A stretch of 64,000 bases of DNA from Halorubrum distributum JCM 10118 (GTDB lineage: Archaea > Halobacteriota > Halobacteria > Halobacteriales > Haloferacaceae): positions 62,001 through 126,000 of the forward strand of contig NZ_AOJN01000049.1 in assembly GCF_000337335.1 (NCBI RefSeq), in the 5' to 3' direction. The notes under the pieces are model-generated. The model was given only the letters and a program-made list of their open reading frames with translations, searched no databases and was not told the DNA's origin. Below, piece by piece: positions 1 to 64,000 of this stretch (the first letter of the stretch is position 1; each line of letters starts with the position of its first letter). The position numbers and the translations under genes were made by a program.

Positions 1-435
1 GACGATGCCGTCGTACTCGCCCATGTGGCGGTCGAGGTTGGGGAACTCCTCCGGGTAGACGTAGGCGTCCTCGCGCTCGGCCGCGGGGTGCGAGTGGACG
101 AGCAGGTACCGGTCACCCCCGAACGTCTCCGCTCGCGGGAGGGCGCCGATCCACTCGCGCTGCTCGTCGGAGAGGGACGCCTTCGCGTGTTCGAGACCGG
201 CCTCGGCCATCCGGTTGGCGGCGTAGCGCTCCGGGGTCTCGACGGTGCGGTCGTGGTTCCCCCTGACCGTCGCGGCCGCGACGTCGCGAACGCGCTCGAC
301 GCACTCGGCGGGCCAGGGGTTGTAGCCGACCACGTCGCCGGCGCAGTAGATCCGGTCGACAGCGGGCATGTCGTCGAGCACGGTCTCCAGCGCGGGGAGG
401 TTCGCGTGAACGTCCGAGATGAGGCCGACCTTCAT
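1..435 (-). CDS. Metallophosphoesterase (3-prime end cut by window edge)
   Basis: This is a calcineurin-like phosphoesterase of the YfcE/MJ0936 type. The N-terminus is MKVGLISDVHANLPAL, which carries the metal-binding D-x-H. It is followed by a GDVVGYNPWP block (GDxVGY) near residue 35, a GNHD motif near residue 60 and an HSHP segment near residue 115. These are the standard metal and phosphate ligands of the family. The start is the ATG on the reverse strand at 435, and 145 codons are visible before the window edge. The physiological substrate cannot be told. The enzyme is probably a cytosolic phosphodiesterase. Confidence 0.9.
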   Translation of the reverse strand, partial: MKVGLISDVHANLPALETVLDDMPAVDRIYCAGDVVGYNPWPAECVERVRDVAAATVRGNHDRTVETPERYAANRMAEAGLEHAKASLSDEQREWIGALPRAETFGGDRYLLVHSHPAAEREDAYVYPEEFPNLDRHMGEYDGIV

Positions 436-537
436 CGAGTGTTCGTTCGATCGGCGGGAGGGAATAGATTGTGGCGAGAGGGTTCGTCGGACGGGTGACA
501 GGGTCGTAGGGTTTCGAGAGGAGTTTAAATAGGGTAC

Positions 538-790
538 GCGGTGGCGCGTGCCTGCGAGCGGCCGCTAGGCCGCGAGGAGCACGCGCGAGGGAGTCGGTCG
601 CCGAGCGAAGCGACGGCGACCGACGAGGCTGGGGAGGTGAGAGGTGCGGTGCGGTGCCGTGCGGGGTGGGACTCGAAGGGGCAGTCGCGAGGCCGCAGTA
701 GGCGACGTAAGCACCGCAGCGAGCGAAGCGAGCGAGGAGCGCAACGAGCGTACTGCGGCCTCGCGACTGGGGCTTCGGTGGTGTTCTCTG
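538..790 (+). repeat. Dispersed structured intergenic element, copy A (candidate ncRNA)
   Basis: One of six related intergenic copies. It opens with GCGGTGGCGCGTGCC, 10-15 nt after a TATA-like GTTTAAAT at 523-530. Three helices are visible. P1 is 544-551 with 579-586 around a GCGGCC/GGCCGC hairpin. P2 is 593-602 with 615-624 (10 bp, no mismatch). P3 is 682-700 with 751-769 (19 bp, no mismatch). Fixed blocks between helices include GAGGCTGGGGAGGTG, GGGACTCGAAGGGGCAG and GACGTAAGCACCGCAG. Helix sequences differ from the other copies but remain paired. Open frames across it are not conserved between copies, so I do not call protein. A structured RNA is inferred; transcription is not shown. Confidence 0.75.
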
Positions 791-895
791 TCGAGACGCA
801 GTCAGTCGTTTATAAGCGACCGACCAGGGCATCGGTGGTACTCACGGCCGATTCGCAATCAGACGTTTATAAGTGAGCGCCTGGGATTCGGTGGT
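767..895 (+). repeat. Tail units of copy A, about 57 bp period with TTTATAA boxes
   Basis: Three degenerate units begin at 767 (CTGGGGCTTCGGTGG), 824 (CCAGGGCATCGGTGG) and 881 (CTGGGATTCGGTGG). The last two are preceded by GTTTATAAG boxes at about 809 and 865. The spacing is 57 bp. The same arrangement follows copies E and F. The TTTATAA boxes look like haloarchaeal TATA elements, so each unit could carry its own promoter. That is inference. The array ends just before the msrA stop codon on the other strand. Confidence 0.6.
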
Positions 896-910
896 TTCCA
901 CCGACGATCC

Positions 911-1450
911 TTACGCCTTGACCTTCTCGCGGAAGCGCTCGCGGACCTTCTCCACCTTCGGCTGCGCGTGCATCGTACAGTAGGCGTCGGCTGGGTTCTT
1001 CTCGAAGTAGTCCTGGTGTTTCTCCTCGGCGCGGTAGAACGTCTCCAGCGGCTCGACCTCGGTGACGACCTCGTCGTCGTAGCCGCCCTCCTCGTCGAGC
1101 GCCTCGACGTACCCCTCGGCGACGTCGCGTTGCTCGTCGTCGTGGTAGAGTACGATCGACCGGTACTGGCTGCCGACGTCCGGGCCCTGTCGGTTCAGCT
1201 GGGTCGGGTCGTGGACGGTGAAGAAGATCTCCAGGATGTCCTCATACGAGAGGGCGTCGGGGTCGTACTCGACCTGAACGACCTCCGCGTGACCGGTGGT
1301 GCCGGTACACACCTCGCGGTAGGTGGGGTCGTCGGCGTGGCCGCCGGCGTAGCCGGAGGTGACGCTCTCGACGCCGTCGAGCTCCTTGAACGCCGCCTCG
1401 ACGCACCAGAAACAGCCGCCGCCGACCGTCGCGGTCTCGGTGTTCGTCAT
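911..1450 (-). CDS. msrA: Peptide-methionine (S)-S-oxide reductase MsrA
   Basis: Repairs S-epimers of methionine sulfoxide in proteins using thiol reductant, in the cytosol. The product has 179 residues, normal for the family. The signature GCFWC lies at residues 12-16 with catalytic Cys13. The conserved GYAGG (33-37), GHAE (53-56) and QGPDVGSQYRS segments follow, and a C-terminal Cys158 could act in resolution. A TATA-like ATTAATAC about 28 nt before the ATG suggests a leaderless transcript. The gene is bracketed by repeat copies A and B in inverted orientation. Confidence 0.97.
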   Translation of the reverse strand: MTNTETATVGGGCFWCVEAAFKELDGVESVTSGYAGGHADDPTYREVCTGTTGHAEVVQVEYDPDALSYEDILEIFFTVHDPTQLNRQGPDVGSQYRSIVLYHDDEQRDVAEGYVEALDEEGGYDDEVVTEVEPLETFYRAEEKHQDYFEKNPADAYCTMHAQPKVEKVRERFREKVKA

Positions 1451-1553
1451 AGAGACGTGTAGGCCCCGCAGACGTATTAATCACGCGTGGCGCGAGACGT
1501 GAGGGTGGACTGGTTCGGTTATTTATAAATAATCGATGCCGGATCGACGACGG

Positions 1554-1882
1554 AGACCTCCAAAGCCCCAGTCGGCGAGGCGGGCGCACGCTCGCTGCGC
1601 TCCTCGGTCGCTCGTTACACTCGCTCCCTGCGGTGCTTACGTCGTCATCAGAACGCGGAGCGTTCTGATTGGCTCACGAGAGCTTTGCTCTCGTGAACGC
1701 CTGCGCCCGCCTCGCCGACTGCCCCTTTGAGTCCCGCCCCGCACAGCACCGCAACCGCGCCTCACACCTCCCCAGCCTCGCGGCTCACGGCTCGCGGCTT
1801 CGCCGCTCGCGTTCGCCGCGTCCCTCACGCGGTGCTGACTCGCGGCCGCCAAGGGCGGCCGCTCGCAGGCACGCGCCACCGC
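1554..1882 (-). repeat. Dispersed structured intergenic element, copy B (candidate ncRNA)
   Basis: Reads on the minus strand from GCGGTGGCGCGTGCC at 1882-1868, behind a TATA-like box at 1889-1898. The P3 helix pairs 1569-1588 with 1702-1721 over 20 bp without mismatch, in a sequence different from copy A. The inner P1 hairpin is lengthened to 9 bp (GCGGCCGCC/GGCGGCCGC). The P2 region is the most divergent of the family. Between P3 and the GACGTAAGCACCGCAG block sit two extra hairpins (about 1648-1697) that occur in the same order in copy E. The copy ends in CTGGGGCTTTGGAGG and then a TTATTTATAAATAA palindrome near 1518-1531. Confidence 0.75.
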
Positions 1883-1995
1883 GGATCCATCTATAAACGA
1901 TCGTCCGCCCGTTTGCGCCCTGTTCCCGAACGCGTTCGCCCGGCAACCCTGCGGTCGAACGGTAGACCTTTGCCGTCGCCCGCTCCAGTTCGGGT

Positions 1996-2400
1996 ATGGT
2001 CTCGCTGGGACTGGTGGTGGCGCGGTTCAACGACTCCGTCACGGAGCCGATGGCCGAGGCCGCCCGGGAGGCGGCCGCCGACCGCGACGCCGTCGTCGTC
2101 GACGAACTGAGCGTGCCGGGCGCGTACGACAGCCCCCTGGCCGCGGACCGGCTCGCGCGGCGCGAGGACGTCGACGCCGTCGCGGTCGTCGGCGCCATCG
2201 TCACCGGCGACACCGACCACGACCGCGTCATCGCGAACGCGACCGCCGAGAAGCTCACGCAGGTGAGCCTCGACCGGGACACGCCGGTCACCTTCGGCGT
2301 GAGCGGCCCCGGGATGTCCGGCGCTGAGGCGCGCGAGCGGATCGACAAGGGGGCGGACGCGGCCGCGGCCGCGATCGACCTCGCGGAGGCGCTCGACTGA
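1996..2400 (+). CDS. ribH: 6,7-dimethyl-8-ribityllumazine synthase
   Basis: Penultimate step of riboflavin synthesis: condenses ribitylaminouracil with dihydroxybutanone phosphate to form lumazine. The product has 134 residues, the usual short archaeal length. Visible family features are the N-terminal VVARFND strand with its aromatic residue, SVPGAYD (LPGAxE equivalent) near residue 40, GAIVTGDTDHDRV near 66-78 with the catalytic His, and the C-terminal FGVSGPG segment. The start ATG follows GTTCGGGT. The aminotransferase gene begins 27 nt after its stop, so the two may share a transcript although their functions are not obviously linked. Confidence 0.95.
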   Translation: MVSLGLVVARFNDSVTEPMAEAAREAAADRDAVVVDELSVPGAYDSPLAADRLARREDVDAVAVVGAIVTGDTDHDRVIANATAEKLTQVSLDRDTPVTFGVSGPGMSGAEARERIDKGADAAAAAIDLAEALD

Positions 2401-2427
2401 CCGAGACACGACGACTACACACGACAC

Positions 2428-3582
2428 ATGAGCGACGCATACGACTTCTCGGAGCGGATCGGACGCGTAGAGCCCAGCGCGACGCTGGCGATATCGAACC
2501 TCGCGGCGGAGAAGGAGGCGGAGGGCGCCGACATCGTCGACCTCTCGGTCGGCGAGCCCGACTTCGACACGCCGGCGAACGTCGTCGAGGCCGGCAAGGA
2601 GGCCCTCGACGCAGGCCACACGGGGTACACCTCCTCGAACGGGGTCCCCGAACTCAAGGAGGCGATCGCGGCGAAGCTCCGCGGGAACGGCGTCGACGCC
2701 GACGCCGACGAGGTGATCGTCACCCCCGGCGGCAAGCAGGCCCTCTACGAGACGTTCCAGACGCTGATCGACGAGGGCGACGAGGTCGTCCTCCTCGATC
2801 CGGCGTGGGTCTCCTACGAGGCGATGGCGAAGCTCGCGGGCGGCGACCTCTCGCGGGTCGACCTCGCGCCTCACGGCTTCCAGCTGGAGCCCGCGCTCGA
2901 CGAGCTCGCGGCGACGGTCTCCGACGACACCGAGCTGCTCGTCGTCAACACCCCGTCGAACCCGACGGGCGCGGTGTTCTCCGAGGCCGCGCTGGAGGGC
3001 GTCCGCGACCTCGCCGTCGAACACGACGTGGCGGTCATCTCCGACGAGATCTACGAGCGCATCACGTACGGCGTCGAGCCAACCTCGCTCGCGAGCCTCG
3101 ACGGGATGGCCGACCGCACGGTGACGGTCAACGGCTTCTCGAAGGCGTACTCGATGACCGGCTGGCGGCTCGGCTACCTCCACGCCACCGACGAGTTCGT
3201 CGGCGAGGCGGGGAAGCTCCACTCGCACTCCGTCTCCTGCGCCACCAACTTCGTCCAGCGCGCGGGGATCGAGGCGCTCGAGAACACCGAGGAGTCGGTC
3301 GAGGAGATGCGCGACGCGTTCGAGTCCCGCCGCGACCTGCTCGTCGACCTGTTCGACGAACACGGCGTCGACGTGGACGTCGGCGACGGCGCCTTCTACA
3401 TGATGATCCCGGTGGACGACGACGACCAGGCGTGGTGCGAGCGCGCCATCGAGGAGGCGTCGGTCGCCTGCGTCCCCGGCAGCGCGTTCAACGCAGACGG
3501 CTTCGCGCGGATCTCCTACGCCGCGAGCGAGGAGCGCCTGCGCGAGGCGGTCGACCGGCTCGTCGCGAACGACCTGTTGTAG
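2428..3582 (+). CDS. Class I/II PLP-dependent aminotransferase (aspartate aminotransferase type)
   Basis: A fold-type I aminotransferase of 384 residues. Visible are the VGEPDFDTP substrate loop (41-49), NTPSNPTG (174-181), SDEIYE (205-210) with the PLP-ring Asp/Tyr, and SKAYSMTGWRLGY with the Schiff-base lysine at residue 239. Closest in feel to archaeal AspB/AspC enzymes that make aspartate or aromatic amino acids. The amino-acid specificity cannot be fixed from motifs. The start MSDAYDFSER lies 27 nt after ribH. Confidence 0.93.
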   Translation: MSDAYDFSERIGRVEPSATLAISNLAAEKEAEGADIVDLSVGEPDFDTPANVVEAGKEALDAGHTGYTSSNGVPELKEAIAAKLRGNGVDADADEVIVTPGGKQALYETFQTLIDEGDEVVLLDPAWVSYEAMAKLAGGDLSRVDLAPHGFQLEPALDELAATVSDDTELLVVNTPSNPTGAVFSEAALEGVRDLAVEHDVAVISDEIYERITYGVEPTSLASLDGMADRTVTVNGFSKAYSMTGWRLGYLHATDEFVGEAGKLHSHSVSCATNFVQRAGIEALENTEESVEEMRDAFESRRDLLVDLFDEHGVDVDVGDGAFYMMIPVDDDDQAWCERAIEEASVACVPGSAFNADGFARISYAASEERLREAVDRLVANDLL

Positions 3583-3684
3583 CTCGTCGCGTCGACCGCG
3601 CGGCCCCGAGCCCGACGGTCCCGCAGAGTTCGCTCCGCCGCCAACGTTTTGTGTCAGCTCGGCGAAATCCGCACGGACCACACC

Positions 3685-4209
3685 ATGTACCAGACAATCC
3701 TCTACCCGACTGACGGGAGCGAGGGATCGGCGGCCGTGGCCGACCACGTCCGAGAGCTCGCGGCCGCGTTCGACGCGACCGTCCACGTCCTGTACGTCGT
3801 CGACGCGCGAGGCGCCAACTACGGACTGAGCGGCGCCTTCCTGACGGACGAGGGATCGGGCGTGCGGGCCGACCCGGCGCCCGACGACGGCAGCGGCATG
3901 GTCGGTGAGGGAACGGACGCGGAGGCGACGCGGTCGGCGCTCGTCGAGCGCGGCGAGGAGATCGTCGAGGCCGCGGCCGCGGCGCTCCGCGACGCCGAGG
4001 CGCCGCCGGAGACGCTCACCGCCGTCGAAACGGGCACGCCGCACTCGGCGATCTTGGAGTACGCCGACGAGAACGACGTCGACCTCGTGGTGATGGGGAC
4101 CCACGGCCGGACCGGCGTCGAGCGGTACCTGCTCGGCAGCGTCGCGGAGAAGGTGGTGCGGCTGTCGGACGCCCCGGTGGTGACGGTGCGGGCGGACGAC
4201 GGCGAGTGA
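3685..4209 (+). CDS. Universal stress protein (UspA family)
   Basis: A single Usp domain of 174 residues. The N-terminus MYQTILYPTDGS is the standard first strand and loop. The ATP-binding signature G-x2-G-x9-G-S is intact at residues 138-152 (GTHGRTG then GS), so nucleotide binding is expected. A Gly/Asp-rich insertion of about 35 residues (50-85) interrupts the fold after the second strand. The start at 3685 was chosen over an in-frame upstream ATG at 3649 because the family fold begins here. The stop codon lies in the first unit of a 29-bp tandem repeat. Confidence 0.92.
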   Translation: MYQTILYPTDGSEGSAAVADHVRELAAAFDATVHVLYVVDARGANYGLSGAFLTDEGSGVRADPAPDDGSGMVGEGTDAEATRSALVERGEEIVEAAAAALRDAEAPPETLTAVETGTPHSAILEYADENDVDLVVMGTHGRTGVERYLLGSVAEKVVRLSDAPVVTVRADDGE

Positions 4210-4276
4210 CGACGGTGCGGGCGGACGACGGCGAGTAACGACGGCGCGGGCGGACGACGGCGAGTAACGACGGCGG
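4182..4276 (+). repeat. 29-bp tandem repeat over the usp stop codon
   Basis: Three units of about 29 bp begin at 4182, 4211 and 4240, with a partial fourth from 4269. Each contains GCGGGCGGACGACGGCGAGT. The first unit encodes the last residues and TGA stop of the Usp gene, and the copies lie downstream with stops of the form TGA or TAA. This looks like replication slippage that duplicated the gene end without lengthening the protein. Confidence 0.85.
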
Positions 4277-4358
4277 TCAGGGTCGGCTTCGAGGCTCGGT
4301 CCGACGGTCCGGGCCCGCCGGCCAACGGTTTTTCTGGCTCCGTCGACCACGGTCGCTC

Positions 4359-4787
4359 ATGAGCGACTCGGAGCGAACGGCGATCGGCGACGACGTTCGT
4401 GAGGCCCTCCTCGACCGCGTGACCAGTCAGAGCGCCACGGTCGGCGCGAGCGTCCCCGACGAGGTCGAGGTCGACGGGACCGCGCTCGACCTCTCCGCGT
4501 TCATCGTCGAGAGCCGGAAGGTCGACGCCGTCCCGCCCGCGCTCGACCGGAAGGTGACGGCCGCGCGCGACGCCCTCCGCGCGGAGCGGGAGCGGCGGCT
4601 CGACCGGTTGGAGACGGAGCCGCTCGACCGGGAGACCGCGGAGACGATCGCCGAGGAGGTCATCGGTATCGACCGCGCGCTGAACGCCTTGGAGGGGATC
4701 CGCCGCCCGGGGTTCGCCGACGAACACCACGCCGACACGCTGGCGGGCCACGAGCGCTGGCTCGCCTTCGTCGATCAGGTGCGGTGA
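4359..4787 (+). CDS. Conserved haloarchaeal protein of unknown function (possibly DUF5788)
   Basis: An acidic, mostly helical protein of 142 residues with no signal peptide or membrane segment. A charged helical stretch with many Arg and Glu residues (about 65-105) could form a coiled coil. It resembles small haloarchaeal proteins labelled DUF5788, but I am not certain of that name. It sits 103 nt before gatC in the same direction. No catalytic motif is visible and no function is proposed. Confidence 0.75.
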   Translation: MSDSERTAIGDDVREALLDRVTSQSATVGASVPDEVEVDGTALDLSAFIVESRKVDAVPPALDRKVTAARDALRAERERRLDRLETEPLDRETAETIAEEVIGIDRALNALEGIRRPGFADEHHADTLAGHERWLAFVDQVR

Positions 4788-4890
4788 GCCGTCGCCGGGC
4801 CGACGCCGCTCCTCCGCCGGGACGCCGCCGGTCCCTCGTCGCCGACCCCTTCCGAAACCCTTACTCGCCGCCCGCGTGGTACGTTCGGGT

Positions 4891-5193
4891 ATGAGCGACA
4901 CCGCAGCGTCGGACGACGGCGAGGCCGCCGTCGACGCCGAGGAGGTCAGACACGTCGCCGACCTGGCGCGGGTGCGGCTCGCCGACGACGAGGTCGACGA
5001 GTTCGCGGCGCAGTTCGGCGACATCCTGGAGTACTTCGCCGCGCTCGACGAGGTCCCCGAGACCGAGCGCGAGGAGGAGCTGGTCAACGTGATGCGCCCC
5101 GACGAGATCGAAGAGGGACTCTCCCAGGAGGAGGCGCTCGCGAACGCCGAGGAGACGGAAGACGGCTTCTTCGTCGGGCCGAAGGTGTCGTAG
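4891..5193 (+). CDS. gatC: Asp-tRNA(Asn)/Glu-tRNA(Gln) amidotransferase subunit C
   Basis: The small stabilising subunit of the GatCAB complex, which amidates mischarged Asp-tRNA(Asn) in archaea. The product has 100 residues, with the family pattern VRHVADLARVRL near residues 20-31, a helix containing FGDILEYFAALDEV, and VMRPDE near 68. The last codon is followed immediately by the gatA ATG (stop TAG 5191-5193, start 5194), so the two are co-transcribed and probably translationally coupled. No gatB is in this window. Confidence 0.93.
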   Translation: MSDTAASDDGEAAVDAEEVRHVADLARVRLADDEVDEFAAQFGDILEYFAALDEVPETEREEELVNVMRPDEIEEGLSQEEALANAEETEDGFFVGPKVS

Positions 5194-6498
5194 ATGGCGG
5201 CCGACCTCAACGCCTTCGTCACGGAGGAGACGATCGAGGGCGACGCGGACGCCGAGGGCCCGCTCGCGGGGCGAACGGTGGCGGTCAAGGACAACATCTC
5301 CACCGCGGGGATCCGGACGACCTGCGGCTCAGAGATGCTGGCTGACTACGTCCCGCCGTACTCCGCGACCGTGGTCGACCGCCTGACCGAGGCGGGCGCG
5401 ACGGTCGTCGGCAAGACGAACATGGACGAGTTCGGGATGGGGACGACGACGGAGACCTCCGCGTTCGGCCCCACCCGGAACCCGGTCGACACCGACCGCG
5501 TGCCCGGCGGCTCCTCCGGGGGCTCCGCGGCCGCCGTCGCGGCCGGCGAGGCCGACGTGGCGCTCGGCTCCGACACGGGCGGCTCGGTGCGGTGTCCGGC
5601 CGCGTTCTGCGGCGTCGTCGGCATCAAGCCCACCTACGGGCTCGTCTCCCGCTACGGGCTCATCGCGTACGCGAACTCCCTCGAACAGATCGGGCCGATC
5701 GCGGGCACCGTCGAGGAGGCGGCGGCCGCGCTCGACGTCATCGCCGGCGACGACCCGAACGACGGGACGACGCGCGACCTCGCCGACGTCGAGGGCGCGG
5801 ATCCCGACGCGAGCTACGCCGCGGCCGCCGACGGCGACGTGGAGGGGCTGACGGTCGGGGTGCCCACCGAACTGTTCGAGGGCGCCGACGAGCGCGTCGT
5901 CGAGACGGTCGAGGCCGCGCTCGACGACCTCGAAGCACAGGGCGCGGAGACGACCGAGATCTCGCTCCCGTCCGTCGAGCACGCGGTCCAGGCGTACTAC
6001 GTGATCGCGATGGCGGAGGCCTCCTCGAACCTCGCGCGCTTCGACGGCGTGCGGTACGGGAATCGCGCCGAGTCGGACGGCAACTGGAACGAGTCGTTCG
6101 CGGAGACGCGCGAGGAGGGGTTCGGCGCGGAGGTCAAACGACGGATCCTGCTCGGCACGTACGCGCTCTCGGCCGGCTACCACGACAAGTACTACGAGAA
6201 GGCCCAGGACGCCCGGGCGTGGGTCCGGCGGGACTTCGAGGACGCGTTCGCCGACGTCGACGTGATCGCGTCGCCGACGATGCCCGTCCTCCCCTTCGAG
6301 CTCGGCGAGAGCCTCGACGACCCGCTGCGGATGTACCTCGCGGACGCGAACACGACACCCGTCAACCTCGCGAACCTGCCCGCGATCTCGGTGCCCGCCG
6401 GCGAGGCCGACGGGCTCCCCGTCGGGCTCCAGCTCGTCGGGCCGAAGTTCGGCGAGGAGACGATCGTTCGCGCCGCGAGCGCGGTCGAGGAGCGATGA
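5194..6498 (+). CDS. gatA: Asp-tRNA(Asn)/Glu-tRNA(Gln) amidotransferase subunit A
   Basis: The glutaminase/amidase subunit that releases ammonia from glutamine for GatB. The product has 434 residues and the amidase-signature catalytic set: Lys32 in VAVKDN, the Ser107-Ser108 pair in GGSSGGS, and the nucleophile Ser131 in GSDTGGS. The spacing between the cis-serine and nucleophile (24) fits the family. It abuts gatC upstream and overlaps the next gene by 4 nt (ATGA at 6495-6498), so the cluster is one operon. Confidence 0.96.
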   Translation: MAADLNAFVTEETIEGDADAEGPLAGRTVAVKDNISTAGIRTTCGSEMLADYVPPYSATVVDRLTEAGATVVGKTNMDEFGMGTTTETSAFGPTRNPVDTDRVPGGSSGGSAAAVAAGEADVALGSDTGGSVRCPAAFCGVVGIKPTYGLVSRYGLIAYANSLEQIGPIAGTVEEAAAALDVIAGDDPNDGTTRDLADVEGADPDASYAAAADGDVEGLTVGVPTELFEGADERVVETVEAALDDLEAQGAETTEISLPSVEHAVQAYYVIAMAEASSNLARFDGVRYGNRAESDGNWNESFAETREEGFGAEVKRRILLGTYALSAGYHDKYYEKAQDARAWVRRDFEDAFADVDVIASPTMPVLPFELGESLDDPLRMYLADANTTPVNLANLPAISVPAGEADGLPVGLQLVGPKFGEETIVRAASAVEER

Positions 6499-7001
6499 GC
6501 CTCACGGACGAGGAACGCGGGCGGCTCGCGGACGTGGTCCGCCTCCAGCCGACGAAGAACGGCGAGCTGCAAGACGCCTGGGAGATGGAGAGCGGCAGCG
6601 ACGTCCACGGCTACCTGGAGAACCACCTGAAGGAGTACTACTACCGCGACGACGACAGCCTGATCCGGACGACCGCCGAGGCGAACGACCTCGTCGACGT
6701 CGAGCCCGGCGTCGAACCCGACGCGGTCGCGAAGGGCGGCGTCCCCGAGACGGTCCGCGTTCCGGAACTGGAGTCGCGGATCGTGGACGTGCTCGCCGGG
6801 CCGGACGAGCGCTCGCAGTCGGTCGTCAGCGTGCTCAACGCCCTCCGCGAGGCGTACGACGCCGACCCCGAGGTGGACGCGGTGCGGCGGGCGCTCCGGA
6901 GCCTCGAACGCAAGAACGTCGTCGAGGTCGTCTACCGCACCGTGCCGACGTTCCGGCTCGCGGTCGCCCGCGACGAGATCACGGTCGAGATCGAGGAGTA
7001 A
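6495..7001 (+). CDS. Conserved haloarchaeal protein, GatA-linked (possibly DUF5797)
   Basis: A protein of 168 residues whose ATG overlaps the gatA stop, giving strong evidence of translation. The N-terminal 60 residues (RLQPTKNGEL, then YLENHLKEYYYRDDDSLIR) look like a winged-helix-like segment. The C-terminal half (VLNALREAYD, RRALRSLERKNVVEVVY) resembles a second helical DNA-binding-like fold ending in beta strands. It may correspond to DUF5797. A regulatory or tRNA-linked role is only a guess from position. Confidence 0.8.
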   Translation: MSLTDEERGRLADVVRLQPTKNGELQDAWEMESGSDVHGYLENHLKEYYYRDDDSLIRTTAEANDLVDVEPGVEPDAVAKGGVPETVRVPELESRIVDVLAGPDERSQSVVSVLNALREAYDADPEVDAVRRALRSLERKNVVEVVYRTVPTFRLAVARDEITVEIEE

Positions 7002-7084
7002 GCGGCCGCGACGCGGCCGACCCCAGACCGGGGCGCGGTTAATCGCCGATACGACTTTGTACCGCGACTGACACCCTGCTACCG

Positions 7085-7531
7085 ATGGCCGACGACGAGA
7101 CCCTCCGCGAGCGGTTCCGCCGCAACGCCAGCGGCATCGCCGCCACGACGGTGACCGGGACGTGGCTCGCCGCCCTCCTGCTCAACTTCGACTGGTGGCT
7201 CGGGTTCATGCTGTTCGGGTACATCGTGATCGTTCCCGTCGTCTCGATGCTGTTCGACGAGGAGGAGGCGGAGTCCGTCCACGTCGAGTCCGACTCCGGC
7301 TCGGTCCGCGTCGAGCGCGGGACGGCGGCGGAGCGCGAGGAGGCGACCGGCGACACGGCGGACGCCTTGGAGCGGCTGCGGACCAGATACGCGAACGGCG
7401 ACCTCACCGACGAGCAGTTCGAGCGGAAGCTCGACCGCCTGCTGGAGACCGAGACGCCGGAGGACGCCGCCGAGTGGGCCCAGCGCAACCGCTCCGCCGC
7501 TCGGGAGCGCGAGGCGGAGCACGAGCGGTAA
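7085..7531 (+). CDS. SHOCT-domain membrane protein
   Basis: A 148-residue protein with two closely spaced hydrophobic segments at about residues 20-37 and 40-57, then an acidic linker, then a short C-terminal domain of the SHOCT type (residues 92-121) with the typical pattern L-x-x-R-Y-A-N-G-D-L-T-D-E-Q-F-E-x-K. SHOCT domains are common oligomerisation modules in haloarchaea. The N-terminus probably faces the cytosol. No enzyme motif is present. Confidence 0.85.
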   Translation: MADDETLRERFRRNASGIAATTVTGTWLAALLLNFDWWLGFMLFGYIVIVPVVSMLFDEEEAESVHVESDSGSVRVERGTAAEREEATGDTADALERLRTRYANGDLTDEQFERKLDRLLETETPEDAAEWAQRNRSAAREREAEHER

Positions 7532-7612
7532 CGCGAGTGGTTGAATCGGGGGCGGCTCCCGGCGGCGAGGCCGAACCTCAAGCTTCAATGCGCGCGGTCG
7601 ACTCGACAGGGT

Positions 7613-7858
7613 ATGAGCGACCAGGAACTGCGGAAGGAGGCGCACGACCTCGACGTCACCGTCTGGGTCGGGAAGCACGGCATCGACTCGGTCGTCGACG
7701 AGCTGGCCGACCAGCTCGACGACCGGAAGCTGGTGAAGGTGAAGTTCCTCCGGGCGGCCCGCGGCGGGACCTCGACCGACGAGCTCGCGGAGGAACTCGC
7801 CGAGGCGGTCGGCGCCGACCTGATAGAGACCCGCGGGAACACGGCGGTGCTGCACTGA
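7613..7858 (+). CDS. YhbY-family RNA-binding protein (CRM domain)
   Basis: An 81-residue protein made of one CRM domain. The core VWVGKHGI near residue 17 followed by VKVKFL near 45 matches the conserved GKxG loop and central strands that bind RNA in ribosome-assembly factors of the YhbY type. The start ATG at 7613 was preferred to the frame upstream because the domain begins directly after it. Its stop overlaps the mscS start (ATG 7858-7860), so the two are translated from one message. Confidence 0.92.
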   Translation: MSDQELRKEAHDLDVTVWVGKHGIDSVVDELADQLDDRKLVKVKFLRAARGGTSTDELAEELAEAVGADLIETRGNTAVLH

Positions 7859-8781
7859 TGGGCGCCGCGGACGGGGCGGTCGGGGCCGTCGCCGTCGCGG
7901 GGACGCTGGAGCCGTACCTCGGTCCGGTGACCGGAATCGTCGTCGACGCCGCCATCTTCCTCGTCGTCGTCGCCGCGACGTACGTCATTTATAAATCGGT
8001 CGTCACGTCGATCCTCCGACGGGTGTTCGACAGGCAGGGGCTCGACGAGCACGCGCGGCGTCCGCTCCAGAAGATCGTGGCGTTCCTCGTGCTGTTCGCC
8101 GGTGTCACGGTGGCGTTCGGCGCGGCGGGCTACCAGGGGTTCCTGCGCTCGCTGGCGACGATCGCGGCCGCGGCGACGCTCGCGATCGGCTTCGCCTTAC
8201 AGGACGTGATCAAGAACTTCGTCGCGGGCGTGTTCATTTATACCGACAAGCCGTTCCGCATCGGCGACTGGATCGAGTGGAACGGGAACTCGGGGGTCGT
8301 CGAGGACATCTCCTTCCGGGTCACCCGGGTCCGCACGTTCGACAACGAGCTGCTCACGGTGCCGAACCACGCCCTGACGAGCGACGTGGTGAAGAACCCG
8401 GTCGCGAAGAAGACGCTCCGCCTGAAGTTCGTCTTCGGGATCGACTACGAGGACGACGTCGAGACGGCGACGGACATCATCGTCGAGGAGGCCGAGAAGA
8501 GCGACGCCATCCTCGAAGATCCCGCGCCGTCGGTCCGGCTGACCGAGCTCGCCGACTCCTACGTCGGCCTCCAGTCGCGGATCTGGATCGACGACCCCTC
8601 GCGGGCCGACTTCGTGAAGGCCCGCGCCGACTACGTGAAGGCCGTCAAACAGCGGTTCGACGAGGAGGGCATCTCGATCCCCTTCCCGCAGCGGACCGTC
8701 TCGGGGCGGAACGAGTGGACGGACCCCTCGTCGTTCGGCGGCGCTTCGGACGGCGGCGTCGACGGCGGGTCGCAAGCCTAA
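7858..8781 (+). CDS. Small-conductance mechanosensitive channel, MscS family
   Basis: A membrane tension-gated channel of 307 residues that would release solutes on hypo-osmotic shock. Three transmembrane helices lie at about residues 25-46, 66-88 and 92-118, the last rich in Ala and Gly as in the pore-lining helix. The MscS beta domain follows, with FALQDVIKNFVAGVFI, RIGDWIEW, VVEDISFRVTRVRTFD and VPNHAL. The C-terminus is a Gly/Ser-rich tail. The ATG overlaps the stop of the YhbY gene. A T5 run follows at 8820-8824. Confidence 0.95.
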   Translation: MGAADGAVGAVAVAGTLEPYLGPVTGIVVDAAIFLVVVAATYVIYKSVVTSILRRVFDRQGLDEHARRPLQKIVAFLVLFAGVTVAFGAAGYQGFLRSLATIAAAATLAIGFALQDVIKNFVAGVFIYTDKPFRIGDWIEWNGNSGVVEDISFRVTRVRTFDNELLTVPNHALTSDVVKNPVAKKTLRLKFVFGIDYEDDVETATDIIVEEAEKSDAILEDPAPSVRLTELADSYVGLQSRIWIDDPSRADFVKARADYVKAVKQRFDEEGISIPFPQRTVSGRNEWTDPSSFGGASDGGVDGGSQA

Positions 8782-8819
8782 GCGTCCGCGGATCCGCCGC
8801 GCGTGCGACGCTGAACCCC

Positions 8820-8824
8820 TTTTT
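8820..8824 (+). terminator. Possible T-run terminator after mscS
   Basis: A run of five T residues lies 39 nt after the mscS stop in GC-rich sequence. Oligo-T tracts are the usual intrinsic stop signal in archaea. No hairpin is needed. The assignment rests on position only. Confidence 0.35.
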
Positions 8825-8899
8825 CCCCGCGTCGACGCGCCGGAGCCGTCGAGGGGAGCGATAGTAACGAACTTGAGGGTCCGGTAACTGGGTGTGCCC

Positions 8900-10237
8900 A
8901 TGCACGTGGTCGTCATCGGGGCCGGCGAGGTCGGGACGAGCATCGCCGCGAGTCTCGCGTCGGACCACGAGGTCGTCGTCGTCGACGTCGACCCGGACCG
9001 GGCGGAACAGCTCAAGTACGAACTCGACGTGCTCACCATCGCCGGCGACGGCACGTCCTCGGAGATCCAGTCGGCCGCCGAAGTCGACCGCGCGGACATG
9101 GTCATCGCCTGTACCGACGACGACCAGACGAACCTCGTCGCCTGCGGCACCGCGAAGACGCTCGGCGACGGGTTCACGATCGCCCGCGTGAAGAGTACCG
9201 ACTTCCTCCGCACCTGGCAGGGCAACGAGGGCGCCTTCGGCGTCGACTTCATGGTGTGTACCGACCTCCTGACCGCTGAGAACATCGTCCGCGTCATCGG
9301 CCTCCCGGCCGCGGTCGACGTCGACCCGTTCGCCGGCGGCCTCGTCCAGATGGCGGAGTTCGAGATCGCGGAGGGGAGCCCCGTCGCCGGACAGACCGTC
9401 TCGGAGGCCGACCGCTTCGAGTCGCTCACGTTCGTCGGGCTGTTCCGGGACGGCGAGATGACCATCCCGCGCGGGGACACCGACATCGCCGTCGGCGACC
9501 GCGCGGTGGTGATCGGGAGCCCCGAGAGCGTCCAGTCGTTCGCGACCGACGTGGCGCCCGAGACGACCCCCGACCGGGCCGACGAGATCGTCGTCGTCGG
9601 CGGCAGCGAGATCGGGTATCAGACCGCCCGACTGCTGGAGGAGCGCGACTTCAAGCCCCGGCTGATCGAGCGCGACGCCGACCGCGCGCGGTGGCTCGCG
9701 GAGAACCTCCCGAACACCGTCGTGATGGAACACGACGCCACCGACACGGAGTTCCTCTCCCGGGAGCACGTCGACGAGGCCGACATCGTCGTCACCGCGC
9801 TCCGCTCGGACGAGAAGAACCTCCTCATCTCCGTGCTCGCCAAGCGGCTCGGCGTCGACCGCGTGATCGCCGTCGTCGACAGCCCGGACTACGTCACCGT
9901 CTTCGAGGAGATCGGCATCGATATCGCGATCAACCCCCGCACCGTGACCGCCGAGGAGATCACCCGGTTCACCTACGAGAGCGTCGCGGAGAACATCGCG
10001 GTGCTGGAAAACGATCAGGCGGAGGTCTTAGAGCTCGAACTCACCGAGGGGTGCGGGCTCGTCGGGCGACCCATCTCGGAGGTCGTCGCCGAGAGCGAGG
10101 CGCGGTTCGTCATCGGCGCGATCACGCGCGACCACCGGCTGGTCACCCCCCGCGGGGACACCGTGCTTCAAGCGGGCGACCACGTGATCCTCCTCGTGGA
10201 GTCGGAGTCGGTGGGCGAGATCGCGTCGATGGCCTGA
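8900..10237 (+). CDS. trkA: Trk potassium uptake regulatory subunit TrkA
   Basis: The cytosolic gating subunit of Trk/Ktr potassium uptake. The product has 445 residues in two tandem RCK halves. The first Rossmann motif is GAGEVG at residues 8-13 and the second is GGSEIG near 233-238. Each is followed by a TrkA-C domain (near 140-215 and 360-445). Residues at the strand ends (VVVDVD) suit NAD(H) or nucleotide binding. The ATG at 8900 is taken, although a GTG two codons earlier is possible. It lies 7 nt before trkH, so the pair forms an operon. Confidence 0.96.
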   Translation: MHVVVIGAGEVGTSIAASLASDHEVVVVDVDPDRAEQLKYELDVLTIAGDGTSSEIQSAAEVDRADMVIACTDDDQTNLVACGTAKTLGDGFTIARVKSTDFLRTWQGNEGAFGVDFMVCTDLLTAENIVRVIGLPAAVDVDPFAGGLVQMAEFEIAEGSPVAGQTVSEADRFESLTFVGLFRDGEMTIPRGDTDIAVGDRAVVIGSPESVQSFATDVAPETTPDRADEIVVVGGSEIGYQTARLLEERDFKPRLIERDADRARWLAENLPNTVVMEHDATDTEFLSREHVDEADIVVTALRSDEKNLLISVLAKRLGVDRVIAVVDSPDYVTVFEEIGIDIAINPRTVTAEEITRFTYESVAENIAVLENDQAEVLELELTEGCGLVGRPISEVVAESEARFVIGAITRDHRLVTPRGDTVLQAGDHVILLVESESVGEIASMA

Positions 10238-10244
10238 GAAACTC

Positions 10245-11747
10245 GTGAACACCAAGATCCGAGTCGGGTGGCGGGCGAGCGTGGGGCTCACCGGCGACGT
10301 CCTCGCCGCGCTCTCCGTTCCCCTGTCCTTCCCCCTCCTCATCGCGCTCTACTACGGGGAATCGCCGCTGCCCTTCGTCGCGGCGATCGCCGTCTCGCTC
10401 GCGCTCGGCGCGGCGTTCCGGTCGGTCCAGGACCCGTCGGTCAACCTCGGGCCCCGGGAGGCGTTCCTCGCGGTGGCGCTGATCTGGTTCCTCGTCGCCG
10501 CGGTCGGCGCGATCCCGTTCGTCGTCGCGGGCGTGGGCACCGTCGCGCACCCGGTGAACGCCATGTTCGAGGCGATGAGCGGGCTGACGACGACCGGCGC
10601 GACCGTGTTGCGCGACTTCTCGCTCCACGCGAAGTCCGTCATGATGTGGCGGCAGGTGATCCAGTGGCTCGGCGGACTGGGGATCCTGATCTTGGCGACC
10701 GCGGTCCTCTCCGAGATCGGGGTGGGTGGCGCGCAGCTGATGGAGTCGGAGTCGCAGACGCAGGACGTCAACAAGCTCACGCCGAAGATCTCGCAGACCG
10801 CGCAGCTGATCTGGGGGATCTACTTCGGGCTCACGGGGCTCGCGATCGCCGTCTACTTCCTGCTCGGGCTCGCCGTCGACCCGCAGATGGACCTGTACAA
10901 CGCGGTCGCCCACGCGTTCACGTCGGTCGCGACCGCCGGGTTCTCGCCGGAGCCGCTCTCGGTCGGCGCGTTCCACCCGCTCATCCAGTGGGCGGTCGTC
11001 CCGTTCATGGTGATCGGCTCGACCAGCTTCGTGCTCATCTACTTCGCCATCAACGGCGAGCCGATGCGCCTGCTGCGAAACGAGGAGTTCCACTTCTACC
11101 TCGGCGCGATGGGGACGCTCGCGTCGGTCGTCGCGCTCGGCCTGTTCCTCGACCCCAGCACGACCTTCGGCGCCGAGGGAACGGTGCGTCACGCCGTGTT
11201 CAACGTCGCCTCCATCGTGACCACGACGGGGTACGCCAGCACCGATTACGTGCAGTGGGCGCCCGCGGCGAAGCACATGCTGTTCATGGGGATGTTCGTC
11301 GGGGGAATGGTCGGGTCGACCACCTGCTCGATCAAGTCGCTGCGGTGGCTGGTCGCGCTGAAGTCGTTCCGCCGGAACCTCTACACCGCGATCCACCCGG
11401 AGTCCGTCCGGCCGGTCCGGATCTCGGGGAAGCCGATCGACGAGGGCGCGATCCGCGACATCTACGCGTACCTCCTCCTCAGCATCGTGATCTTCTTTCT
11501 GCTCGCCATCGTCATCGTCGTCGACGCCGAGCGAGGGAACGCCACCGTGACGGAGTTCGAGGCGCTCGGCGCCGCGGCGACCACGTTCCTCAACATCGGG
11601 CCGGCGTTCGGCGACGCGGGTCCGTACGGGACGTTCGCGACGTTCCCGCTGAGCACCCGCGCCGTGATGGTCGTCCTGATGTGGATCGGCCGGATCGAGA
11701 TCATCCCGGTCCTCGTGCTGTTCACGAAGGCGTTCTGGACGTCGTAG
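10245..11747 (+). CDS. trkH: TrkH-family potassium transporter, paralogue 1
   Basis: The membrane pore subunit for K+ uptake, 500 residues, starting at GTG 7 nt after trkA. Four P-loop repeats are visible: SGLTTTGATV near residue 112, TSVATAGFS near 226, VTTTGYAST near 327 and GMVGSTTCSIK near 353. The last loop departs from the usual GSTGGGIK, with Thr-Cys-Ser in place of three glycines. The filter glycine before Ser-Thr is retained. The difference from the second paralogue suggests altered conductance or partner choice. Confidence 0.95.
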   Translation: MNTKIRVGWRASVGLTGDVLAALSVPLSFPLLIALYYGESPLPFVAAIAVSLALGAAFRSVQDPSVNLGPREAFLAVALIWFLVAAVGAIPFVVAGVGTVAHPVNAMFEAMSGLTTTGATVLRDFSLHAKSVMMWRQVIQWLGGLGILILATAVLSEIGVGGAQLMESESQTQDVNKLTPKISQTAQLIWGIYFGLTGLAIAVYFLLGLAVDPQMDLYNAVAHAFTSVATAGFSPEPLSVGAFHPLIQWAVVPFMVIGSTSFVLIYFAINGEPMRLLRNEEFHFYLGAMGTLASVVALGLFLDPSTTFGAEGTVRHAVFNVASIVTTTGYASTDYVQWAPAAKHMLFMGMFVGGMVGSTTCSIKSLRWLVALKSFRRNLYTAIHPESVRPVRISGKPIDEGAIRDIYAYLLLSIVIFFLLAIVIVVDAERGNATVTEFEALGAAATTFLNIGPAFGDAGPYGTFATFPLSTRAVMVVLMWIGRIEIIPVLVLFTKAFWTS

Positions 11748-11950
11748 CGTCCCTCGGCGGCCGAGTTTCGAGCGATGGAGTCGGCGTCGATATAACTTCA
11801 TTTTTAAATTGGATTCTCAAACCGAATGCCTTGTAGGCGATCGATGCCGGGAGTAGGTATCACACAGTTGTGGAGTGGTCGTTTATAAATAATCGAGCCG
11901 TGCTGCTGTTGGCGGTTTATGAGTTGCTGACGGCTCTGTGGTGGCAATTT

Positions 11951-12191
11951 TCAAAGCCCCAGCCGGGAGGACGCCGCACACTCGCTGCGCTCCTCGCTCG
12001 CGTTGCTCGCTGCGGTGCTTACGTCGTCTGCGGCGTCCTCCCGGCTGCCCCTTTGAGTCCCACCCCCGCACGGCGACCGCACCTCACGCCTCCCCAGCCT
12101 CGTCGATGGTCCTCCGCTTCGCTCCGGACCATCGACTCCCTCGCGCGTGCGGTTCGCGGCCTGTCGGCCGCTCACTGGCACGCGCCACCGC
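11951..12191 (-). repeat. Dispersed structured intergenic element, copy C (candidate ncRNA)
   Basis: Reads on the minus strand from 12191, between the two trkH genes and antisense to them in direction. P2 pairs 12102-12112 with 12126-12136 (11 bp, perfect). P3 pairs 11960-11978 with 12029-12047 (19 bp, perfect). The P1 outer helix uses the same GCGCGTGC/GCACGCGC pair as copies A and F. The upstream TATA-like box is weak (CTTAAAAA, 12206-12213). A strong TTTATAAAT lies past the 3-prime end at 11882-11890. The rest of the 543-bp gap has no recognisable gene. Confidence 0.75.
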
Positions 12192-12290
12192 ACCGTCTTT
12201 TACGATTTTTAAGAATCCACGGACCCCTACCGACGGCTTCTTATCGCATCGGAAAGCTACGACGCACATCGGAACCTCTGAGGGACACTC

Positions 12291-13829
12291 GTGACACGAA
12301 CGACGGTCGACGTACGAGCGACGCTCAGCTACACCGGGACTATCGTGAAGCTCCTCTCCGCGTCGATGAGCGTCCCGCTCGTCGTGGCGCTGATCTACGG
12401 GGAGGACGCGCTCACGTTCGCGGTCTCGATGACGATCGCGGTCGCGGTCGGCGCGGGAATGGAACGGCTCGACGACGAACCGGACCTCGGCCCCAGAGAC
12501 GCGCTGGCGGTCGTCTCGCTGGCGTGGCTCATGGCCGCGGTCGTCGGCGCGATCCCGTACGTCATCGCGGGCTACGGTACCCCCTCCGCGCTCGGACACC
12601 CGGTGAACGCGCTGTTCGAGTCGATGAGCGGCTTCACCACGACGGGGGCGACCGCGACCGCGGAGATCAGCTTCGAGCGGCACTCGCACGCCGTGTTGAT
12701 GTGGCGGCAGCTCACCCAGTGGCTCGGCGGGATGGGGATCATCGTGCTGATGGTCGCGATCCTGCCCCAACTCGCCGTGAACGGCGCGGAACTGATGAAA
12801 TCTGAGGCGCCGGGGCCGGGCCTCCAGAAGCTCACGCCGCGGATCGCGGAGACGGCGCGGGCGCTCTGGCTCATCTACGCCGGGTTCACGGCCGCGCTGA
12901 TCGCGATCCTGTTCGGCCTCGGCCTCACGCCGCTCGCGCCGAACATGGACCTGTACAACGCGATCGCCCACGGCTTCTCGACGCTGCCGACGGGAGGATT
13001 CTCCCCGCAGGCGGAGAGCATCGCGGCGTTCTCGCCCGTCGTCCAGTGGGTGTTCGTCCCGTTCATGGTGATCGCCGGGGTGAACTTCGCGCTGTTCTGG
13101 TACGTGCTGCGCGACGACCCGCGAGAGATGTTCGGAAACACCGAGTTCCGCATGTACCTCGGGCTGGTGACCGGGTTCGCCGCGGTGCTCGCGGTCGGGC
13201 TGTTCTACGGCGGCGCGCCCGAGACGGGTATCGGCGGGGTTACGGAGGGCGTGACCGAGAGCGCGCTCAGACACGGTGCCTTCCAGATCGCGTCGCTTTT
13301 GAACTCGACTGGGTTCGCGACCGCGAACTTCGCGGAGTGGGACACCCAGACCAAGTTCTTCCTGCTGTTCGTGATGTTCGTCGGCGGCTCCGCGGGCTCG
13401 ACCGGGGGCGGGATCAAGGTCATCCGGTGGCTCATCCTGTTGAAGGTGCTGTACCGCGAGCTGTACACCACGGCGAACCCCGACGTCGTCCGGCCGGTGC
13501 GGCTCGGCGGCGAGGTCGTCGACGAGGACGTGATCCGCGGCATCCTCGTGTTCACGCTGCTGTACTTCCTCGTGTTCGCGCTCTCCGCGGTGTTCATCGA
13601 ACTCGACACGACGCGGGTCGGGGAGGGCCTCACCGGGACGCAGGCGTTCGCGGCGTCGCTCGCGACCATCGGGAACATCGGGCCGGGGCTCGGGCCGCTC
13701 GGGCCCTTCGGGAGCTACGAGTTCCTGCCGAACGCGACGAAGCTGCTGATGATCGGGCTGATGTGGATCGGGCGGCTGGAGATCGTCCCCGTGCTCGCGC
13801 TGTTCGTCGCCGGCGTCGACGAGCGGTGA
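12291..13829 (+). CDS. trkH: TrkH-family potassium transporter, paralogue 2
   Basis: A second K+ transporter pore subunit of 512 residues, starting at GTG 12291. The four P-loops are SGFTTTGATA near residue 117, STLPTGGFS near 233, LLNSTGFAT near 338 and SAGSTGGGIK near 366. The fourth is the canonical form that the upstream paralogue has lost. Ten or so membrane helices are expected. It is followed by two Usp genes in the same direction. Haloarchaea commonly couple potassium carriers with Usp proteins. Confidence 0.95.
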   Translation: MTRTTVDVRATLSYTGTIVKLLSASMSVPLVVALIYGEDALTFAVSMTIAVAVGAGMERLDDEPDLGPRDALAVVSLAWLMAAVVGAIPYVIAGYGTPSALGHPVNALFESMSGFTTTGATATAEISFERHSHAVLMWRQLTQWLGGMGIIVLMVAILPQLAVNGAELMKSEAPGPGLQKLTPRIAETARALWLIYAGFTAALIAILFGLGLTPLAPNMDLYNAIAHGFSTLPTGGFSPQAESIAAFSPVVQWVFVPFMVIAGVNFALFWYVLRDDPREMFGNTEFRMYLGLVTGFAAVLAVGLFYGGAPETGIGGVTEGVTESALRHGAFQIASLLNSTGFATANFAEWDTQTKFFLLFVMFVGGSAGSTGGGIKVIRWLILLKVLYRELYTTANPDVVRPVRLGGEVVDEDVIRGILVFTLLYFLVFALSAVFIELDTTRVGEGLTGTQAFAASLATIGNIGPGLGPLGPFGSYEFLPNATKLLMIGLMWIGRLEIVPVLALFVAGVDER

Positions 13830-13870
13830 GCGGGCGCCCGTGTTACGGACCCGGTCGCGGGAGGCACCTT

Positions 13871-13877
13871 CTTAAAC
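13871..13877 (+). promoter_or_regulatory. TATA-like box for the Usp gene at 13900
   Basis: CTTAAAC centred 26 nt before the ATG at 13900, the spacing expected for a leaderless haloarchaeal transcript. This suggests the Usp pair can be transcribed apart from trkH. Confidence 0.45.
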
Positions 13878-13899
13878 GGCGGCGGGCGTAGTACCTCGT

Positions 13900-14349
13900 A
13901 TGAACGGAACCGACGAGACAGACGACACCGGCGGTCGGGACCTGCTCGCTCACGTGCTCCTCCCGGTCGCGAACGAGGAGGACGCGCTGGCGACGGCGCG
14001 GGCGCTCGAACCGTACGAGACCGGGCGCGTGACCGCGCTCCACGTCGTCGAGAAGGGCGAGGGCGTCCCGGACAAGACCCCGGTCGAGCAGTCGGAGGAG
14101 CTCGCGGCCGAGTCGTACGCGGCGGTCCGGACGGTGTTCCCGGACGCGGGCGAACACACCGCGTACGCACGCGACGTGGCCGAGGCGATCTTCGACGCCG
14201 CGGCGGAGGAGGACGCGAGCGCGATCGCCTACCGGCCGCGCGGCGGGAACCGGCTCGTCCAACTGCTCTCGGGCGACCTGTCGACCGAGCTCGCGACCGA
14301 CGCGCCGGTGCCGGTCGTCGCGCTCCCCCGCGCGGATTCGGACGAATGA
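13900..14349 (+). CDS. Universal stress protein, Trk-associated
   Basis: A 149-residue Usp-fold protein. Strands LLAHVLLPVAN and VTALHVVEKG and the final VPVVALPRA are typical. The nucleotide loop is RPRGGNRLVQLLSGDLS, which lacks the first glycine of the G-x2-G-x9-G-S signature, so ATP binding is doubtful. It has its own promoter-like box and is followed 56 nt later by a two-domain Usp gene. A modulating role on TrkH is inferred from context only. Confidence 0.85.
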   Translation: MNGTDETDDTGGRDLLAHVLLPVANEEDALATARALEPYETGRVTALHVVEKGEGVPDKTPVEQSEELAAESYAAVRTVFPDAGEHTAYARDVAEAIFDAAAEEDASAIAYRPRGGNRLVQLLSGDLSTELATDAPVPVVALPRADSDE

Positions 14350-14405
14350 GCCGTCGCCGCCCTCGTGGGGCCGGCTCCGCCGGGCGCTGATCTGTACCCC
14401 AACCG

Positions 14406-15278
14406 ATGCCACGCGCCGACGACCGACCGACGCCGGGCAGCGGGGGACGACCGACGGTCATGGTCGCGCTCTCGAACCCGCGGACGGAGGGCGCGCTCGT
14501 CGCGCTCGCCGGCGCGCTCGCGGAGCACCGGAACGGCCGCCTGCTCGCCGTCCACGTCGTCACCGTCCCCGACCAGACGTCGCTGGAGAAGGCCGCCGCG
14601 AACCGGGAGCGGCTCGACCGGTCCTCCGCGGACCTGCTCGCCGCGGCCGTCGACGACGCCGCGGCGTTCGACGCGCCGGTCGAGACGAAGACGGTCCTCT
14701 CGCACCGCGGGATCGAGGAGGTGTTCGACGCCGCGCGGACGAACGACGCGGACGCCGTCGTGATGGGCTACGGCGGGGCGCGGTTCGCCGGCGGGCGCGC
14801 CGAGGGGTCCCTGGACGAGCTTTCCCGCGACCTCCCCTGTGACTTCCTCGTCTTGGACGGGCAGCGGCTCGACGCCGGGGAGGTCCTCGTGCCGACCGCC
14901 GGCGGCCCCTCTTCGGACCTCTCCGCCGAGGTCGCGCTGGCGCTCCGAGACGTCAGCGGCGCGGAGGTGTCGCTGCTCCACGTCGTCGACGAGGGCGAGG
15001 CGGCGTCGGGCCGCGAGTTCCTCGCCGACTGGGCTGACGGCCACGGACTCGGAGACGTCGACCTGCGGGTCGAGGCGGGCGACGTCGGGGCGGCGATCGA
15101 ACGGGTCGGCGCGGGGTACGACCTCGTGGTCGTCGGCGCCACGGAGCGCGGCCTCCTCTCGCGGGTCGTCCGCGGATCGCTCGCGTCCGCGGCGATCGAA
15201 CGCCTCGATACGCCGGTGTTGCTCGCGGAGCGCCCGTCCGACCGGTCGCTCCGTGAGCGGCTGTTCGGCGGGCGCTGA
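14406..15278 (+). CDS. Tandem universal stress protein (two Usp domains)
   Basis: A 290-residue protein with two Usp domains, at about 15-150 and 157-283. The first begins VMVALSNPRTEGALVAL and has a degenerate nucleotide loop (GYGGARFAGG). The second contains VVVGATERGLLSRVVRGS, which keeps the G-x2-x-G...G-S spacing, and so may bind nucleotide. It is the last gene of the trk cluster. Such tandem Usps resemble the cytosolic partners of cation carriers, but this is inference. Confidence 0.87.
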   Translation: MPRADDRPTPGSGGRPTVMVALSNPRTEGALVALAGALAEHRNGRLLAVHVVTVPDQTSLEKAAANRERLDRSSADLLAAAVDDAAAFDAPVETKTVLSHRGIEEVFDAARTNDADAVVMGYGGARFAGGRAEGSLDELSRDLPCDFLVLDGQRLDAGEVLVPTAGGPSSDLSAEVALALRDVSGAEVSLLHVVDEGEAASGREFLADWADGHGLGDVDLRVEAGDVGAAIERVGAGYDLVVVGATERGLLSRVVRGSLASAAIERLDTPVLLAERPSDRSLRERLFGGR

Positions 15279-15347
15279 GGCGGCCGCACGCGGGGTTCGT
15301 CGGCGAGCGTCGTTTCGGGCCGACCGCTCCTATTAATGTATAATGAA

Positions 15348-15355
15348 TATTTATA
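15348..15355 (+). promoter_or_regulatory. TATA box of the methylmalonyl-CoA mutase gene
   Basis: TATTTATA, centred 28 nt before the ATG at 15380, within an AT-rich stretch (15331-15356) that stands out from the surrounding 70 percent GC. The spacing indicates a leaderless message. Confidence 0.6.
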
Positions 15356-15379
15356 CGCGACCGGCGGGTACTCGGGGGT

Positions 15380-17080
<1,701 letters not shown>

Positions 17081-17086
17081 CCGGAC

Positions 17087-17092
17087 AAAAAA
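17087..17092 (-). terminator. Possible T6 terminator for the small gene at 17173-17409
   Basis: Six A residues on the plus strand give a T6 tract on the minus strand, 80 nt beyond the stop of the minus-strand gene. Both flanking genes converge here. Position is the only evidence. Confidence 0.3.
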
Positions 17093-17172
17093 GGGGGAAC
17101 GGGCGGACCGGCGGCGCGGTTCGACGGGACGGTACGCTGCCTCGACGGGACGTACGCCGTTTCGACGGGATC

Positions 17173-17409
17173 TCAGACCGTCTCGACCGGTCGCGCGGAC
17201 TCCGCGCACCACGCGTTGCCCCGACGGCCCGCCCGCCGGAGGTCGAGCTCGACGACCGAGCCGGTGTCGAGCGACGACAGCTCGGCCTCCACGTCGGGGT
17301 CGTCGTACTCGACGACGTACAGCGTCCCGTTTCGCGGGTATTCGCGGAGCGTGATCGCCCCGTGGTCGTTGCACGCGTCGACGACCGTGTACTTGCCAGT
17401 GCGGTCCAT
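17173..17409 (-). CDS. Small conserved haloarchaeal protein, unknown function
   Basis: A 78-residue acidic protein starting MDRTGKYTVVDACNDHG. It has alternating strand-like segments (TLYVVEYDD, SVVELDLRR) and two cysteines (about 13 and 70). The start at 17409 was chosen over a longer frame reaching 17493, because the extra 28 residues have no acidic bias and would run across the intergenic promoter region. It is divergent from the phosphopantoate-beta-alanine ligase gene. No function is assigned. Confidence 0.7.
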   Translation of the reverse strand: MDRTGKYTVVDACNDHGAITLREYPRNGTLYVVEYDDPDVEAELSSLDTGSVVELDLRRAGRRGNAWCAESARPVETV

Positions 17410-17521
17410 CCCGCGTGGAGCTACGATGTGACCCGTGTTAACAGTTGTGCGCGTCTGCGTCCGAACCGCACGCACCGACCACGAACGGTCCACTTTAATC
17501 GGCGCGCCGCCTCGCTCGGGT

Positions 17522-18286
17522 ATGACGGAGACGGAGGTCCCCGAGGACCACCCGCGCTACGCGTCGCTCGTGACGCGCCACCGGATCGAGGCGGGCGTCG
17601 AGAAGGGGATCACCTCGAAGCAGGGGCTGATCGCGCAGGGACGCGGTGAGGCGTTCGATTACCTCCTCGGCGAGCGCACGCTCCCGAGCGCCGACGACGC
17701 CGCGCGCGCCGCGGCCGCGACGCTCCTCCTCGCGGACCGCCCCGTGATCTCGGTGAACGGCAACGTCGCGGCGCTCGCGCCGGCGGAGACGGTCGAACTC
17801 GCCGAGGCGGTCGACGCCGACCTGGAGGTGAACCTCTTCAACCACACGGACGAGCGCGTCCGACGGATCGCCGAGCACCTCCGCGAGCACGGCGCCGACG
17901 AGGTGAAGGGGCTCGCCGGCGACGGCGAGATCCCCGGCCTCGACCACGCCCGCGGCGTCGTCGACGCCGACGGGATCGAGGCGGCCGACGTCGTCGTGGT
18001 GCCCCTGGAGGACGGCGACCGCGCCGCCGCGCTCGAGGCGATGGGGAAGACCGAGATCGTGATCGACCTCAACCCGGGAAGCCGCTCGCCGCGGACGGCG
18101 GACGTGCCGATCATCGACAACCTCCTGCGCGCGGTGCCGAACGTGACGGCGCACGCGGAGGACCTCGCGGACGCGGTGCCCGCCGAGTTGGAGCGGACCG
18201 TCGAGGAGTTCGACGCCGACGCGGCGCTCGACGCGGCCGAGGCGGCGATCCGCGAGGGGTCGTTCGCGGACGGGGACGGGGAGTAG
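17522..18286 (+). CDS. 4-phosphopantoate-beta-alanine ligase (archaeal phosphopantothenate synthetase)
   Basis: Joins 4-phosphopantoate and beta-alanine with ATP, the archaeal replacement for pantothenate synthetase in CoA synthesis. The product has 254 residues, normal for this COG1701/DUF137 family. Recognisable blocks are HPRYASLVTRHRIEAGVEKGI at the N-terminus, VISVNGNVAAL near residue 80, NLFNHTDERVRRI near 107 and IDLNPGSRSPRTADVPIIDN near 180-199. coaBC, a later step of the same pathway, lies 2.5 kb downstream. Confidence 0.92.
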   Translation: MTETEVPEDHPRYASLVTRHRIEAGVEKGITSKQGLIAQGRGEAFDYLLGERTLPSADDAARAAAATLLLADRPVISVNGNVAALAPAETVELAEAVDADLEVNLFNHTDERVRRIAEHLREHGADEVKGLAGDGEIPGLDHARGVVDADGIEAADVVVVPLEDGDRAAALEAMGKTEIVIDLNPGSRSPRTADVPIIDNLLRAVPNVTAHAEDLADAVPAELERTVEEFDADAALDAAEAAIREGSFADGDGE

Positions 18287-18341
18287 TTCGCCGGCCGCCC
18301 CCGCCGGAAGGCAAAAGCGTACGCCGCCCGTAACGGACGCC

Positions 18342-18791
18342 ATGGAACTCGACGAGACGGACCGGGCGATCCTGCGGATCCTCCAGGAGGACGCGCGGAC
18401 CCCGTTCTCGGAGGTCGCGCGGCGGATCGACATGTCCAGCGCGACCGTCCACGACCGGGTCAGCCGCCTCGAGGAGGCGGGCGTCATCCGCGGGTACCAC
18501 GCCGACATCGACCCGAAGGCGGTCGGGTACGGCGTCGGCGCGTTCGTCGGCCTGCGCGTCGAACAGGGCCGCGAGGAGGACGCGCTCGAACGCCTCCGCG
18601 GCATCGACGGCGTCCGCGAGATCCACCTCACCACCGGCGAGTGGGACGTCATCCTCCGGGTCGTCGCGGCCGACACCGACCGGCTCCGCGAGCTGATGTT
18701 CGAGCGGATCGCGGAGACCGAGGGGTTCTCGCGCTCGCAGACGATGGTCATCCTGGGCACCGACTACGAGCAGCCCGGGCCGCCGCTGTAG
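18342..18791 (+). CDS. Lrp/AsnC-family transcriptional regulator
   Basis: A 149-residue one-domain-pair regulator. The N-terminal winged helix (residues 1-60) contains the standard opening LDETDRAILRILQEDARTP, with the recognition helix around MSSATVHDRVSRLEEAGVI. The C-terminal RAM domain (65-145) has the GEWDVILRVVAAD segment. Such regulators bind amino acids and control metabolic genes. The target is unknown. The neighbouring CoA and mutase genes are candidates only by position. Confidence 0.94.
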   Translation: MELDETDRAILRILQEDARTPFSEVARRIDMSSATVHDRVSRLEEAGVIRGYHADIDPKAVGYGVGAFVGLRVEQGREEDALERLRGIDGVREIHLTTGEWDVILRVVAADTDRLRELMFERIAETEGFSRSQTMVILGTDYEQPGPPL

Positions 18792-20021
<1,230 letters not shown>

Positions 20022-20118
20022 ATAGCGGGCGGTTACTCCCCGTAATACAGGATGCTCGCAGATACGCTCGTTTATCCCGAGGTCGGATTACTGGCAGTCG
20101 GAAACTGAATTTGACACA

Positions 20119-20307
20119 ATGAACGGGCACGTCAGAATTATTCTTCTCGGAAGTCTTGGTCTGATCATTAGCGTCCCCATTTGGTATACGATTATATCCT
20201 CTGAAGAATTTTCACCGGACGTTTTCTTGAATCCGAGCCTGCTATTCTGGCTGATATTCGGGTTTGTCGTTTTTCTGTTCGGGTATTACAACACCGATGT
20301 AGAGTAA
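20119..20307 (+). CDS. Small low-GC membrane protein, orphan
   Basis: A 62-residue protein with two hydrophobic segments (about 5-27 and 40-57), separated by a short polar loop containing SSEEFSPD. The base composition of this frame is near 45 percent GC, far below the neighbours, and the codon usage lacks the strong G/C third-position bias. This suggests recent arrival. It sits 85 nt before the 3-prime flank of repeat copy D. No family is recognised. A chance frame cannot be ruled out, but the two-helix pattern makes a real gene likely. Confidence 0.5.
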   Translation: MNGHVRIILLGSLGLIISVPIWYTIISSEEFSPDVFLNPSLLFWLIFGFVVFLFGYYNTDVE

Positions 20308-20393
20308 TTCGGGTCTACTCACGAGGCGATCGTTCCCGAAGGCTCACTCGCTCATTTATAAATGGCTAACCGCGGATCAGTGGCGGACTCCTC

Positions 20394-20653
20394 CAAAGCC
20401 CCAGCCGTGAGGCGGACGCACGCTCGCTGCGCTCCTCGGTCGCTCACTGCGTTCGCTCCCTGCGGTGCTTACATCGCCTGCGGCCGCCTCCCGGCTGCCC
20501 CTTTGAGCCCCGCCCCGCACGGCACCGCACGGCACCGCACAGCGCCTCACGCCTCCCCAGCCTCGTCGGTGGTCCTCCGCTTCGCTCCGGACCACCGACT
20601 CCCTCGCGCGTGCGACTCGCGCCCTGCGGGCGCTCGTCGGCACGCGCCACCGC
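20394..20653 (-). repeat. Dispersed structured intergenic element, copy D (candidate ncRNA)
   Basis: Reads on the minus strand from 20653 (GCGGTGGCGCGTGCC), with a TATA-like TGATAAAT at 20657-20664. P2 pairs 20565-20575 with 20589-20599 (11 bp, perfect). P3 pairs 20402-20420 with 20479-20497 with two mismatches in 19. The inner P1 hairpin is GCGCCC/GGGCGC, where other copies have GCGGCC/GGCCGC, a compensated change. A CATTTATAAATG palindrome lies at 20353-20364 beyond its 3-prime end. The rest of the gap before coaBC holds only that gene's promoter. Confidence 0.75.
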
Positions 20654-20723
20654 CGACCATTTATCAGCAGTTTTCAGGAGATCGCGCCGGGGTTGGTCAT
20701 TCGACGCCGTTCCGCAACGGCAT

Positions 20724-20731
20724 CTTATAAG
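20724..20731 (+). promoter_or_regulatory. TATA box of coaBC
   Basis: CTTATAAG, centred 30 nt before the ATG at 20758, consistent with a leaderless or nearly leaderless transcript. Confidence 0.55.
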
Positions 20732-20757
20732 CCGCCGGGGGCGGAACGGTCTCGGTA

Positions 20758-21927
20758 ATGCTGGACGGGGTCAACGTCGCGCTCGGCGTCTCGGGGAGCA
20801 TCGCGGCGGTGAAGATCGTCGAACTCGCGCACGAACTGCGCCGCTACGGCGCGAGCGTCCGCGCCGTCATGTCCCCGTCGGCGACGAATATCATTCATCC
20901 GTGGGCGGTCGACTTCGCGACCGACGAGCCCGTCGTCACCGAGATCACCGGGAGCGTCGAGCACGTCGAGCTCTGCGGCCGCGAGGGGTGGGCCGACGTA
21001 CTGCTGCTGGCGCCCGCGACGGCGAACACCGCCGGAAAGATAGCGTCGGCGGTCGACGACACGCCCGTGACGACCTGCGCCACGACGGCCTTGGGCGCGG
21101 ACGTGCCGGTCGTGATGGCGCCCGCGATGCACGAGCCGATGTACGACCACCCGGGCGTCCTCGACGCGCTCGATCGCTTGGAGTCGTGGGGCGTCCGCTT
21201 CGCCGATCCCCGAGTCGAGGAGGGGAAGGCGAAGATCGCGGCCGAGGACGACATCGTGACTGAGGTCGCCCGCGCGACGACGCCGCAGTCCCTCTCCGGG
21301 TCGCACGTCGTCGTCACCGCGGGCGCGACGAAGGAGCGGATCGACCCGATCCGCATCCTGACGAACCGCGCGTCGGGGAAGACCGGCCGGGCGGTCGCGC
21401 GGGCGTGCTACGCCCGGGGCGCGCGGGTGACGCTCGTCCAGGACGGCCCCGAGGTCCCCTACGCCGACGTGGTCACGGTCGAGACGGCCGACGAGATGAT
21501 GGCGGCCTGTCGGCGGACCGCGGCGACCGCGGACGCGCTGATCTCCGCGGCCGCCATCTCCGACTTCACCGCCGACGCCGTCGACGAGAAGATACGGTCC
21601 GGGTCGCCGCTGTCGGTCGAGCTGGAGCCGACGCCGAAGCTCATCGACTCGGTGCGCGAGGCGTACCCGGACCTCCCGATCGTCGGGTTCAAGGCCGAGA
21701 CGTCGGGCGACGACGCGGCGATGGTCGCGGAGGCGGAGCGCATCCGCGACCGGGTGGGGCTGGCGTTCGTCGTCGCGAACGACGCGAGCGTGATGGGCGG
21801 CGACGAGACGCGCGTCCTGCTCGTCGGCGAGGACGGAACCGACCCCGAGGAGGTCGCCGGCTCGAAGGACGCGGTCGCCGGCCGCATCGCCGACCGGCTC
21901 GCGACGACGCTCGACGCGTCGGGGTGA
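20758..21927 (+). CDS. coaBC: Bifunctional phosphopantothenoylcysteine decarboxylase / phosphopantothenate-cysteine ligase
   Basis: Catalyses two steps of CoA synthesis. The product has 389 residues. The N-terminal flavoprotein domain (1-180) begins LGVSGSIAAVKIVELAHEL, contains the catalytic-His region NIIHPWAVDF near residue 42, and has the flavin loop PAMHEPMYDHP near 122. The C-terminal ligase domain (185-389) has VVTAGATKERIDPIRILTN and ASGKTGRAVA near 200, the nucleotide-binding Rossmann motif, and a KAETS loop near 307. It has its own promoter-like box after repeat copy D. Confidence 0.96.
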   Translation: MLDGVNVALGVSGSIAAVKIVELAHELRRYGASVRAVMSPSATNIIHPWAVDFATDEPVVTEITGSVEHVELCGREGWADVLLLAPATANTAGKIASAVDDTPVTTCATTALGADVPVVMAPAMHEPMYDHPGVLDALDRLESWGVRFADPRVEEGKAKIAAEDDIVTEVARATTPQSLSGSHVVVTAGATKERIDPIRILTNRASGKTGRAVARACYARGARVTLVQDGPEVPYADVVTVETADEMMAACRRTAATADALISAAAISDFTADAVDEKIRSGSPLSVELEPTPKLIDSVREAYPDLPIVGFKAETSGDDAAMVAEAERIRDRVGLAFVVANDASVMGGDETRVLLVGEDGTDPEEVAGSKDAVAGRIADRLATTLDASG

Positions 21928-22132
21928 GCGGCGGTCCGACCGGACGCTCGCGCCGCGGTTCCGAGGGCGCTGGACGGCCTCGCGTGGGACGGAAGTCGCG
22001 CGGACGGTATCGCCCGCCTCCGGCAGGGTCTCCGCGGATACAAACTGTTTTGAGGCGGTAGGGTGACCAAACGGGTAGAGAAACACATGTGTAACGAGAC
22101 GGTCACGCACGGCTCCGTGGGAGGTGTGGTGG

Positions 22133-23410
22133 GTGGCTGACGCCGGCCCGTCGCCCGGCGACGACGACCCGGACACCGAGGCGTCGGCCGACCCCGAGGC
22201 GACCTCGGATTCGGACGCGGCGTCGGCGCCGGCGTCCGGCGCGGTCATCGTTCCGGTCGAGCCGAGCTCCACGCTGCGCTCGACGATCGCGCACATCGCG
22301 GAGGCCGCCGCCACGGAGGGCGCGTCGGCGCTCCACCTCGTCGAGATCGCCTCGTGGCGGAACGGGGACCCGGAGAGCGACGAGCGGGCCGCCGCCGCGG
22401 AGCGCGTGCTCGAACGCGCGGCGGCGTGGGCGAGGGCCGACCTGGAGGACTCCGAGGCGCCCGGCGCCCCGGACGTCGAGGTCGTCATGGCGGTGCTCGG
22501 CGCCGACGGCTACCTGTTCGGCGCCGACGACTACGTCCGCGTCCTCGCGGAGTATGCCGAGGCGAACGACGCCGACCGCGTCGTCTTGGACCCCGAGTAC
22601 ACTCCGGTGGGGAACACGACGCTGCTTCAGCCGCTGGAGTTCGCGCTCTCGAACACGCCGCTGTCGGTCGAGACCGCGCCCGTCGACCGGCCGACGCGCC
22701 GCGAGCGCTTCCGGACCGAGGCCACGACCGGCCGGTTCGTGGCGCTGTTCGGGCTCTCGCTGGCCTTCTACCTCCTGTTGGGCGACCCGACATACTGGTT
22801 CGACGCCGTGACGGGCGTCGCGACCGCGGCGGTCGTCTCGATCACCCTCTCGCGGGTGAGCCTCGACTCCGACCCGGCGTTCCCGCGGACCCCGATGCGG
22901 ATCGTCCGCGGGCTGATATACGTCCCCGTGCTGCTGTTCGAGATCGTGAAGGCGAACCTCGTCGTCGCCCGGGTCATCCTCGACCCGCGGCTCCCGATCG
23001 AGCCGACGCTGAACCGGATGCGGGTGATCGTGGGGAGCGGCCTCCCGCTGATGACGCTCGCGAACTCGATCACGCTGACGCCCGGGACGCTCACCGTCCG
23101 CGCCCGCGACAGCGACCTCTACGTCCACTCGCTCGTCCCGTGGGCCCGCGAGGGGCTGTTCGACGGCCCGCTCGAGCGGTGGACGCGCTTCGTCTACTAC
23201 GGTCGCCGGGCCGCGCGGCTTCCGTCCCCGCGCGAGCGCGACGACGTCGCGATCCTCCAGGGCCCCGACGCCACCGAGGAGCTGCCAATCGCCGCCGCCG
23301 ACGGCGGCGATCCGGGATCGGGCGTCGAGTCCGAATCGAGTGGCGGCGCGGCCGTCGAGGTCGAGTCGAGTGACGACTCGACCGACGCCGACGGGGTGAC
23401 CGACCGATGA
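22133..23410 (+). CDS. mnhE: Mrp/Mnh cation/proton antiporter subunit E with N-terminal Usp-like domain
   Basis: First gene of a nine-gene Mrp operon. The product has about 425 residues, far longer than a typical MnhE (about 160). Residues 30-180 look like a Usp fold (GAVIVPVEPSSTL, ALHLVEIASW, DADRVVLDPEYTPVG). The MnhE domain follows at about 205-355, with two to three membrane segments and TPMRIVRGLIYVPVLLFEIVKAN, then SITLTPGTL. The tail is acidic. The GTG at 22133 is the most plausible start, but it is uncertain. The stop overlaps mnhF by 4 nt. Confidence 0.88.
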   Translation: MADAGPSPGDDDPDTEASADPEATSDSDAASAPASGAVIVPVEPSSTLRSTIAHIAEAAATEGASALHLVEIASWRNGDPESDERAAAAERVLERAAAWARADLEDSEAPGAPDVEVVMAVLGADGYLFGADDYVRVLAEYAEANDADRVVLDPEYTPVGNTTLLQPLEFALSNTPLSVETAPVDRPTRRERFRTEATTGRFVALFGLSLAFYLLLGDPTYWFDAVTGVATAAVVSITLSRVSLDSDPAFPRTPMRIVRGLIYVPVLLFEIVKANLVVARVILDPRLPIEPTLNRMRVIVGSGLPLMTLANSITLTPGTLTVRARDSDLYVHSLVPWAREGLFDGPLERWTRFVYYGRRAARLPSPRERDDVAILQGPDATEELPIAAADGGDPGSGVESESSGGAAVEVESSDDSTDADGVTDR

Positions 23411-23712
23411 GCCTCGTGGACGCCTCGCTCGCGGCCGGCTACACCCTCGGCGACTTCCTGCTCGTCGCGGCCGCCGGTTTCGCCGTCCTCGCCGTCGGCA
23501 TGCTGTACCGCGCTGTCGTCGGGCCGACGATGCAAGACCGGGTGCTGGCGGTGAACGTCCTCGGGACGAACACCGTCGTCATCCTCGCCATCCTCGGCGC
23601 GGCGCTCGGCGAGCCGACGTTCCTCGACATCGCCCTGGTGTACGCGCTGCTCAACTTCCTGATGGCCATCGCCATCTCGAAGTTCACCGTCGAGCGGGGT
23701 GGTGTGCTGTGA
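23407..23712 (+). CDS. mnhF: Mrp/Mnh antiporter subunit F
   Basis: A 101-residue protein with three membrane helices. The MnhF signature RAVVGPTMQDRVLAVNVLGTN is at about residues 37-57, followed by a helix and IALVYALLNFLMAIAISKF. It starts in ATGA overlap with mnhE and ends in overlap with mnhG (GTGA at 23709-23712), showing translational coupling in the operon. Confidence 0.95.
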   Translation: MSLVDASLAAGYTLGDFLLVAAAGFAVLAVGMLYRAVVGPTMQDRVLAVNVLGTNTVVILAILGAALGEPTFLDIALVYALLNFLMAIAISKFTVERGGVL

Positions 23713-24044
23713 CCGCCGCCGCCATGACGGAGACGGCCCGCGTGTGGCTCGTGGTCGCGCTCACGCTGCTCGGGCTGTTCTTCTCGTTCGTCTCGATGGT
23801 GGGCGTCCTCCGGCTGCCGGACGTCTACTCGCGGGCGCACACCGCGTCGCAGGCCGACACGCTCGGCGCTGGGTTCGGCCTCGCGGCCGTCGCGCTCACC
23901 GTCGGGCTGGCGGGCGCCGGCTTCAAGTCGGTGCTCCTGCTGTTCTTCATCTTCGTGACGAACCCGACCGCGGCCCACGCCATCGCGCGGGCCGCCTTCG
24001 AGGAGGGAATCGTGCCGTGGGTCGAGGGGGACGACCGCCGATGA
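23709..24044 (+). CDS. mnhG: Mrp/Mnh antiporter subunit G
   Basis: A 111-residue, three-helix subunit. The family motif VGVLRLPDVYSRAHTASQADTLG, where LPD-x-Y-x-R-x-H is diagnostic, begins at about residue 31. A second conserved segment, LFFIFVTNPTAAHAIARAA, follows near 79. The GTG at 23709 overlaps the mnhF stop. An ATG at 23724 is an alternative start. The stop overlaps the next gene by 4 nt. Confidence 0.95.
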   Translation: MTAAAMTETARVWLVVALTLLGLFFSFVSMVGVLRLPDVYSRAHTASQADTLGAGFGLAAVALTVGLAGAGFKSVLLLFFIFVTNPTAAHAIARAAFEEGIVPWVEGDDRR

Positions 24045-24631
24045 CGGGGGCGCTCGCGTCGGCCGCCCCTCTCGGCGCGCCGGTGGTCGCGCAGGTCACC
24101 GCCATCGAGGCGAGCCTGTTCGTCTTCGTGGTGTTGACCGCGCTGTTCACCGCCTTGGCGCGCGACGTGCTCGCGGCGGTGATCATCTTCGGCGCCTACA
24201 GCCTCGGGATGGCCGCGCTGTACACGTTCTACCGCGCGCCGGACGTCGCGATGACGGAGGCCGCCATCTCCGCCGGGGTGACGACCGTGCTGCTGCTGCT
24301 CACGCTCGCGAAGACGACCCGCCTCGACCACGAGGCAGCCTTCGAGTCGGTGAACCTGCCCGCGGCCGGCGCGGCCGGGCTGCTGTTCGCCGGGCTGATG
24401 CTCACGATGGGCGACATTCCGGCGGTGGGATCGGCGGACGCGCCGATCTGGTCGAACCCGGACGTGACCCAGTGGTACATCGCGGAGACGTACGCTGAGA
24501 CGCACGTCGAGAACACGGTGATGGCGGTGCTGGCGGCGTTCCGCGGGTTCGACACGTTCGGCGAGGCGGTCGTCGTGTTCGCGGCCGGGATCGCCGCCCT
24601 CATCGTCCTCCACCGGGAGGTGTTCGCATGA
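24041..24631 (+). CDS. Mrp antiporter MbhD/MbhE-type module (DUF4040), split from MnhA
   Basis: A 196-residue membrane protein corresponding to the C-terminal extension of classical MnhA, encoded here as a separate gene. The DUF4040 part (about 15-95) has LARDVLAAVIIFGAYSLGMA, YTFYRAPDVAMTEAAISAG and VTTVLLLL. The MbhE-like end (145-190) has FRGFDTFGEAVVVFAAG. A periplasm-facing loop carries DAPIWSNPDVTQWY. It overlaps both neighbours by 4 nt. The module is thought to contribute to the Na+/H+ path in Mrp complexes. Confidence 0.88.
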   Translation: MTGALASAAPLGAPVVAQVTAIEASLFVFVVLTALFTALARDVLAAVIIFGAYSLGMAALYTFYRAPDVAMTEAAISAGVTTVLLLLTLAKTTRLDHEAAFESVNLPAAGAAGLLFAGLMLTMGDIPAVGSADAPIWSNPDVTQWYIAETYAETHVENTVMAVLAAFRGFDTFGEAVVVFAAGIAALIVLHREVFA

Positions 24632-25371
24632 GCGGCACAGACGCCGGCGGCGACGCCGACGCGGGTTCCGACACGGGCGCCGCTGCCGACACCGACGCAG
24701 CAGAAGCCGGCGACACCGCCGGTTCCGAGTTCGCGTCCGGCGGCGGGTTCGGTCGCGACCGGCCGCCGCGCAGCGACGGCCGACTCGACTCGGAGCGCCG
24801 ACAGGGAAGCCCGTACACGGAGAGCCAGGTGATCATGCCGACGGTGAAGATCGTCGCGCCGTTCGCGTTCACCTACGGGCTGTTCGTCACCTTCCACGGC
24901 GCCGGCTCGCCCGGCGGCGGGTTCCAGGGCGGTGCGATCGTGGCCGCGGTCGTGTTCATGATCGCGTTCGCGTTCGGGATCGAGGCGACCCGGCAGTGGC
25001 TCGCGAACACCGTCGTCGTCGCGCTCGCGGTCGGCGGCGCGCTCGTGTTCGCCGGCATCGGGTTGGTCCCGGTCGCGCTCGGCGGCGCGTTCCTCCAGTA
25101 CGAGCTGCTCCCGATCCCCGACCCCGTCAAGTACGGGATGGAGGGCGTCGAGATCCTCGGCATCGGCACCATCGTCGCCGGCGTCCTCATCGGGCTGTTC
25201 CTCGTCCTCGCGAAGGGGTTCAGCGACGCGGGCGGGTTCGCGGACGCCGACGCGTTCGACGACGAGGTCGGCGAAGGTCCCGGCACCGAGGAGGGCGACG
25301 AGTCGACCGACGACGGGGCGACCGAACCGGGAACGCCCGGTCCGGCCGCGACCGACGGGGGTGAGCGGTAG
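24628..25371 (+). CDS. mnhB: Mrp/Mnh antiporter subunit B
   Basis: A 247-residue protein with a core of four membrane helices (about 68-195). The MnhB signature GLFVTFHGAGSPGGGFQGGAIVA is near residues 87-107. The N-terminal 60 residues are an Asp/Gly/Ala-rich disordered extension, and the C-terminal 45 residues form an acidic tail, both unusual for bacterial MnhB. It overlaps the preceding gene by 4 nt and mnhC by 1 nt (TAG/GTG at 25371). Confidence 0.93.
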   Translation: MSGTDAGGDADAGSDTGAAADTDAAEAGDTAGSEFASGGGFGRDRPPRSDGRLDSERRQGSPYTESQVIMPTVKIVAPFAFTYGLFVTFHGAGSPGGGFQGGAIVAAVVFMIAFAFGIEATRQWLANTVVVALAVGGALVFAGIGLVPVALGGAFLQYELLPIPDPVKYGMEGVEILGIGTIVAGVLIGLFLVLAKGFSDAGGFADADAFDDEVGEGPGTEEGDESTDDGATEPGTPGPAATDGGER

Positions 25372-25931
25372 TGTCCGCGCTCACCGGCGCGGCTGACCTC
25401 GCCGGAATCGCTGGCTCGGTGCCCGCATCGGCCGCCGGCGCCGTCGAGATCCTCGCGACGAGACACGCGTACGTCGCGTTCGCGCTGCTGCTGTGCATCG
25501 GCCTCTACATGATGATCGCGAACAAGAACCTCGTGAAGAAGATCATCGGTCTCAACCTGTTCCAGACGGCGATATTCCTGCTGTTCATCGCCTCGGCGTA
25601 CGTCGAGGGCGGATCGATTCCGATCGTCCCGACCGGCGGTCCGGAGGACGGGCTCTACGTCAGCCCCCTGCCGCACGTGCTCGTGCTCACCGCCATCGTC
25701 GTCGGCGTGAGCCTCACCGCGGTCGCGCTCGCGCTGTGTATCCGGATCTACGACGAGTACGGCACGCTCCGGACCGACACGCTCCGCGAACTGCTCCGCG
25801 ACGAGGGGTCGATCCCGTCGCGGCGGTCGGCGGGGGCGTCTGGAGCCGACGGGGCGCCTGCCGCCGACGCGGCGCCCGAGACCGACGGGGCGACGGCCGC
25901 GCCCGGCGCAGGGGGTGAGACGGATGACTGA
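25371..25931 (+). CDS. mnhC: Mrp/Mnh antiporter subunit C (NuoK-like)
   Basis: A 186-residue protein with three helices related to NuoK. Landmarks are YVAFALLLCIGLYMMIANKNLVKKIIGLNLFQTAIF near residues 30-65 and PLPHVLVLTAIVVGVSLTAVALAL near 100-123, the conserved LTAIVVG segment. The C-terminal 50 residues are a Gly/Ala/Asp-rich tail. It starts at GTG, sharing the last base of the mnhB stop, and runs 8 nt into mnhD. Confidence 0.93.
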   Translation: MSALTGAADLAGIAGSVPASAAGAVEILATRHAYVAFALLLCIGLYMMIANKNLVKKIIGLNLFQTAIFLLFIASAYVEGGSIPIVPTGGPEDGLYVSPLPHVLVLTAIVVGVSLTAVALALCIRIYDEYGTLRTDTLRELLRDEGSIPSRRSAGASGADGAPAADAAPETDGATAAPGAGGETDD

Positions 25932-27546
25932 CGTCCTCCTGCCGCTCGCGGTCGTCGTCCCCATCGTGGCGGCGACGCTGCCGCTGGCGCTCGGCCTCCG
26001 GTACGACCGTGTCGGCTGGCCGATCGCCGCGGTCGGGACGACGGCCGTGGCCGGGATCGCGGCCGCGATCGCCGCGGAAGTGGTCGCCAACGGCCCGTTC
26101 GACCACGCGCTCGGCGGCTTCCTGCCGCCGGTGGGGATCGAGCTCGTCGCTGACCGGCTAACGGTGGCGGTGCTGCTGCTCGTCGCCGCGGTGTCGGTCG
26201 CGACGCTCGCGTTCGCGCGGGTCGCCGGCCCGCGGGGGAACCCCTTCTACAGCGCCTACCTCCTGCTGGTCGGCGGACTCGTCGGGATGACGCTCACCGG
26301 GGACCTGTTCAACCTGTTCGTGTTCCTCGAGATAACCGGGCTGACGACGTACGCGCTCATCGCCTCGGACCGGTCGGGCGCGAGCGCGTACGCCTCGCTG
26401 AAGTACCTCGTCGTCGGCACCGTCGGCGCCTCGCTGTACCTGCTCGGCGTCGGCTACGTCTTCCTCGCGACGGGGACGCTGAACATGCTCGACGTCCAGG
26501 CGCAGATCGTCGCGCAGGCCGGCTACGGCGACCCGCTCGTCCGCGCGAGCTACGCGTTCATCGTGACCGGGCTGGCGCTGAAGATCGCCATCTTCCCGGT
26601 CCACTCCTGGCAGCCGGACGCCTACCAGCGCGCGCCGGACTCGGTCACGACGATCGTCGCGGCGCTCGTCTCGACGACGAGCGCGTACGCGCTGATCCGC
26701 GTGACGTACACCGTGTTCACTGTCGACTTCCTCGCGGCCAACGAGGGGATCGCGACCGCGCTGCTCGTCGTCTCGACCGTCTCGATCGTCGCGGGCTCCG
26801 CGCTCGCAGCGATGCAGTCGAACCTCAAGCGGATGTTCGCGTACTCCTCGGTCGCGCAGTTCGGGATGATCGGCGCGGCGGTCGCGCTCGCGAACGAGAC
26901 GGCCCTGCTCGGCGGGATCGTCCACCTGATCGGTCACGGGATCATGAAGTTCGGCCTGTTCCTCGGGATCGGGCTGCTGGCGCTCGGCTACGGGACGCGG
27001 CAGATGGAGGACCTCGCGAGCGCCGCGCGCGCGGCCCCGTACACGTCGGGCGGGGTCGCGGTCCTCGGGCTCGCCTTGGTCGGGATCCCGCCCTCGATCG
27101 GCTTCCTCGGCAAGTGGTACATCGGCGTCGGCGCGGTCGACGCCGGCCTCGCGGGTGGGGGTGCGGTCGGGATCGCGGTCGCGGCGGCGATCTTCGTCAG
27201 CACGCTGTTCACGCTGTCGTACGTCGCGCGCCTGCTAGAGCGGTTCTACTTCGCCGGCGCGGGGCTCCCGGGCGACCACGGCGAAGTTCCCGGGACCGGT
27301 GACGACGGTGGGCGCGGAGATGACCACGCGGCGACCGACGGCGGCGAGGCGTCCCCCGCGAAGACCGCCGACGGCCTTCCCGCGCCCGTCGAGGGCGCCC
27401 CGCGGTCGTCGCTCGTCCCCGACCGAGTGCCCACGGCGCCGCTGCTCGCGCTCGGGCTGGCGGTGCTTGCGACCGTCGCGCTCGGCTTCGGCGGCTTCGC
27501 GCTCGCGGAGTGGTTCGACCCGTTCCTCACGGAGGCCTTCGCATGA
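25924..27546 (+). CDS. mnhD: Mrp/Mnh antiporter subunit D (NuoN/NuoM-like), first of three
   Basis: A proton-conducting antiporter subunit of 540 residues with about 14 membrane helices. Conserved sites are the helix-5 glutamate in LFVFLEITGLTTYALIA near residue 137, the lysine in ALKIAIFPVHSWQPDAYQ near 219, and the HLIGHGIMKFGLFLGIG region near 339. Before the last helix is an acidic 50-residue insert (about 455-505). The ATG at 25924 overlaps mnhC. Its stop overlaps the next antiporter gene by 4 nt. Confidence 0.94.
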   Translation: MTDVLLPLAVVVPIVAATLPLALGLRYDRVGWPIAAVGTTAVAGIAAAIAAEVVANGPFDHALGGFLPPVGIELVADRLTVAVLLLVAAVSVATLAFARVAGPRGNPFYSAYLLLVGGLVGMTLTGDLFNLFVFLEITGLTTYALIASDRSGASAYASLKYLVVGTVGASLYLLGVGYVFLATGTLNMLDVQAQIVAQAGYGDPLVRASYAFIVTGLALKIAIFPVHSWQPDAYQRAPDSVTTIVAALVSTTSAYALIRVTYTVFTVDFLAANEGIATALLVVSTVSIVAGSALAAMQSNLKRMFAYSSVAQFGMIGAAVALANETALLGGIVHLIGHGIMKFGLFLGIGLLALGYGTRQMEDLASAARAAPYTSGGVAVLGLALVGIPPSIGFLGKWYIGVGAVDAGLAGGGAVGIAVAAAIFVSTLFTLSYVARLLERFYFAGAGLPGDHGEVPGTGDDGGRGDDHAATDGGEASPAKTADGLPAPVEGAPRSSLVPDRVPTAPLLALGLAVLATVALGFGGFALAEWFDPFLTEAFA

Positions 27547-29654
27547 CTGACGCTGTACTCTCAGACCCACGACCCCTGCTGGCGGTCCTCGTCTCGTTCG
27601 TCGCGGCGTTCCTCATCGTCGCGTCGTACCGCTCGCCGAACGTCCGCGAGGGGTGGACGCTCGTCGCGTCGCTCGCGAAGTTCGGCATCGTCGCGTCGAT
27701 GCTGCCGGCGGTCCTCGACGGCGCGGTGTTCGAGTGGTCGGCCGGCGCGTTCCTCCCCGGGATCGGCGCGCCGATCGAGTTCGCGCTCCGCGCGGACGCG
27801 CTCGGCATGCTGTTCGCGTTCCTCGCGAGCGGGCTGTGGATAATCACCTCCTTCTACAGCATCGGCTACATGCGCGGGCTCGACGAGCCGAACCAGACCC
27901 GGTACTTCGCGGCGTTCGCGGTGTCGCTCGCGGCGACGATGGGGATCGCGTTCGCCGGCAACCTCGTGACAATATTCGTCTTCTACGAGCTGCTGTCGAT
28001 CGCGACGTACCCGCTCGTCGCGCACGACGAGACTGCGGAGGCGCGCTCGGCCGGCCGGAAGTACCTCGCGTACACGATGTTCGGCGGCGGCGTGCTCGTC
28101 CTCGCTGGCACCGCGCTCGTCTACCTGCTCGCCGGCTCCGTCGACTTCACCGCCGGCGGCATCGCGGCGCTCGCGAACGCCGACCCCGGGCTGGCGATGC
28201 TCGCCTTCTTCCTGCTCGCGATCGGGTTCGGGGTGAAGGCCGGGATCATGCCGCTCCACCAGTGGCTCCCCGAGGCGATGGTGGCGCCGACCCCCGTTTC
28301 CGGACTGCTCCACGCGGTCGCGGTCGTCAAGTCCGGCGCGTTCGGCGTCTCGCGGGTCGTCCTCGACGTGTTCGGCCCCGAGCTCGTCTACAATCTCTCG
28401 CTCCCGTTCGGCTTCACGGCGGGGCTCGTCCTCTCGACCATCGGGGCGATCACGCTCACCGCGGCCTCGCTCATCGCCCTGCGGAAGGACCACCTGAAGC
28501 GCCGGCTCGCCTACTCGACGATCAGCCAGTTGAGCTACATCATCCTCGGGCTCGGGCTGTTCGGCTGGTACGGGCTCGTGGGCGCGCTGCTCCACATCCC
28601 GGCGCACGCGTTCATGAAGCTCACCCTGTTCTTCTGTGCGGGCAACATCCACGTGTCGACCCACACGGACTACATCTCCCAGATGGCGGGGATCGGCAAG
28701 CGGATGCCGCTGACGATGGGGGCGTTCACGATAGCCTCGCTGGGGATGGCGGGGATCCCGCTCCTCGCCGGCTTCGTCAGCAAGTACTACATGCTGATCG
28801 GCGGGGTGCGGATGGGGATGAACTTCACCCCGGTCGCGTACTACCTCGTCGGCGCGCTGCTGTTGTCGGGCGTGCTCAACATCGCCTACTTCTGGCCGGT
28901 GATCTACACCGCCTTCTTCGAGGCGGAGGACGCCCACGACGCGAAGCCGCTCGTCGACTTCCCGCTCGGCGGCGAGTCGCGCTCGATCGTGGCCGCGACC
29001 GACGGGGGCCGCGCAGGTGACGGGGACGCTGACCAAAACGACGACGACCACGAGGGATCGGCTGACGACGTGGAGGACATCGTCGCGGACGCGGGCGACG
29101 GAGACGACCCCTCGTCCGAGGCCGCCGACGGGGTCGACGAGTCGGACATCCCCGACGCCGACCTCGACGACCTGCCGACCGACGAGGAGGGCGTCGTCCG
29201 GCCGGACTTCGCGGCGAGCGAGCGCGACTTCTCGGAGCCGGCCGAGCGCGTCGACACGGGCGATTACGCGGTCGACGAGCGCCCCTCCGACGCGGACGTG
29301 CCGTTCGGTCCCGGACGCGCCGACCCGGAGGAGTCGGCCTCGGCGGATGCCGTCGAAGCTGACCGCGGCCCCGACGATCCGCACGGCGACCACGACGACG
29401 ATCCGCACGGCGGTCACGACGCGGACACGCACGACGACGGTCACCACGGCGGGCCGCCGGCCGGCGGCTGGAAACACATCGCCGGGCTCGACGCGCTCCG
29501 CGGGCGCGAGTCGACCTGGTTCACGCTCGGGCCGATCCTCGCCGCGATGACGCTCGCGGTGCTGCTCGGCGTGATCCCCTACGAGATGGGCTTCCTGGAG
29601 CTGATCGAGCTCATCGTCGACACGCGGCTCCCCGAGGGGGTGGTGCGCCCGTGA
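27543..29654 (+). CDS. Mrp antiporter MnhA/MnhD-type subunit with long acidic His-rich insert, second of three
   Basis: A 703-residue antiporter subunit. The first 455 residues carry about 13 helices with conserved IFVFYELLSIATYPLV (helix-5 Glu), VKAGIMPLHQWLPEAM (Lys/His), and a LHIPAHAFMKLTLFFCAG block. Residues about 460-641 are a soluble insert dominated by Asp and Glu that ends in a run with nine or so histidines. A final helix follows (about 655-690). The insert has no counterpart in bacterial subunits. It overlaps neighbours by 4 nt on both sides. Confidence 0.92.
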   Translation: MTDAVLSDPRPLLAVLVSFVAAFLIVASYRSPNVREGWTLVASLAKFGIVASMLPAVLDGAVFEWSAGAFLPGIGAPIEFALRADALGMLFAFLASGLWIITSFYSIGYMRGLDEPNQTRYFAAFAVSLAATMGIAFAGNLVTIFVFYELLSIATYPLVAHDETAEARSAGRKYLAYTMFGGGVLVLAGTALVYLLAGSVDFTAGGIAALANADPGLAMLAFFLLAIGFGVKAGIMPLHQWLPEAMVAPTPVSGLLHAVAVVKSGAFGVSRVVLDVFGPELVYNLSLPFGFTAGLVLSTIGAITLTAASLIALRKDHLKRRLAYSTISQLSYIILGLGLFGWYGLVGALLHIPAHAFMKLTLFFCAGNIHVSTHTDYISQMAGIGKRMPLTMGAFTIASLGMAGIPLLAGFVSKYYMLIGGVRMGMNFTPVAYYLVGALLLSGVLNIAYFWPVIYTAFFEAEDAHDAKPLVDFPLGGESRSIVAATDGGRAGDGDADQNDDDHEGSADDVEDIVADAGDGDDPSSEAADGVDESDIPDADLDDLPTDEEGVVRPDFAASERDFSEPAERVDTGDYAVDERPSDADVPFGPGRADPEESASADAVEADRGPDDPHGDHDDDPHGGHDADTHDDGHHGGPPAGGWKHIAGLDALRGRESTWFTLGPILAAMTLAVLLGVIPYEMGFLELIELIVDTRLPEGVVRP

Positions 29655-31429
29655 CGGTTCCCACGAGCCTCCTCACGGCGGTCCCGCCGTACGTCCTGCT
29701 CGCGTTCGCGGCGCTGGCGGTGCTGGCGCTGCCGCGGCGGGCGGGCCACGCGGTGGCCGCGCTGGCGACGGCGCTCACCTTCGTCCAGGCGGTGCTGCTC
29801 GGCGACGGCGGGACGGGCGCGCACCTCGCGACGACGTTCCTCGGCTTCGACGTCGTGTTCTTCAACGTCGACCAGTTCTCCCTGCTGATGGGGGTCGTCG
29901 TCGGCTTCCTCGCGACCGCGGCGGTGCTGTACGCCTACGGCAGCGAGGCGCCGACGTGGGTGACGGCGTTCGCGCTGCTGTACGTCGCCACGACCTTCGG
30001 CACGATCTACGCCGGCGACTGGCTCACGCTGGTCTTCTTCTGGGAGCTGACGGCCGTCACCTCGACGCTGCTGGTCTGGCAGCACGGCGGCGAGGCGGTG
30101 CGGGCGGGCTACCGCTACGCGCTCTTCCACGGCACCGGCGGGACCATCCTGCTCGCCGCCGTCGTCGTCCACTTCGTCAACGCCGGGACGTTCCTGTTCT
30201 CGGAGACGGCCGGAATCGACCCGGCGGCGACGGCCCTCGCGGCGGTCGGCATCGGGATCAACTGCGGGTTCATCTTCCTACACAGCTGGCTGCCGGACAC
30301 CTACCCGCGCCCGCACGTCGCGGCGTCGGTGTTCCTCTCGGTGTTCACGACGAAGACCGCGGCGTACGTGATGTACCGCGCGTTCCCCGAGGGCGGCATG
30401 TGGCTCGCGTACCTCGGCGGCTTCATGGCCGTCTACGGCGCGTTCTTCGCGCTGCTCCAGTACGACCCGCGCCGGCTGCTCTCGTACCACATCCAGGCCC
30501 AGCTCGGCTACATGCTCGCCGGGTTCGGGCTCGCCACGGCGGTCGGCGAGTTCGCCGTCACCGGCGGCTTCGCGCACCTGTTCAACAACGTCCTCTACAA
30601 GAGCCTCCTGTTCATGGCGGTCGGCGTCGTGGTGTACCGGACCGGCGTCGAGGACATCAGGGATATGGGCGGCCTCTGGAAGGTGATGCCCGTCACCTTC
30701 CTCGTCTACCTCGTCGGCGCGGCCTCGATTACGGCGGTGCCGGGGTTCAACGGGTTCATCTCGAAGGGGATGGTGCTCGACTCCGCCCACGAGGTCCACA
30801 ACTACATCCTGCTCCTGGACAGCGGGCTGCTCTGGTGGCTGCTCGTCCTCGGCGGCGTGGGGACGTTCATGTCGTTCATCAAGCTCGGCTACTACATGTT
30901 CTTCCACGGCTCGGCGACGCTGTCGCCGGACGACGCCACGCCGTTCCAGACGGCCGGGATGCTGCTGGCCGCGGGCGCGTGCGTCTTCTTCGGCGTCTTC
31001 TACACCCAGCTGATCGAGCTGATGCCGTTCACGGACCTGATCCTCAGCGACGAGGTGTACTTCAAGCCGTACAGTCAGAGCCACCTGATCGAGAGCGCGG
31101 CGCTGCTGATCGCCGGGTTCGTCGGCTTCTTCGCGCTGAAGCGCCCGCTCGGCTGGCTCGCCCACCGCATGCCGGACGTCGACCGCGTCATCTTCCCGGC
31201 CGCGTTCTACCTCGGGCGGGGTTCCGTGTGGGGCGTCACGGAGCTGTGGGCCGCGGTCGACCGCGCGACGATGGCGCTGGCGGGCGCGACGATGCGGACC
31301 GCGAGCCACCCGCGGGAGGCGCTCTCGCGGGCCGGAGTCGACGTGGAGATCCGCGCCGGCATCGGTCGGAGCGTGCTGCTGTTGACGCTCGCGGCCGGCG
31401 TCGCGCTGTTCGCCTTCCTGCTGGTCTGA
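29651..31429 (+). CDS. Mrp antiporter MnhD-type subunit, third of three
   Basis: A 592-residue antiporter-type subunit with about 14 helices, starting at GTG in the stop overlap of the preceding gene. Conserved elements are TLVFFWELTAVTSTLLVWQH (helix-5 Glu), INCGFIFLHSWLPDTYPRPH, and a FAHLFNNVLYKSLLFMAVG block with the charged residues of the proton path. The C-terminus includes a NuoL-like long amphipathic part and a last helix. This ends the overlapping operon begun at 22133. Confidence 0.92.
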   Translation: MTVPTSLLTAVPPYVLLAFAALAVLALPRRAGHAVAALATALTFVQAVLLGDGGTGAHLATTFLGFDVVFFNVDQFSLLMGVVVGFLATAAVLYAYGSEAPTWVTAFALLYVATTFGTIYAGDWLTLVFFWELTAVTSTLLVWQHGGEAVRAGYRYALFHGTGGTILLAAVVVHFVNAGTFLFSETAGIDPAATALAAVGIGINCGFIFLHSWLPDTYPRPHVAASVFLSVFTTKTAAYVMYRAFPEGGMWLAYLGGFMAVYGAFFALLQYDPRRLLSYHIQAQLGYMLAGFGLATAVGEFAVTGGFAHLFNNVLYKSLLFMAVGVVVYRTGVEDIRDMGGLWKVMPVTFLVYLVGAASITAVPGFNGFISKGMVLDSAHEVHNYILLLDSGLLWWLLVLGGVGTFMSFIKLGYYMFFHGSATLSPDDATPFQTAGMLLAAGACVFFGVFYTQLIELMPFTDLILSDEVYFKPYSQSHLIESAALLIAGFVGFFALKRPLGWLAHRMPDVDRVIFPAAFYLGRGSVWGVTELWAAVDRATMALAGATMRTASHPREALSRAGVDVEIRAGIGRSVLLLTLAAGVALFAFLLV

Positions 31430-31481
31430 CCCCGCGGCGCGGTCGGCCCGCGCTCGCGCCGCGCCGCACGTCTGTCCGGCG

Positions 31482-31838
31482 TCACCCCGTCTCGTCGTCG
31501 GTCCGGCGCGCCTGCTCGCTAAGCGTGAGGAAGGCCACCGCACCGAAGAACGCGACCACGAACCCGAAGACAGCGGCGTCTTCGCCGGCGTAGTGGCCGA
31601 ACAGAAGCGGCGTGACGCTCAGACCGAAGAGCCCCACTCCGTAACCGATCCGGTCGGTGCGCCCCTCGAACCGCGGCGCCGCCGCGAGCAGCGAGACGTC
31701 GAACGCGAGGTAGAAGTAGGCGGCTCCGGCGTACACGGCCGCCGTGCCGACGGCGGTCGGGAGGTACGGGACGAGCTCGTAGACGCCGAGCGCGGCGAGC
31801 AGGCCGACGCCGGTCGCGAGCGGGAGGGCTCGGTTCAC
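31482..31838 (-). CDS. Hypothetical four-helix membrane protein
   Basis: A 118-residue protein with four hydrophobic segments (about 5-25, 29-52, 66-84, 88-107) and a short charged C-terminus. No signature residues identify a family. It is convergent with the Mrp operon, whose last stop lies 53 nt away. An A5 run on the plus strand at 31863-31867 lies just upstream of its start. Confidence 0.7.
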   Translation of the reverse strand: MNRALPLATGVGLLAALGVYELVPYLPTAVGTAAVYAGAAYFYLAFDVSLLAAAPRFEGRTDRIGYGVGLFGLSVTPLLFGHYAGEDAAVFGFVVAFFGAVAFLTLSEQARRTDDETG

Positions 31839-31943
31839 GGGCGTCCGGTTCGACGTCGGGGGTAAAAAGCGCCGCGTCGACGCCTTCTGGTCGTCGCGTG
31901 TGATTCAGGTCGGGACCGAGCGGGAAAGCCGAGCAGTTCGGCG

Positions 31944-32297
31944 TCAGTACTCCTCGTAGGCGAGATTCATCATCCACTGCGAGAAGGCGTCGGCCTGCGC
32001 GTCGACCTCCTCCTCCCCGATGAACGGCGAGAGCATGTCGTCGGCCATCAAAAGCGAGAAGTCGAGGTCGCGCGGCGCGGGCTCCAAGTAGTAGGTGTTG
32101 TGGCCGTCGTAGACGGTGTCTTCCCGCTGGATGACCCCGGCCTCCTCCAACGACTCGGCGATGCGGCTCCCCTTCCGCGAGGAGACGTCGAGTTCCTTCC
32201 AGAAGTCGCTCTGGTGGATGCCGCCGGTCTCGCGGATGAGTTCGAGACCGGCGCGCTCGTCCGCCGACAGGTCGGACTCGATTTCGGACGCGCTCAT
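31944..32297 (-). CDS. Winged-helix transcriptional regulator (MarR/TrmB-like)
   Basis: A 117-residue protein. Residues 10-70 form a typical archaeal winged helix (ERAGLELIRETGGIHQSDFWKELDVSS, then KGSRIAESLEEAGVIQRE) with a beta wing at DTVYDGHNTYYLE. The C-terminal part is acidic and helical (about 75-117) and may dimerise. It stands alone with its own upstream region. The regulated gene is unknown. Confidence 0.82.
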   Translation of the reverse strand: MSASEIESDLSADERAGLELIRETGGIHQSDFWKELDVSSRKGSRIAESLEEAGVIQREDTVYDGHNTYYLEPAPRDLDFSLLMADDMLSPFIGEEEVDAQADAFSQWMMNLAYEEY

Positions 32298-32370
32298 ACT
32301 CTCTCACGCCTCCCGAATCGCTTAAAACTGGCTTTCCGGTCGGACGCCTCGCGGCCGCACGGGGCTCGTC

Positions 32371-33150
32371 TCACCGGCCGGCGGGCACGAAGTCCTCGGG
32401 GAGCGACACCGCCTTCGTCGGCGTCTCGCAGGGCGGGCCGTCGGCGTACGCGACCGCGGGGTCGTCGCCGGTCCGGATCCGGGTGAACGACCGGGTTCCG
32501 AACTCCTCGCCGTGGAGGCAGGCGCCGTACTCGTGGTCGGCGAGGACCCCGCTCGCGCGGTCGAGCCACGACGCGCCCGTCTCGCCCGGCTCCGGGACGA
32601 GCGCGGCCGCGATCCGCCTGGCGCTGTCCGCGCGCTCCTCGCCGAACTCCCGCCGCCGCTCGGGGACCGCGAACCGCTCCGCACCGTTGACCACGCCGCC
32701 GACGTTGCCGACGACGTGGACGCCCGGGTCGAGTCGGGTCACGGCGAGGCCGCCGTCGTACGTCAGGAGGAACGCCGCCCGCCCGTCGGCGAGGACGAGG
32801 TTGAAGCCGTCGTACGCGCGCTCGTCGAGCTCGCGCTCGACCGCCCGGACCGCGTCCTCGGCGGAGGCGGCCGTCAGGCAGTCGCGGACGAGCAGCCCGC
32901 GCGAGCGGTCGCCCTCGCGGTCGGCGTCGAGCCACCGGTTCGTGACCGCGACGACGAGGCCGCCCTCGGAGACGCCGATCCACGTCCCGCCGGCCTCGGC
33001 GTCGCGCGGGGCGACGTACCGGACGCCGTCGCCGTCGGCCGTTCGGAGCGTCGGCGGTTCGCTCGGGCGGTCGAGCGCCTCGTCGCGGGTGGCCGCGAGC
33101 GCGACGGGGGCGTCGCCGAACGTCCGCCACGCGAGAGTCAGTGTGCACAC
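32371..33150 (-). CDS. NRDE/TANGO2-family protein
   Basis: A 259-residue protein of the NRDE family, named for its N-terminal Asn-Arg-Asp-Glu motif, seen here as ATRDEALDRP near residues 20-29. Cys2 directly after the initiator Met could be exposed as an N-terminal nucleophile, as in Ntn hydrolases. GGTWIGVSEGGLVVAVTNR near 54 and a GVHVVGNV block are further matches. The family has been linked to heme or lipid handling in eukaryotes, but no activity can be assigned here. Confidence 0.88.
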   Translation of the reverse strand: MCTLTLAWRTFGDAPVALAATRDEALDRPSEPPTLRTADGDGVRYVAPRDAEAGGTWIGVSEGGLVVAVTNRWLDADREGDRSRGLLVRDCLTAASAEDAVRAVERELDERAYDGFNLVLADGRAAFLLTYDGGLAVTRLDPGVHVVGNVGGVVNGAERFAVPERRREFGEERADSARRIAAALVPEPGETGASWLDRASGVLADHEYGACLHGEEFGTRSFTRIRTGDDPAVAYADGPPCETPTKAVSLPEDFVPAGR

Positions 33151-33254
33151 GCCATCGAGTACGCCCGAACGACTGAAAACTCCACGGGGGTCCGACGCAC
33201 GTGTTTACTCACAATAAAAGAAATCTTTTGGTGACTGACCGCTTGGGTCCGGAT

Positions 33255-34325
33255 ATGAACGCGATTGCCGTCTACGAGGGAGCCGACGAACCGGTCGTGA
33301 CAGCGAAGCCGCGACCGGAGCCCGCGCCCGGCGAGGCGCTGGTTCGGACCCTGCGGGTCGGCGTGGACGGGACCGACCACGAGGTCATCGCCGGCGGTCA
33401 CGGGGGAACGCCCGCGGGCGAGGACCACCTCGTGTTGGGTCACGAGGCCGTCGGCGTGGTCGAGGACCCGAACGACACGCCGTTCGAGGCCGGCGACGTC
33501 GTCGTTCCGACGGTGCGCCGCCCGCCGAACGGGGCGAACGAGTACTTCGCGCGCGGCGAGCCCGACATGGCGCCGGACGGCGAGTACCACGAGCGCGGCA
33601 TCGTCGGCGCGCACGGCTTCATGGCCGAGTACTTCACCAGCCCGGCGGAGTTCCTGGTCGAGATCCCGCCGGCGCTCGCGGAGTGGGGGTTCCTCGTGGA
33701 GCCGATATCGATCGCGGAGAAGGCGATCGAGCACGCGTACGCCAGCCGGTCGGCGTTCGGCTGGGAGCCCCAGTCGGCGCTCGTGCTGGGCAACGGCTCG
33801 CTCGGCCTGCTGACGGTCGCGACGCTCGACGAGGAGTTCGATCGGATCTACTGTCTCGGGCGTCGCGAGCGCCCCGACCCGACGATCGACATCATCGAGT
33901 CGCTGGGGGCGACGTACGTGAACTCCAACGACACCGCGGTCCCCGAGGTCCCAGAGGCGTACGAGCCGATGGACTTCGTCTTCGAGGCGACCGGCTACGC
34001 GCCGCACGCCTTCGAGACCATCGAGGCGCTCGCGCCCAACGGCGTCGGCGCGCTGCTCGGCGTCCCGGGCGACTGGGAGTTCGAGGTCGACGGCGGCCGG
34101 CTCCACCGGGAGTTCGTCCTCCACAACAAGGCGCTCGTCGGCAGCGTCAACTCCGGGTACGGCCACTTCGAGTCGGCCGTCGAGTCGCTCGCGGCGCTCC
34201 CCGAGTCGTTCTTGGGCGATCTCGTGACGGGAATTCACGGGCTCGACGACTTCGAGGCCGCGTTCGCGGATGACGACACGACTATTAAAACGGCGGTCGA
34301 ATTCGGCGCATATGAAGAACGTTGA
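33255..34325 (+). CDS. gdh: Glucose 1-dehydrogenase (zinc-dependent MDR, haloarchaeal type)
   Basis: Oxidises glucose to gluconolactone with NAD(P)+, the first step of the semi-phosphorylative Entner-Doudoroff route in haloarchaea. The product has 356 residues. Zinc-site residues match the known haloarchaeal enzyme: Asp38 in place of the usual Cys, His63 and Glu64 in LGHEAVG, and Glu149 in VEPIS. The cofactor loop is GNGSLG at 179-184. Its end overlaps gfcR by 14 nt, tying enzyme and regulator together. Confidence 0.95.
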   Translation: MNAIAVYEGADEPVVTAKPRPEPAPGEALVRTLRVGVDGTDHEVIAGGHGGTPAGEDHLVLGHEAVGVVEDPNDTPFEAGDVVVPTVRRPPNGANEYFARGEPDMAPDGEYHERGIVGAHGFMAEYFTSPAEFLVEIPPALAEWGFLVEPISIAEKAIEHAYASRSAFGWEPQSALVLGNGSLGLLTVATLDEEFDRIYCLGRRERPDPTIDIIESLGATYVNSNDTAVPEVPEAYEPMDFVFEATGYAPHAFETIEALAPNGVGALLGVPGDWEFEVDGGRLHREFVLHNKALVGSVNSGYGHFESAVESLAALPESFLGDLVTGIHGLDDFEAAFADDDTTIKTAVEFGAYEER

Positions 34326-34944
34326 CGACCTCATCGACAGCGCGGCCGAGCTCGCCGAGCGGGGGCTCTCGAAGGGCGAAATCGCGGACGAGCTGAACGT
34401 CTCCCGCGAGACGGCGAGCTGGCTGGTCGAGCGCGGCGGCGGGGCGGAGAGCGCGGAGGCCGCGGACGCGACCGCCTCCGCCGACATCCACGTCGACTGG
34501 TCGGCGCTCGGGCGCGACTCGACCCGCCTCGGCTACGCGGCCAGCGCGATGGCGGACCTCCTGGCCAAGCAGGGCGAGGCGGTCGACCTGACGGTCGGCA
34601 TCGAGAAGGCGGGCGCGCCGCTCGCGACCGCGGTCGCGGACCGGCTCGACACCGACCTCGGCACGTACGCGCCCGCGAAACACCAGTGGGAGGAGGGGGA
34701 CATCGACGAGCACGGCGGCGGCTTCTCGCGGAACTTCGCCGCGATCCGGAACCGCGACTGCTACGTCGTCGACGACATCATCACCTCGGGGACGACGATG
34801 CGGGAGTCGATCGACGCGATCCGCGAGCAGGGCGGCGAGCCGGTCGCGTGCGTCGTCCTCGTCGACAAGATGGGGTACGACGACATCGACGGCGTCCCGG
34901 TCTACTCGCTCGTCGACGTCGTCCGCGTCGACCGCGACGAGTAG
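34312..34944 (+). CDS. gfcR: GfcR-type transcriptional regulator of glucose catabolism (PRTase fold)
   Basis: A 210-residue regulator often misannotated as orotate phosphoribosyltransferase. Residues 1-45 form a helix-turn-helix (LAERGLSKGEIADELNVSRET). Residues 55-205 form a type I phosphoribosyltransferase domain with the PRPP loop VVDDIITSGTT near 150-160. In Haloferax, GfcR activates glucose degradation genes. Here it overlaps glucose dehydrogenase by 14 nt, supporting the same role. Its stop is only 22 nt before the TATA box of repeat copy E. Confidence 0.92.
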   Translation: MKNVDDLIDSAAELAERGLSKGEIADELNVSRETASWLVERGGGAESAEAADATASADIHVDWSALGRDSTRLGYAASAMADLLAKQGEAVDLTVGIEKAGAPLATAVADRLDTDLGTYAPAKHQWEEGDIDEHGGGFSRNFAAIRNRDCYVVDDIITSGTTMRESIDAIREQGGEPVACVVLVDKMGYDDIDGVPVYSLVDVVRVDRDE

Positions 34945-34965
34945 GACTGCGGGCGCGCTCGCCGA

Positions 34966-34975
34966 TATTTATAAA
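34966..34975 (+). promoter_or_regulatory. TATA box in front of repeat copy E
   Basis: TATTTATAAA, about 30 nt before the degenerate 5-prime block of copy E. The spacing fits promotion of the element. A similar box precedes each other copy. Confidence 0.5.
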
Positions 34976-35000
34976 GGCGGATCGTCCGAGAGACACGCAG

Positions 35001-35310
35001 CGTCGGCGTGCGCCGGTGAGCGGCCCGCAGGGCCGCGAACCGACCGCACGAGGGAGTCAGTCGCCGGAGCGAAGCGGAGGCGACTGACGAGGCTGGGGAG
35101 GCGTGAGGCGCGGTTGCTGTGCGGGCGGGACTCGAAGGGGCAGTCGCGAGGACGAAGCCCGGCGTTCACGAGAGCGGAGCTCTCGTGAGCCAACCAGAAT
35201 GCGGAGCGTTCTGGTGACGACGTAAGCACTGGAGAGAACGAACGGAGTGAGCGACCGAAGCGCGCAGCGAGCCGCGCGAGTCCTCGCGACTGGGGCTTTG
35301 GCGGTGTTCG
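35001..35310 (+). repeat. Dispersed structured intergenic element, copy E (candidate ncRNA)
   Basis: The 5-prime block is altered (GTCGGCGTGCGCCGG), but the outer P1 helix still pairs (CGTGCG with CGCACG). P2 pairs 35056-35065 with 35079-35088 (10 bp, perfect). P3 pairs 35141-35153 with 35280-35292 (13 bp, perfect). Between P3 and GACGTAAGCAC lie the same two hairpins found in copy B: TCACGAGAGC/GCTCTCGTGA and CCAGAATGC/GCGTTCTGG. The remaining gap up to the glutaredoxin gene holds tail units with TTTATAAG boxes. Confidence 0.75.
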
Positions 35311-35375
35311 CCGTCGCTCCGTCAGTAGCTGTTTATAAGTGAACGACTGGGGCTTTGGCCGTGTTCGCCGTTGAT
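35290..35375 (+). repeat. Tail units of copy E
   Basis: Two units begin at 35290 (CTGGGGCTTTGGCGG) and 35347 (CTGGGGCTTTGGCCG), spaced 57 bp, with GTTTATAAGTGAACG between them at 35331-35345. Each continues with TGTTCGCCGT. The pattern matches copies A and F. Confidence 0.65.
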
Positions 35376-35476
35376 CTACTGTTAGTCCGCATTAACCGAC
35401 CAAGCGACCGCTCACCTCACGATCGCCGCTCGTCCCGTGCGGAACCCATTTGCCTCGCCGACGCGTACCCGGTCGC

Positions 35477-35821
35477 ATGACGTTCAGCCCCGAAACGGAC
35501 GCCGACTCCGAGGAAATCGAAGCGCGCGTCGAGAACACGATCGCCGACAACGACGTGGTGCTGTTCATGAAGGGGAACCGCCTGATGCCGCAGTGCGGCT
35601 ACTCGAAGCGCGCCGTCGAACTCATCTCCCAGCACGTCGAGGAGTTCGAGACGGTCGACGTGCTGCCCGCGCTCCCGCAGTACCGCGAGGCGCTCGAGTC
35701 GCACAGCGGCTGGGAGACGATTCCGCAGACGTTCGTCGACGGCGAGTTCGTCGGCGGCAGCGACGTGCTCGCCGAACTCGACGAGCGCGGCGAACTCGCC
35801 GCCGAACTGGGCGCGGAGTGA
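35477..35821 (+). CDS. Monothiol glutaredoxin (Grx4/Grx5 type)
   Basis: A 114-residue glutaredoxin fold. The active site CGYS at 40-43 has a single cysteine in a CGFS-like motif, and FMKGNRLMPQ upstream matches the Grx4 K-G-x-x-x-x-P-x block. TIPQTFVDGEFVGGSDVLAEL (79-99) supplies the cis-Pro and the GG-S-D glutathione site. Such proteins carry iron-sulfur clusters rather than reduce disulfides. The start is the ATG at 35477. Confidence 0.93.
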   Translation: MTFSPETDADSEEIEARVENTIADNDVVLFMKGNRLMPQCGYSKRAVELISQHVEEFETVDVLPALPQYREALESHSGWETIPQTFVDGEFVGGSDVLAELDERGELAAELGAE

Positions 35822-35996
35822 GGTCGGGGGCGCCGCGGACTCCCGCCCGAATCCCTGACGCGCCGGCCGCGCGCCGCGCCGATCCTCACACCTCGAAGGG
35901 CAGTCCATATAAACCCACGGTGCCTATGTGGGGTAGGTGCAGCCGTTGCCGCTGCCGCCGTGACCACCGGTTCGACCCCACCGCATTCCACAAACA

Positions 35997-36566
35997 ATGA
36001 CAGGCCGCGTGTTCCGACTTCATTCGACGCTCGAACTGCCCCTCGAAGACGTAGAGACGTACTTCGACGAAGACCCCGATCTGCCCCCGGAGATCGACGA
36101 CATCGACATCACGCGTCGAAACAACACACTCATCATCAAGGCCCTGTCCGACGACGAGTCGATCAGCAAGTACACGCCCACGGCGCAGCTGAAGGCGTCG
36201 GTCACGGAGACCCGCGTCTGGGAGGAGGAGCCGCCGCGCGCCGGCGGCCCGCAGTGGATGGACGACGAGGAGGAAGAGATCCCCTCCGAGCTCGTCGAGT
36301 TCGCCTGCTTCAAGGGCGACCGCGAGACCGTCCTCCAGAACTCCGCGCTCCAGTACCCGATGTTTCGGGTGCTTCGCAAGATCGCGACGCTCTCCGAGAA
36401 GGGGACGCTGACCGCGATCACGGAGGAGGACGGGGAGCTGGAGGCGACCCGCATTGTCGAGGGCGAGCCCCGCCCCGCCAGTATCGAGGTCGTCGAGAGC
36501 CCGCAGGGCGCGGGCGAGGGCGACGGCGGCGTCAACTGGCGCGACAACGACTTCATCTCGGACTGA
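35997..36566 (+). CDS. Conserved haloarchaeal protein, unknown function
   Basis: A 189-residue, strongly acidic, soluble protein. It has no cysteine cluster or catalytic signature. Strand-like segments (GRVFRLHSTLELPLEDV, NTLIIKALS) precede an acidic patch (DDEEEEIPSE, about 88-97) and a helical region (YPMFRVLRKIATLSEKG). It may match a haloarchaeal DUF family (DUF7110 is possible), but I am not certain. A CATATAAA box near 35907-35914 could be its promoter, with a leader of about 60 nt. Confidence 0.75.
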   Translation: MTGRVFRLHSTLELPLEDVETYFDEDPDLPPEIDDIDITRRNNTLIIKALSDDESISKYTPTAQLKASVTETRVWEEEPPRAGGPQWMDDEEEEIPSELVEFACFKGDRETVLQNSALQYPMFRVLRKIATLSEKGTLTAITEEDGELEATRIVEGEPRPASIEVVESPQGAGEGDGGVNWRDNDFISD

Positions 36567-36592
36567 GACCGCCGCCGCGGCGTCGGCCGGCG

Positions 36593-37834
36593 TCAGCGGT
36601 CGGCCGGCGGCGTCGTCGTGCGACGGTTCATCGCGTCGAACCCGCCTTTTAAATCCGCGATCAGGTCGTCTACCCCTTCGATGCCGACCGACACGCGGAG
36701 CAACGTGTCCGAGATCCCGAGCGCTTCCCGCTCCGCGGGCGAGAGCGGTTCGTGAGTCATCGCGGCCGGCAGCTCGATCAGGCTCTCGACGCCGCCGACG
36801 GAGACCGCGAGCGTGAACTCCGTCAGCGCCTCGACGAACCGCTTCGCGTCGTCTATCGTCCCGTCGAGTTCGAACGAGAGGATCCCGCCGAATCCGGACA
36901 TCTGCTCGCGGGCGAGCTCATGGTCGGGATGACTCGACAGCCCCGGGTAGTACACGTCGCTCACCTCCGCCCGTCCGTCGAGGAACTCGGCGACGGCCGT
37001 CGCGTTCGCCTCGTGTCTCTCCATCCGTGCGGCGAGCGTTTTGGTGCCGCGTAACACGAGGTAGCTGTCGAACGGGCCGCTCACCGCGCCCACGCCGACT
37101 CGCTGGAGGAACCGAATCTCCTCGGCCAGCGCGTCGTCATCGGTGACGACCGCGCCGGCGATGGCGTCGGAGTGGCCGTTGAGATATTTCGTCGTACTGT
37201 GCGCGACGACGTCGGCGCCCAGTTCGAGCGGGCGCTGGAAGTACGGGCTCGCGAACGTGTTGTCCACGCCGAACAGCACGTCTCGGTCCGCGACCAGGTC
37301 GGCGATACCGGCGATGTCACACAGCGCGAGCTTGGGGTTCGTCGGCGACTCCATCCAGACGACGGCGGTCTCCTCGCGGAGCGCGGCCGCCACGTTCGCC
37401 GTGTCCGTCGCGTCGACGTACGTGACGTCGACGCCGAGGCGCGACCGGAACACGTCGTCGAGCATCCGACGGGTGCCGGCGTACAGGTCCTCGAAGGCGA
37501 CGACGTGGTCGCCGGGGGTCAGTCGAGCGAGCAGCGTCGTGAATATCGCCGCGGTGCCCGAGGCGAACGCGGCCCCGTGAGCGCCGCCTTCGAGCGCTGC
37601 GATTCTGGTCTCCAGCGCGTGTCGGGTGGGATTCGACAGCCGGCCGTAGACGAACTCGCCGGCGGCCGGGTCGACGTCATCCAGTCGCATCTCGGTGTCG
37701 AGGCCCGGCAGGGCGAACGTCGACGAGAGATGAATCGGCGAGACGACGTCGCCCGCCTCGCTCCCGTTCTCGAACGGCTCTTCGCCCTCGGTGACGGTGA
37801 GCGTCTCGAACGTCGACTTCGATCGGTCTTCCAT
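36593..37834 (-). CDS. Cystathionine gamma-synthase/gamma-lyase family PLP enzyme
   Basis: A Cys/Met-metabolism PLP enzyme of 413 residues. Family blocks are YGRLSNPTRHALETRIAALEGG near residue 65, ASGTAAIFTTLL near 90, VDNTFASPYFQRPLELGADVV near 188, and STTKYLNGHSD near 213, with the PLP lysine. SVGIEGVDDLIADL is at the end. Synthase, lyase and O-acetylhomoserine sulfhydrylase activities cannot be separated by motif. The start at 37834 was preferred to an extension reaching 37879, which crosses AT-rich promoter-like sequence. Confidence 0.93.
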   Translation of the reverse strand: MEDRSKSTFETLTVTEGEEPFENGSEAGDVVSPIHLSSTFALPGLDTEMRLDDVDPAAGEFVYGRLSNPTRHALETRIAALEGGAHGAAFASGTAAIFTTLLARLTPGDHVVAFEDLYAGTRRMLDDVFRSRLGVDVTYVDATDTANVAAALREETAVVWMESPTNPKLALCDIAGIADLVADRDVLFGVDNTFASPYFQRPLELGADVVAHSTTKYLNGHSDAIAGAVVTDDDALAEEIRFLQRVGVGAVSGPFDSYLVLRGTKTLAARMERHEANATAVAEFLDGRAEVSDVYYPGLSSHPDHELAREQMSGFGGILSFELDGTIDDAKRFVEALTEFTLAVSVGGVESLIELPAAMTHEPLSPAEREALGISDTLLRVSVGIEGVDDLIADLKGGFDAMNRRTTTPPADR

Positions 37835-38015
37835 ACGCGGACTCCGACGCATCGTCGCTAATAGTTTATCATTTTTCATTAATAATGCTGAATTCCCGGA
37901 TAACTCGCGGGGATATTACTGTCGGATCGACAGATCGGCGCGTCCGGCAGCCGGCAGTCGACGGTCGTCAACCGGGACCGTCGACAATTTACGTAAGCCG
38001 GGCGTTCCCTCGCCA

Positions 38016-38732
38016 ATGACCGACGACTGGGTGAGCCTCTTTTCGGGGGGCAAGGACTCCTCGTGGGCGCTGTACCGCGCGCTGGAGGAGGGCCTCGACG
38101 TCTCGCGGCTCCTGACCGTCCACCCCGCCGGCGACTCGTACATGTACCACACGCCGGCGACGGAGCTCGCCTCGCTCGCGGCCGAGAGCGTCGGGATCGA
38201 CCTCGTCGAGGTGTCGCCCGACGACTTCGGCGCGGACGACGTCGACGACGCCGGCGCGCAGGGCGACGCCGAGCTGGAGCCGATGGAGGCGGCGCTCCGC
38301 GAACTCGCCGCCGCGGACGACGTTGACCTCGCGGGCGTCACGGCCGGCGCGGTCGAGAGCGAGTTCCAGACGAACCGGATCCAAGCGATGTGCGACCGGC
38401 TCGGGATCGACCTGTTCGCCCCGCTGTGGCAGCGGGACCCGGTCGAACTCGCGGAGGCGATGTTCGACGCCGGCTTCGAGATCCGGATCGTCCAGGTGGC
38501 GGCGTACGGGCTCGACGAGTCGTGGCTCGGCCGGCGGTTCGACGCCGACGCGCTCGACGAGCTGCTCGAACTCCGCGAGGAGTACGGCGTCCACCCGCTC
38601 GGCGAGGGCGGCGAGTTCGAGACGTACGTCGTCGACGGGCCGCACATGGACCGCCGCATCGACCTGACCTACGACGCGGTGTGGGAGGGCGACCGCGGCC
38701 ACGTCGAGATTCGGGACGCGCGCCTGGAGTGA
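38016..38732 (+). CDS. Diphthine-ammonia ligase (Dph6-like ATP pyrophosphatase)
   Basis: Last step of diphthamide formation on aEF2: ATP-dependent amidation of diphthine. The product has 238 residues. The PP-loop SLFSGGKDSSWALY is at about residues 8-21. The C-terminal GEGGEFETYVVDGPHM near 192-207 is the Dph6 signature. It is divergent from the gamma-synthase gene across an AT-rich stretch (37858-37908). dph2, the first-step enzyme, lies 8 kb downstream, so the pathway is represented twice in this window. Confidence 0.93.
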   Translation: MTDDWVSLFSGGKDSSWALYRALEEGLDVSRLLTVHPAGDSYMYHTPATELASLAAESVGIDLVEVSPDDFGADDVDDAGAQGDAELEPMEAALRELAAADDVDLAGVTAGAVESEFQTNRIQAMCDRLGIDLFAPLWQRDPVELAEAMFDAGFEIRIVQVAAYGLDESWLGRRFDADALDELLELREEYGVHPLGEGGEFETYVVDGPHMDRRIDLTYDAVWEGDRGHVEIRDARLE

Positions 38733-38767
38733 GTCGAAGCGGTTCCTGAAGCGGTCGACTCTGTCCG

Positions 38768-40021
38768 CTACGGCCAGCTGCCGGCCTGATCGTACGCGTC
38801 CACGATCCGACCGATACCGACGACGTACGCCGCGGTGCGGAGGTTGTGGACGTCGTTCGATTCGTAGGTGTCGACGAGCGTGTCGAACGCGTCCGTGATC
38901 ACGCGTTCCAGCTCCTCGTTGACGCGCTCCTCGGTCCAGCTGAACCGCTGTCGGTTCTGGACCCACTCGAAGTAGGAGACGGTGACGCCGCCCGCGTTCG
39001 CGAGGATGTCGGGAACGACGTGGACGTCGCGCTCCGCGAGCACGTCGTCGGCGTCGGGCGTCAGCGGTCCGTTGGCCGCCTCGACGACCAGCTTCGCGTC
39101 GACGTCCGCCGCGAGGTCCTCGTCGACCGCGTTCTCCAGCGCGGCCGGGACGAGGCAGTCGATGTCGAGCGTGAGCAGCTCGTCGTTGGTGATCTCCTCG
39201 GTGTCGGCGTAGCCCACCACCGAGCCGGTCTCGGCCTTGTGCGATTTCACGTCGCGCGGGTCGAGACCGTTCGGGTCGTGGATCCCGCCCGAGGAGTCGG
39301 AGACCGCGACCACGCTCGCGCCGAGGTCGTCGAGCAGCGCAGCGGCGACCGACCCGGCGTTACCGTACCCCTGGACGGCGACCGTCGCGCCCGAGAGGTC
39401 GCGGTCGAGCCAGTCGAACGCCTCGCGGGCGGACAACGCCACGGAGCGGCCGGTCGCCTCGACGCGCCCCTCGCTCCCGCCGGAGTCGAGCGCCTTCCCC
39501 GTGATGACGCCCGGCGCGGTGGTGTTCTCGAGGGTCTCGTAGGTGTCTTTGATCCAGTTCATCTCCCGCTGGCCGGTGTTGACGTCCGGCGCGGGGACGT
39601 CGCGGTCCTCGCCGATCAGGGGCCGGAGCTCCGTCGCGAACGCCCGGGTGAGCCGTTCAAGCTCGGTCTCCGAGTAGTCGGCCGGATCGATCGCGATCCC
39701 TCCTTTCCCGCCGCCGTAGGGAACGTCGACGACGGCGCACTTGTACGCCATCCAGCCGGAGAGCGCCTTCACCTCGTCGCGGGTGACGCCCGGGTGATAG
39801 CGGATTCCGCCCTTGTACGGCCCTCGGTCGCCGTTGAACTGCGAGCGGTACGCGCGGACGGTCTCCAGCGAGCCGTCGTCGCGCTCGAACGTCAGGTTCG
39901 TCTCTAACACCCGCTCCGGGTTCTTCAGGCGCTCGATGACGCCCGGGTCGGCGTCGACGACCGCCGCGGCGTCGTCCACCTGCTCTCGCAGACTCTCGAA
40001 CGGGTTCGCCTCAGAAGACAT
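38768..40021 (-). CDS. gdhA: Glutamate dehydrogenase
   Basis: Interconverts glutamate with 2-oxoglutarate and ammonia. The product has 417 residues, normal for hexameric archaeal GDH. Substrate-site lysines are Lys70 ([11 protein letters not shown]), Lys94 (MAYKCAVV) and catalytic Lys106 in PYGGGKGGI. The Rossmann motif GYGNAGS is near 217. The frame is open far upstream, but the family N-terminus ([11 protein letters not shown]) and the intergenic repeat fix the start at 40021. Haloarchaea carry several paralogues, and the cofactor is not predictable here. Confidence 0.95.
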
Positions 40022-40110
40022 ACCATCACGTGCCGGCGGCCGGAGGTTAACTGTGACGACCGGAACGGAAATTGTGTGTGTCGACACCGCACACAGCGAC
40101 TCCGAAAGTG

Positions 40111-40178
40111 CGGACGGGCGACTCGAAGGCAGCGCGGACGGGCGACTCGAAGGCGGCGCGGACGGGCGACCCGGCCTC
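40111..40178. repeat. 24-bp tandem repeat between gdhA and the CitE-like gene
   Basis: Three units start at 40111, 40135 and 40159, each containing CGGACGGGCGACTCGAAGGC, the third diverging after CGGACGGGCGAC. The array lies beyond the 3-prime end of the CitE-like gene (stop at 40177) and 90 bp upstream of gdhA. The rest of this gap (40022-40110) holds AT-richer sequence that probably includes the gdhA promoter. Confidence 0.8.
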
Positions 40179-41052
40179 AGCGGTCGCCGTCGGGCGCTCG
40201 GTCGAGGATCCGCTCCGCCTGGGCGATCAGCGGCGCGTCGATCATCTCGCCGTCGACCCGGAAGACGGCTCGGCCCTCCCGCTCCGCCTCGTCGCGCGCG
40301 TCGAGGACGGCCTCGGCCCACTCCACGTCCTCGGGGTCCGGCGTGAACGCCTCGGTGATCGGCGCCACCTGCGCCGGGTGGATCGCGAGCTTGCCGTCGT
40401 AGCCGAGCCGCCGCGCGAACGCCGCGTCCTCGCGGAGGCCGGCCTCGTCGGAGAAGTCCGTGTACACGGTGTCGATCGCGTCGACGGCGGCCGCGCTCGC
40501 CGCGAGGACGACGTGCTCGCGGGCGTACAGCACCTCCGTCCCCTCGTCGGTCCGGGTCGCCCCCACGTCGGCGGCGAGGTCCTCGGCGCCGAACACGAGC
40601 GCGTCCGTCGCGTCCGCCGCCGCGATCGACTGCGCGGAGAGCACCCCCGCCGCGGTCTCGACGAGCGCGAACACGGCCGGGTCGCGCCCGCGCTCGGCGC
40701 ACAGGTCGGCAACGCGCTTGACCCGATCCGCGGCCTCGACCTTCGGGAGCATCACGGCGTCGAGGCGGACGCCGCCGGTCCCGTCGCCAGTCCCGTCCTC
40801 GCTACCTCTCCCCAGCACGCCGTCGAGGTCGGCCGCGGGCGATTCGGCGGTCAGCCGGACGCAGACCTCCGCGTCCGGATCGAAGGCTGGGTCCGCGAGC
40901 ACCTCGCGGACCGCCGCCCTCGCCTCGTCCTTCCGCCCGGGGGCGACGGCGTCTTCGAGGTCGAAGCAGATCACGTCGGCGCCGGCGCCGGGCGCCTTCC
41001 GCATGAGGTCGGGGCTGTCGCCGGGCGAGAACAGCAGACTTCGTCTGGCCAT
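40177..41052 (-). CDS. HpcH/HpaI aldolase/CitE-family lyase (malyl-CoA or citramalyl-CoA lyase type)
   Basis: A 291-residue TIM-barrel CitE-like enzyme. Landmarks are [31 protein letters not shown], with the magnesium Asp/Glu pair, [11 protein letters not shown] near residue 101, [10 protein letters not shown] near 131, [12 protein letters not shown] near 153, and [12 protein letters not shown] near 218. Such proteins cleave malyl-CoA, methylmalyl-CoA or citramalyl-CoA, and the substrate is not clear. It is divergent from a MaoC-type protein across repeat copy F, which hints at a shared acyl-CoA pathway. Confidence 0.9.
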
Positions 41053-41102
41053 GTCGAGGCCTCCCCGCCGGCGGACATAAATCGTGGGCGTCCAAGCTGG
41101 AT

Positions 41103-41114
41103 CATTTATAAATA
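41103..41114 (+). promoter_or_regulatory. TATA box in front of repeat copy F
   Basis: CATTTATAAATA, starting 24 nt before the GCGGTGGCGCGTGCC block of copy F. Archaeal start sites lie about 25 nt after the box centre, placing a predicted transcript start within that block. Confidence 0.5.
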
Positions 41115-41126
41115 AACGAGGAAGAT

Positions 41127-41393
41127 GCGGTGGCGCGTGCCGGTGAGCGGCCGACAGGCCGCGAACCGCACGCGCGAGGGAGTCGCTGGCGCCGGCGGCG
41201 CCAGCGACGAGGCTGGGGAGGTGTGAGGTGCCGTGCGGTCGCGGATGGGTGGGACTCAAAGGGGCAGCCGCGAGGAGCCCGTAGGTGACGCAAGCACCGC
41301 AGCGAAGGAACGGAGTGACTGAGTGAGGAGCGCAGCGAGCGTACGGGCTCCTCGCGGCTGGGGCTTTGGCGGTGTTCGCCGTCGAGTCGCCAA
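41127..41393 (+). repeat. Dispersed structured intergenic element, copy F (candidate ncRNA)
   Basis: The best-preserved copy. P1 outer helix pairs 41133-41140 with 41168-41175 around GCGGCC/GGCCGC. P2 pairs 41182-41193 with 41197-41208 (12 bp, perfect, sequence unlike other copies). P3 pairs 41265-41283 with 41342-41360 (19 bp, perfect). The fixed blocks GAGGCTGGGGAGGTGTGAG, GGGACTCAAAGGGGCAG and GACGCAAGCACCGCAG lie at family positions. It fills the 498-bp gap between the CitE-like and MaoC genes, where I see no protein gene. Confidence 0.78.
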
Positions 41394-41485
41394 CCACGTA
41401 TCGCCGAGCGGCTGGGGCTTTGGCGGTGTTCGCCGTCGAGTCGCCAATAGCCATTTATAAATGAACGGCTGGAATTTGGGCGGAG
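41354..41485 (+). repeat. Tail units of copy F, including an exact 40-bp direct repeat
   Basis: An exact repeat from GCGGCTGGGGCTTTGGCGG through GTCGCCAA occurs at 41354-41393 and again near 41408-41447. A third, degenerate unit (CTGGAATTTGGGCGG at 41469) follows a CATTTATAAATG box at 41452-41463. Unit spacings are 54 and 57 bp. Within a unit, TTGGCG can pair with CGCCAA to make a small hairpin. Confidence 0.75.
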
Positions 41486-41550
41486 TCACCGCGGATGACT
41501 CCCCAGTAAAGAGCGGTACCGATTTCACCTCACCGGCTGACCGGGAAGTC

Positions 41551-42099
41551 ATGCCCGGACTGTACTACGAGGAGTTCGAGGTCGGCGAGACCATCGACCA
41601 CGCGAAGCGACGGACGGTGAGCGAGGCCGACAACCAGCGCTTCTGCGACATGACGATGAACCAGCAGCCGCTCCACCTCGACGCGGACTTCGCGGGCGAG
41701 ACGCAGTTCGGCGAGCGGCTGGTGAACGGGCTGTACACCATGTCGCTCGCGGTCGGTCTCACCATCCCGGAGACGACCGACGGCACCATCGTCGCGAACC
41801 TCTCGTACGACGACGTCGAACACCCGAACCCCGTCTTTCACGGCGACACGATCCGCGCGCGCTCGACGGTCACCGACAAGCGGGAGACGAGCGACGGCGA
41901 GCGCGGCGTCGTCACCATGCGCGTGGAGGCGTTCAAGATCGTCGACGGCGACGACGTTCTCGTCTGCGAGTTCGAGCGAACGGTCCTCTCCGAGAAGCGG
42001 CCGGAGGGCGACGCGGACGATGCGGAGGACGGGGGCGACGCGGATGATGCGGAGGACGGGGGCGACGCGGACGATGCGGACGACGAGGCCGCTCCGTAG
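41551..42099 (+). CDS. MaoC-family hot-dog dehydratase/hydratase
   Basis: A 182-residue protein with one hot-dog fold. The opening YYEEFEVGETIDHAKRRTVSEAD and the hydratase motif DxxxxNxxPxHxD (here near MTMNQQPLHLDADFA) carry the catalytic Asp/Asn and His. GERLVNGLYTMSLAVGL follows. The last 30 residues are an acidic repeat (unit DADDAEDGG). The start at 41551 is preferred over an upstream ATG at 41461, which lies inside the repeat tail. Mesaconyl-CoA or enoyl-CoA hydration is possible. Confidence 0.9.
   Translation: MPGLYYEEFEVGETIDHAKRRTVSEADNQRFCDMTMNQQPLHLDADFAGETQFGERLVNGLYTMSLAVGLTIPETTDGTIVANLSYDDVEHPNPVFHGDTIRARSTVTDKRETSDGERGVVTMRVEAFKIVDGDDVLVCEFERTVLSEKRPEGDADDAEDGGDADDAEDGGDADDADDEAAP
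42010..42084 (+). repeat. In-frame 27-bp tandem repeat in the MaoC gene
   Basis: Units start at 42010, 42037 and 42064 (the last shortened) and encode the nonapeptide DADDAEDGG. The repeat sits at the 3-prime end and only extends the acidic tail. It is probably slippage tolerated because acidic tails suit high-salt cytoplasm. Confidence 0.85.
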
Positions 42100-42111
42100 C
42101 CCCCGCCGGCG

Positions 42112-42708
42112 TCAGTCCTCCTCGTCCGCCAACAGCAGCCCGAGGTAGGAGGTCCGGACCTGATCGTCCGCGTCGAGCCCGAGCCGGTCGAGCGCCGCGA
42201 CCGCCGCGTCGCGCGCCGCGTCGACCTCGCTTTCCGCCTCGACTTCCCGCTCGATCTCGACGTACTCGTCGAGCCCGGTGACGGCGTCGAGCGTCACCGT
42301 GAACCCGTCGTACGACCAGAACTCGCGGCGCTTCTCCACCGTCGCGGCCGGATCGAAGCCGAGCCCGGAGAGGACCGCGGCAAGCGCCTCGCCGTCGTCG
42401 ACGCCCGTCTCGTGTTCGGTGCGCGTCTTCGAGGCCTCCTCGAGGAGCGGTCCCTTGTAGGTGACCGTCGCCGCCGGATCGGGCGCCGCCACCGACTCGC
42501 CGTCATCCGCCGCCGACACGCCGGCCTCCGCCAGCGGCGTCTCCCGTCGGATCCGGAGCGCCTCGTCGGTCTCGGCGAACTCGCGGTGCGGCGCGTCGTA
42601 GTAGGTGTCGCGCTGGCGGCGCGCGTCGACGCGCTCGGCGCCGGCCTCGCGGAGGCGCTCCCGCGTCGCCTCCAGGTCGGCTGGGACCTTGATCTCGACC
42701 TCGTACAT
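42112..42708 (-). CDS. CYTH-domain protein (class IV adenylate cyclase/thiamine-triphosphatase-like)
   Basis: A 198-residue CYTH tunnel-fold protein. The diagnostic ExExK is at residues 3-7 (EVEIK) after Met-Tyr. Further charged residues of the triphosphate tunnel occur in EALRIRRET, VTYKGPLL, and YVEIEREVE. The family hydrolyses or cyclises triphosphates. The archaeal substrate is unresolved. The ATG at 42708 was selected because the ExExK strand must be N-terminal. The stop is 12 nt from the MaoC stop (convergent). Confidence 0.92.
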   Translation of the reverse strand: MYEVEIKVPADLEATRERLREAGAERVDARRQRDTYYDAPHREFAETDEALRIRRETPLAEAGVSAADDGESVAAPDPAATVTYKGPLLEEASKTRTEHETGVDDGEALAAVLSGLGFDPAATVEKRREFWSYDGFTVTLDAVTGLDEYVEIEREVEAESEVDAARDAAVAALDRLGLDADDQVRTSYLGLLLADEED

Positions 42709-42855
42709 GCCCGGGGATGCGACCGGGGCGTTCATAAGCGACGCGGGACTCCGCGGGCTCAGCGCCCGGTCGACGGGACCCGCTCGTCGGCCGCCGCGCG
42801 CCCCGAACCGCCGCTGTCGCCCGTTCGTCGGCGGCCTTCGGGCCGAACCGTGCTT

Positions 42856-42861
42856 CTTAAG
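42856..42861 (+). promoter_or_regulatory. TATA-like box of the FKBP gene
   Basis: CTTAAG, centred about 27 nt before the ATG at 42885. This is the spacing seen in leaderless haloarchaeal genes. Confidence 0.45.
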
Positions 42862-42884
42862 GGTGTAACAGGTGACGTTCGGGT

Positions 42885-43820
42885 ATGAGCGATCAGGAGC
42901 AAGCGGACGCGGCCGACGAGGCCGAGGAGAGCGAGACCGAGACTGACGCCGGCGGACTCGAAGACGGCGACTTCGTCCGCGTCGCGTACACGATCCGAAC
43001 GGCCGACGACGGCCGCGTCATCGACACGACCGACGAGGAGACGGCCGAGGACGCCGAGATCGACGTCGACGAGTACGAGTTCGAGCCCCGAATCATCGCG
43101 CTCGGCGCCGGCCACGTGTTCCCCACCGTCGAGGAGGCGTTCGTCGGCGGCGCCGTCGGCGACGAGGGCACGGTCGACGTCCCCGCCGAGGACGCCTTCG
43201 GCGAGTACGACCCCGACGAGGTCGAGACGGTCAAGGCCGACAAGATTCCGGAGGACGACCGCTACCCCGGCGCGCAGGTCCAGATCGACAACCAGCAGGG
43301 CCACCTCGAGACGATCATCGGCGGCCGCGCCCGCGTCGACTTCAACCACCCGCTGGCCGGCGAGGACCTCGAGTACGAGTACGAGATCATCGAAGCCATC
43401 GACGACCGCGAGGAGCAGGCGTCCGGCATGCTCGGGATGTACCTCCAGGAGGCGCCCGAGGTCCGCATCGAGACGGTCACCGAGGAGGAAGAGACCGTCA
43501 CGGAGGACGACGACGGCGAGGAGACCGTCGAGACCGAAGAGGTCGAGAAGGACGTCCTCTACGTCACCGCGACGCAGGCGATGCAGATGAACCAGCAGTG
43601 GATGTTCCAGAAACAGCAGATCGCCCAGGACCTCATGGACCGTCTCGATCTCGACCGCGTCGTGATCGAGGAGGTCATCGAGGGCGGCGGCATGGGCGGT
43701 CTCGGCGGCATGATGGGCGGCATGGGCGGCGCCGGCGCGGGCGACGTCGACATCGAGGAGGCGCTCGAGGACGTCGACGTCGACGCCGACGAGATCGTCG
43801 ACGAGATCGACGAAGAGTAG
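42885..43820 (+). CDS. FKBP-type peptidyl-prolyl isomerase (SlyD-like, long archaeal form)
   Basis: A 311-residue isomerase and chaperone. After an acidic N-terminal tail, the FKBP domain (25-100) has GDFVRVAYTIRTADDGRVIDTT and PRIIALGAGHVFPTVEEAFVGG. An insert-in-flap region follows (110-150), with the VDFNHPLAGEDLEYEYEI return strand near 148-165. The C-terminal half is an archaeal extension with a Gly/Met-rich stretch (262-285) and an acidic end. A role in protein folding in the cytosol is expected. Confidence 0.93.
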   Translation: MSDQEQADAADEAEESETETDAGGLEDGDFVRVAYTIRTADDGRVIDTTDEETAEDAEIDVDEYEFEPRIIALGAGHVFPTVEEAFVGGAVGDEGTVDVPAEDAFGEYDPDEVETVKADKIPEDDRYPGAQVQIDNQQGHLETIIGGRARVDFNHPLAGEDLEYEYEIIEAIDDREEQASGMLGMYLQEAPEVRIETVTEEEETVTEDDDGEETVETEEVEKDVLYVTATQAMQMNQQWMFQKQQIAQDLMDRLDLDRVVIEEVIEGGGMGGLGGMMGGMGGAGAGDVDIEEALEDVDVDADEIVDEIDEE

Positions 43821-43854
43821 TCGACTCCGCTTCTCTACCCACCCGATTCTCGCG

Positions 43855-43859
43855 TTTTT
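43855..43859 (+). terminator. T5 tract after the FKBP gene
   Basis: A T5 run 35 nt beyond the FKBP stop codon, in a pyrimidine-rich stretch. It is likely a transcription stop by position. Confidence 0.35.
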
Positions 43860-43929
43860 CCTTCCCGGCGAGCGACCGGTCCGACCGGCGAACGGAGCCC
43901 TTTTGCCCGGCGACGCGCCCACACCGAGT

Positions 43930-44190
43930 ATGGAGATCGAACGGGCACGCGAGGACGCGCTCGTCGCCGGGGTCGCGGGCGCGGCGACGGTCGCGATCGC
44001 GCTGCTGTCGAGTTTCACCGGCGTCGTCTCTGTCGCGACGCTCCCGACGCTGGCGCCGCTCGCCGTGTACGCGCTGTACCTCTTCTCGCGGAAGGGCGGA
44101 CCGTACGGAGCCGCGGACACCGCGCGGAACTGGGCGGTCGCGGCGGCCGTCGTCGGCGCGGTCGTCCTCCTCGCGTCCGCCGTGCTATAG
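43930..44190 (+). CDS. Small two-to-three-helix membrane protein, unknown function
   Basis: An 86-residue protein with hydrophobic segments at about 11-33, 37-50 and 65-86. A basic loop (FSRKGGPYG) lies between the second and third. The start at 43930 (MEIERAREDALVAG) was chosen because the earlier in-frame start lies in the intergenic region. No family is recognised. It is convergent with the RecA-like gene. Confidence 0.65.
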   Translation: MEIERAREDALVAGVAGAATVAIALLSSFTGVVSVATLPTLAPLAVYALYLFSRKGGPYGAADTARNWAVAAAVVGAVVLLASAVL

Positions 44191-44216
44191 GCTCGGAGCG
44201 CCGACGAACGGCCGCG

Positions 44217-44837
44217 TCAGGCGATGTCTCGGCTCGTGTCGACGGCGACCTCGTCGGTGAGCTTCAGCTTCAACGGCTCTTCGAGGGCGGCGCCGCCCCG
44301 GAACTTGGGGATGACGAGCCGGTTCGCGATCTCGGTCCCGGTGACGGTGGTTCGCAGGTCGAACACCACGTCCGCGACCTGTTCCGTGACGCGCCGCGTC
44401 CGCGGGTCCTCGCCGCCGCGGAGCGCGTGGAGCAGCGCGACGCCCCCGGCGTCGACCACCCGTGACCGCACGTCGTCGAGGAACTCCGCGTACGCCGCCG
44501 GGGACGCGCTCTCTTCTACCGGCCCCACGGAGTCGACGATCAGCGTGCCCTCCTCGGGGAGGTCGTCGGACAGCGACGCCAACTCGTCGAGATCGCCGGC
44601 GTCCTCCGTGGCCTCGACGGTCGTCTCCTCGTCTCCGTCGCGACTGAGCGCCGCCGCCACCGCGCCGGCGGACCGGACGGTTGTCAGGTAGCGGCACTGC
44701 CGGACCCGGGCGAACCGGTTTAAGATGAGCTCGGACTGACTGTCGGGGTTCGCCTTCAACACGACGACGCTACCGCTCGGGAGCCCCCCGCCGAACTGTC
44801 GGTCCAGCACCGAGATCCCAGTCGGAAGCGTCTCCAT
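44217..44837 (-). CDS. RecA/KaiC-like ATPase homologue with degenerate Walker A
   Basis: A 206-residue protein with the RAD55/KaiC layout. The opening is METLPTGISVLDRQFGGGLPSGSVVVL, but the P-loop that should follow is replaced by KANPDSQSE (28-36), with no GK(S/T). The Walker B-like strand TLIVDSVG is near 97-104 and a later LVIPKFRGG is retained. ATP hydrolysis is therefore doubtful. It is next to, and in line with, a MinD-like gene, which suggests a regulator of partner function. Confidence 0.82.
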   Translation of the reverse strand: METLPTGISVLDRQFGGGLPSGSVVVLKANPDSQSELILNRFARVRQCRYLTTVRSAGAVAAALSRDGDEETTVEATEDAGDLDELASLSDDLPEEGTLIVDSVGPVEESASPAAYAEFLDDVRSRVVDAGGVALLHALRGGEDPRTRRVTEQVADVVFDLRTTVTGTEIANRLVIPKFRGGAALEEPLKLKLTDEVAVDTSRDIA

Positions 44838-44941
44838 ACGATCGCTGCCGCCTGTGGACGTTTGGGTCTGTCGATGGCGGCTCTCTCGGCCGCTCGTGAC
44901 CCCGTCGTCCGCCGTTTCGGCGCCGCCGGTGGGGTAGATCC

Positions 44942-45664
44942 TCACGCGATCTGCCACCCGCTCGCCGCCGCGGTCTCGCCGAGCCGTGAAGCGAGGCCAT
45001 CGTACGCGCTCCGGACGCTCGGGTCGGACAGCGGGACGGCCCCGCCGTCCGGGATCGCGCCGAGGACGGGACAGCCGAGTAGCGTCGCCACCCGGTCCGG
45101 CACGTCCGTCTCGCCGATCACGACCGCACCGACCGGCGGGCAGTCGAGCCGGCGGGCGATCGCAGCCGTCTTCGCGGCGTCCCGGAGCGCGGCGCGCCGG
45201 AGCGGCGTCGCGATCAGCGCCCGGTCCGCCGCCCGAAGCGGCGCGGCCACGTCCGGCGACGCGCCCGCCGGACTGTCGAGCAACACCGGCGCGCTCTCGG
45301 GCGTCGCGCCGTCGAGCGCGTCGAAGGTCGCGCCGGCGTCGACGGACCGCGGCGCGTCCGGCGCGGCGAGGACCGTCGGCGCCGAGCGACCCGGACGGAC
45401 CGGCTCCGTCCCCCGGACCGCGTCGAGGACGGTCCGCGTGTCCGCCCCGTCGGTGCGACGGGCGGCGCCGACCGGCGGGCCCTCGGCTTCGGTCTTTCCC
45501 GGGGCCTCTGGCTTCGTCTCCGCGGCCAGCCGCGCGAGGTTCGGGAGGTCCCAGTCGGCGTCGGCCGCGACCACCGGCGCGCCGCGACGCGAGAGCGCGC
45601 GGGCGAGCCCGAGGGTGGTCGTCGTCTTTCCGCTTCCGCCCTTGCCGCCGGCGACGGCTATCAC
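44942..45664 (-). CDS. MinD/ParA-like P-loop ATPase
   Basis: A 240-residue member of the deviant Walker A family. GGKGGSGKTT (6-15) has both the signature lysine (Lys8) and Lys13. The switch I strand VVAADADWDLPNL near 31-43 and VLLDSPAG near 126-133 follow. The C-terminal region lacks an obvious membrane-targeting helix, unlike bacterial MinD. Located upstream of the RecA-like gene in the same direction, with 104 nt between them. Confidence 0.88.
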   Translation of the reverse strand: MIAVAGGKGGSGKTTTTLGLARALSRRGAPVVAADADWDLPNLARLAAETKPEAPGKTEAEGPPVGAARRTDGADTRTVLDAVRGTEPVRPGRSAPTVLAAPDAPRSVDAGATFDALDGATPESAPVLLDSPAGASPDVAAPLRAADRALIATPLRRAALRDAAKTAAIARRLDCPPVGAVVIGETDVPDRVATLLGCPVLGAIPDGGAVPLSDPSVRSAYDGLASRLGETAAASGWQIA

Positions 45665-45755
45665 GGCGGGCGTGGGGCGGGATCCGGTATAAAGAGTCGG
45701 CCGCAGTCGCCGCGCGGTACGGCGTTCAGCTCACGATGACGGCGACGGGGGGCGC

Positions 45756-46130
45756 TTAGTCCTGACAGCAGCCGCCGGCCTCGCCGCCGAAGTCGACGGC
45801 GAGGGGCTCGGAGATGGCCTCGTTGACCGCTTCGAGCGTGTCCTCCAACTCGTCTTGCGCGTCCAGATACTCGCTCATCACCGGCATCGAGTGGAGTTCG
45901 TCCTGCGCCTCCTGGACGCGCTGGAGCTCGTCGTTCGTCGCCTGTCCCGTCTGTCGGGCCTGCATGAACTCCGCGCGGAGCTGCTCGAACTCGTCGATCC
46001 GCTCTTGGACCTCCTCGTCGCGCTGGACAGCGGCTCTCGCCTCCTCGAAGCGCTCGTACTCCGCGGTTTCGGCGATCCGCTCGCCGAGCTCTCGGCCGAG
46101 GTCCTCGATGGAGACCTGTTCGACGCTCAT
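45756..46130 (-). CDS. YlbF-family protein
   Basis: A 124-residue, all-helical acidic protein of the Com_YlbF/YmcA type. A long coiled region runs over residues 8-105, with YERFEEARAAVQRDEEVQERI and a helix breaker at SMPVMSEYLDAQDEL. The C-terminus carries the Cys pair GGCCQD, which could bind a metal or cluster as reported for Bacillus YlbF complexes. The role in archaea is unknown. The start is ATG 46130. Confidence 0.87.
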   Translation of the reverse strand: MSVEQVSIEDLGRELGERIAETAEYERFEEARAAVQRDEEVQERIDEFEQLRAEFMQARQTGQATNDELQRVQEAQDELHSMPVMSEYLDAQDELEDTLEAVNEAISEPLAVDFGGEAGGCCQD

Positions 46131-46201
46131 ATCCGGACATCGTTGCCGAGCGGTTTGAACCTGCCGGAGCCGGGGTTCGGTGGGGCCGACTTCGGAGCCC
46201 G

Positions 46202-46861
46202 CTACGTCGTCCGCGACGCGACGAACTCGACGACCGCCTCTAGCTCCTGCGGCCCGATGCCGTGGCCGCCCGGGAAGCTCCCGCTCGTGACGTCTGCGCC
46301 GACGGATTCGAGCCGGTCGACGGCCGCCGTCGTCCGCGACTCGGGGATCACGCGATCGCCTGCGCCGGCGCCGACGAAGACGGGCTTGCCTTCGATTCCC
46401 TCCGGGTCGAGGTCCGCGTGCGACTCCGCGAGGTAGCCGTGGAGCGCGACGACCCACGCGTAGCGGTCGGGGTCTTCCAGCAGGAGCGAGAGGCTCGTGA
46501 TCGCGCCCTGGCTGAAGCCGAGCAGGCCGATCCGGTCGGCGTCGAGCCCGTATGCGTCGACCGCGGCCGCGACGCTCTCGACGATCAGGTCGAGGCTCCG
46601 CCGGAAGTCCTCGGCGTCGGGCTGGCTCGATTCGAGTCCGCCAGCCGAGAGGTCGAGTTCGTACCACGTGTACCCTCCCTGGAGCGGGTCGGGCGCACGC
46701 AGGCTGACGACGTGGTGGCCGTCGGGCAGTTCGGCGGCGACGGGGAGCAGGTCCTCCTCGTCGGCCCCGCGGCCGTGGAGGACGAAGACGGCCGGTGCGG
46801 GCCCGCCGTCGGGGCTGTCGTCGGGCGCGACGTGGACGTGCTCGAGCGGAATGTCGGTCAT
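46202..46861 (-). CDS. Alpha/beta hydrolase, phospholipase/carboxylesterase type
   Basis: A 219-residue esterase. The oxyanion region is VFVLHGRGADEEDL near residue 24. The nucleophile elbow GFSQG places the catalytic serine near 120. Asp in GAGAGDRVIP (near 168) and His in GGHGIG (near 200) complete the triad. A cytosolic esterase with short substrates is likely. The start at ATG 46861 is chosen as the family begins here. No signal peptide. Confidence 0.92.
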   Translation of the reverse strand: MTDIPLEHVHVAPDDSPDGGPAPAVFVLHGRGADEEDLLPVAAELPDGHHVVSLRAPDPLQGGYTWYELDLSAGGLESSQPDAEDFRRSLDLIVESVAAAVDAYGLDADRIGLLGFSQGAITSLSLLLEDPDRYAWVVALHGYLAESHADLDPEGIEGKPVFVGAGAGDRVIPESRTTAAVDRLESVGADVTSGSFPGGHGIGPQELEAVVEFVASRTT

Positions 46862-47007
46862 CGGACCCCGATTGGCGGGGGCGGCCGTTAGGTTCGTCGA
46901 CCGCGGCAGGGACACGAGGACGCTCGGCGAGGGCGAACACCGGTCAACGCCGTCGGCCTCGGAACTGGTAACCGAGACCGGTTACACCAGTCGTCGCCGA
47001 ACGCGCC

Positions 47008-47014
47008 GTTTAAC
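47008..47014 (+). promoter_or_regulatory. TATA box of dph2
   Basis: GTTTAAC, centred 29 nt before the ATG at 47040. This is consistent with a leaderless message. Confidence 0.5.
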
Positions 47015-47039
47015 CGTCCTGCCGCACAATTCGCTCGAT

Positions 47040-48083
47040 ATGAGCGGCTCCACGGAGGGCGACCTCACGAAGACCGGGATGGCCCTGAAACACGACCGCG
47101 AGTGGGACTACGAACTCGACCGGATCCTCGAGGCCATTGAGGAGCGCGACGCCTCGAAGGTCGGTCTTCAATTCCCCGAGGGGCTCAAGCGACGCGGCCC
47201 GAAGGTCGCCGACGACCTCCGGGAGGTCGCGCCCGACGACGTCACCTTCATGCTCTCCGGGCAGCCCTGCTACGGCGCCTGCGACCTCGACACGTACCTG
47301 ATGCGCCGCACGGACGTGTTCGTCCACTTCGGCCACACGCCGATGAAGGAGTCCGACAGCATCGTCTACGTCCCCCTCTTCTCGAACGTCGACCCCTTCC
47401 CGATTATGGAGGACGCGCTCGAGGAGGAGCTGACCGCGCCGGAGGAGGACGCCGACGTGGGGCTCGTCACGACGGCCCAGCACATGAACCGCTTCGAGGA
47501 GATGACCGACTGGCTGGAGGAGCGCGGCTACGAGGTCCACACCCGCCGGGGCGACGACCGCCTCACGAAGGAGGGGCAGGTGCTCGGCTGTAACTACGCC
47601 TCCGCGGACATCGACGCCGAGCAGGTGCTGTACGTCGGCGGCGGGAAGTTCCACCCGGTCGGCCTCGCCATGGAGCACCCCGACAAGCGCGTCGTCATCG
47701 CCGACCCGGTCAACAACGCGGTGTCGGTCGCCGAGCACGACCAGTTCCTCAAGCAGCGCTACGCCTCGGTCCACAAGGCGATGGACGCCGAGAAGTGGGG
47801 CGTCATCTTCTGTACGAAGATCGGCCAGGGGCGCTGGGAGACGGCCCAGGAGATCGTCGACAACAACGAGAACGCCTACCTGATCACGATGGACGAGGTG
47901 ACGCCGGACCGCCTGCGCAACTTCGACATGGACGCGTTCGTCAACACCGGCTGCCCCCGGATCACGACCGACGACGGCCCCCGGTTCCACAAGCCGATGC
48001 TGACCCCCGGCGAGTACGAGGCCGCGATCGGCGAGAAGCAGCTCGACTCGATCGAGTTCGACACGTTCCACGACACCTGGTAG
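47040..48083 (+). CDS. dph2: Diphthamide biosynthesis enzyme Dph2
   Basis: A radical-SAM-like enzyme that transfers the 3-amino-3-carboxypropyl group from SAM to the histidine of aEF2. The product has 347 residues. The three domain-terminal cysteines that hold the unusual 4Fe-4S cluster are visible in QPCYGACD (near 76-83), LGCNYA (near 182) and NTGCPRITTDDG (near 303). VGLQFPEGLKRRGP near 41 is the family start. The archaeal enzyme acts as a homodimer. A T5 run follows at 48108-48112. Confidence 0.95.
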   Translation: MSGSTEGDLTKTGMALKHDREWDYELDRILEAIEERDASKVGLQFPEGLKRRGPKVADDLREVAPDDVTFMLSGQPCYGACDLDTYLMRRTDVFVHFGHTPMKESDSIVYVPLFSNVDPFPIMEDALEEELTAPEEDADVGLVTTAQHMNRFEEMTDWLEERGYEVHTRRGDDRLTKEGQVLGCNYASADIDAEQVLYVGGGKFHPVGLAMEHPDKRVVIADPVNNAVSVAEHDQFLKQRYASVHKAMDAEKWGVIFCTKIGQGRWETAQEIVDNNENAYLITMDEVTPDRLRNFDMDAFVNTGCPRITTDDGPRFHKPMLTPGEYEAAIGEKQLDSIEFDTFHDTW

Positions 48084-48107
48084 AGCGGCGCGGAGCGCGA
48101 GGTTCGC

Positions 48108-48112
48108 TTTTT
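48108..48112 (+). terminator. T5 tract after dph2
   Basis: Five T residues 25 nt downstream of the dph2 stop. This is a probable stop signal by position only. Confidence 0.35.
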
Positions 48113-48145
48113 CAGACTCCGGCGAGCCCCTCCGGCGGTGAGATT

Positions 48146-48180
48146 ACTTATAGATACTGAGCCCTGCGGCGCGTGCCGGC
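48146..48180 (+). repeat. Possible 5-prime remnant of the dispersed element family
   Basis: ACTTATAGAT at 48146-48155 is followed 11 nt later by GCGGCGCGTGCCGGC (48166-48180), close to the family opening GCGGTGGCGCGTGCCGGTG with 3 bases missing. No later blocks are present. It directly precedes a lower-GC membrane gene. The match is short and could be chance. Confidence 0.3.
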
Positions 48181-48224
48181 GGAACAAAGTTCTTTTAACC
48201 ACAATTTCTGTGGGGGAGAGTGTC

Positions 48225-48764
48225 ATGGTAGCCAGCCTGGACCGAGTCGTGCGGCTGTACGGTCGATACGGACCGTCGCGGTTGCCGCTCGGAGACCGAC
48301 GGGACGTGGGTGGTGGCTACAGTATGGCCGCCGGTGTCCTCGCCGGTGGAATCGTGTTTGCTCCGGTGAGTGCGTTGGTTTCGGGTACGGTGGGTTCCGC
48401 AGGGGTGATTCTGTCTGCGATCCCGGTGTACCTCGCCACGGGATTCGCGGTCGGGGCGCTCACGTGGCGCTCCCTGGCGTCGAGTGTCCCGTACTACAGT
48501 GCCGTCGCAGCGTTGGTCACGGTCATCGGGAACTACCTCGCCGGGACCGCCGTGTGGTTGCTACTGGCCCCGGTGTACGGCTACGAGGTTTTGAACCCGT
48601 ACGTGGGGGCCGATCCGCCGACCTCGCTCACCGAGTTCCTCGGAGCCTTCTTCGAGCTGTACCCCCTTACCGTCTTGACAGTGGTCGTGTGGACGATCTG
48701 GATAGCCGTCCCACTCAGCCTCGTTTTCAGCTACGTCTACGAGCGCAGTCGTAGCGGAGCATAG
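48225..48764 (+). CDS. Membrane protein of unknown function, four to five helices, lower GC
   Basis: A 179-residue protein with hydrophobic segments at about 27-47, 51-73, 83-108 and 139-168. It has polar Gly/Ser-rich turns, and the last ten residues carry ERSRS. GC content is visibly lower than the neighbours, with less G/C bias at third codon positions, suggesting acquisition. The ATG at 48225 is chosen over an upstream frame that runs through the repeat-like segment. The final segment has TVVVWTIWIAVPLSL. No family is recognised. Confidence 0.65.
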   Translation: MVASLDRVVRLYGRYGPSRLPLGDRRDVGGGYSMAAGVLAGGIVFAPVSALVSGTVGSAGVILSAIPVYLATGFAVGALTWRSLASSVPYYSAVAALVTVIGNYLAGTAVWLLLAPVYGYEVLNPYVGADPPTSLTEFLGAFFELYPLTVLTVVVWTIWIAVPLSLVFSYVYERSRSGA

Positions 48765-48872
48765 CCGATCCGTTCGCAGCAATCATCTAGCGGCTGTTTC
48801 ACTCGATATCTCTCCTGGAAAACAGAACTTCACCGAATCCCCTTTCTGATCCGCTTCCGCCCTAACGGGTCG

Positions 48873-49088
48873 TCACGCCTCGTCCGGCGGGTTCAAGAAG
48901 AGCCCGTCGACCACGAGGGCGCCGGCCGCGAGTGATCCCCCGGCGACGGGGAGCGTGTAACCCCGAGCGAGGAGCGACGCGGCCGCGTACACGGCGCAGA
49001 AGGCGAGGGGGATCGCGAGCAGGATGAGGTCGGCGCGCTCGACCCCGCCGAGGGGGTTCGACCCGCCCGTCCGGTGCCGCCCGCTCAT
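48873..49088 (-). CDS. Small two-helix membrane protein
   Basis: A 71-residue protein with two hydrophobic segments (about 19-42 and 46-62) and a short acidic tail (NPPDEA). Its ATG overlaps the stop of the RHH regulator by the ATGA arrangement, so the pair is one operon. No family or motif is recognised. Confidence 0.7.
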   Translation of the reverse strand: MSGRHRTGGSNPLGGVERADLILLAIPLAFCAVYAAASLLARGYTLPVAGGSLAAGALVVDGLFLNPPDEA

Positions 49089-49285
49089 TCCATGTACCCC
49101 AGGTCCCGGAGCTTCTGGGCGATCTGTTTCGCCTCCGCCTCGGAGACCCCCTGGTCGGACTCCATCTCCTGGACGACGACGTGTTTCACGAACTCCTTCA
49201 CCGAGCCGAACGGCTCGTCCTCGATGTACGCCTCCACGTCCGCGACGAACTCCTTCCGCAGCGAGATGGTGGTGTAGTCGCTCAT
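49085..49285 (-). CDS. Ribbon-helix-helix (CopG/MetJ-like) DNA-binding protein
   Basis: A 66-residue protein with the RHH layout. The N-terminal strand is DYTTISLRKEF (2-12), helix 1 is VADVEAYIEDE, and helix 2 is SVKEFVKHVVVQEME, followed by a second short helical tail. It probably acts as a dimeric repressor and may regulate itself and the overlapping membrane gene. A TATA-like ACTTATTA at 49310-49317 (minus strand) lies about 27 nt upstream, in an AT-rich patch. Confidence 0.85.
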   Translation of the reverse strand: MSDYTTISLRKEFVADVEAYIEDEPFGSVKEFVKHVVVQEMESDQGVSEAEAKQIAQKLRDLGYME

Positions 49286-49445
49286 TGCCGTACCTTGCTC
49301 ACCGCCGGCTAATAAGTCTTAATTACATCTAATTACCGGTCGTCGGAGTCGCGGTCGATTCCGGGAGGAACCGCGGCAGTGCCGGTTCCGCCGGATTCCG
49401 CCGGATCCTCGGCCCTTTTGGGGAAGCGACCCGTCGGATCGATCG

Positions 49446-50600
49446 ATGACGACGAACGACGGCCACATCCCCACCACGCACATCGGTAGCCTGCCGCGAC
49501 CGCCGGAACTGCTCGACCTGCTCACGCGTCGGCAGGACGGCGAGGCTGTCGACCCCGACGAGTGGGACGAGACGGTCGCGGACGCGACACGCGACGTCGT
49601 CGACCGACAGGCCGAGGTCGGCCTCGATTCGATCAACAACGGCGAGCAGTCCCGCGTCTCGTTCAACTGGTACGTTGCCGACCGGCTGAGCGGCATCGAC
49701 GGGAAGCGGGAGACCGAACTGTGGGCCGACCTCCAGGCGTTCCCCTCCTACGCCGAGGAGACGTTCAAGACCGACGTGATCGACCTCTCGATGCACCCGG
49801 TCGTCACCGAGGCGGTCGAGTACACGGGCCGCGAGGAGGCGGAGGCTGAGATCGACGAGTTCACCGACGCGCTCGCAGCCGCGGGCCGCGACGTCGACGG
49901 CGCGTTCATGACCGCGGCGTCGCCGAGCGTCGTCACCGCCACGCACGTCGACGACCACTACGACGACTACGAGGAGTACCTGTTCGCGGTCGCCGAGGCG
50001 ATGAAGACCGAGTACGAGCTCGTCGCCGACGCGGGACTCACGCTCCAGATCGACGCCCCGGAGCTGCTGACCGTCGGCCACACCGCGGCGTACGCCGACG
50101 AGCCGCTGGCGGCCGCGAAGGACGCGACGCGGCTCCACGTTCAGGCGCTCAACGAGGCGCTCGCGAACGTGCCCGCCGAGCAGGTCCGCCTCCACACCTG
50201 CTGGGGTAGCTACGAGGGCCCCCACCACCTCGACACCGACCTCGCGGAGATGCTACCGCTGATCTACGAGGCGGACATCACCGGGCTCAGCGTCGAGCAG
50301 GCGAACCCGCGCCACCAGCACGAGTACCGCGCGTTCGCGGAACACCCCGTCCCCGACGGGTGGACGCTCATCCCCGGCGTCGTCGACGTGAAGACGAACA
50401 TCATCGACCACCCGGAGACGATCGCCGACCGGCTGGAGCGCGTCGCCGACGCGGTCGACGACGGCACGCCGCTCGTCGCCGCGCCCGACTGCGGGTTCGG
50501 CACGCAGGCCGGCCTCGGGATGGTCGACCCCGAGATCGCGTGGGCGAAGCTGGAGGCGCTCGTCGAGGGCGCCGAGATCGCGAGCGAACGGCTCGCCTGA
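49446..50600 (+). CDS. MetE-like methionine synthase, C-terminal-domain-only form
   Basis: A 384-residue barrel of the cobalamin-independent methionine synthase C-terminal type. The opening TTHIGSLPRPPELL is standard. Zinc ligands are expected at His/Cys in LHTCWGSY (near 250-252) and Cys in PDCGFGTQ (near 349), with the Glu in SVEQANPRH (near 283). Archaeal short MetE proteins use a corrinoid or unusual methyl donor. The exact donor is not predictable. Confidence 0.92.
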   Translation: MTTNDGHIPTTHIGSLPRPPELLDLLTRRQDGEAVDPDEWDETVADATRDVVDRQAEVGLDSINNGEQSRVSFNWYVADRLSGIDGKRETELWADLQAFPSYAEETFKTDVIDLSMHPVVTEAVEYTGREEAEAEIDEFTDALAAAGRDVDGAFMTAASPSVVTATHVDDHYDDYEEYLFAVAEAMKTEYELVADAGLTLQIDAPELLTVGHTAAYADEPLAAAKDATRLHVQALNEALANVPAEQVRLHTCWGSYEGPHHLDTDLAEMLPLIYEADITGLSVEQANPRHQHEYRAFAEHPVPDGWTLIPGVVDVKTNIIDHPETIADRLERVADAVDDGTPLVAAPDCGFGTQAGLGMVDPEIAWAKLEALVEGAEIASERLA

Positions 50601-50707
50601 GCGGAACCGGGACGGCGCGCGACGCCGCGAAACGGTTCTCCGACTGACGCGTTCCCCGCTAACGTTTATCACTCAAGCGGCCGGGCGTTCAGAGAGGGTC
50701 CTCCGCG

Positions 50708-51784
50708 ATGTCCACTCTCAGGGGTTCGATCGCCGTCGTCCTCGTCGCGAGTACCCGCGACCGAGCGGCGGAGCTCAAGGCGTCGCTGGAGCGCGCCGCC
50801 GACCGCCTCGCCGTCGAACCGGTCGCGACGGTCGACGCGGCCCTGGAGATTCTCCGGGACTCGCCAGTCGACTGCTTGGTCGCGGTCGGTCGACCCGCGG
50901 AACCGACCGGCCTCCCCGCCGTCGAGGCGGTCCGCGACCGACACCCGGTGCTCCCGATCGTGTTCTGCCCCGACGAGGCGCTCGACGCGTCTGGCGTGGC
51001 CGAGGCGTTCGACGCGGGCGCCACGGACGTCGCGAGGGTGTCGACCGATTCGGACCGAGCGCCCGTTCTCGTCTACCGGATATCGAACGCCGTCGCGTCC
51101 GCCCGCGCGGTGGCGGAGGCCGAGCGACAGCGCGACCGCCTCGAAGGCTTCGTTCACGGCGTCTCGCACGACCTGCGAAACCCGCTCAACGTCGCTCAGG
51201 GGCGGCTCGACATGGCGCAAAGCGAAGGGGATCTCGGACACGTCGACACCGCGGCGTCGGCGGTCGACCGGACGCTCGAACTGATCGCGGACCTGTTGAC
51301 GCTCGCGAAGCAGGGCGAGCAGCCGGGGGAGCTCGAACCGGTCGAGCTGTCCGCCGTCGCGGAGGGGTGCTGGGCGAACGTCGCGACCGGCGACGCGACG
51401 CTCGTCGTCGACGCCGATCGGCGGATCCTCGCGGAGCGCGGGCGCCTGAAGCGGCTGTTGGAGAACCTGTTCCGGAACAGCGTGGAACACGGCAGCGACG
51501 ACGTGACCGTCGTCGTCGGGGACATCTCGCCGATGTACACGACGACCCGCGCCGGCGCCGTCCTCCCGTCGGGGTTCTTCGTCGAAGACGACGGCCCGGG
51601 GATCCCCGAGGCCGAGCGCGACCGCGTGTTCGAGGTCGGGTACACGACGGATCGGGACGGGACCGGGTTCGGCCTCAACATCGTCTCGGAGGTCGCCAGC
51701 GCTCACGGCTGGGAGGTCGCCGTCTCCGAGGGCTCGCGCGGCGGCGCGAGGTTCGAGATAACCGGCGTCGAGTACGACGACTGA
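50708..51784 (+). CDS. Sensor histidine kinase with N-terminal pseudo-receiver domain
   Basis: A 358-residue soluble kinase. Residues 7-118 resemble a receiver fold, but the phospho-acceptor position lies in VDCLVAVGRP with no suitable Asp, so it is probably a pseudo-receiver. The dimerisation helix has GVSHDLRNPLN with phospho-His154. The ATPase domain has LFRNSVEHG (N box), DDGPGIP (G1) and GTGFGLNIV (G2). No PAS or membrane segment is seen. The partner regulator is not encoded nearby. Confidence 0.92.
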   Translation: MSTLRGSIAVVLVASTRDRAAELKASLERAADRLAVEPVATVDAALEILRDSPVDCLVAVGRPAEPTGLPAVEAVRDRHPVLPIVFCPDEALDASGVAEAFDAGATDVARVSTDSDRAPVLVYRISNAVASARAVAEAERQRDRLEGFVHGVSHDLRNPLNVAQGRLDMAQSEGDLGHVDTAASAVDRTLELIADLLTLAKQGEQPGELEPVELSAVAEGCWANVATGDATLVVDADRRILAERGRLKRLLENLFRNSVEHGSDDVTVVVGDISPMYTTTRAGAVLPSGFFVEDDGPGIPEAERDRVFEVGYTTDRDGTGFGLNIVSEVASAHGWEVAVSEGSRGGARFEITGVEYDD

Positions 51785-51795
51785 CTCCGGCGGGA

Positions 51796-52245
51796 TTATT
51801 CCGTCCGTCCGGCGCGTTCGACGTACTCCACCGCCGCCGCGGGCGAGTCGACGGCCTCGACGCCGGCGACGTCGTGGGTGTCGAGTCCGGCCACCGGGCG
51901 GCCCTGCGCGAGCGCGAGCCCGACCTCGGAGAGCGTGCCGCTCGCCCCGTCGACGGCGACGGCGGCGTCGCCGTTCATCACGACGATCGCGTTGCGCGCG
52001 TGACCCATCCCGGTCGCGATCGGAACCGTGACGTGCGGGTTCGCGTCCCCGCGGTCGTCCGTCGGCAGGATCCCAATCGTCGTGCCGTCGGCCGCCCGGG
52101 CCCCGCGACACACCGCCTCCATGACGCCGCCGAGGCCGCCGCAGACGACGACGTGGCCGCGCTCCGCGAGCCGCTCGCCGAGCGCCTCCGCGACCGCCGC
52201 CGTCTCCCCGTCGATCGAACTGCCGCCGATGACGCTGACGCGCAT
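51796..52245 (-). CDS. LOG/TIGR00725-family Rossmann protein
   Basis: A 149-residue protein. The start MRVSVIGGSS is the Rossmann first strand. CGGLGGVMEAVCRGA (35-49) and the loop GASGTLSEVGLAL (near 103-115, PGGxGTxxE-like) match the lysine-decarboxylase-like and molybdenum cofactor carrier group. The stop is 12 nt from the kinase stop (convergent). It may bind nucleotide or cofactor. Activity is unknown. The ATG at 52245 was preferred to a slightly longer form. Confidence 0.88.
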   Translation of the reverse strand: MRVSVIGGSSIDGETAAVAEALGERLAERGHVVVCGGLGGVMEAVCRGARAADGTTIGILPTDDRGDANPHVTVPIATGMGHARNAIVVMNGDAAVAVDGASGTLSEVGLALAQGRPVAGLDTHDVAGVEAVDSPAAAVEYVERAGRTE

Positions 52246-52382
52246 GGCTCGCTCCACGGTACCCGGACGGGAAAACCGACCGGTGGAACCCCTCGATCGA
52301 CCGCAGAAAGTCGCCTCGCGTCGATTCTCGCCGCTGAGACCGTCACTGAAACGCTTATCCCTGCCGGCCGTGAATGGAAGCT

Positions 52383-53039
52383 ATGACGTACGATACCGTC
52401 GTGTTCGACAACGACGGTGTCCTCGTGGGCCGCACGCGCTTCGACGTGCTCCGGGATGCGACCCGGAACGCGTTCGAAGAGTGCGGCGTCGAGGAGCCCG
52501 ATCCGGACGACGTAGAGCAGATGACCATCGGTGCGACCCCCGGTAGCGTCGGCACCGTCTGTCAGACGTACGACCTCGATCCGGGGTCGTTCTGGCGGAC
52601 GCGCGACGACGTGGTGTCGCGGGCCCAACAGCAGGAGGCCCGCGAGGGGCGCAAGACACCGTACGACGACCTCGACGAGCTCCAGGACCTCGACGTCCAG
52701 ATGGGGATCGTCTCGTCGAACCAGCAGGCGACCGTCGACTTCCTCGTCGACCACTTCGACGGATTCGACCGCATGGGCGCCGCGTACGGCCGCGAGCCCA
52801 CGATCCACTCGCTCCAGCTGCGCAAGCCGAACCCCCACTACATCGAGCAGGCCCTCGGCGACCTCGACGCGGGCAACGCGCTGTTCGTCGGCGACAACGA
52901 GTCCGACGTGCGCGCGGCCGAGAACGCCGGCATCGACTCGGCGTTCATCCGCCGCCCCCACCGCCGCGACTGGGAGCTGAACGTCTGGCCGACCTGGGAG
53001 ATAGACCGGCTCTCCGACCTCCACGACATCGTGGAGTGA
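52383..53039 (+). CDS. HAD-superfamily hydrolase (phosphoglycolate phosphatase-like)
   Basis: A 218-residue phosphatase. Motif I is VVFDNDGVL with Asp9 and Asp11. Motif II is GIVSSNQQ near 109-116. Motif III uses Lys in LRKPNPHY near 143-150. Motif IV is FVGDNESDVRAAENAG near 163-178. The cap is the small helical C1 type. The asparagine between the two motif-I aspartates is a mild variant. The substrate cannot be told. Confidence 0.92.
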   Translation: MTYDTVVFDNDGVLVGRTRFDVLRDATRNAFEECGVEEPDPDDVEQMTIGATPGSVGTVCQTYDLDPGSFWRTRDDVVSRAQQQEAREGRKTPYDDLDELQDLDVQMGIVSSNQQATVDFLVDHFDGFDRMGAAYGREPTIHSLQLRKPNPHYIEQALGDLDAGNALFVGDNESDVRAAENAGIDSAFIRRPHRRDWELNVWPTWEIDRLSDLHDIVE

Positions 53040-53115
53040 GGCCGCCCCGCCCGCACCTCTATCGCCTCTCGACAGCGACGCGTCGAGGACGCGCTCGGCA
53101 CGCCGCCGATGAAGC

Positions 53116-53123
53116 GTTTAAAC
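53116..53123 (+). promoter_or_regulatory. TATA box of the XPD-like helicase gene
   Basis: GTTTAAAC palindrome, centred 27 nt before the GTG start at 53147. The spacing supports the GTG as the real, leaderless start. Confidence 0.55.
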
Positions 53124-53146
53124 CGGATGGGGCGTAACTCGCGCTC

Positions 53147-55540
53147 GTGACCGACTCGCCCCCGTGGGCCGACCTCTTCGGCCATCCCGAACCCTACCCC
53201 GAGCAGGCCGACGGCATCGACGCCGCCGTCGACGCCGCCGCGGACGGCGGCTTCCTCGCGCTGGAGGGCGCCTGCGGGACGGGGAAGACGATGCTCGCGC
53301 TCACCGCCGGGCTCGACCGCGTCCGCGACCCGGAGTCCGACTTCGAGCGCGTCTTCGTCCTCACCAGCGTCAAACAGCAGCTGCGCCAGTTCGAGACGGA
53401 CCTGCGGACGATCAACGACGACCTCCCGGAGGAGTACGACCCCGTCTCCGGGCTCACGCTCGTCGGCAAGGCGGACGTCTGCCCGTACGCGCGGGAGAAC
53501 CGCGGCGGGATCGACCGCGAGAACGTGTACGAGCGCTGCGAGGGGCTCCGCGAGCGAACCCGCAACCTCGTCGGCGACGGCGGCGCGACGACGACCTCGA
53601 ACCTCGTGAGCGAGGCGCGCAGCCAGCAGGTCGGGCTCATGGACTCCGGCTCCGCCGCGGGCGGGGCGCCCGGGGCGGGCGACGCGTCCGACGAGGACGG
53701 CGCGCCGGCCGCCGACTACCTCTCCGTCGACGGCGAGCCAACCCCGTACCGCCCCGACACCGAAGCGTACGACGACGTCGAGTTCTGCCCCTTCTACGCC
53801 GGCTTCCTCGACGACCTGCCCGACGACGGCGACCCCGCGGAGGCGGTCCCGTTCGACGTGACCGAACTCGGCCACGTCGACGCCGACGAGCTCGTCCGGC
53901 TCGCGGCGGGTCACGGTTCCTGTCCCCACTCGATCATGGGCGCGCTCGTGCCGGAGGTCGAGGTCGTCATCGGCAACTACTACCACGCGTTCGACCCCGT
54001 GACCACCGGGACGTTCACCGGCGCGCTGTTGGACGACTCCACGTTCGTCGTCTGCGACGAGGCGCACATGCTCGAACCGCGCGTCCGCGACCTCGTGAGC
54101 GACGCCGTCGCGGACGCGAGCCTGCGTGACGCGGAGAACGAACTCACTCGCGTCGTCCAGCCGCTCTCGTTCGAGTCGGCGGGCGCGGAGTCCGACGACG
54201 CCGCCTTGGTCCGCGGCGAGCTGGAGGACGCGGACGTGAGCGTCGAGGAGATCGAGGCCGTCCGGGAGTTCTACGCCGACCTGCGCGGCGAGCTGGACCG
54301 GCGCGTGACTGCCCACCTCGACCGAGAGCGCCCCGACTGGCGGGCGTCGCTCCGCGACCTCGACGACGAGGAAATCCCGCTCCGCGACCCCGAGGAGCCG
54401 GGCGAAGACGAGATCACGGCGTGGGCCGACGACGAGGGGTACGGCGAGCGCGTCTGGGCGCGCGCTGAGCAGGTCGGCGCGGTCGTCAAGCGCGTCCTCG
54501 ACACGCTGGAGGACGAGGACAAGCAGCGCGCCGCCCCCGGCGTCGGCCGGACCCTCAACGCCTGGTACCGGGAGGGCCACACCGACTTCTTCCGGGCGAT
54601 CGAGCTCGAACGCACGTTCGACGAGACGGAGCCGCCGGACTCGTGGCGGCGGGCGTACAACGCGCGCCTCGCGCTCCACAACTGCCTGCCCAGCGAGCCG
54701 ATCGGCGACCGCCTCGCGGAGTTCGGCGGCGGCGTGCTCATGAGCGCGACGCTGGAGCCGATGGACCTGTTCCGGGAGGTGACCGGCCTCGACCACCTCG
54801 CGGAGCGCGGCCGCCCGGTCGTCGAGCGGACCTACGGCCTCTCTTTCCCCGAAGTGAACCGGGCGAGCCTCGCGGTCGACGCGCCGAAGTTCACTCACCA
54901 GAACCGCGGCGCCCCGGGCGAGGAGAACCCGACGCGGCTCGCGCACCTCGACGCGACGGCCGCGGTCGCGCGCCGCGAGGGGAACGTCCTCGTCGGCACG
55001 CCGAGCTACGCAGAGGCGTCGTGGATGGCGGAGTCGCTCTCGGAGCGGCTCGACAAGCCGGTCCTGCTCGACGAGTCCTCCGGCGACCGCGAGACGGAGT
55101 CGCTGAAGGACGACTTCTTCGCGGGCGACGGGAAGGTGCTGGTGACGAGCCTCCGCGGCACGCTCACCGAGGGCGTCGACTACCGCGGCGACCGCCTCTC
55201 GGCGGCCGTCGTCTGCGGCGTCCCGATCATCAACACGGCGCGACCGCAGACGCGGGCGGTGATCACCGCCTACGACCGCCGGTTCGAGTCGGGGTTCGAG
55301 ACGGCGCTCACCGTCCCCGCCGTTCGCAAGGCCCGGCAGGCCGTCGGCCGCGTCATCCGCGGCCCGGACGAGCGGGGCGTCCGCGTCCTGCTCGACGCTC
55401 GCTACGCGCGCGACTCGTGGAACGGCGTCCGAGAGTACCTCCCGGAACACGAGCGCGAGGAGTACCAGCCGGTGAGCCCGGACATGCTGGAGGTCGCGCT
55501 CGATCGGTTCGCGTCGCGGTCTCCGGCGGCGGGAGAGTGA
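53147..55540 (+). CDS. XPD/Rad3-type iron-sulfur DNA helicase
   Basis: A superfamily 2 helicase of 797 residues that unwinds DNA 5-prime to 3-prime in the XPD family. Walker A is GACGTGKT (41-48) and motif II is DEAH (304-307). Four cysteines for the 4Fe-4S cluster are at 112, 131, 214 and 259. Helicase motif VI appears as QAVGRVIRGPDERG near 743-756. An insertion of Gly/Ala/Asp-rich sequence (166-190) splits the Fe-S domain. Initiation at GTG is supported by the TATA spacing. Confidence 0.94.
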   Translation: MTDSPPWADLFGHPEPYPEQADGIDAAVDAAADGGFLALEGACGTGKTMLALTAGLDRVRDPESDFERVFVLTSVKQQLRQFETDLRTINDDLPEEYDPVSGLTLVGKADVCPYARENRGGIDRENVYERCEGLRERTRNLVGDGGATTTSNLVSEARSQQVGLMDSGSAAGGAPGAGDASDEDGAPAADYLSVDGEPTPYRPDTEAYDDVEFCPFYAGFLDDLPDDGDPAEAVPFDVTELGHVDADELVRLAAGHGSCPHSIMGALVPEVEVVIGNYYHAFDPVTTGTFTGALLDDSTFVVCDEAHMLEPRVRDLVSDAVADASLRDAENELTRVVQPLSFESAGAESDDAALVRGELEDADVSVEEIEAVREFYADLRGELDRRVTAHLDRERPDWRASLRDLDDEEIPLRDPEEPGEDEITAWADDEGYGERVWARAEQVGAVVKRVLDTLEDEDKQRAAPGVGRTLNAWYREGHTDFFRAIELERTFDETEPPDSWRRAYNARLALHNCLPSEPIGDRLAEFGGGVLMSATLEPMDLFREVTGLDHLAERGRPVVERTYGLSFPEVNRASLAVDAPKFTHQNRGAPGEENPTRLAHLDATAAVARREGNVLVGTPSYAEASWMAESLSERLDKPVLLDESSGDRETESLKDDFFAGDGKVLVTSLRGTLTEGVDYRGDRLSAAVVCGVPIINTARPQTRAVITAYDRRFESGFETALTVPAVRKARQAVGRVIRGPDERGVRVLLDARYARDSWNGVREYLPEHEREEYQPVSPDMLEVALDRFASRSPAAGE

Positions 55541-55626
55541 CTCGGAGGCGTCGGGCCGCCGAATAACGTCTCGTTGTCCGGTGGTAGGTCCTTCGTAACT
55601 ATGCCGTCACGGAGGGTATCTCCGGT

Positions 55627-55779
55627 ATGTCTCCCATCCACCGGACCGAACGATACCATCTCGTCTGCCGTGAATGCCCGCTTGAACGCCTGTACGACGT
55701 CGAGACCGACGCGGACGCGGTCCACCGCGACCACGTCGACGAGACCGGACACCGCGTCGCCGTCGAGCGGATCGCGTGA
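55627..55779 (+). CDS. Small zinc-finger-like protein (50 residues)
   Basis: A short frame with the start MSPIHRTERYHLVCRECPLE, containing one Cys-x2-Cys pair (CREC, residues 14-17) and a run of His residues (HRDHVDETGHR, 33-43) that could complete a metal site. Composition is acidic and third codon positions are mostly G/C. Haloarchaeal genomes hold many such small zinc-binding proteins. It lies in the 263-bp gap between the helicase and the M24 gene. Confidence 0.6.
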   Translation: MSPIHRTERYHLVCRECPLERLYDVETDADAVHRDHVDETGHRVAVERIA

Positions 55780-55803
55780 GGCTGGCGGTTCTGTGCCGCG
55801 CGA

Positions 55804-56979
55804 TCAGACGACGTTCGAGTCGATGTCGCGCGGGAAGTTCGTGAGCCGCTCCGTCCCCGACTCGGTGATCGCCACCGTGTCGGAGTGGCGGTAGCCGAAC
55901 TCGTCGGTGTAGATTCCGGGTTCGATCGTGTACACGTGGCCCGGTTCCATCACCGCGTCGTCGCCGTCGTAGCGCTCGCCCCAGCCGCGGTCGATGTACG
56001 GCGGCTCGTGGGCGCCGAGCCCGATGTTGTGGCCGACGTGGTGCTGCGCGAGGTCGGCCACGCCCTGCTCTTCGAAGTACTCCCAGACGACTTCGTCGAC
56101 CTCGGCGACCGGGACGCCGGGGCCCAAGGCGTCGATGGCGAGCGTCTGCGCCTCAAGCATAAGCTCGAAGTAGTGTTCCTGCTCGTCGGAGTAGTCGCCG
56201 ACGAACATCGTCCGCTCCAGCTCGGAGCGGTAGCCGTCGACGTTCGCGCTCGCGCCGGTGACCAGCACGTCGCCCTCGGAGAGCCGCTCGTTCGGGGTGT
56301 GGCCGTGCGGGAGCGCGGTCTCCTCGCCGGAGATGTAGCCGGCGTGGACCGGGCCGTCGCCGCGGACGCGGACGCTGTACGCGTCACCGAGCGCGTCGAG
56401 CATGGCGCGGGAGGCGTCGGTGGACGCACGCTGCGAGACGGTGGCGGGGTGCGCGCCCGGTTCGGAGTAGTCGGCGAGGTAGCGATGGCCGAGGTTCGCC
56501 CACTTCGCCGACTCGCGGATCAGCTCGACCTCCGCGTCGGACTTCGCCCAGCGCATCCGGCCGACCCACGACTGCGTCTCGACGTCGACGAACTCGGAGA
56601 AGGCGGGCCCTTCGTACCCCATCACGCCCGGCGGGCCGTCGGCGTCGGCGGCGATCGCGTCGGCGCCGAGCCCGTTCAGCATCTCGACGGCGACCGAGAC
56701 GGGCTCGCCGCCGGGGTAGTCGAAGTAGTGATGGACGGCGTCGATCCGCGGATTGGGTTCGACGCGCTCGACCTCCAGTCTCGGAACCGTGATCTCGACG
56801 CGGTCGTCGGTGACCGCGAGGACGACCGGCCGCTCCGTCTGGATGTGATGGAAGCCGGTGAGGTACTCTATCGCTGTCGCGCCGACCCACGTGGCGGCGT
56901 CGGCGTCGGTGTCGGCGAGTCGGTCCCGCACGGCTGCGAGCCGGTCCGCGAAGGCCGACTCGGGGAGTCGCGTGGCCAT
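55804..56979 (-). CDS. M24-family (pita-bread) peptidase homologue with altered metal ligands
   Basis: A 391-residue protein with an N-terminal creatinase/prolidase domain (1-150) and a C-terminal pita-bread domain. By motif alignment, three of five metal ligands are changed: the first Asp is Thr241 (VLVTGASAN), the second Asp is Glu253 (GYRSELERT), and the final Glu is Ser366 (GYRHSDTVA). His317 (GHNIG) and Glu353 (IEPGIY) remain. It may use metal differently or not at all, as creatinase does. Xaa-Pro peptidase activity is doubtful. Confidence 0.87.
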   Translation of the reverse strand: MATRLPESAFADRLAAVRDRLADTDADAATWVGATAIEYLTGFHHIQTERPVVLAVTDDRVEITVPRLEVERVEPNPRIDAVHHYFDYPGGEPVSVAVEMLNGLGADAIAADADGPPGVMGYEGPAFSEFVDVETQSWVGRMRWAKSDAEVELIRESAKWANLGHRYLADYSEPGAHPATVSQRASTDASRAMLDALGDAYSVRVRGDGPVHAGYISGEETALPHGHTPNERLSEGDVLVTGASANVDGYRSELERTMFVGDYSDEQEHYFELMLEAQTLAIDALGPGVPVAEVDEVVWEYFEEQGVADLAQHHVGHNIGLGAHEPPYIDRGWGERYDGDDAVMEPGHVYTIEPGIYTDEFGYRHSDTVAITESGTERLTNFPRDIDSNVV

Positions 56980-57052
56980 GGCTCAGGATACGAGAACGCG
57001 CGGATAAACGGTCGGGTAGCGGAACGGCGGGGACGGGCTCTTCCGCCTCCGC

Positions 57053-57664
57053 TCAGTCCTCGCGGCGGGCGAACGCGAGGTTGCCGGAGACGTTCTTGAT
57101 GTAGGCGGTCACGGTCTCGCCCTCCTGCGCGCCGGGGACGAAGATGGTGTACTCGCCGCGCTCGGCGACGCCGTCGCCCTTGCGGCCCGTGCCGACGATC
57201 TCGAGTTCGTAGGTGTTGCCCGACTCCACGGCGTCCTCCTGCCGCTGGGTGTTGGAGGTGTTCTGTTTCGCCACCGGCCGGAACGCCCCGCAGGCCTCAC
57301 AGCGGAGCATCGGCGTCCGGTTCTCGGTCTCCAGTCGGGTGTCGGGGAGGCCGCACTCCGAGCAGGTGACGAACGACTCGATGTACGAGTCGATCGCGGC
57401 CTGGAAGTCGCGCTCGCGGAAGTTCCCGCTGTAACGCGCGCGGCCGTCCTCGTATTGGCCCGCGGTCCCCAGCTCCTGCTGGATCTTCGAGTGGACGTGT
57501 TCGGGGTCGCGGCTCAGGGCGTCGGCGATTCCGGAGAGGTTCGTCAGGCGGGTGAACGCGCCGTCCTTCTGCCATTCCGGGTCCGGAACCGACAGCCGCT
57601 CGTCGGAGCCGCCCAGATCCGGTACCTCATCCATCGCGCGGTCGAGGCTCGATTCGTAGTCCAT
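57053..57664 (-). CDS. Translation initiation factor aIF2 subunit beta, with TRAM domain
   Basis: A 203-residue aIF2-beta. The N-terminal helix and core (DGAFTRLTNLSGIADALSRD, then HVHSKIQQELGT) are standard. The zinc ribbon has Cys101, Cys104, Cys122 and Cys125. A TRAM domain (about 148-203, with VGTGRKGDGVAERGEYTIFVPG) follows, as in many haloarchaea, and may bind RNA. The gene lies 118 nt downstream of the initiator tRNA gene on the same strand, so the factor and its ligand tRNA may share transcription. Confidence 0.95.
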   Translation of the reverse strand: MDYESSLDRAMDEVPDLGGSDERLSVPDPEWQKDGAFTRLTNLSGIADALSRDPEHVHSKIQQELGTAGQYEDGRARYSGNFRERDFQAAIDSYIESFVTCSECGLPDTRLETENRTPMLRCEACGAFRPVAKQNTSNTQRQEDAVESGNTYELEIVGTGRKGDGVAERGEYTIFVPGAQEGETVTAYIKNVSGNLAFARRED

Positions 57665-57782
57665 ACGCGTGGAAACGACAGCGCGACGGAAATCGCTTCC
57701 GGGTTCGGCGGCGGCTCCGAAAGGCGGAAACGACGTTCGGTGTGTAACGACCGGTCAGGAGTCAGTCGGCTTCGAAAGAAAA

Positions 57783-57857
57783 TAGCGGGAGGTAGATTTG
57801 AACTACCGATCTCCGGGTTATGAGCCCGGCGGAATCTCCTGGCTATCCCATCCCGCT
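57783..57857 (-). tRNA. Initiator tRNA-Met (CAT)
   Basis: A 75-nt tRNA on the minus strand. The acceptor stem is AGCGGGA/TCCCGCT with an A1-U72 end and discriminator A. The anticodon CAT is at 57822-57820, in an anticodon stem with three consecutive G-C pairs, the mark of an initiator. The D-arm and the TTCAAATC T-loop are intact, and there is no intron. CCA is not encoded. A TATA-like CTTAACA lies about 28 nt upstream. Confidence 0.95.
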
Positions 57858-57880
57858 ATCGTAGCACAATCGGGTGCGAC

Positions 57881-57889
57881 TGTTAAGGG
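57881..57889 (-). promoter_or_regulatory. TATA-like box of the initiator tRNA gene
   Basis: Minus-strand CCTTAACA, about 28 nt before the tRNA 5-prime end. The spacing fits an archaeal promoter. Confidence 0.45.
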
Positions 57890-58015
57890 TTCTGATCCCG
57901 GCGCCGGTATGCGATTCGTCCACGCGTCAGCGGCGGTCGCGAACCATCGCGCAGGCGCCCGCATCGGAGCCGTAGATCGCACCGAGCGGCCGCTTCGCGG
58001 ACCGGATTTCCGTCG

Positions 58016-58255
58016 TCACTCCTCGCCCGCGCCCCCGTCGTCGCTCGTCCGCGCCGCGACAGCCTTCATGCGGATCCGGAGCGCGAGGACCGCCACGACG
58101 GCGAATCCGACGGTCACCGCGACGTCGGTCGGGTCACCGGAAAGCGCCCGCTGCGCGGTGAGCCCCGCCATCAGCGCGAACATGAACGACAGCAGTCCTG
58201 CGATCGGAATCACGTACCCCTCGCCGAACGCCGACCCCTCGGACTCGTCGCTCAT
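58016..58255 (-). CDS. Small two-helix membrane protein
   Basis: A 79-residue protein with an acidic N-terminus, two hydrophobic segments (about 14-34 and 43-62), and an acidic tail. A conserved-looking loop QRALSGDP lies between the helices. No family is recognised. It is divergent from the acyl-CoA ligase gene, with 99 nt between the starts. Confidence 0.7.
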   Translation of the reverse strand: MSDESEGSAFGEGYVIPIAGLLSFMFALMAGLTAQRALSGDPTDVAVTVGFAVVAVLALRIRMKAVAARTSDDGGAGEE

Positions 58256-58354
58256 TTCTCACTCCTCTGCCGCCGACCGTGAAAAGGCTCCCGCGACCGT
58301 CCGTCCCTTGCGTCGGCCGCAAACAATTTCACACATCATCGATAGTGACAGACG

Positions 58355-59971
58355 ATGCACAAGCCGCTGTTGACGACGGACTTTCTGGACCGGGCGCGGC
58401 GCCACTACGCCGACGAGGAGGCGGTCCTCGCGGTCGACGGGACGCGATACACGTACGCGGAGCTCGGCGAGCGCGCCGACCGCTTCTCCGCCGCGCTTCA
58501 GGCGCGCGGGATCGAGAAGGGCGACCGGGTGGCGGTGTTGGACCCGAACACGCACTACCACCTGGAGGCCGCCTACGGCGCGATGCAGGTCGGCGCGGTT
58601 CACACGCCGCTGAACTACCGGCTCACGCCCGACGACTTCTCGTACATGCTCTCGGACGCCGGCGTCGACGCCATCTACGCCGACGCCGAGTACGCCGCGA
58701 ACGTCGAGGCGATCCGCGACGAGGTGCCCACGGAGACGTTCCTCACGAACGACGCGGACGCGGTCGAGGGCGACTGGGAGTCGTTCGACGCCGCGCTTGA
58801 CGACGCGGACCCCGACGCCTACGAGCGCCCGGAGATGGACGAGGACGAGGTGATAACGATCAACTACACCTCCGGGACCACCGGCGACCCGAAGGGGGTC
58901 TGCCGAACCCACCGCGCCGAGACGCTCCACGCGTACCTCATCTCGATCCACCAGGAGATCACCGACGACGACGTGTACCTCTGGACGCTGCCGATGTTCC
59001 ACGTCAACGGCTGGGGACACATCTACGCGATCACCGGGGCGGGCGCCCGGCACGTCTGTACCCGCGGGGTCGACGTCGCGGAGACGTTCGACCGGATCCG
59101 CGGCGAGGACGTCTCGTACTTCTGTGCGGCGCCGACCGTCCTCAACATGCTCGGCGACCACCACGCCGAGCACGGGGGCGCGACGACGGGCGACAACGAC
59201 GTGCGGGTCGCCACGGCGGGCGCGGCGCCGCCGGAGGCGACGATCCGCACCGTCGAGGAGGAGTTCGGCTGGGATCTCAAACACGTGTACGGCGCGACCG
59301 AGACGGGCCCGCTTATCACCACTTCAGACGCGAAGCGCCACTTCGACGAGGGCGCCGACGACCGCTTCGCGGTCAAGAAGACGCAGGGGATCGGCTATCT
59401 CGGCACGGACGTGCGCGTCGTCGACGAGAACGGCGAGGACGTGGCCGCCGACGGCGAAACGATCGGTGAGATCGTCGTGCGGGGCAACCAAGTGATGGAC
59501 CGCTACTGGAACAAGCCCGAGGCCACCGAGGAGGCGTTCTCCGAGCGACTGGAGGGGTACTACCACATGGGCGACCTTGCGGTCGTCGACGAGGACGGGT
59601 TCGTCTCGATCCAGGACCGCAAGAAGGACATCATCATCTCCGGCGGGGAGAACATCTCCTCGATCGAGCTGGAGGACACCCTCTTCGAACACGACGTCGT
59701 CTCCGACGTCGCCGTCATCCCCGCGCCAGACGAGCGCTGGGGGGAGACGCCGAAGGCGTTCGTCGTCCCGGAGAGCGGCGACCCCGACGACGCGGGCGCG
59801 ACGCCCGAGCAACTCAAGGCGTTCGTCCGCGAGCGCGTCGCCGACTACAAGACGCCCGGCGAGGTGGAGTTCGTCGCGGAGCTTCCCACCACCGCCACCG
59901 GGAAGATCCAGAAGTACGAGCTGCGCGAGCGCGAGTGGGACGAGGAAGACCGGATGGTCGGCGAGGGGTAA
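58355..59971 (+). CDS. Acyl-CoA synthetase (AMP-forming, long/medium-chain type)
   Basis: A 538-residue adenylate-forming enzyme that activates an acyl acid with ATP and CoA. Motif A3, YTSGTTGDPKG, is near 171-181. A5 is YGATETGP near 313. A7 is HMGDLAVVDEDGF near 406. A8 is DRKKDIIISGGENIS near 422-436. The A10 lysine lies in TGKIQKYE near 517. The AT-rich region CAATTTCACACATCATCGATAG before the ATG contains the likely promoter. Chain length is not predictable. Confidence 0.93.
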   Translation: MHKPLLTTDFLDRARRHYADEEAVLAVDGTRYTYAELGERADRFSAALQARGIEKGDRVAVLDPNTHYHLEAAYGAMQVGAVHTPLNYRLTPDDFSYMLSDAGVDAIYADAEYAANVEAIRDEVPTETFLTNDADAVEGDWESFDAALDDADPDAYERPEMDEDEVITINYTSGTTGDPKGVCRTHRAETLHAYLISIHQEITDDDVYLWTLPMFHVNGWGHIYAITGAGARHVCTRGVDVAETFDRIRGEDVSYFCAAPTVLNMLGDHHAEHGGATTGDNDVRVATAGAAPPEATIRTVEEEFGWDLKHVYGATETGPLITTSDAKRHFDEGADDRFAVKKTQGIGYLGTDVRVVDENGEDVAADGETIGEIVVRGNQVMDRYWNKPEATEEAFSERLEGYYHMGDLAVVDEDGFVSIQDRKKDIIISGGENISSIELEDTLFEHDVVSDVAVIPAPDERWGETPKAFVVPESGDPDDAGATPEQLKAFVRERVADYKTPGEVEFVAELPTTATGKIQKYELREREWDEEDRMVGEG

Positions 59972-59977
59972 AACGTC

Positions 59978-60337
59978 TCAGGCCTCTTCGCTACCGCTCT
60001 CCTCGGATCGGTTCGAACCGACGGTCTCCTCGTCGTCGTCCGAATCGCTCAGCCGGTCGGTGTCGATGCTCACGCCGGGCGGGGTGACGACGAGGAAGCC
60101 GCGGAAGTGCATCAGCTCGCCGTCCATGTCTTTCACGTCGCGCGCGAACGGGGCGGCGAGCTCGTTGAGGTCGCCCTCGATCGACAGCACCAGCGTGTTC
60201 CCGTAGTCGACGCTGCGGACCCACTCCTCCGGGTCGGTCGTGCCGTCCAAAACGCCGAGGACGACGTCGCCGGCCGGCGCGAACGCCTCGTCCATCTTCT
60301 CCTCGGCGTCCCGCAGGTCGAGGTCCCAGTCGCTCAT
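59978..60337 (-). CDS. Conserved haloarchaeal protein (possibly DUF5779)
   Basis: A 119-residue acidic, soluble protein starting MSDWDLDLRDAEEKMDEAF. Central strands (DVVLGVLDG, TLVLSIEGDLNELAAPF, HFRGFLVVTPPGV) suggest an alpha/beta fold. The last 20 residues form an acidic tail. The start at 60337 is chosen over a much longer frame reaching 60565. It resembles proteins labelled DUF5779, though I am not sure. It converges on the acyl-CoA ligase gene. Confidence 0.78.
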   Translation of the reverse strand: MSDWDLDLRDAEEKMDEAFAPAGDVVLGVLDGTTDPEEWVRSVDYGNTLVLSIEGDLNELAAPFARDVKDMDGELMHFRGFLVVTPPGVSIDTDRLSDSDDDEETVGSNRSEESGSEEA

Positions 60338-60443
60338 ACGTGGGGGTCGACAGGCGGCGGCAAAAGCGTTCGGGAGCCGGGCTGCCATCCGGAGGCCGCC
60401 CGGTCGCGGAGTCGTTAAGTACGCGCCGACCCCAGCGGCGGAC

Positions 60444-61124
60444 ATGGAACGCACGCGACGGTCCCTGCTCGCGAGTGCGGCGTCGGTGGGCGTCGTCGGC
60501 GCGGCGGGGTGTCTCGGCGGTGGCGGCGGGACCAGCCTCGACCTCAGCGGCGTCGAACTCGACACGGGCGAGTACGACTGCGACCTGACGGAGCCGTCGG
60601 ACCCGAACCTCGACTACCGGCCGACCCTCGGCGACCCCGACGCCGACGTGGTCGTTCAGGCGTTCGAGGACTTCACCTGCGGACACTGCGCGAGCTACAA
60701 GCTCGACCACTTCCCCACGATCCGCGAGGAGTACATCGAACCCGGCGAGATCCGGTACGAGCACTGGGACTGGCCGATCCCGGTCGACGAGACGTGGGCG
60801 GTCCCCGTCGCGAGCGCGGCCCGCGGGGTCGGCGCGCGCAACGGCGACGAGGCGTTCTTCGAGTTCGCCTCGGCGGCCTACGAGTCGCAGGGGAGCTACA
60901 GCGGGGAGACGCTCGGCGCCGCCGCGGAGGCCGCCGGCGCGGACCCCTGCGCGGTGCTGTCCGACGCGCGGTTCGCGGCGTTCGGAGAGGCGTCGGCGGA
61001 CGACAAGTCCGAGGGGACGTCGATGGGCGTCGAGGGGACGCCGACCATATTCGTGAACGGGAGCCCGGTCGAGGACGGATACGGCGCGCAGTCGATCGCG
61101 GCGGCGATCGACGCCGAGCTCTGA
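60444..61124 (+). CDS. DsbA-like thioredoxin-fold lipoprotein (Tat-exported)
   Basis: A 226-residue exported protein. The N-terminus ERTRRSLLAS is a twin-arginine-like signal, and VGAAGC gives a lipobox with Cys23, so it is likely anchored outside the membrane. The thioredoxin domain holds the active site CGHC at 79-82 in a DFTCGHC context, with the cis-Pro in GTPTIFVNG near 199. It should catalyse disulfide exchange in exported proteins. It lies divergent from the DUF5779-like gene. Confidence 0.92.
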   Translation: MERTRRSLLASAASVGVVGAAGCLGGGGGTSLDLSGVELDTGEYDCDLTEPSDPNLDYRPTLGDPDADVVVQAFEDFTCGHCASYKLDHFPTIREEYIEPGEIRYEHWDWPIPVDETWAVPVASAARGVGARNGDEAFFEFASAAYESQGSYSGETLGAAAEAAGADPCAVLSDARFAAFGEASADDKSEGTSMGVEGTPTIFVNGSPVEDGYGAQSIAAAIDAEL

Positions 61125-61217
61125 GACCGGCGGCGTCTCGTCGCGGCTGAGGGAAAGTCGGGAAGGCGCTTCCTCGGAGCGTCGATCTTTTGCCCGTTCG
61201 CCCCGTTTTATAAGTAG

Positions 61218-62558
61218 ATGAGCGACGCCGACCCGGACGCCGATCCCGCCGTCGAAGCCGACGGGTCCGGCCGCGTCGACGCCTCGGTCGACGGCGACCA
61301 GGCTGCCGCGGTCGACGGCGACGCCGGCGAACGCCGCCGCCTCGGCGCGGTCGTCCTCGCCGTGCTGATCTCGCAGGTCCTCCTCTATCCGGGGGTCCCG
61401 GACCTCGTCGTCGCGCTCGGCGCCCCCGCCGGCATCGACGCCGGCATGTGGTTCCTCGTCGCCGAGTTCGGCGCGTTCGTGACGTTCGCGGTCGTCTGGG
61501 GCGCGCTCTCGGACGTGCTCGGGACGCGGGTCCCGCTGATCGTCGCCGGCGCGCTCGGCGGCGCGGCCTCGTACGTCGCGCTCGCGTCGCTGCCGGGGCT
61601 CGGACCCGGCTTCGAGGCCGCGCTCCTCGTCAGGGCGGTCGGCGGCGCGCTCACCATCGGCGCGTTCTCGCTCTCGATCACGCTCCTGATGGATCTGCGC
61701 GGCGGAAACGGGCGCAACATGGGGACCGCGGGGCTCGCGATCGGGCTCGGGGCAGCGGTCGGCTCGGTCGTCGGCGGGGCGCTCGCCGACCTCGGCGCGC
61801 TGTACCCGGTGTACGCCGGCGCCGTGGTGCTGGCCGCGGCGGGGCTGCTCGCGGCGACGGTCGACGACCGGGCGGGGACCGGCTCCGCGGAACCGGGAGT
61901 CGACTCCGAGGCGGTCGAGAGCGGCGACGTCGGCTTCGGCGCGGTGATCGCCCGCGCCCGGACGACGCCCGGCCTCCTCGTTCCCCTGGCGTTCGGGTTC
62001 GTCGACCGCCTCACCGCGGGCTTCTTCGCCTTGGTCGGCGTCTACTACTTCCAGGACCCGTCGACGTTCGGGCTGTCGGCGGCCGGCGCGGGCGCGACGC
62101 TCGCGCTCTTCTTCGTCCCGTTCGCGCTGCTCCAGTCGCCGTTCGGGGCCCTCTCGGACCGGATCGGTCGCTTCCTCCCCGTCGTCGCCGGCTCGCTCGC
62201 GTACGGCGTCGTCACCATCGGCGTCGGCGTCGCGCCGGCGTACCCGATCGCCGCGGGGCTGATGGTGCTCGTCGGCGTCTGCGGCGCGCTGATGGCGCCG
62301 GCGACGATGGCGCTCGTCACCGACCTCGTCGAGCCGGAGGTCCGCGGCGCCGCGATGGGACTGTTCAACGTGTTCGGATCGCTCGGCTTCCTCACCGGCT
62401 TCCTCATCGGCGGGAGCGCCACCGACGCGTTCGGCTACACGCCTGCCTTCCTCGCGGTCGGTGGGCTGGAGCTGGCCATCGCGATCGCGCTGCTGCCCGC
62501 GGTCCGCTCCATCTCGCCCGGCGCGGGCGTGATCGGGCGGCTCGGCGCCGAGGGGTGA
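61218..62558 (+). CDS. Major facilitator superfamily transporter
   Basis: A 446-residue, 12-helix carrier with an acidic 45-residue N-terminus. The MFS loop-2/3 signature appears as WGALSDVLGTRVPLI near 95-109, with the second-half counterpart GALSDRIGRFLPVV near 313. The central loop (215-240) is acidic. The substrate is not evident, and the sequence has the look of a drug/metabolite efflux carrier. A TTTTATAAG box lies only a few nt before this ATG, which is too close for normal promoter spacing. Confidence 0.9.
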   Translation: MSDADPDADPAVEADGSGRVDASVDGDQAAAVDGDAGERRRLGAVVLAVLISQVLLYPGVPDLVVALGAPAGIDAGMWFLVAEFGAFVTFAVVWGALSDVLGTRVPLIVAGALGGAASYVALASLPGLGPGFEAALLVRAVGGALTIGAFSLSITLLMDLRGGNGRNMGTAGLAIGLGAAVGSVVGGALADLGALYPVYAGAVVLAAAGLLAATVDDRAGTGSAEPGVDSEAVESGDVGFGAVIARARTTPGLLVPLAFGFVDRLTAGFFALVGVYYFQDPSTFGLSAAGAGATLALFFVPFALLQSPFGALSDRIGRFLPVVAGSLAYGVVTIGVGVAPAYPIAAGLMVLVGVCGALMAPATMALVTDLVEPEVRGAAMGLFNVFGSLGFLTGFLIGGSATDAFGYTPAFLAVGGLELAIAIALLPAVRSISPGAGVIGRLGAEG

Positions 62559-62628
62559 GGTCGCTTCGACGGGACCGAGAAAGGGGTCGACGCGCCGTCG
62601 CCGTCACGTGCCGCCTCGCGGGCCGGGA

Positions 62629-63684
62629 TCAGCTCGGCGCGTACCCCTCGCCGTCCTCGGTGTCGAGGAAGGCGGTGAGGAGGTCGACCGCGGCCTCGAC
62701 GTCGCGCGCGTCGGCCGTCTCGACGGCGGAGTGGTGGTACCGGACGGGGACGGAGAGGGCGCCGACCGGTCGTGCGCCTCCGGCGTGCTGGAGCGCGCCG
62801 GCGTCGGTCCCGATGTTCCGAGCCACCTCGCGCTGGAAGGCGATTCCGCGCTCCTCCGCGAGGGACTCGAGCCGTTCGACGACCCCGGGCGTCGGGACGA
62901 CGCTCGCGTCCTTCCGCTTCACGCCCACGCCGTCGCCGAGCTTCGATATCGCGTCCGCGGGGTCGACGCCGGGGTACGACTGCTCGAGCGTCCCGTCGAT
63001 CGCGACGGCCAGGTCCGGGTCGACGTCTACACCCAGGGCGGCCGCGCCCCGCAGGCCGACCTCCTCCTGAACGGTCGCGGCGTAGTGAACCGTCACGTCG
63101 GGATCCGCGCGCCGCGCGGCCTCCAGCAGCACGTACACGCCCGCGCGGTCGTCGAGCGAGGAGCCGGCGACGCACCGCCCGATCTCTCGGAGGTCGCCGT
63201 CGAACGTGACGACGTCGCCGACGCGGAACGTCTCGGCGGCCGCCGCGGGGTCGAGCCCGGTGAACACGTGCGCGTCGTCGAGCGTCCACTCGTCCGGCGC
63301 CGCCTCGGCGGCCGTGTGCGCTGCCGTGACGCCGACCACCGCGCCGTACTCCCCGTCCTCGGCGTGGACGGTGACCGGGTGGCCGCGGAGCGCGTCCGGG
63401 TTCCAGCCGCCGAGCGGCTCTACGGAGAGGAAGCCGTCGTCGTCGACGTCGCTCACGACGAGCCCGATCTCGTCCATGTGCGCGGCGACGAGCACCTCGT
63501 AGCCGGGAGTCGCGTCGCCCTCGGCGGTCGCGACGACGTTGCCCATCGCGTCCGTCCGCACGGCGTCGACGGGGGGAAGTTCGTCTCGCACGACGTCCCG
63601 GACGCCGTCCTCGCGACCGACCGGCCCGGGGGCGTCCGCCAGTCGCGCGAGCAGGTCGAAGTTGAGCGTGGGGTTCGCGGTCAC
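62629..63684 (-). CDS. M42-family metallo-aminopeptidase/glutamyl aminopeptidase
   Basis: A 351-residue zinc peptidase of the FrvX/tetrahedral (TET) aminopeptidase type. Metal ligands and catalytic residues are expected in VAAHMDEIG (near 66-74), SSLDDRAG (near 175-182), the general-base TVQEEVGLRGA (near 207-217), and AVAIDGT (near 229). A GTG at 63684 begins the family N-terminus. The frame is open upstream to 63888, but that extension is Arg/Gly-rich, unlike the acidic protein body. Confidence 0.93.
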   Translation of the reverse strand: MTANPTLNFDLLARLADAPGPVGREDGVRDVVRDELPPVDAVRTDAMGNVVATAEGDATPGYEVLVAAHMDEIGLVVSDVDDDGFLSVEPLGGWNPDALRGHPVTVHAEDGEYGAVVGVTAAHTAAEAAPDEWTLDDAHVFTGLDPAAAAETFRVGDVVTFDGDLREIGRCVAGSSLDDRAGVYVLLEAARRADPDVTVHYAATVQEEVGLRGAAALGVDVDPDLAVAIDGTLEQSYPGVDPADAISKLGDGVGVKRKDASVVPTPGVVERLESLAEERGIAFQREVARNIGTDAGALQHAGGARPVGALSVPVRYHHSAVETADARDVEAAVDLLTAFLDTEDGEGYAPS

Positions 63685-63835
63685 GTCCCGACCCTTGCGG
63701 GTCGCGCGTGAAAGTCCGGGGGTCGCGGCAGAACGGGGGCTCCCGCGATCCGCTCGGCGGGACGCAGCGCCGAGCGCCCGCTCCGCCCCGAGGCGAGGCC
63801 TTTTAACCGGCGCGTCACCTCCGTTCCCGTAACCG

Positions 63836-64000
63836 ATGGACCTCCTCGTCGTCGGCGCCGGTGAGATCGGACGCTGGGTCGCCGACACCGTTTCGGCCGA
63901 CGCCGCGCCCGTCGACGCGAGCGTCGCGTTCGCCGACCGCGACCCGTCCGTGGCGGCCGACGCCGCGGCGGGTCGCGACGCCCGGACGGTCGACGCAGAC
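63836..64000 (+). CDS. Prephenate dehydrogenase (TyrA), N-terminal fragment at window edge
   Basis: Only the first 55 codons are present. The start MDLLVVGAGEIGRWVADTV is the NAD-binding Rossmann strand and GxGxxG (7-12) that opens haloarchaeal TyrA proteins, which convert prephenate to 4-hydroxyphenylpyruvate in tyrosine synthesis. The following region DASVAFADRDPSV fits the second strand. A TTTTAACC box lies about 31 nt before the ATG. Another small Rossmann oxidoreductase cannot be excluded on this fragment. Confidence 0.7.
   Translation, partial: MDLLVVGAGEIGRWVADTVSADAAPVDASVAFADRDPSVAADAAAGRDARTVDAD

Follow-up and report, generated by a model that had tools for sequence, protein, structure and literature searches.

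The analysed window is a 64-kb stretch of DNA, positions 62001-126000 of contig C49 in the 3.3-Mb draft genome of a Halorubrum (G000), and it harbors six intergenic copies, A to F, of one element. The genus follows from RibH, which shares up to 98% identity with that of named Halorubrum species. Profile HMM and covariance model searches of the window recovered all six at the places where the preliminary description had put them, and no seventh, with A, E and F on the plus strand and B, C and D on the minus strand. Copy A spans 534-786 (+, nhmmer E 5.6e-67) and comprises a 5' domain (P1 and P2), a G-rich linker and a 3' core at 664-777 (+, cmsearch R1 127.9 bits), the latter made of GGG-Y-GGG, the helix P3a (CGAAG/CTTCG), a GGG/GGG loop, P3 and P4. 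Free folding of single copies A and F reproduces the helices of the model. The sequence further displays a TATA-like box, TTTAAAT, at 524-530 (+) and, at 768-896 (+), the tail of copy A, a ~57-bp unit that is repeated and degenerates, with TTTATAA at 809 and 866. Copy B, a full element with an additional two-hairpin insert, occupies 1553-1887 (-, nhmmer E 7.8e-60), a site whose orthologue is occupied in most related Halorubrum species; its 3' core including the insert was delimited from the sequence at 1559-1741 (-), the covariance model by itself matching 1588-1648. The remaining four are full elements found by both HMM and covariance model: C at 11950-12195 (-, 3' core 11952-12065), D at 20387-20657 (-, 3' core 20394-20515), E, also with the two-hairpin insert, at 34997-35309 (+, 3' core 35123-35300), and F, followed by a second tail unit, at 41122-41377 (+, 3' core 41247-41368). 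The syntenic gaps of the congener G016 hold no element at the sites of C, D and F.

The six oriented copies align through long conserved blocks, in the order of parts originally described, and the alignment bears out the reported exchange of CAGTC/GACTG in A, B and E for CAGCC/GGCTG in C, D and F. The long helix is perfect or near-perfect in all six, with mismatches in copy D. The unit that defines the family is a core of ~115-125 nt, formed by GGG-Y-GGG-ACT, P3a, three facing Gs per side, a long P3 and P4 with tandem G.A pairs. Full copies, 41 of which were aligned, contain P1 (GCGCGUGC/GCACGCGC, which covaries in its inner part and has tandem G.A), the P2 hairpin, variable in sequence and length, a G-rich linker with the invariant TGGGGAGG, and the 3' core. 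Concerning the fixed blocks, which the preliminary description regarded as single-stranded, two of them are in fact paired: the R preceding AAGGGGCAG has as its partner the Y that follows CTGGGGCTT, this pair being A-T in 77, G-C in 16, G-T in 2 and A-C in 1 of 96 copies. CRAAG/CUUYG constitutes helix P3a, located beyond an invariant GGG/GGG internal loop, and becomes GAAAG/CTTTC or GGAAG/CTTCC in other families, a further compensated change. Likewise, the fixed block GACGTAAGCACCGCAG forms one arm of another helix, in which tandem G.A pairs are stacked; P4 keeps one varying pair (C-G 48, G-C 13, U-A 3; n=64) as well as its stacked tandem G.A pairs. Two additional pairings were discarded on the alignment, namely that of GAGUC before P2 with GACUC before P3, whose variants do not keep it, and a pseudoknot between UGCGGUGC and GCACCGCA, which is inconsistent among copies.

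Nor does CTGGGGCTTTGGCGG close the element in Halorubrum, where it is followed by a ~57-bp tail unit, which includes TTTATAA and is tandemly repeated in many copies. In 114 tails TTTATAA lies at 41/42 and 98/99 nt after TGGGGCTT, recurring 57 nt further on because of this repetition. The unit (CTGGGGCTTTGGAGGTGTTCGCCGCCGATCYGCAGTCAGCCATTTATAAGCGAGCGG) is present one to five times after Halorubrum copies, is near-identical in some and degenerates outward, and shows one TATA-like box per unit (window 768-896; loci L054, L056, L065 and other tails). The two-hairpin insert, of ~60-90 nt and with arms such as ACGAGAGC..GCTCTCGT and CAGAACGC..GCGTTCTG, is found within B and E and at L212 and L218, as well as within copies of other haloarchaeal families, and is possibly a smaller repeat nested in a larger one. 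In other families the GAGCACCGCA..GAGGAGCGCAG module of P4 is also seen in the 5' domain, hence twice per element (L218-L230; genomes G036, G041 and G052).

The fold of the family is under selection, as the preliminary description had proposed from compensated changes, and this is strongly supported by the comparison of pairing with shuffled, slid and exchanged controls. Among 107 distinct diverse copies (alignment A5, which was fitted to the model and hence leans towards it) 86.1% of the cells pair, against 64.6% in shuffled alignments, and the covariation score is 0.50 against 0.14, a value that none of 500 shuffles reaches; double changes occur in 31 of the 32 pairs. The 64 copies of alignment A4 yield 91.2% of pairing cells against 68.6% shuffled, dropping to 33-42% when partners are slid by 1-3 columns. 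Exchanging arms between copies lowers Watson-Crick pairing of P3 from 92% to 70% (96 copies) and pairing of P2 from 86% to 67%, while the outer part of P1 (82.8%, 81.4% swapped) yields no covariation evidence because it hardly varies. Folding energies of copies A and F lie 4.9 and 5.9 SD, respectively, below those of dinucleotide shuffles. Paired mutations maintain the fold in almost all copies, so that the family probably has a function.

A second characteristic of the core is its G content. It starts with GGG-Y-GGG and presents two more G triplets opposite each other between P3a and P3, thus four G3 tracts, whose 12 Gs are each 88-98% conserved in the diverse copies, with T, C or rarely G as the loop nucleotide between the first two. 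Of 173 scoreable copies, 149 retain the four tracts unbroken (74/89 diverse, 75/84 Halorubrum), several of the deficient ones being register shifts. Four conserved G3 tracts with a short loop agree with the sequence criterion for a G-quadruplex, and a three-tier quadruplex stacked between P3a and P3 would be the best explanation, because a long, otherwise paired helix keeps three facing Gs. It should be noted that a protein binding to the G-rich sequence would conserve the identical letters. Haloarchaea maintain a high intracellular K+ concentration, which strongly favours G-quadruplexes.

Concerning the nature of the folded strand, the well-paired columns of the diverse copies (n=98) hold 50 G-T against 13 A-C combinations (p=3e-6), therefore the fold has one strand polarity; the counts for Halorubrum helices (30 G-T, 24 A-C), with no G-T excess, do not say so. 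The proposal of a structured RNA is supported in part: a TATA-like box almost never stands upstream of the single short copies of other genera (2 hits in 58, within 70 nt), and G-T pairs are tolerated in single-stranded DNA too. In the reading favoured here, it is one strand, always the same and most likely RNA, that would be active. The TATA-like box reported ahead of the element is real in Halorubrum copies, beginning 17-21 nt before GGCGCG in most of 128; however, a box starting ~20 nt before GGCGCG is rather close for a transcript with the whole P1 5' arm. Upstream of single copies GACCA is over-represented (15 observed, 5.6 expected).

The search of Halobacteria genomes that had been suggested for the family was carried out with R1, a covariance model of the 3' core, and found it in 227 of 292 genomes (~78%) and 62 of 76 genera, with no match in ~124 genomes of the phylum from outside Halobacteria. 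Positive genomes carry from one to well over a hundred copies. In G000, where a first genome search scored 40 candidates giving 43 match segments, almost the whole 458-kb contig contains 23 copies, some partial or interrupted, i.e. ~50 per Mb and, by extrapolation from this contig, ~165 per genome. Copies also sit at or near contig ends (end of C49, 458423-458512; C14; C59), therefore the repeat probably broke the draft assembly. Halorubrum trapanicum has at least 117 matches (123 candidates scored), Salinarchaeum laminariae 97, and Haloferax 4-5 in three species and 2 in a fourth, and the searched genomes of Haloquadratum, Halopenitus persicus and Halarchaeum show none. Rfam at its gathering threshold returned nothing on the element, the sole match in the window being a tRNA elsewhere, and eight diverse loci gave nothing in Rfam 15 at E<=0.5. 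That no named family matches holds, then, for Rfam and for the literature searched, which left most subscription journals outside and offered no description; as far as the searched papers show, the family has no earlier description.

The copies are intergenic. Where a short copy of another genus has a co-oriented gene downstream, the start codon follows the core at a median distance of 107 nt, and in 48 cases below 150 nt the distance is 90-99 nt in 17 and less than 90 nt in 3, values that are approximate since genes were called with a simple codon-usage script. The preferred ~95 nt may reflect mere intolerance of changes closer to promoters; by eye, a promoter-like sequence stands ~30 nt before the start codon, in the interval that separates the gene from the element. 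In 20 of 23 cases neighbouring copies have a head-to-head arrangement, usually with spacers of 15-27 nt, each copy pointing at a divergent gene with its 3' end ~95-145 nt away. The spacers are mutually alike, of the CGACCAGCC / GGCTGACCAACCG kind (L303, L307, L310, L315, L319 and others), suggesting a shared binding site. A riboswitch or leader of one pathway was rejected, given that the neighbours are unrelated (msrA, ribH, HAD hydrolase, carboxypeptidase and others) and that the downstream gene appears to own a promoter between the element and its start codon.

Our preferred reading, to which we assign a probability of about one half, is that of a Halobacteria-wide structured noncoding family that works as a single strand, most likely RNA, with a quadruplex core, and acts locally between genes. 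The G3 tracts would form the three-tier quadruplex between P3a and P3, aided by haloarchaeal K+, and the core would be bound by a host protein or affect the polymerase, its action staying local, between genes and just outside promoters. Tentatively, the dispersed copies may terminate or insulate transcription, or else give order to the intergenic region. Gains of copies would be rare, plasmids may ferry copies between genomes and resident copies would exchange segments by gene conversion. The Halorubrum versions, to which a 5' domain, a TATA box and tandem tail units are added, may be independent transcription units. Points against this reading are the missing G-T excess in Halorubrum, the promoterless short copies and the lack of a functional theme among neighbouring genes. 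In addition, orientation relative to neighbouring genes is mixed; the overall preference is weak, and in Halorubrum it disappears or is inverted, so that a terminator or insulator tied to one orientation becomes less likely.

Distinctly less probable, though the closest competitor, is a non-autonomous mobile or selfish element, for which the fold would be a signal to a replication or transfer enzyme acting in trans and intergenic regions would be where insertions are tolerated. It agrees with a copy number ranging from 0 to at least 117 between related genomes, with neighbours lacking a theme, with carriage by plasmids, and with the comparison of G000 and G016, where 6 of 11 comparable sites have the element in common and 5 are occupied in one species and empty in the other. 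Also in its favour, homology of more than 1.5 kb between the Haloferax-like loci L266/L267 and L282 ends exactly at the 3' end of the element (CTTTC), as if this were a junction or recombination point. Against it, a near-identical pair is missing among 41 copies in G000, the best reaching 87% identity with identical patches up to 85 nt, on which grounds a recently active transposon was rejected. Neither terminal inverted repeats nor target duplication were seen at five pairs of occupied and empty sites, whose flanks are too diverged to place junctions, nor was a linked transposase seen, and no IMG/VR contig matches either of two exact patterns. Moreover, old copies at orthologous sites remain folded. 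The site of copy B, the gap between msrA and ribH, is occupied in 13 of ~20 Halorubrum loci and empty in the rest; the element lies ~110 bp from ribH in the same orientation, essentially full length in 11 of the 13, and these orthologous copies are 77% identical, against 79% for paralogues, with the fold intact. The long P2 variant and the two-hairpin insert, for their part, turn up at different sites in different species. Such divergence, together with the shared blocks and patches, is in line with copies that are seldom gained or lost, exchange segments and are selected for their fold; it speaks against a recent transposition burst. At the same locus, msrA is enclosed by the inverted copies A and B (window 534-1887) and reads the other way in several further species of the genus (L098, L099, L102, L103), as expected from a recombination-driven inversion between the two elements.

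Plasmids bear on a further, unlikely alternative, according to which the fold works as single-stranded DNA and the element later spread through chromosomes. It might, for instance, provide transferred plasmids with a priming site or single-strand promoter in their leading region, like Frpo next to ssb in the F plasmid. A query with copy A matched 4 plasmid records and suggested exclusion from plasmids, an idea dropped when the plasmid version, taken from Haloferax-like genomes, matched 117 records, usually with one copy each and with haloarchaea as the listed hosts. Many of these plasmids are typed MPF_T, and in most of those inspected a divergent gene for an RPA-like or 'DNA-binding protein' (OB-fold match weak, below Pfam's cut-off) starts ~350-470 bp upstream, its place being taken in the remaining ones by a TFB gene, a TnpB gene or another gene. 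The short copies devoid of TATA boxes and the balanced G-T and A-C counts of Halorubrum would also suit a DNA strand, as would the tandem G.A pairs and GCGAAGC loops, which are stable in DNA as well. However, Halorubrum copies do have TATA boxes, most chromosomal copies lie outside transferred regions, and the RPA link comes from a sample of plasmids. Viruses were dismissed as carriers given the IMG/VR result; phage records contain just one 27-nt match, an exact one to the P4 hairpin in two pleolipoviruses (JN882264 and JN882266, HRPV-2 and HRPV-6), and one weak hit. Less probable still is a multigene family of trans-acting noncoding RNAs, components of an RNP, each Halorubrum copy then being a gene composed of TATA box, structured body and tail, since more than 100 redundant genes would not each be kept, promoterless short copies keep the identical fold and some complete genomes have none, despite the fixed-distance TATA-like box, own 5' domain and tail in Halorubrum and the independence of orientation.

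Returning to the locally acting structured family, several known systems share some of its traits. The PATE, MITE and SMR repeats of Haloquadratum walsbyi are likewise short, noncoding, dispersed haloarchaeal repeats with palindromes (PMC3119063), PATEs being derived from IS605-type ends (PMC3119063); the present element, unlike PATEs, has a complex covarying fold and no adjoining TnpB gene in the ten TnpB loci scanned. An identity with TnpB omegaRNA or PATE was rejected, as R1 reached at best 16.9 bits (E 0.15, chance level) over these ten loci and genome G058 has 38 element matches and no PF07282 gene. The omegaRNAs of TnpB and IscB (HEARO) are also structured, possibly multicopy and associated with mobile DNA, but here there is no Rfam match and no linked nuclease, and the Halorubrum 3' end has a conserved tail unit instead of a variable guide. 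REP/BIME, ERIC and Correia-type bacterial repeats are similarly high-copy, intergenic and close to gene ends or promoters, although mostly simple hairpins confined to few species, whereas this multi-helix fold extends across an archaeal class. The arrangement proposed for the core, a quadruplex stacked between two helices, recalls the in vitro selected Spinach-type RNA, which is artificial and two-tiered, the three tiers here being deduced from conservation alone. Frpo/ssi of conjugative plasmids, finally, likewise combines a structure with a nearby gene for an ssDNA-binding protein, whereas most copies here are chromosomal.

In its boldest form, which we consider rather doubtful, the preferred reading would make this a natural RNA class with a helix / three-tier G-quadruplex / helix organization, present in most haloarchaea and, in some lineages, in more than 100 individually maintained copies, and acting between genes as a new transcription-insulating or recombination-promoting element suited to a molar K+ cytoplasm. 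Few structured noncoding families of archaea would be as numerous or as widespread. In practical terms, repeats of this sort interrupt assemblies and may be mistaken for promoters or sRNA genes. For the organisms themselves, the family would supply Halorubrum with a means of intergenic regulation or recombination, and it would offer a testable natural quadruplex-in-duplex fold in cells whose cytoplasm favours quadruplexes.
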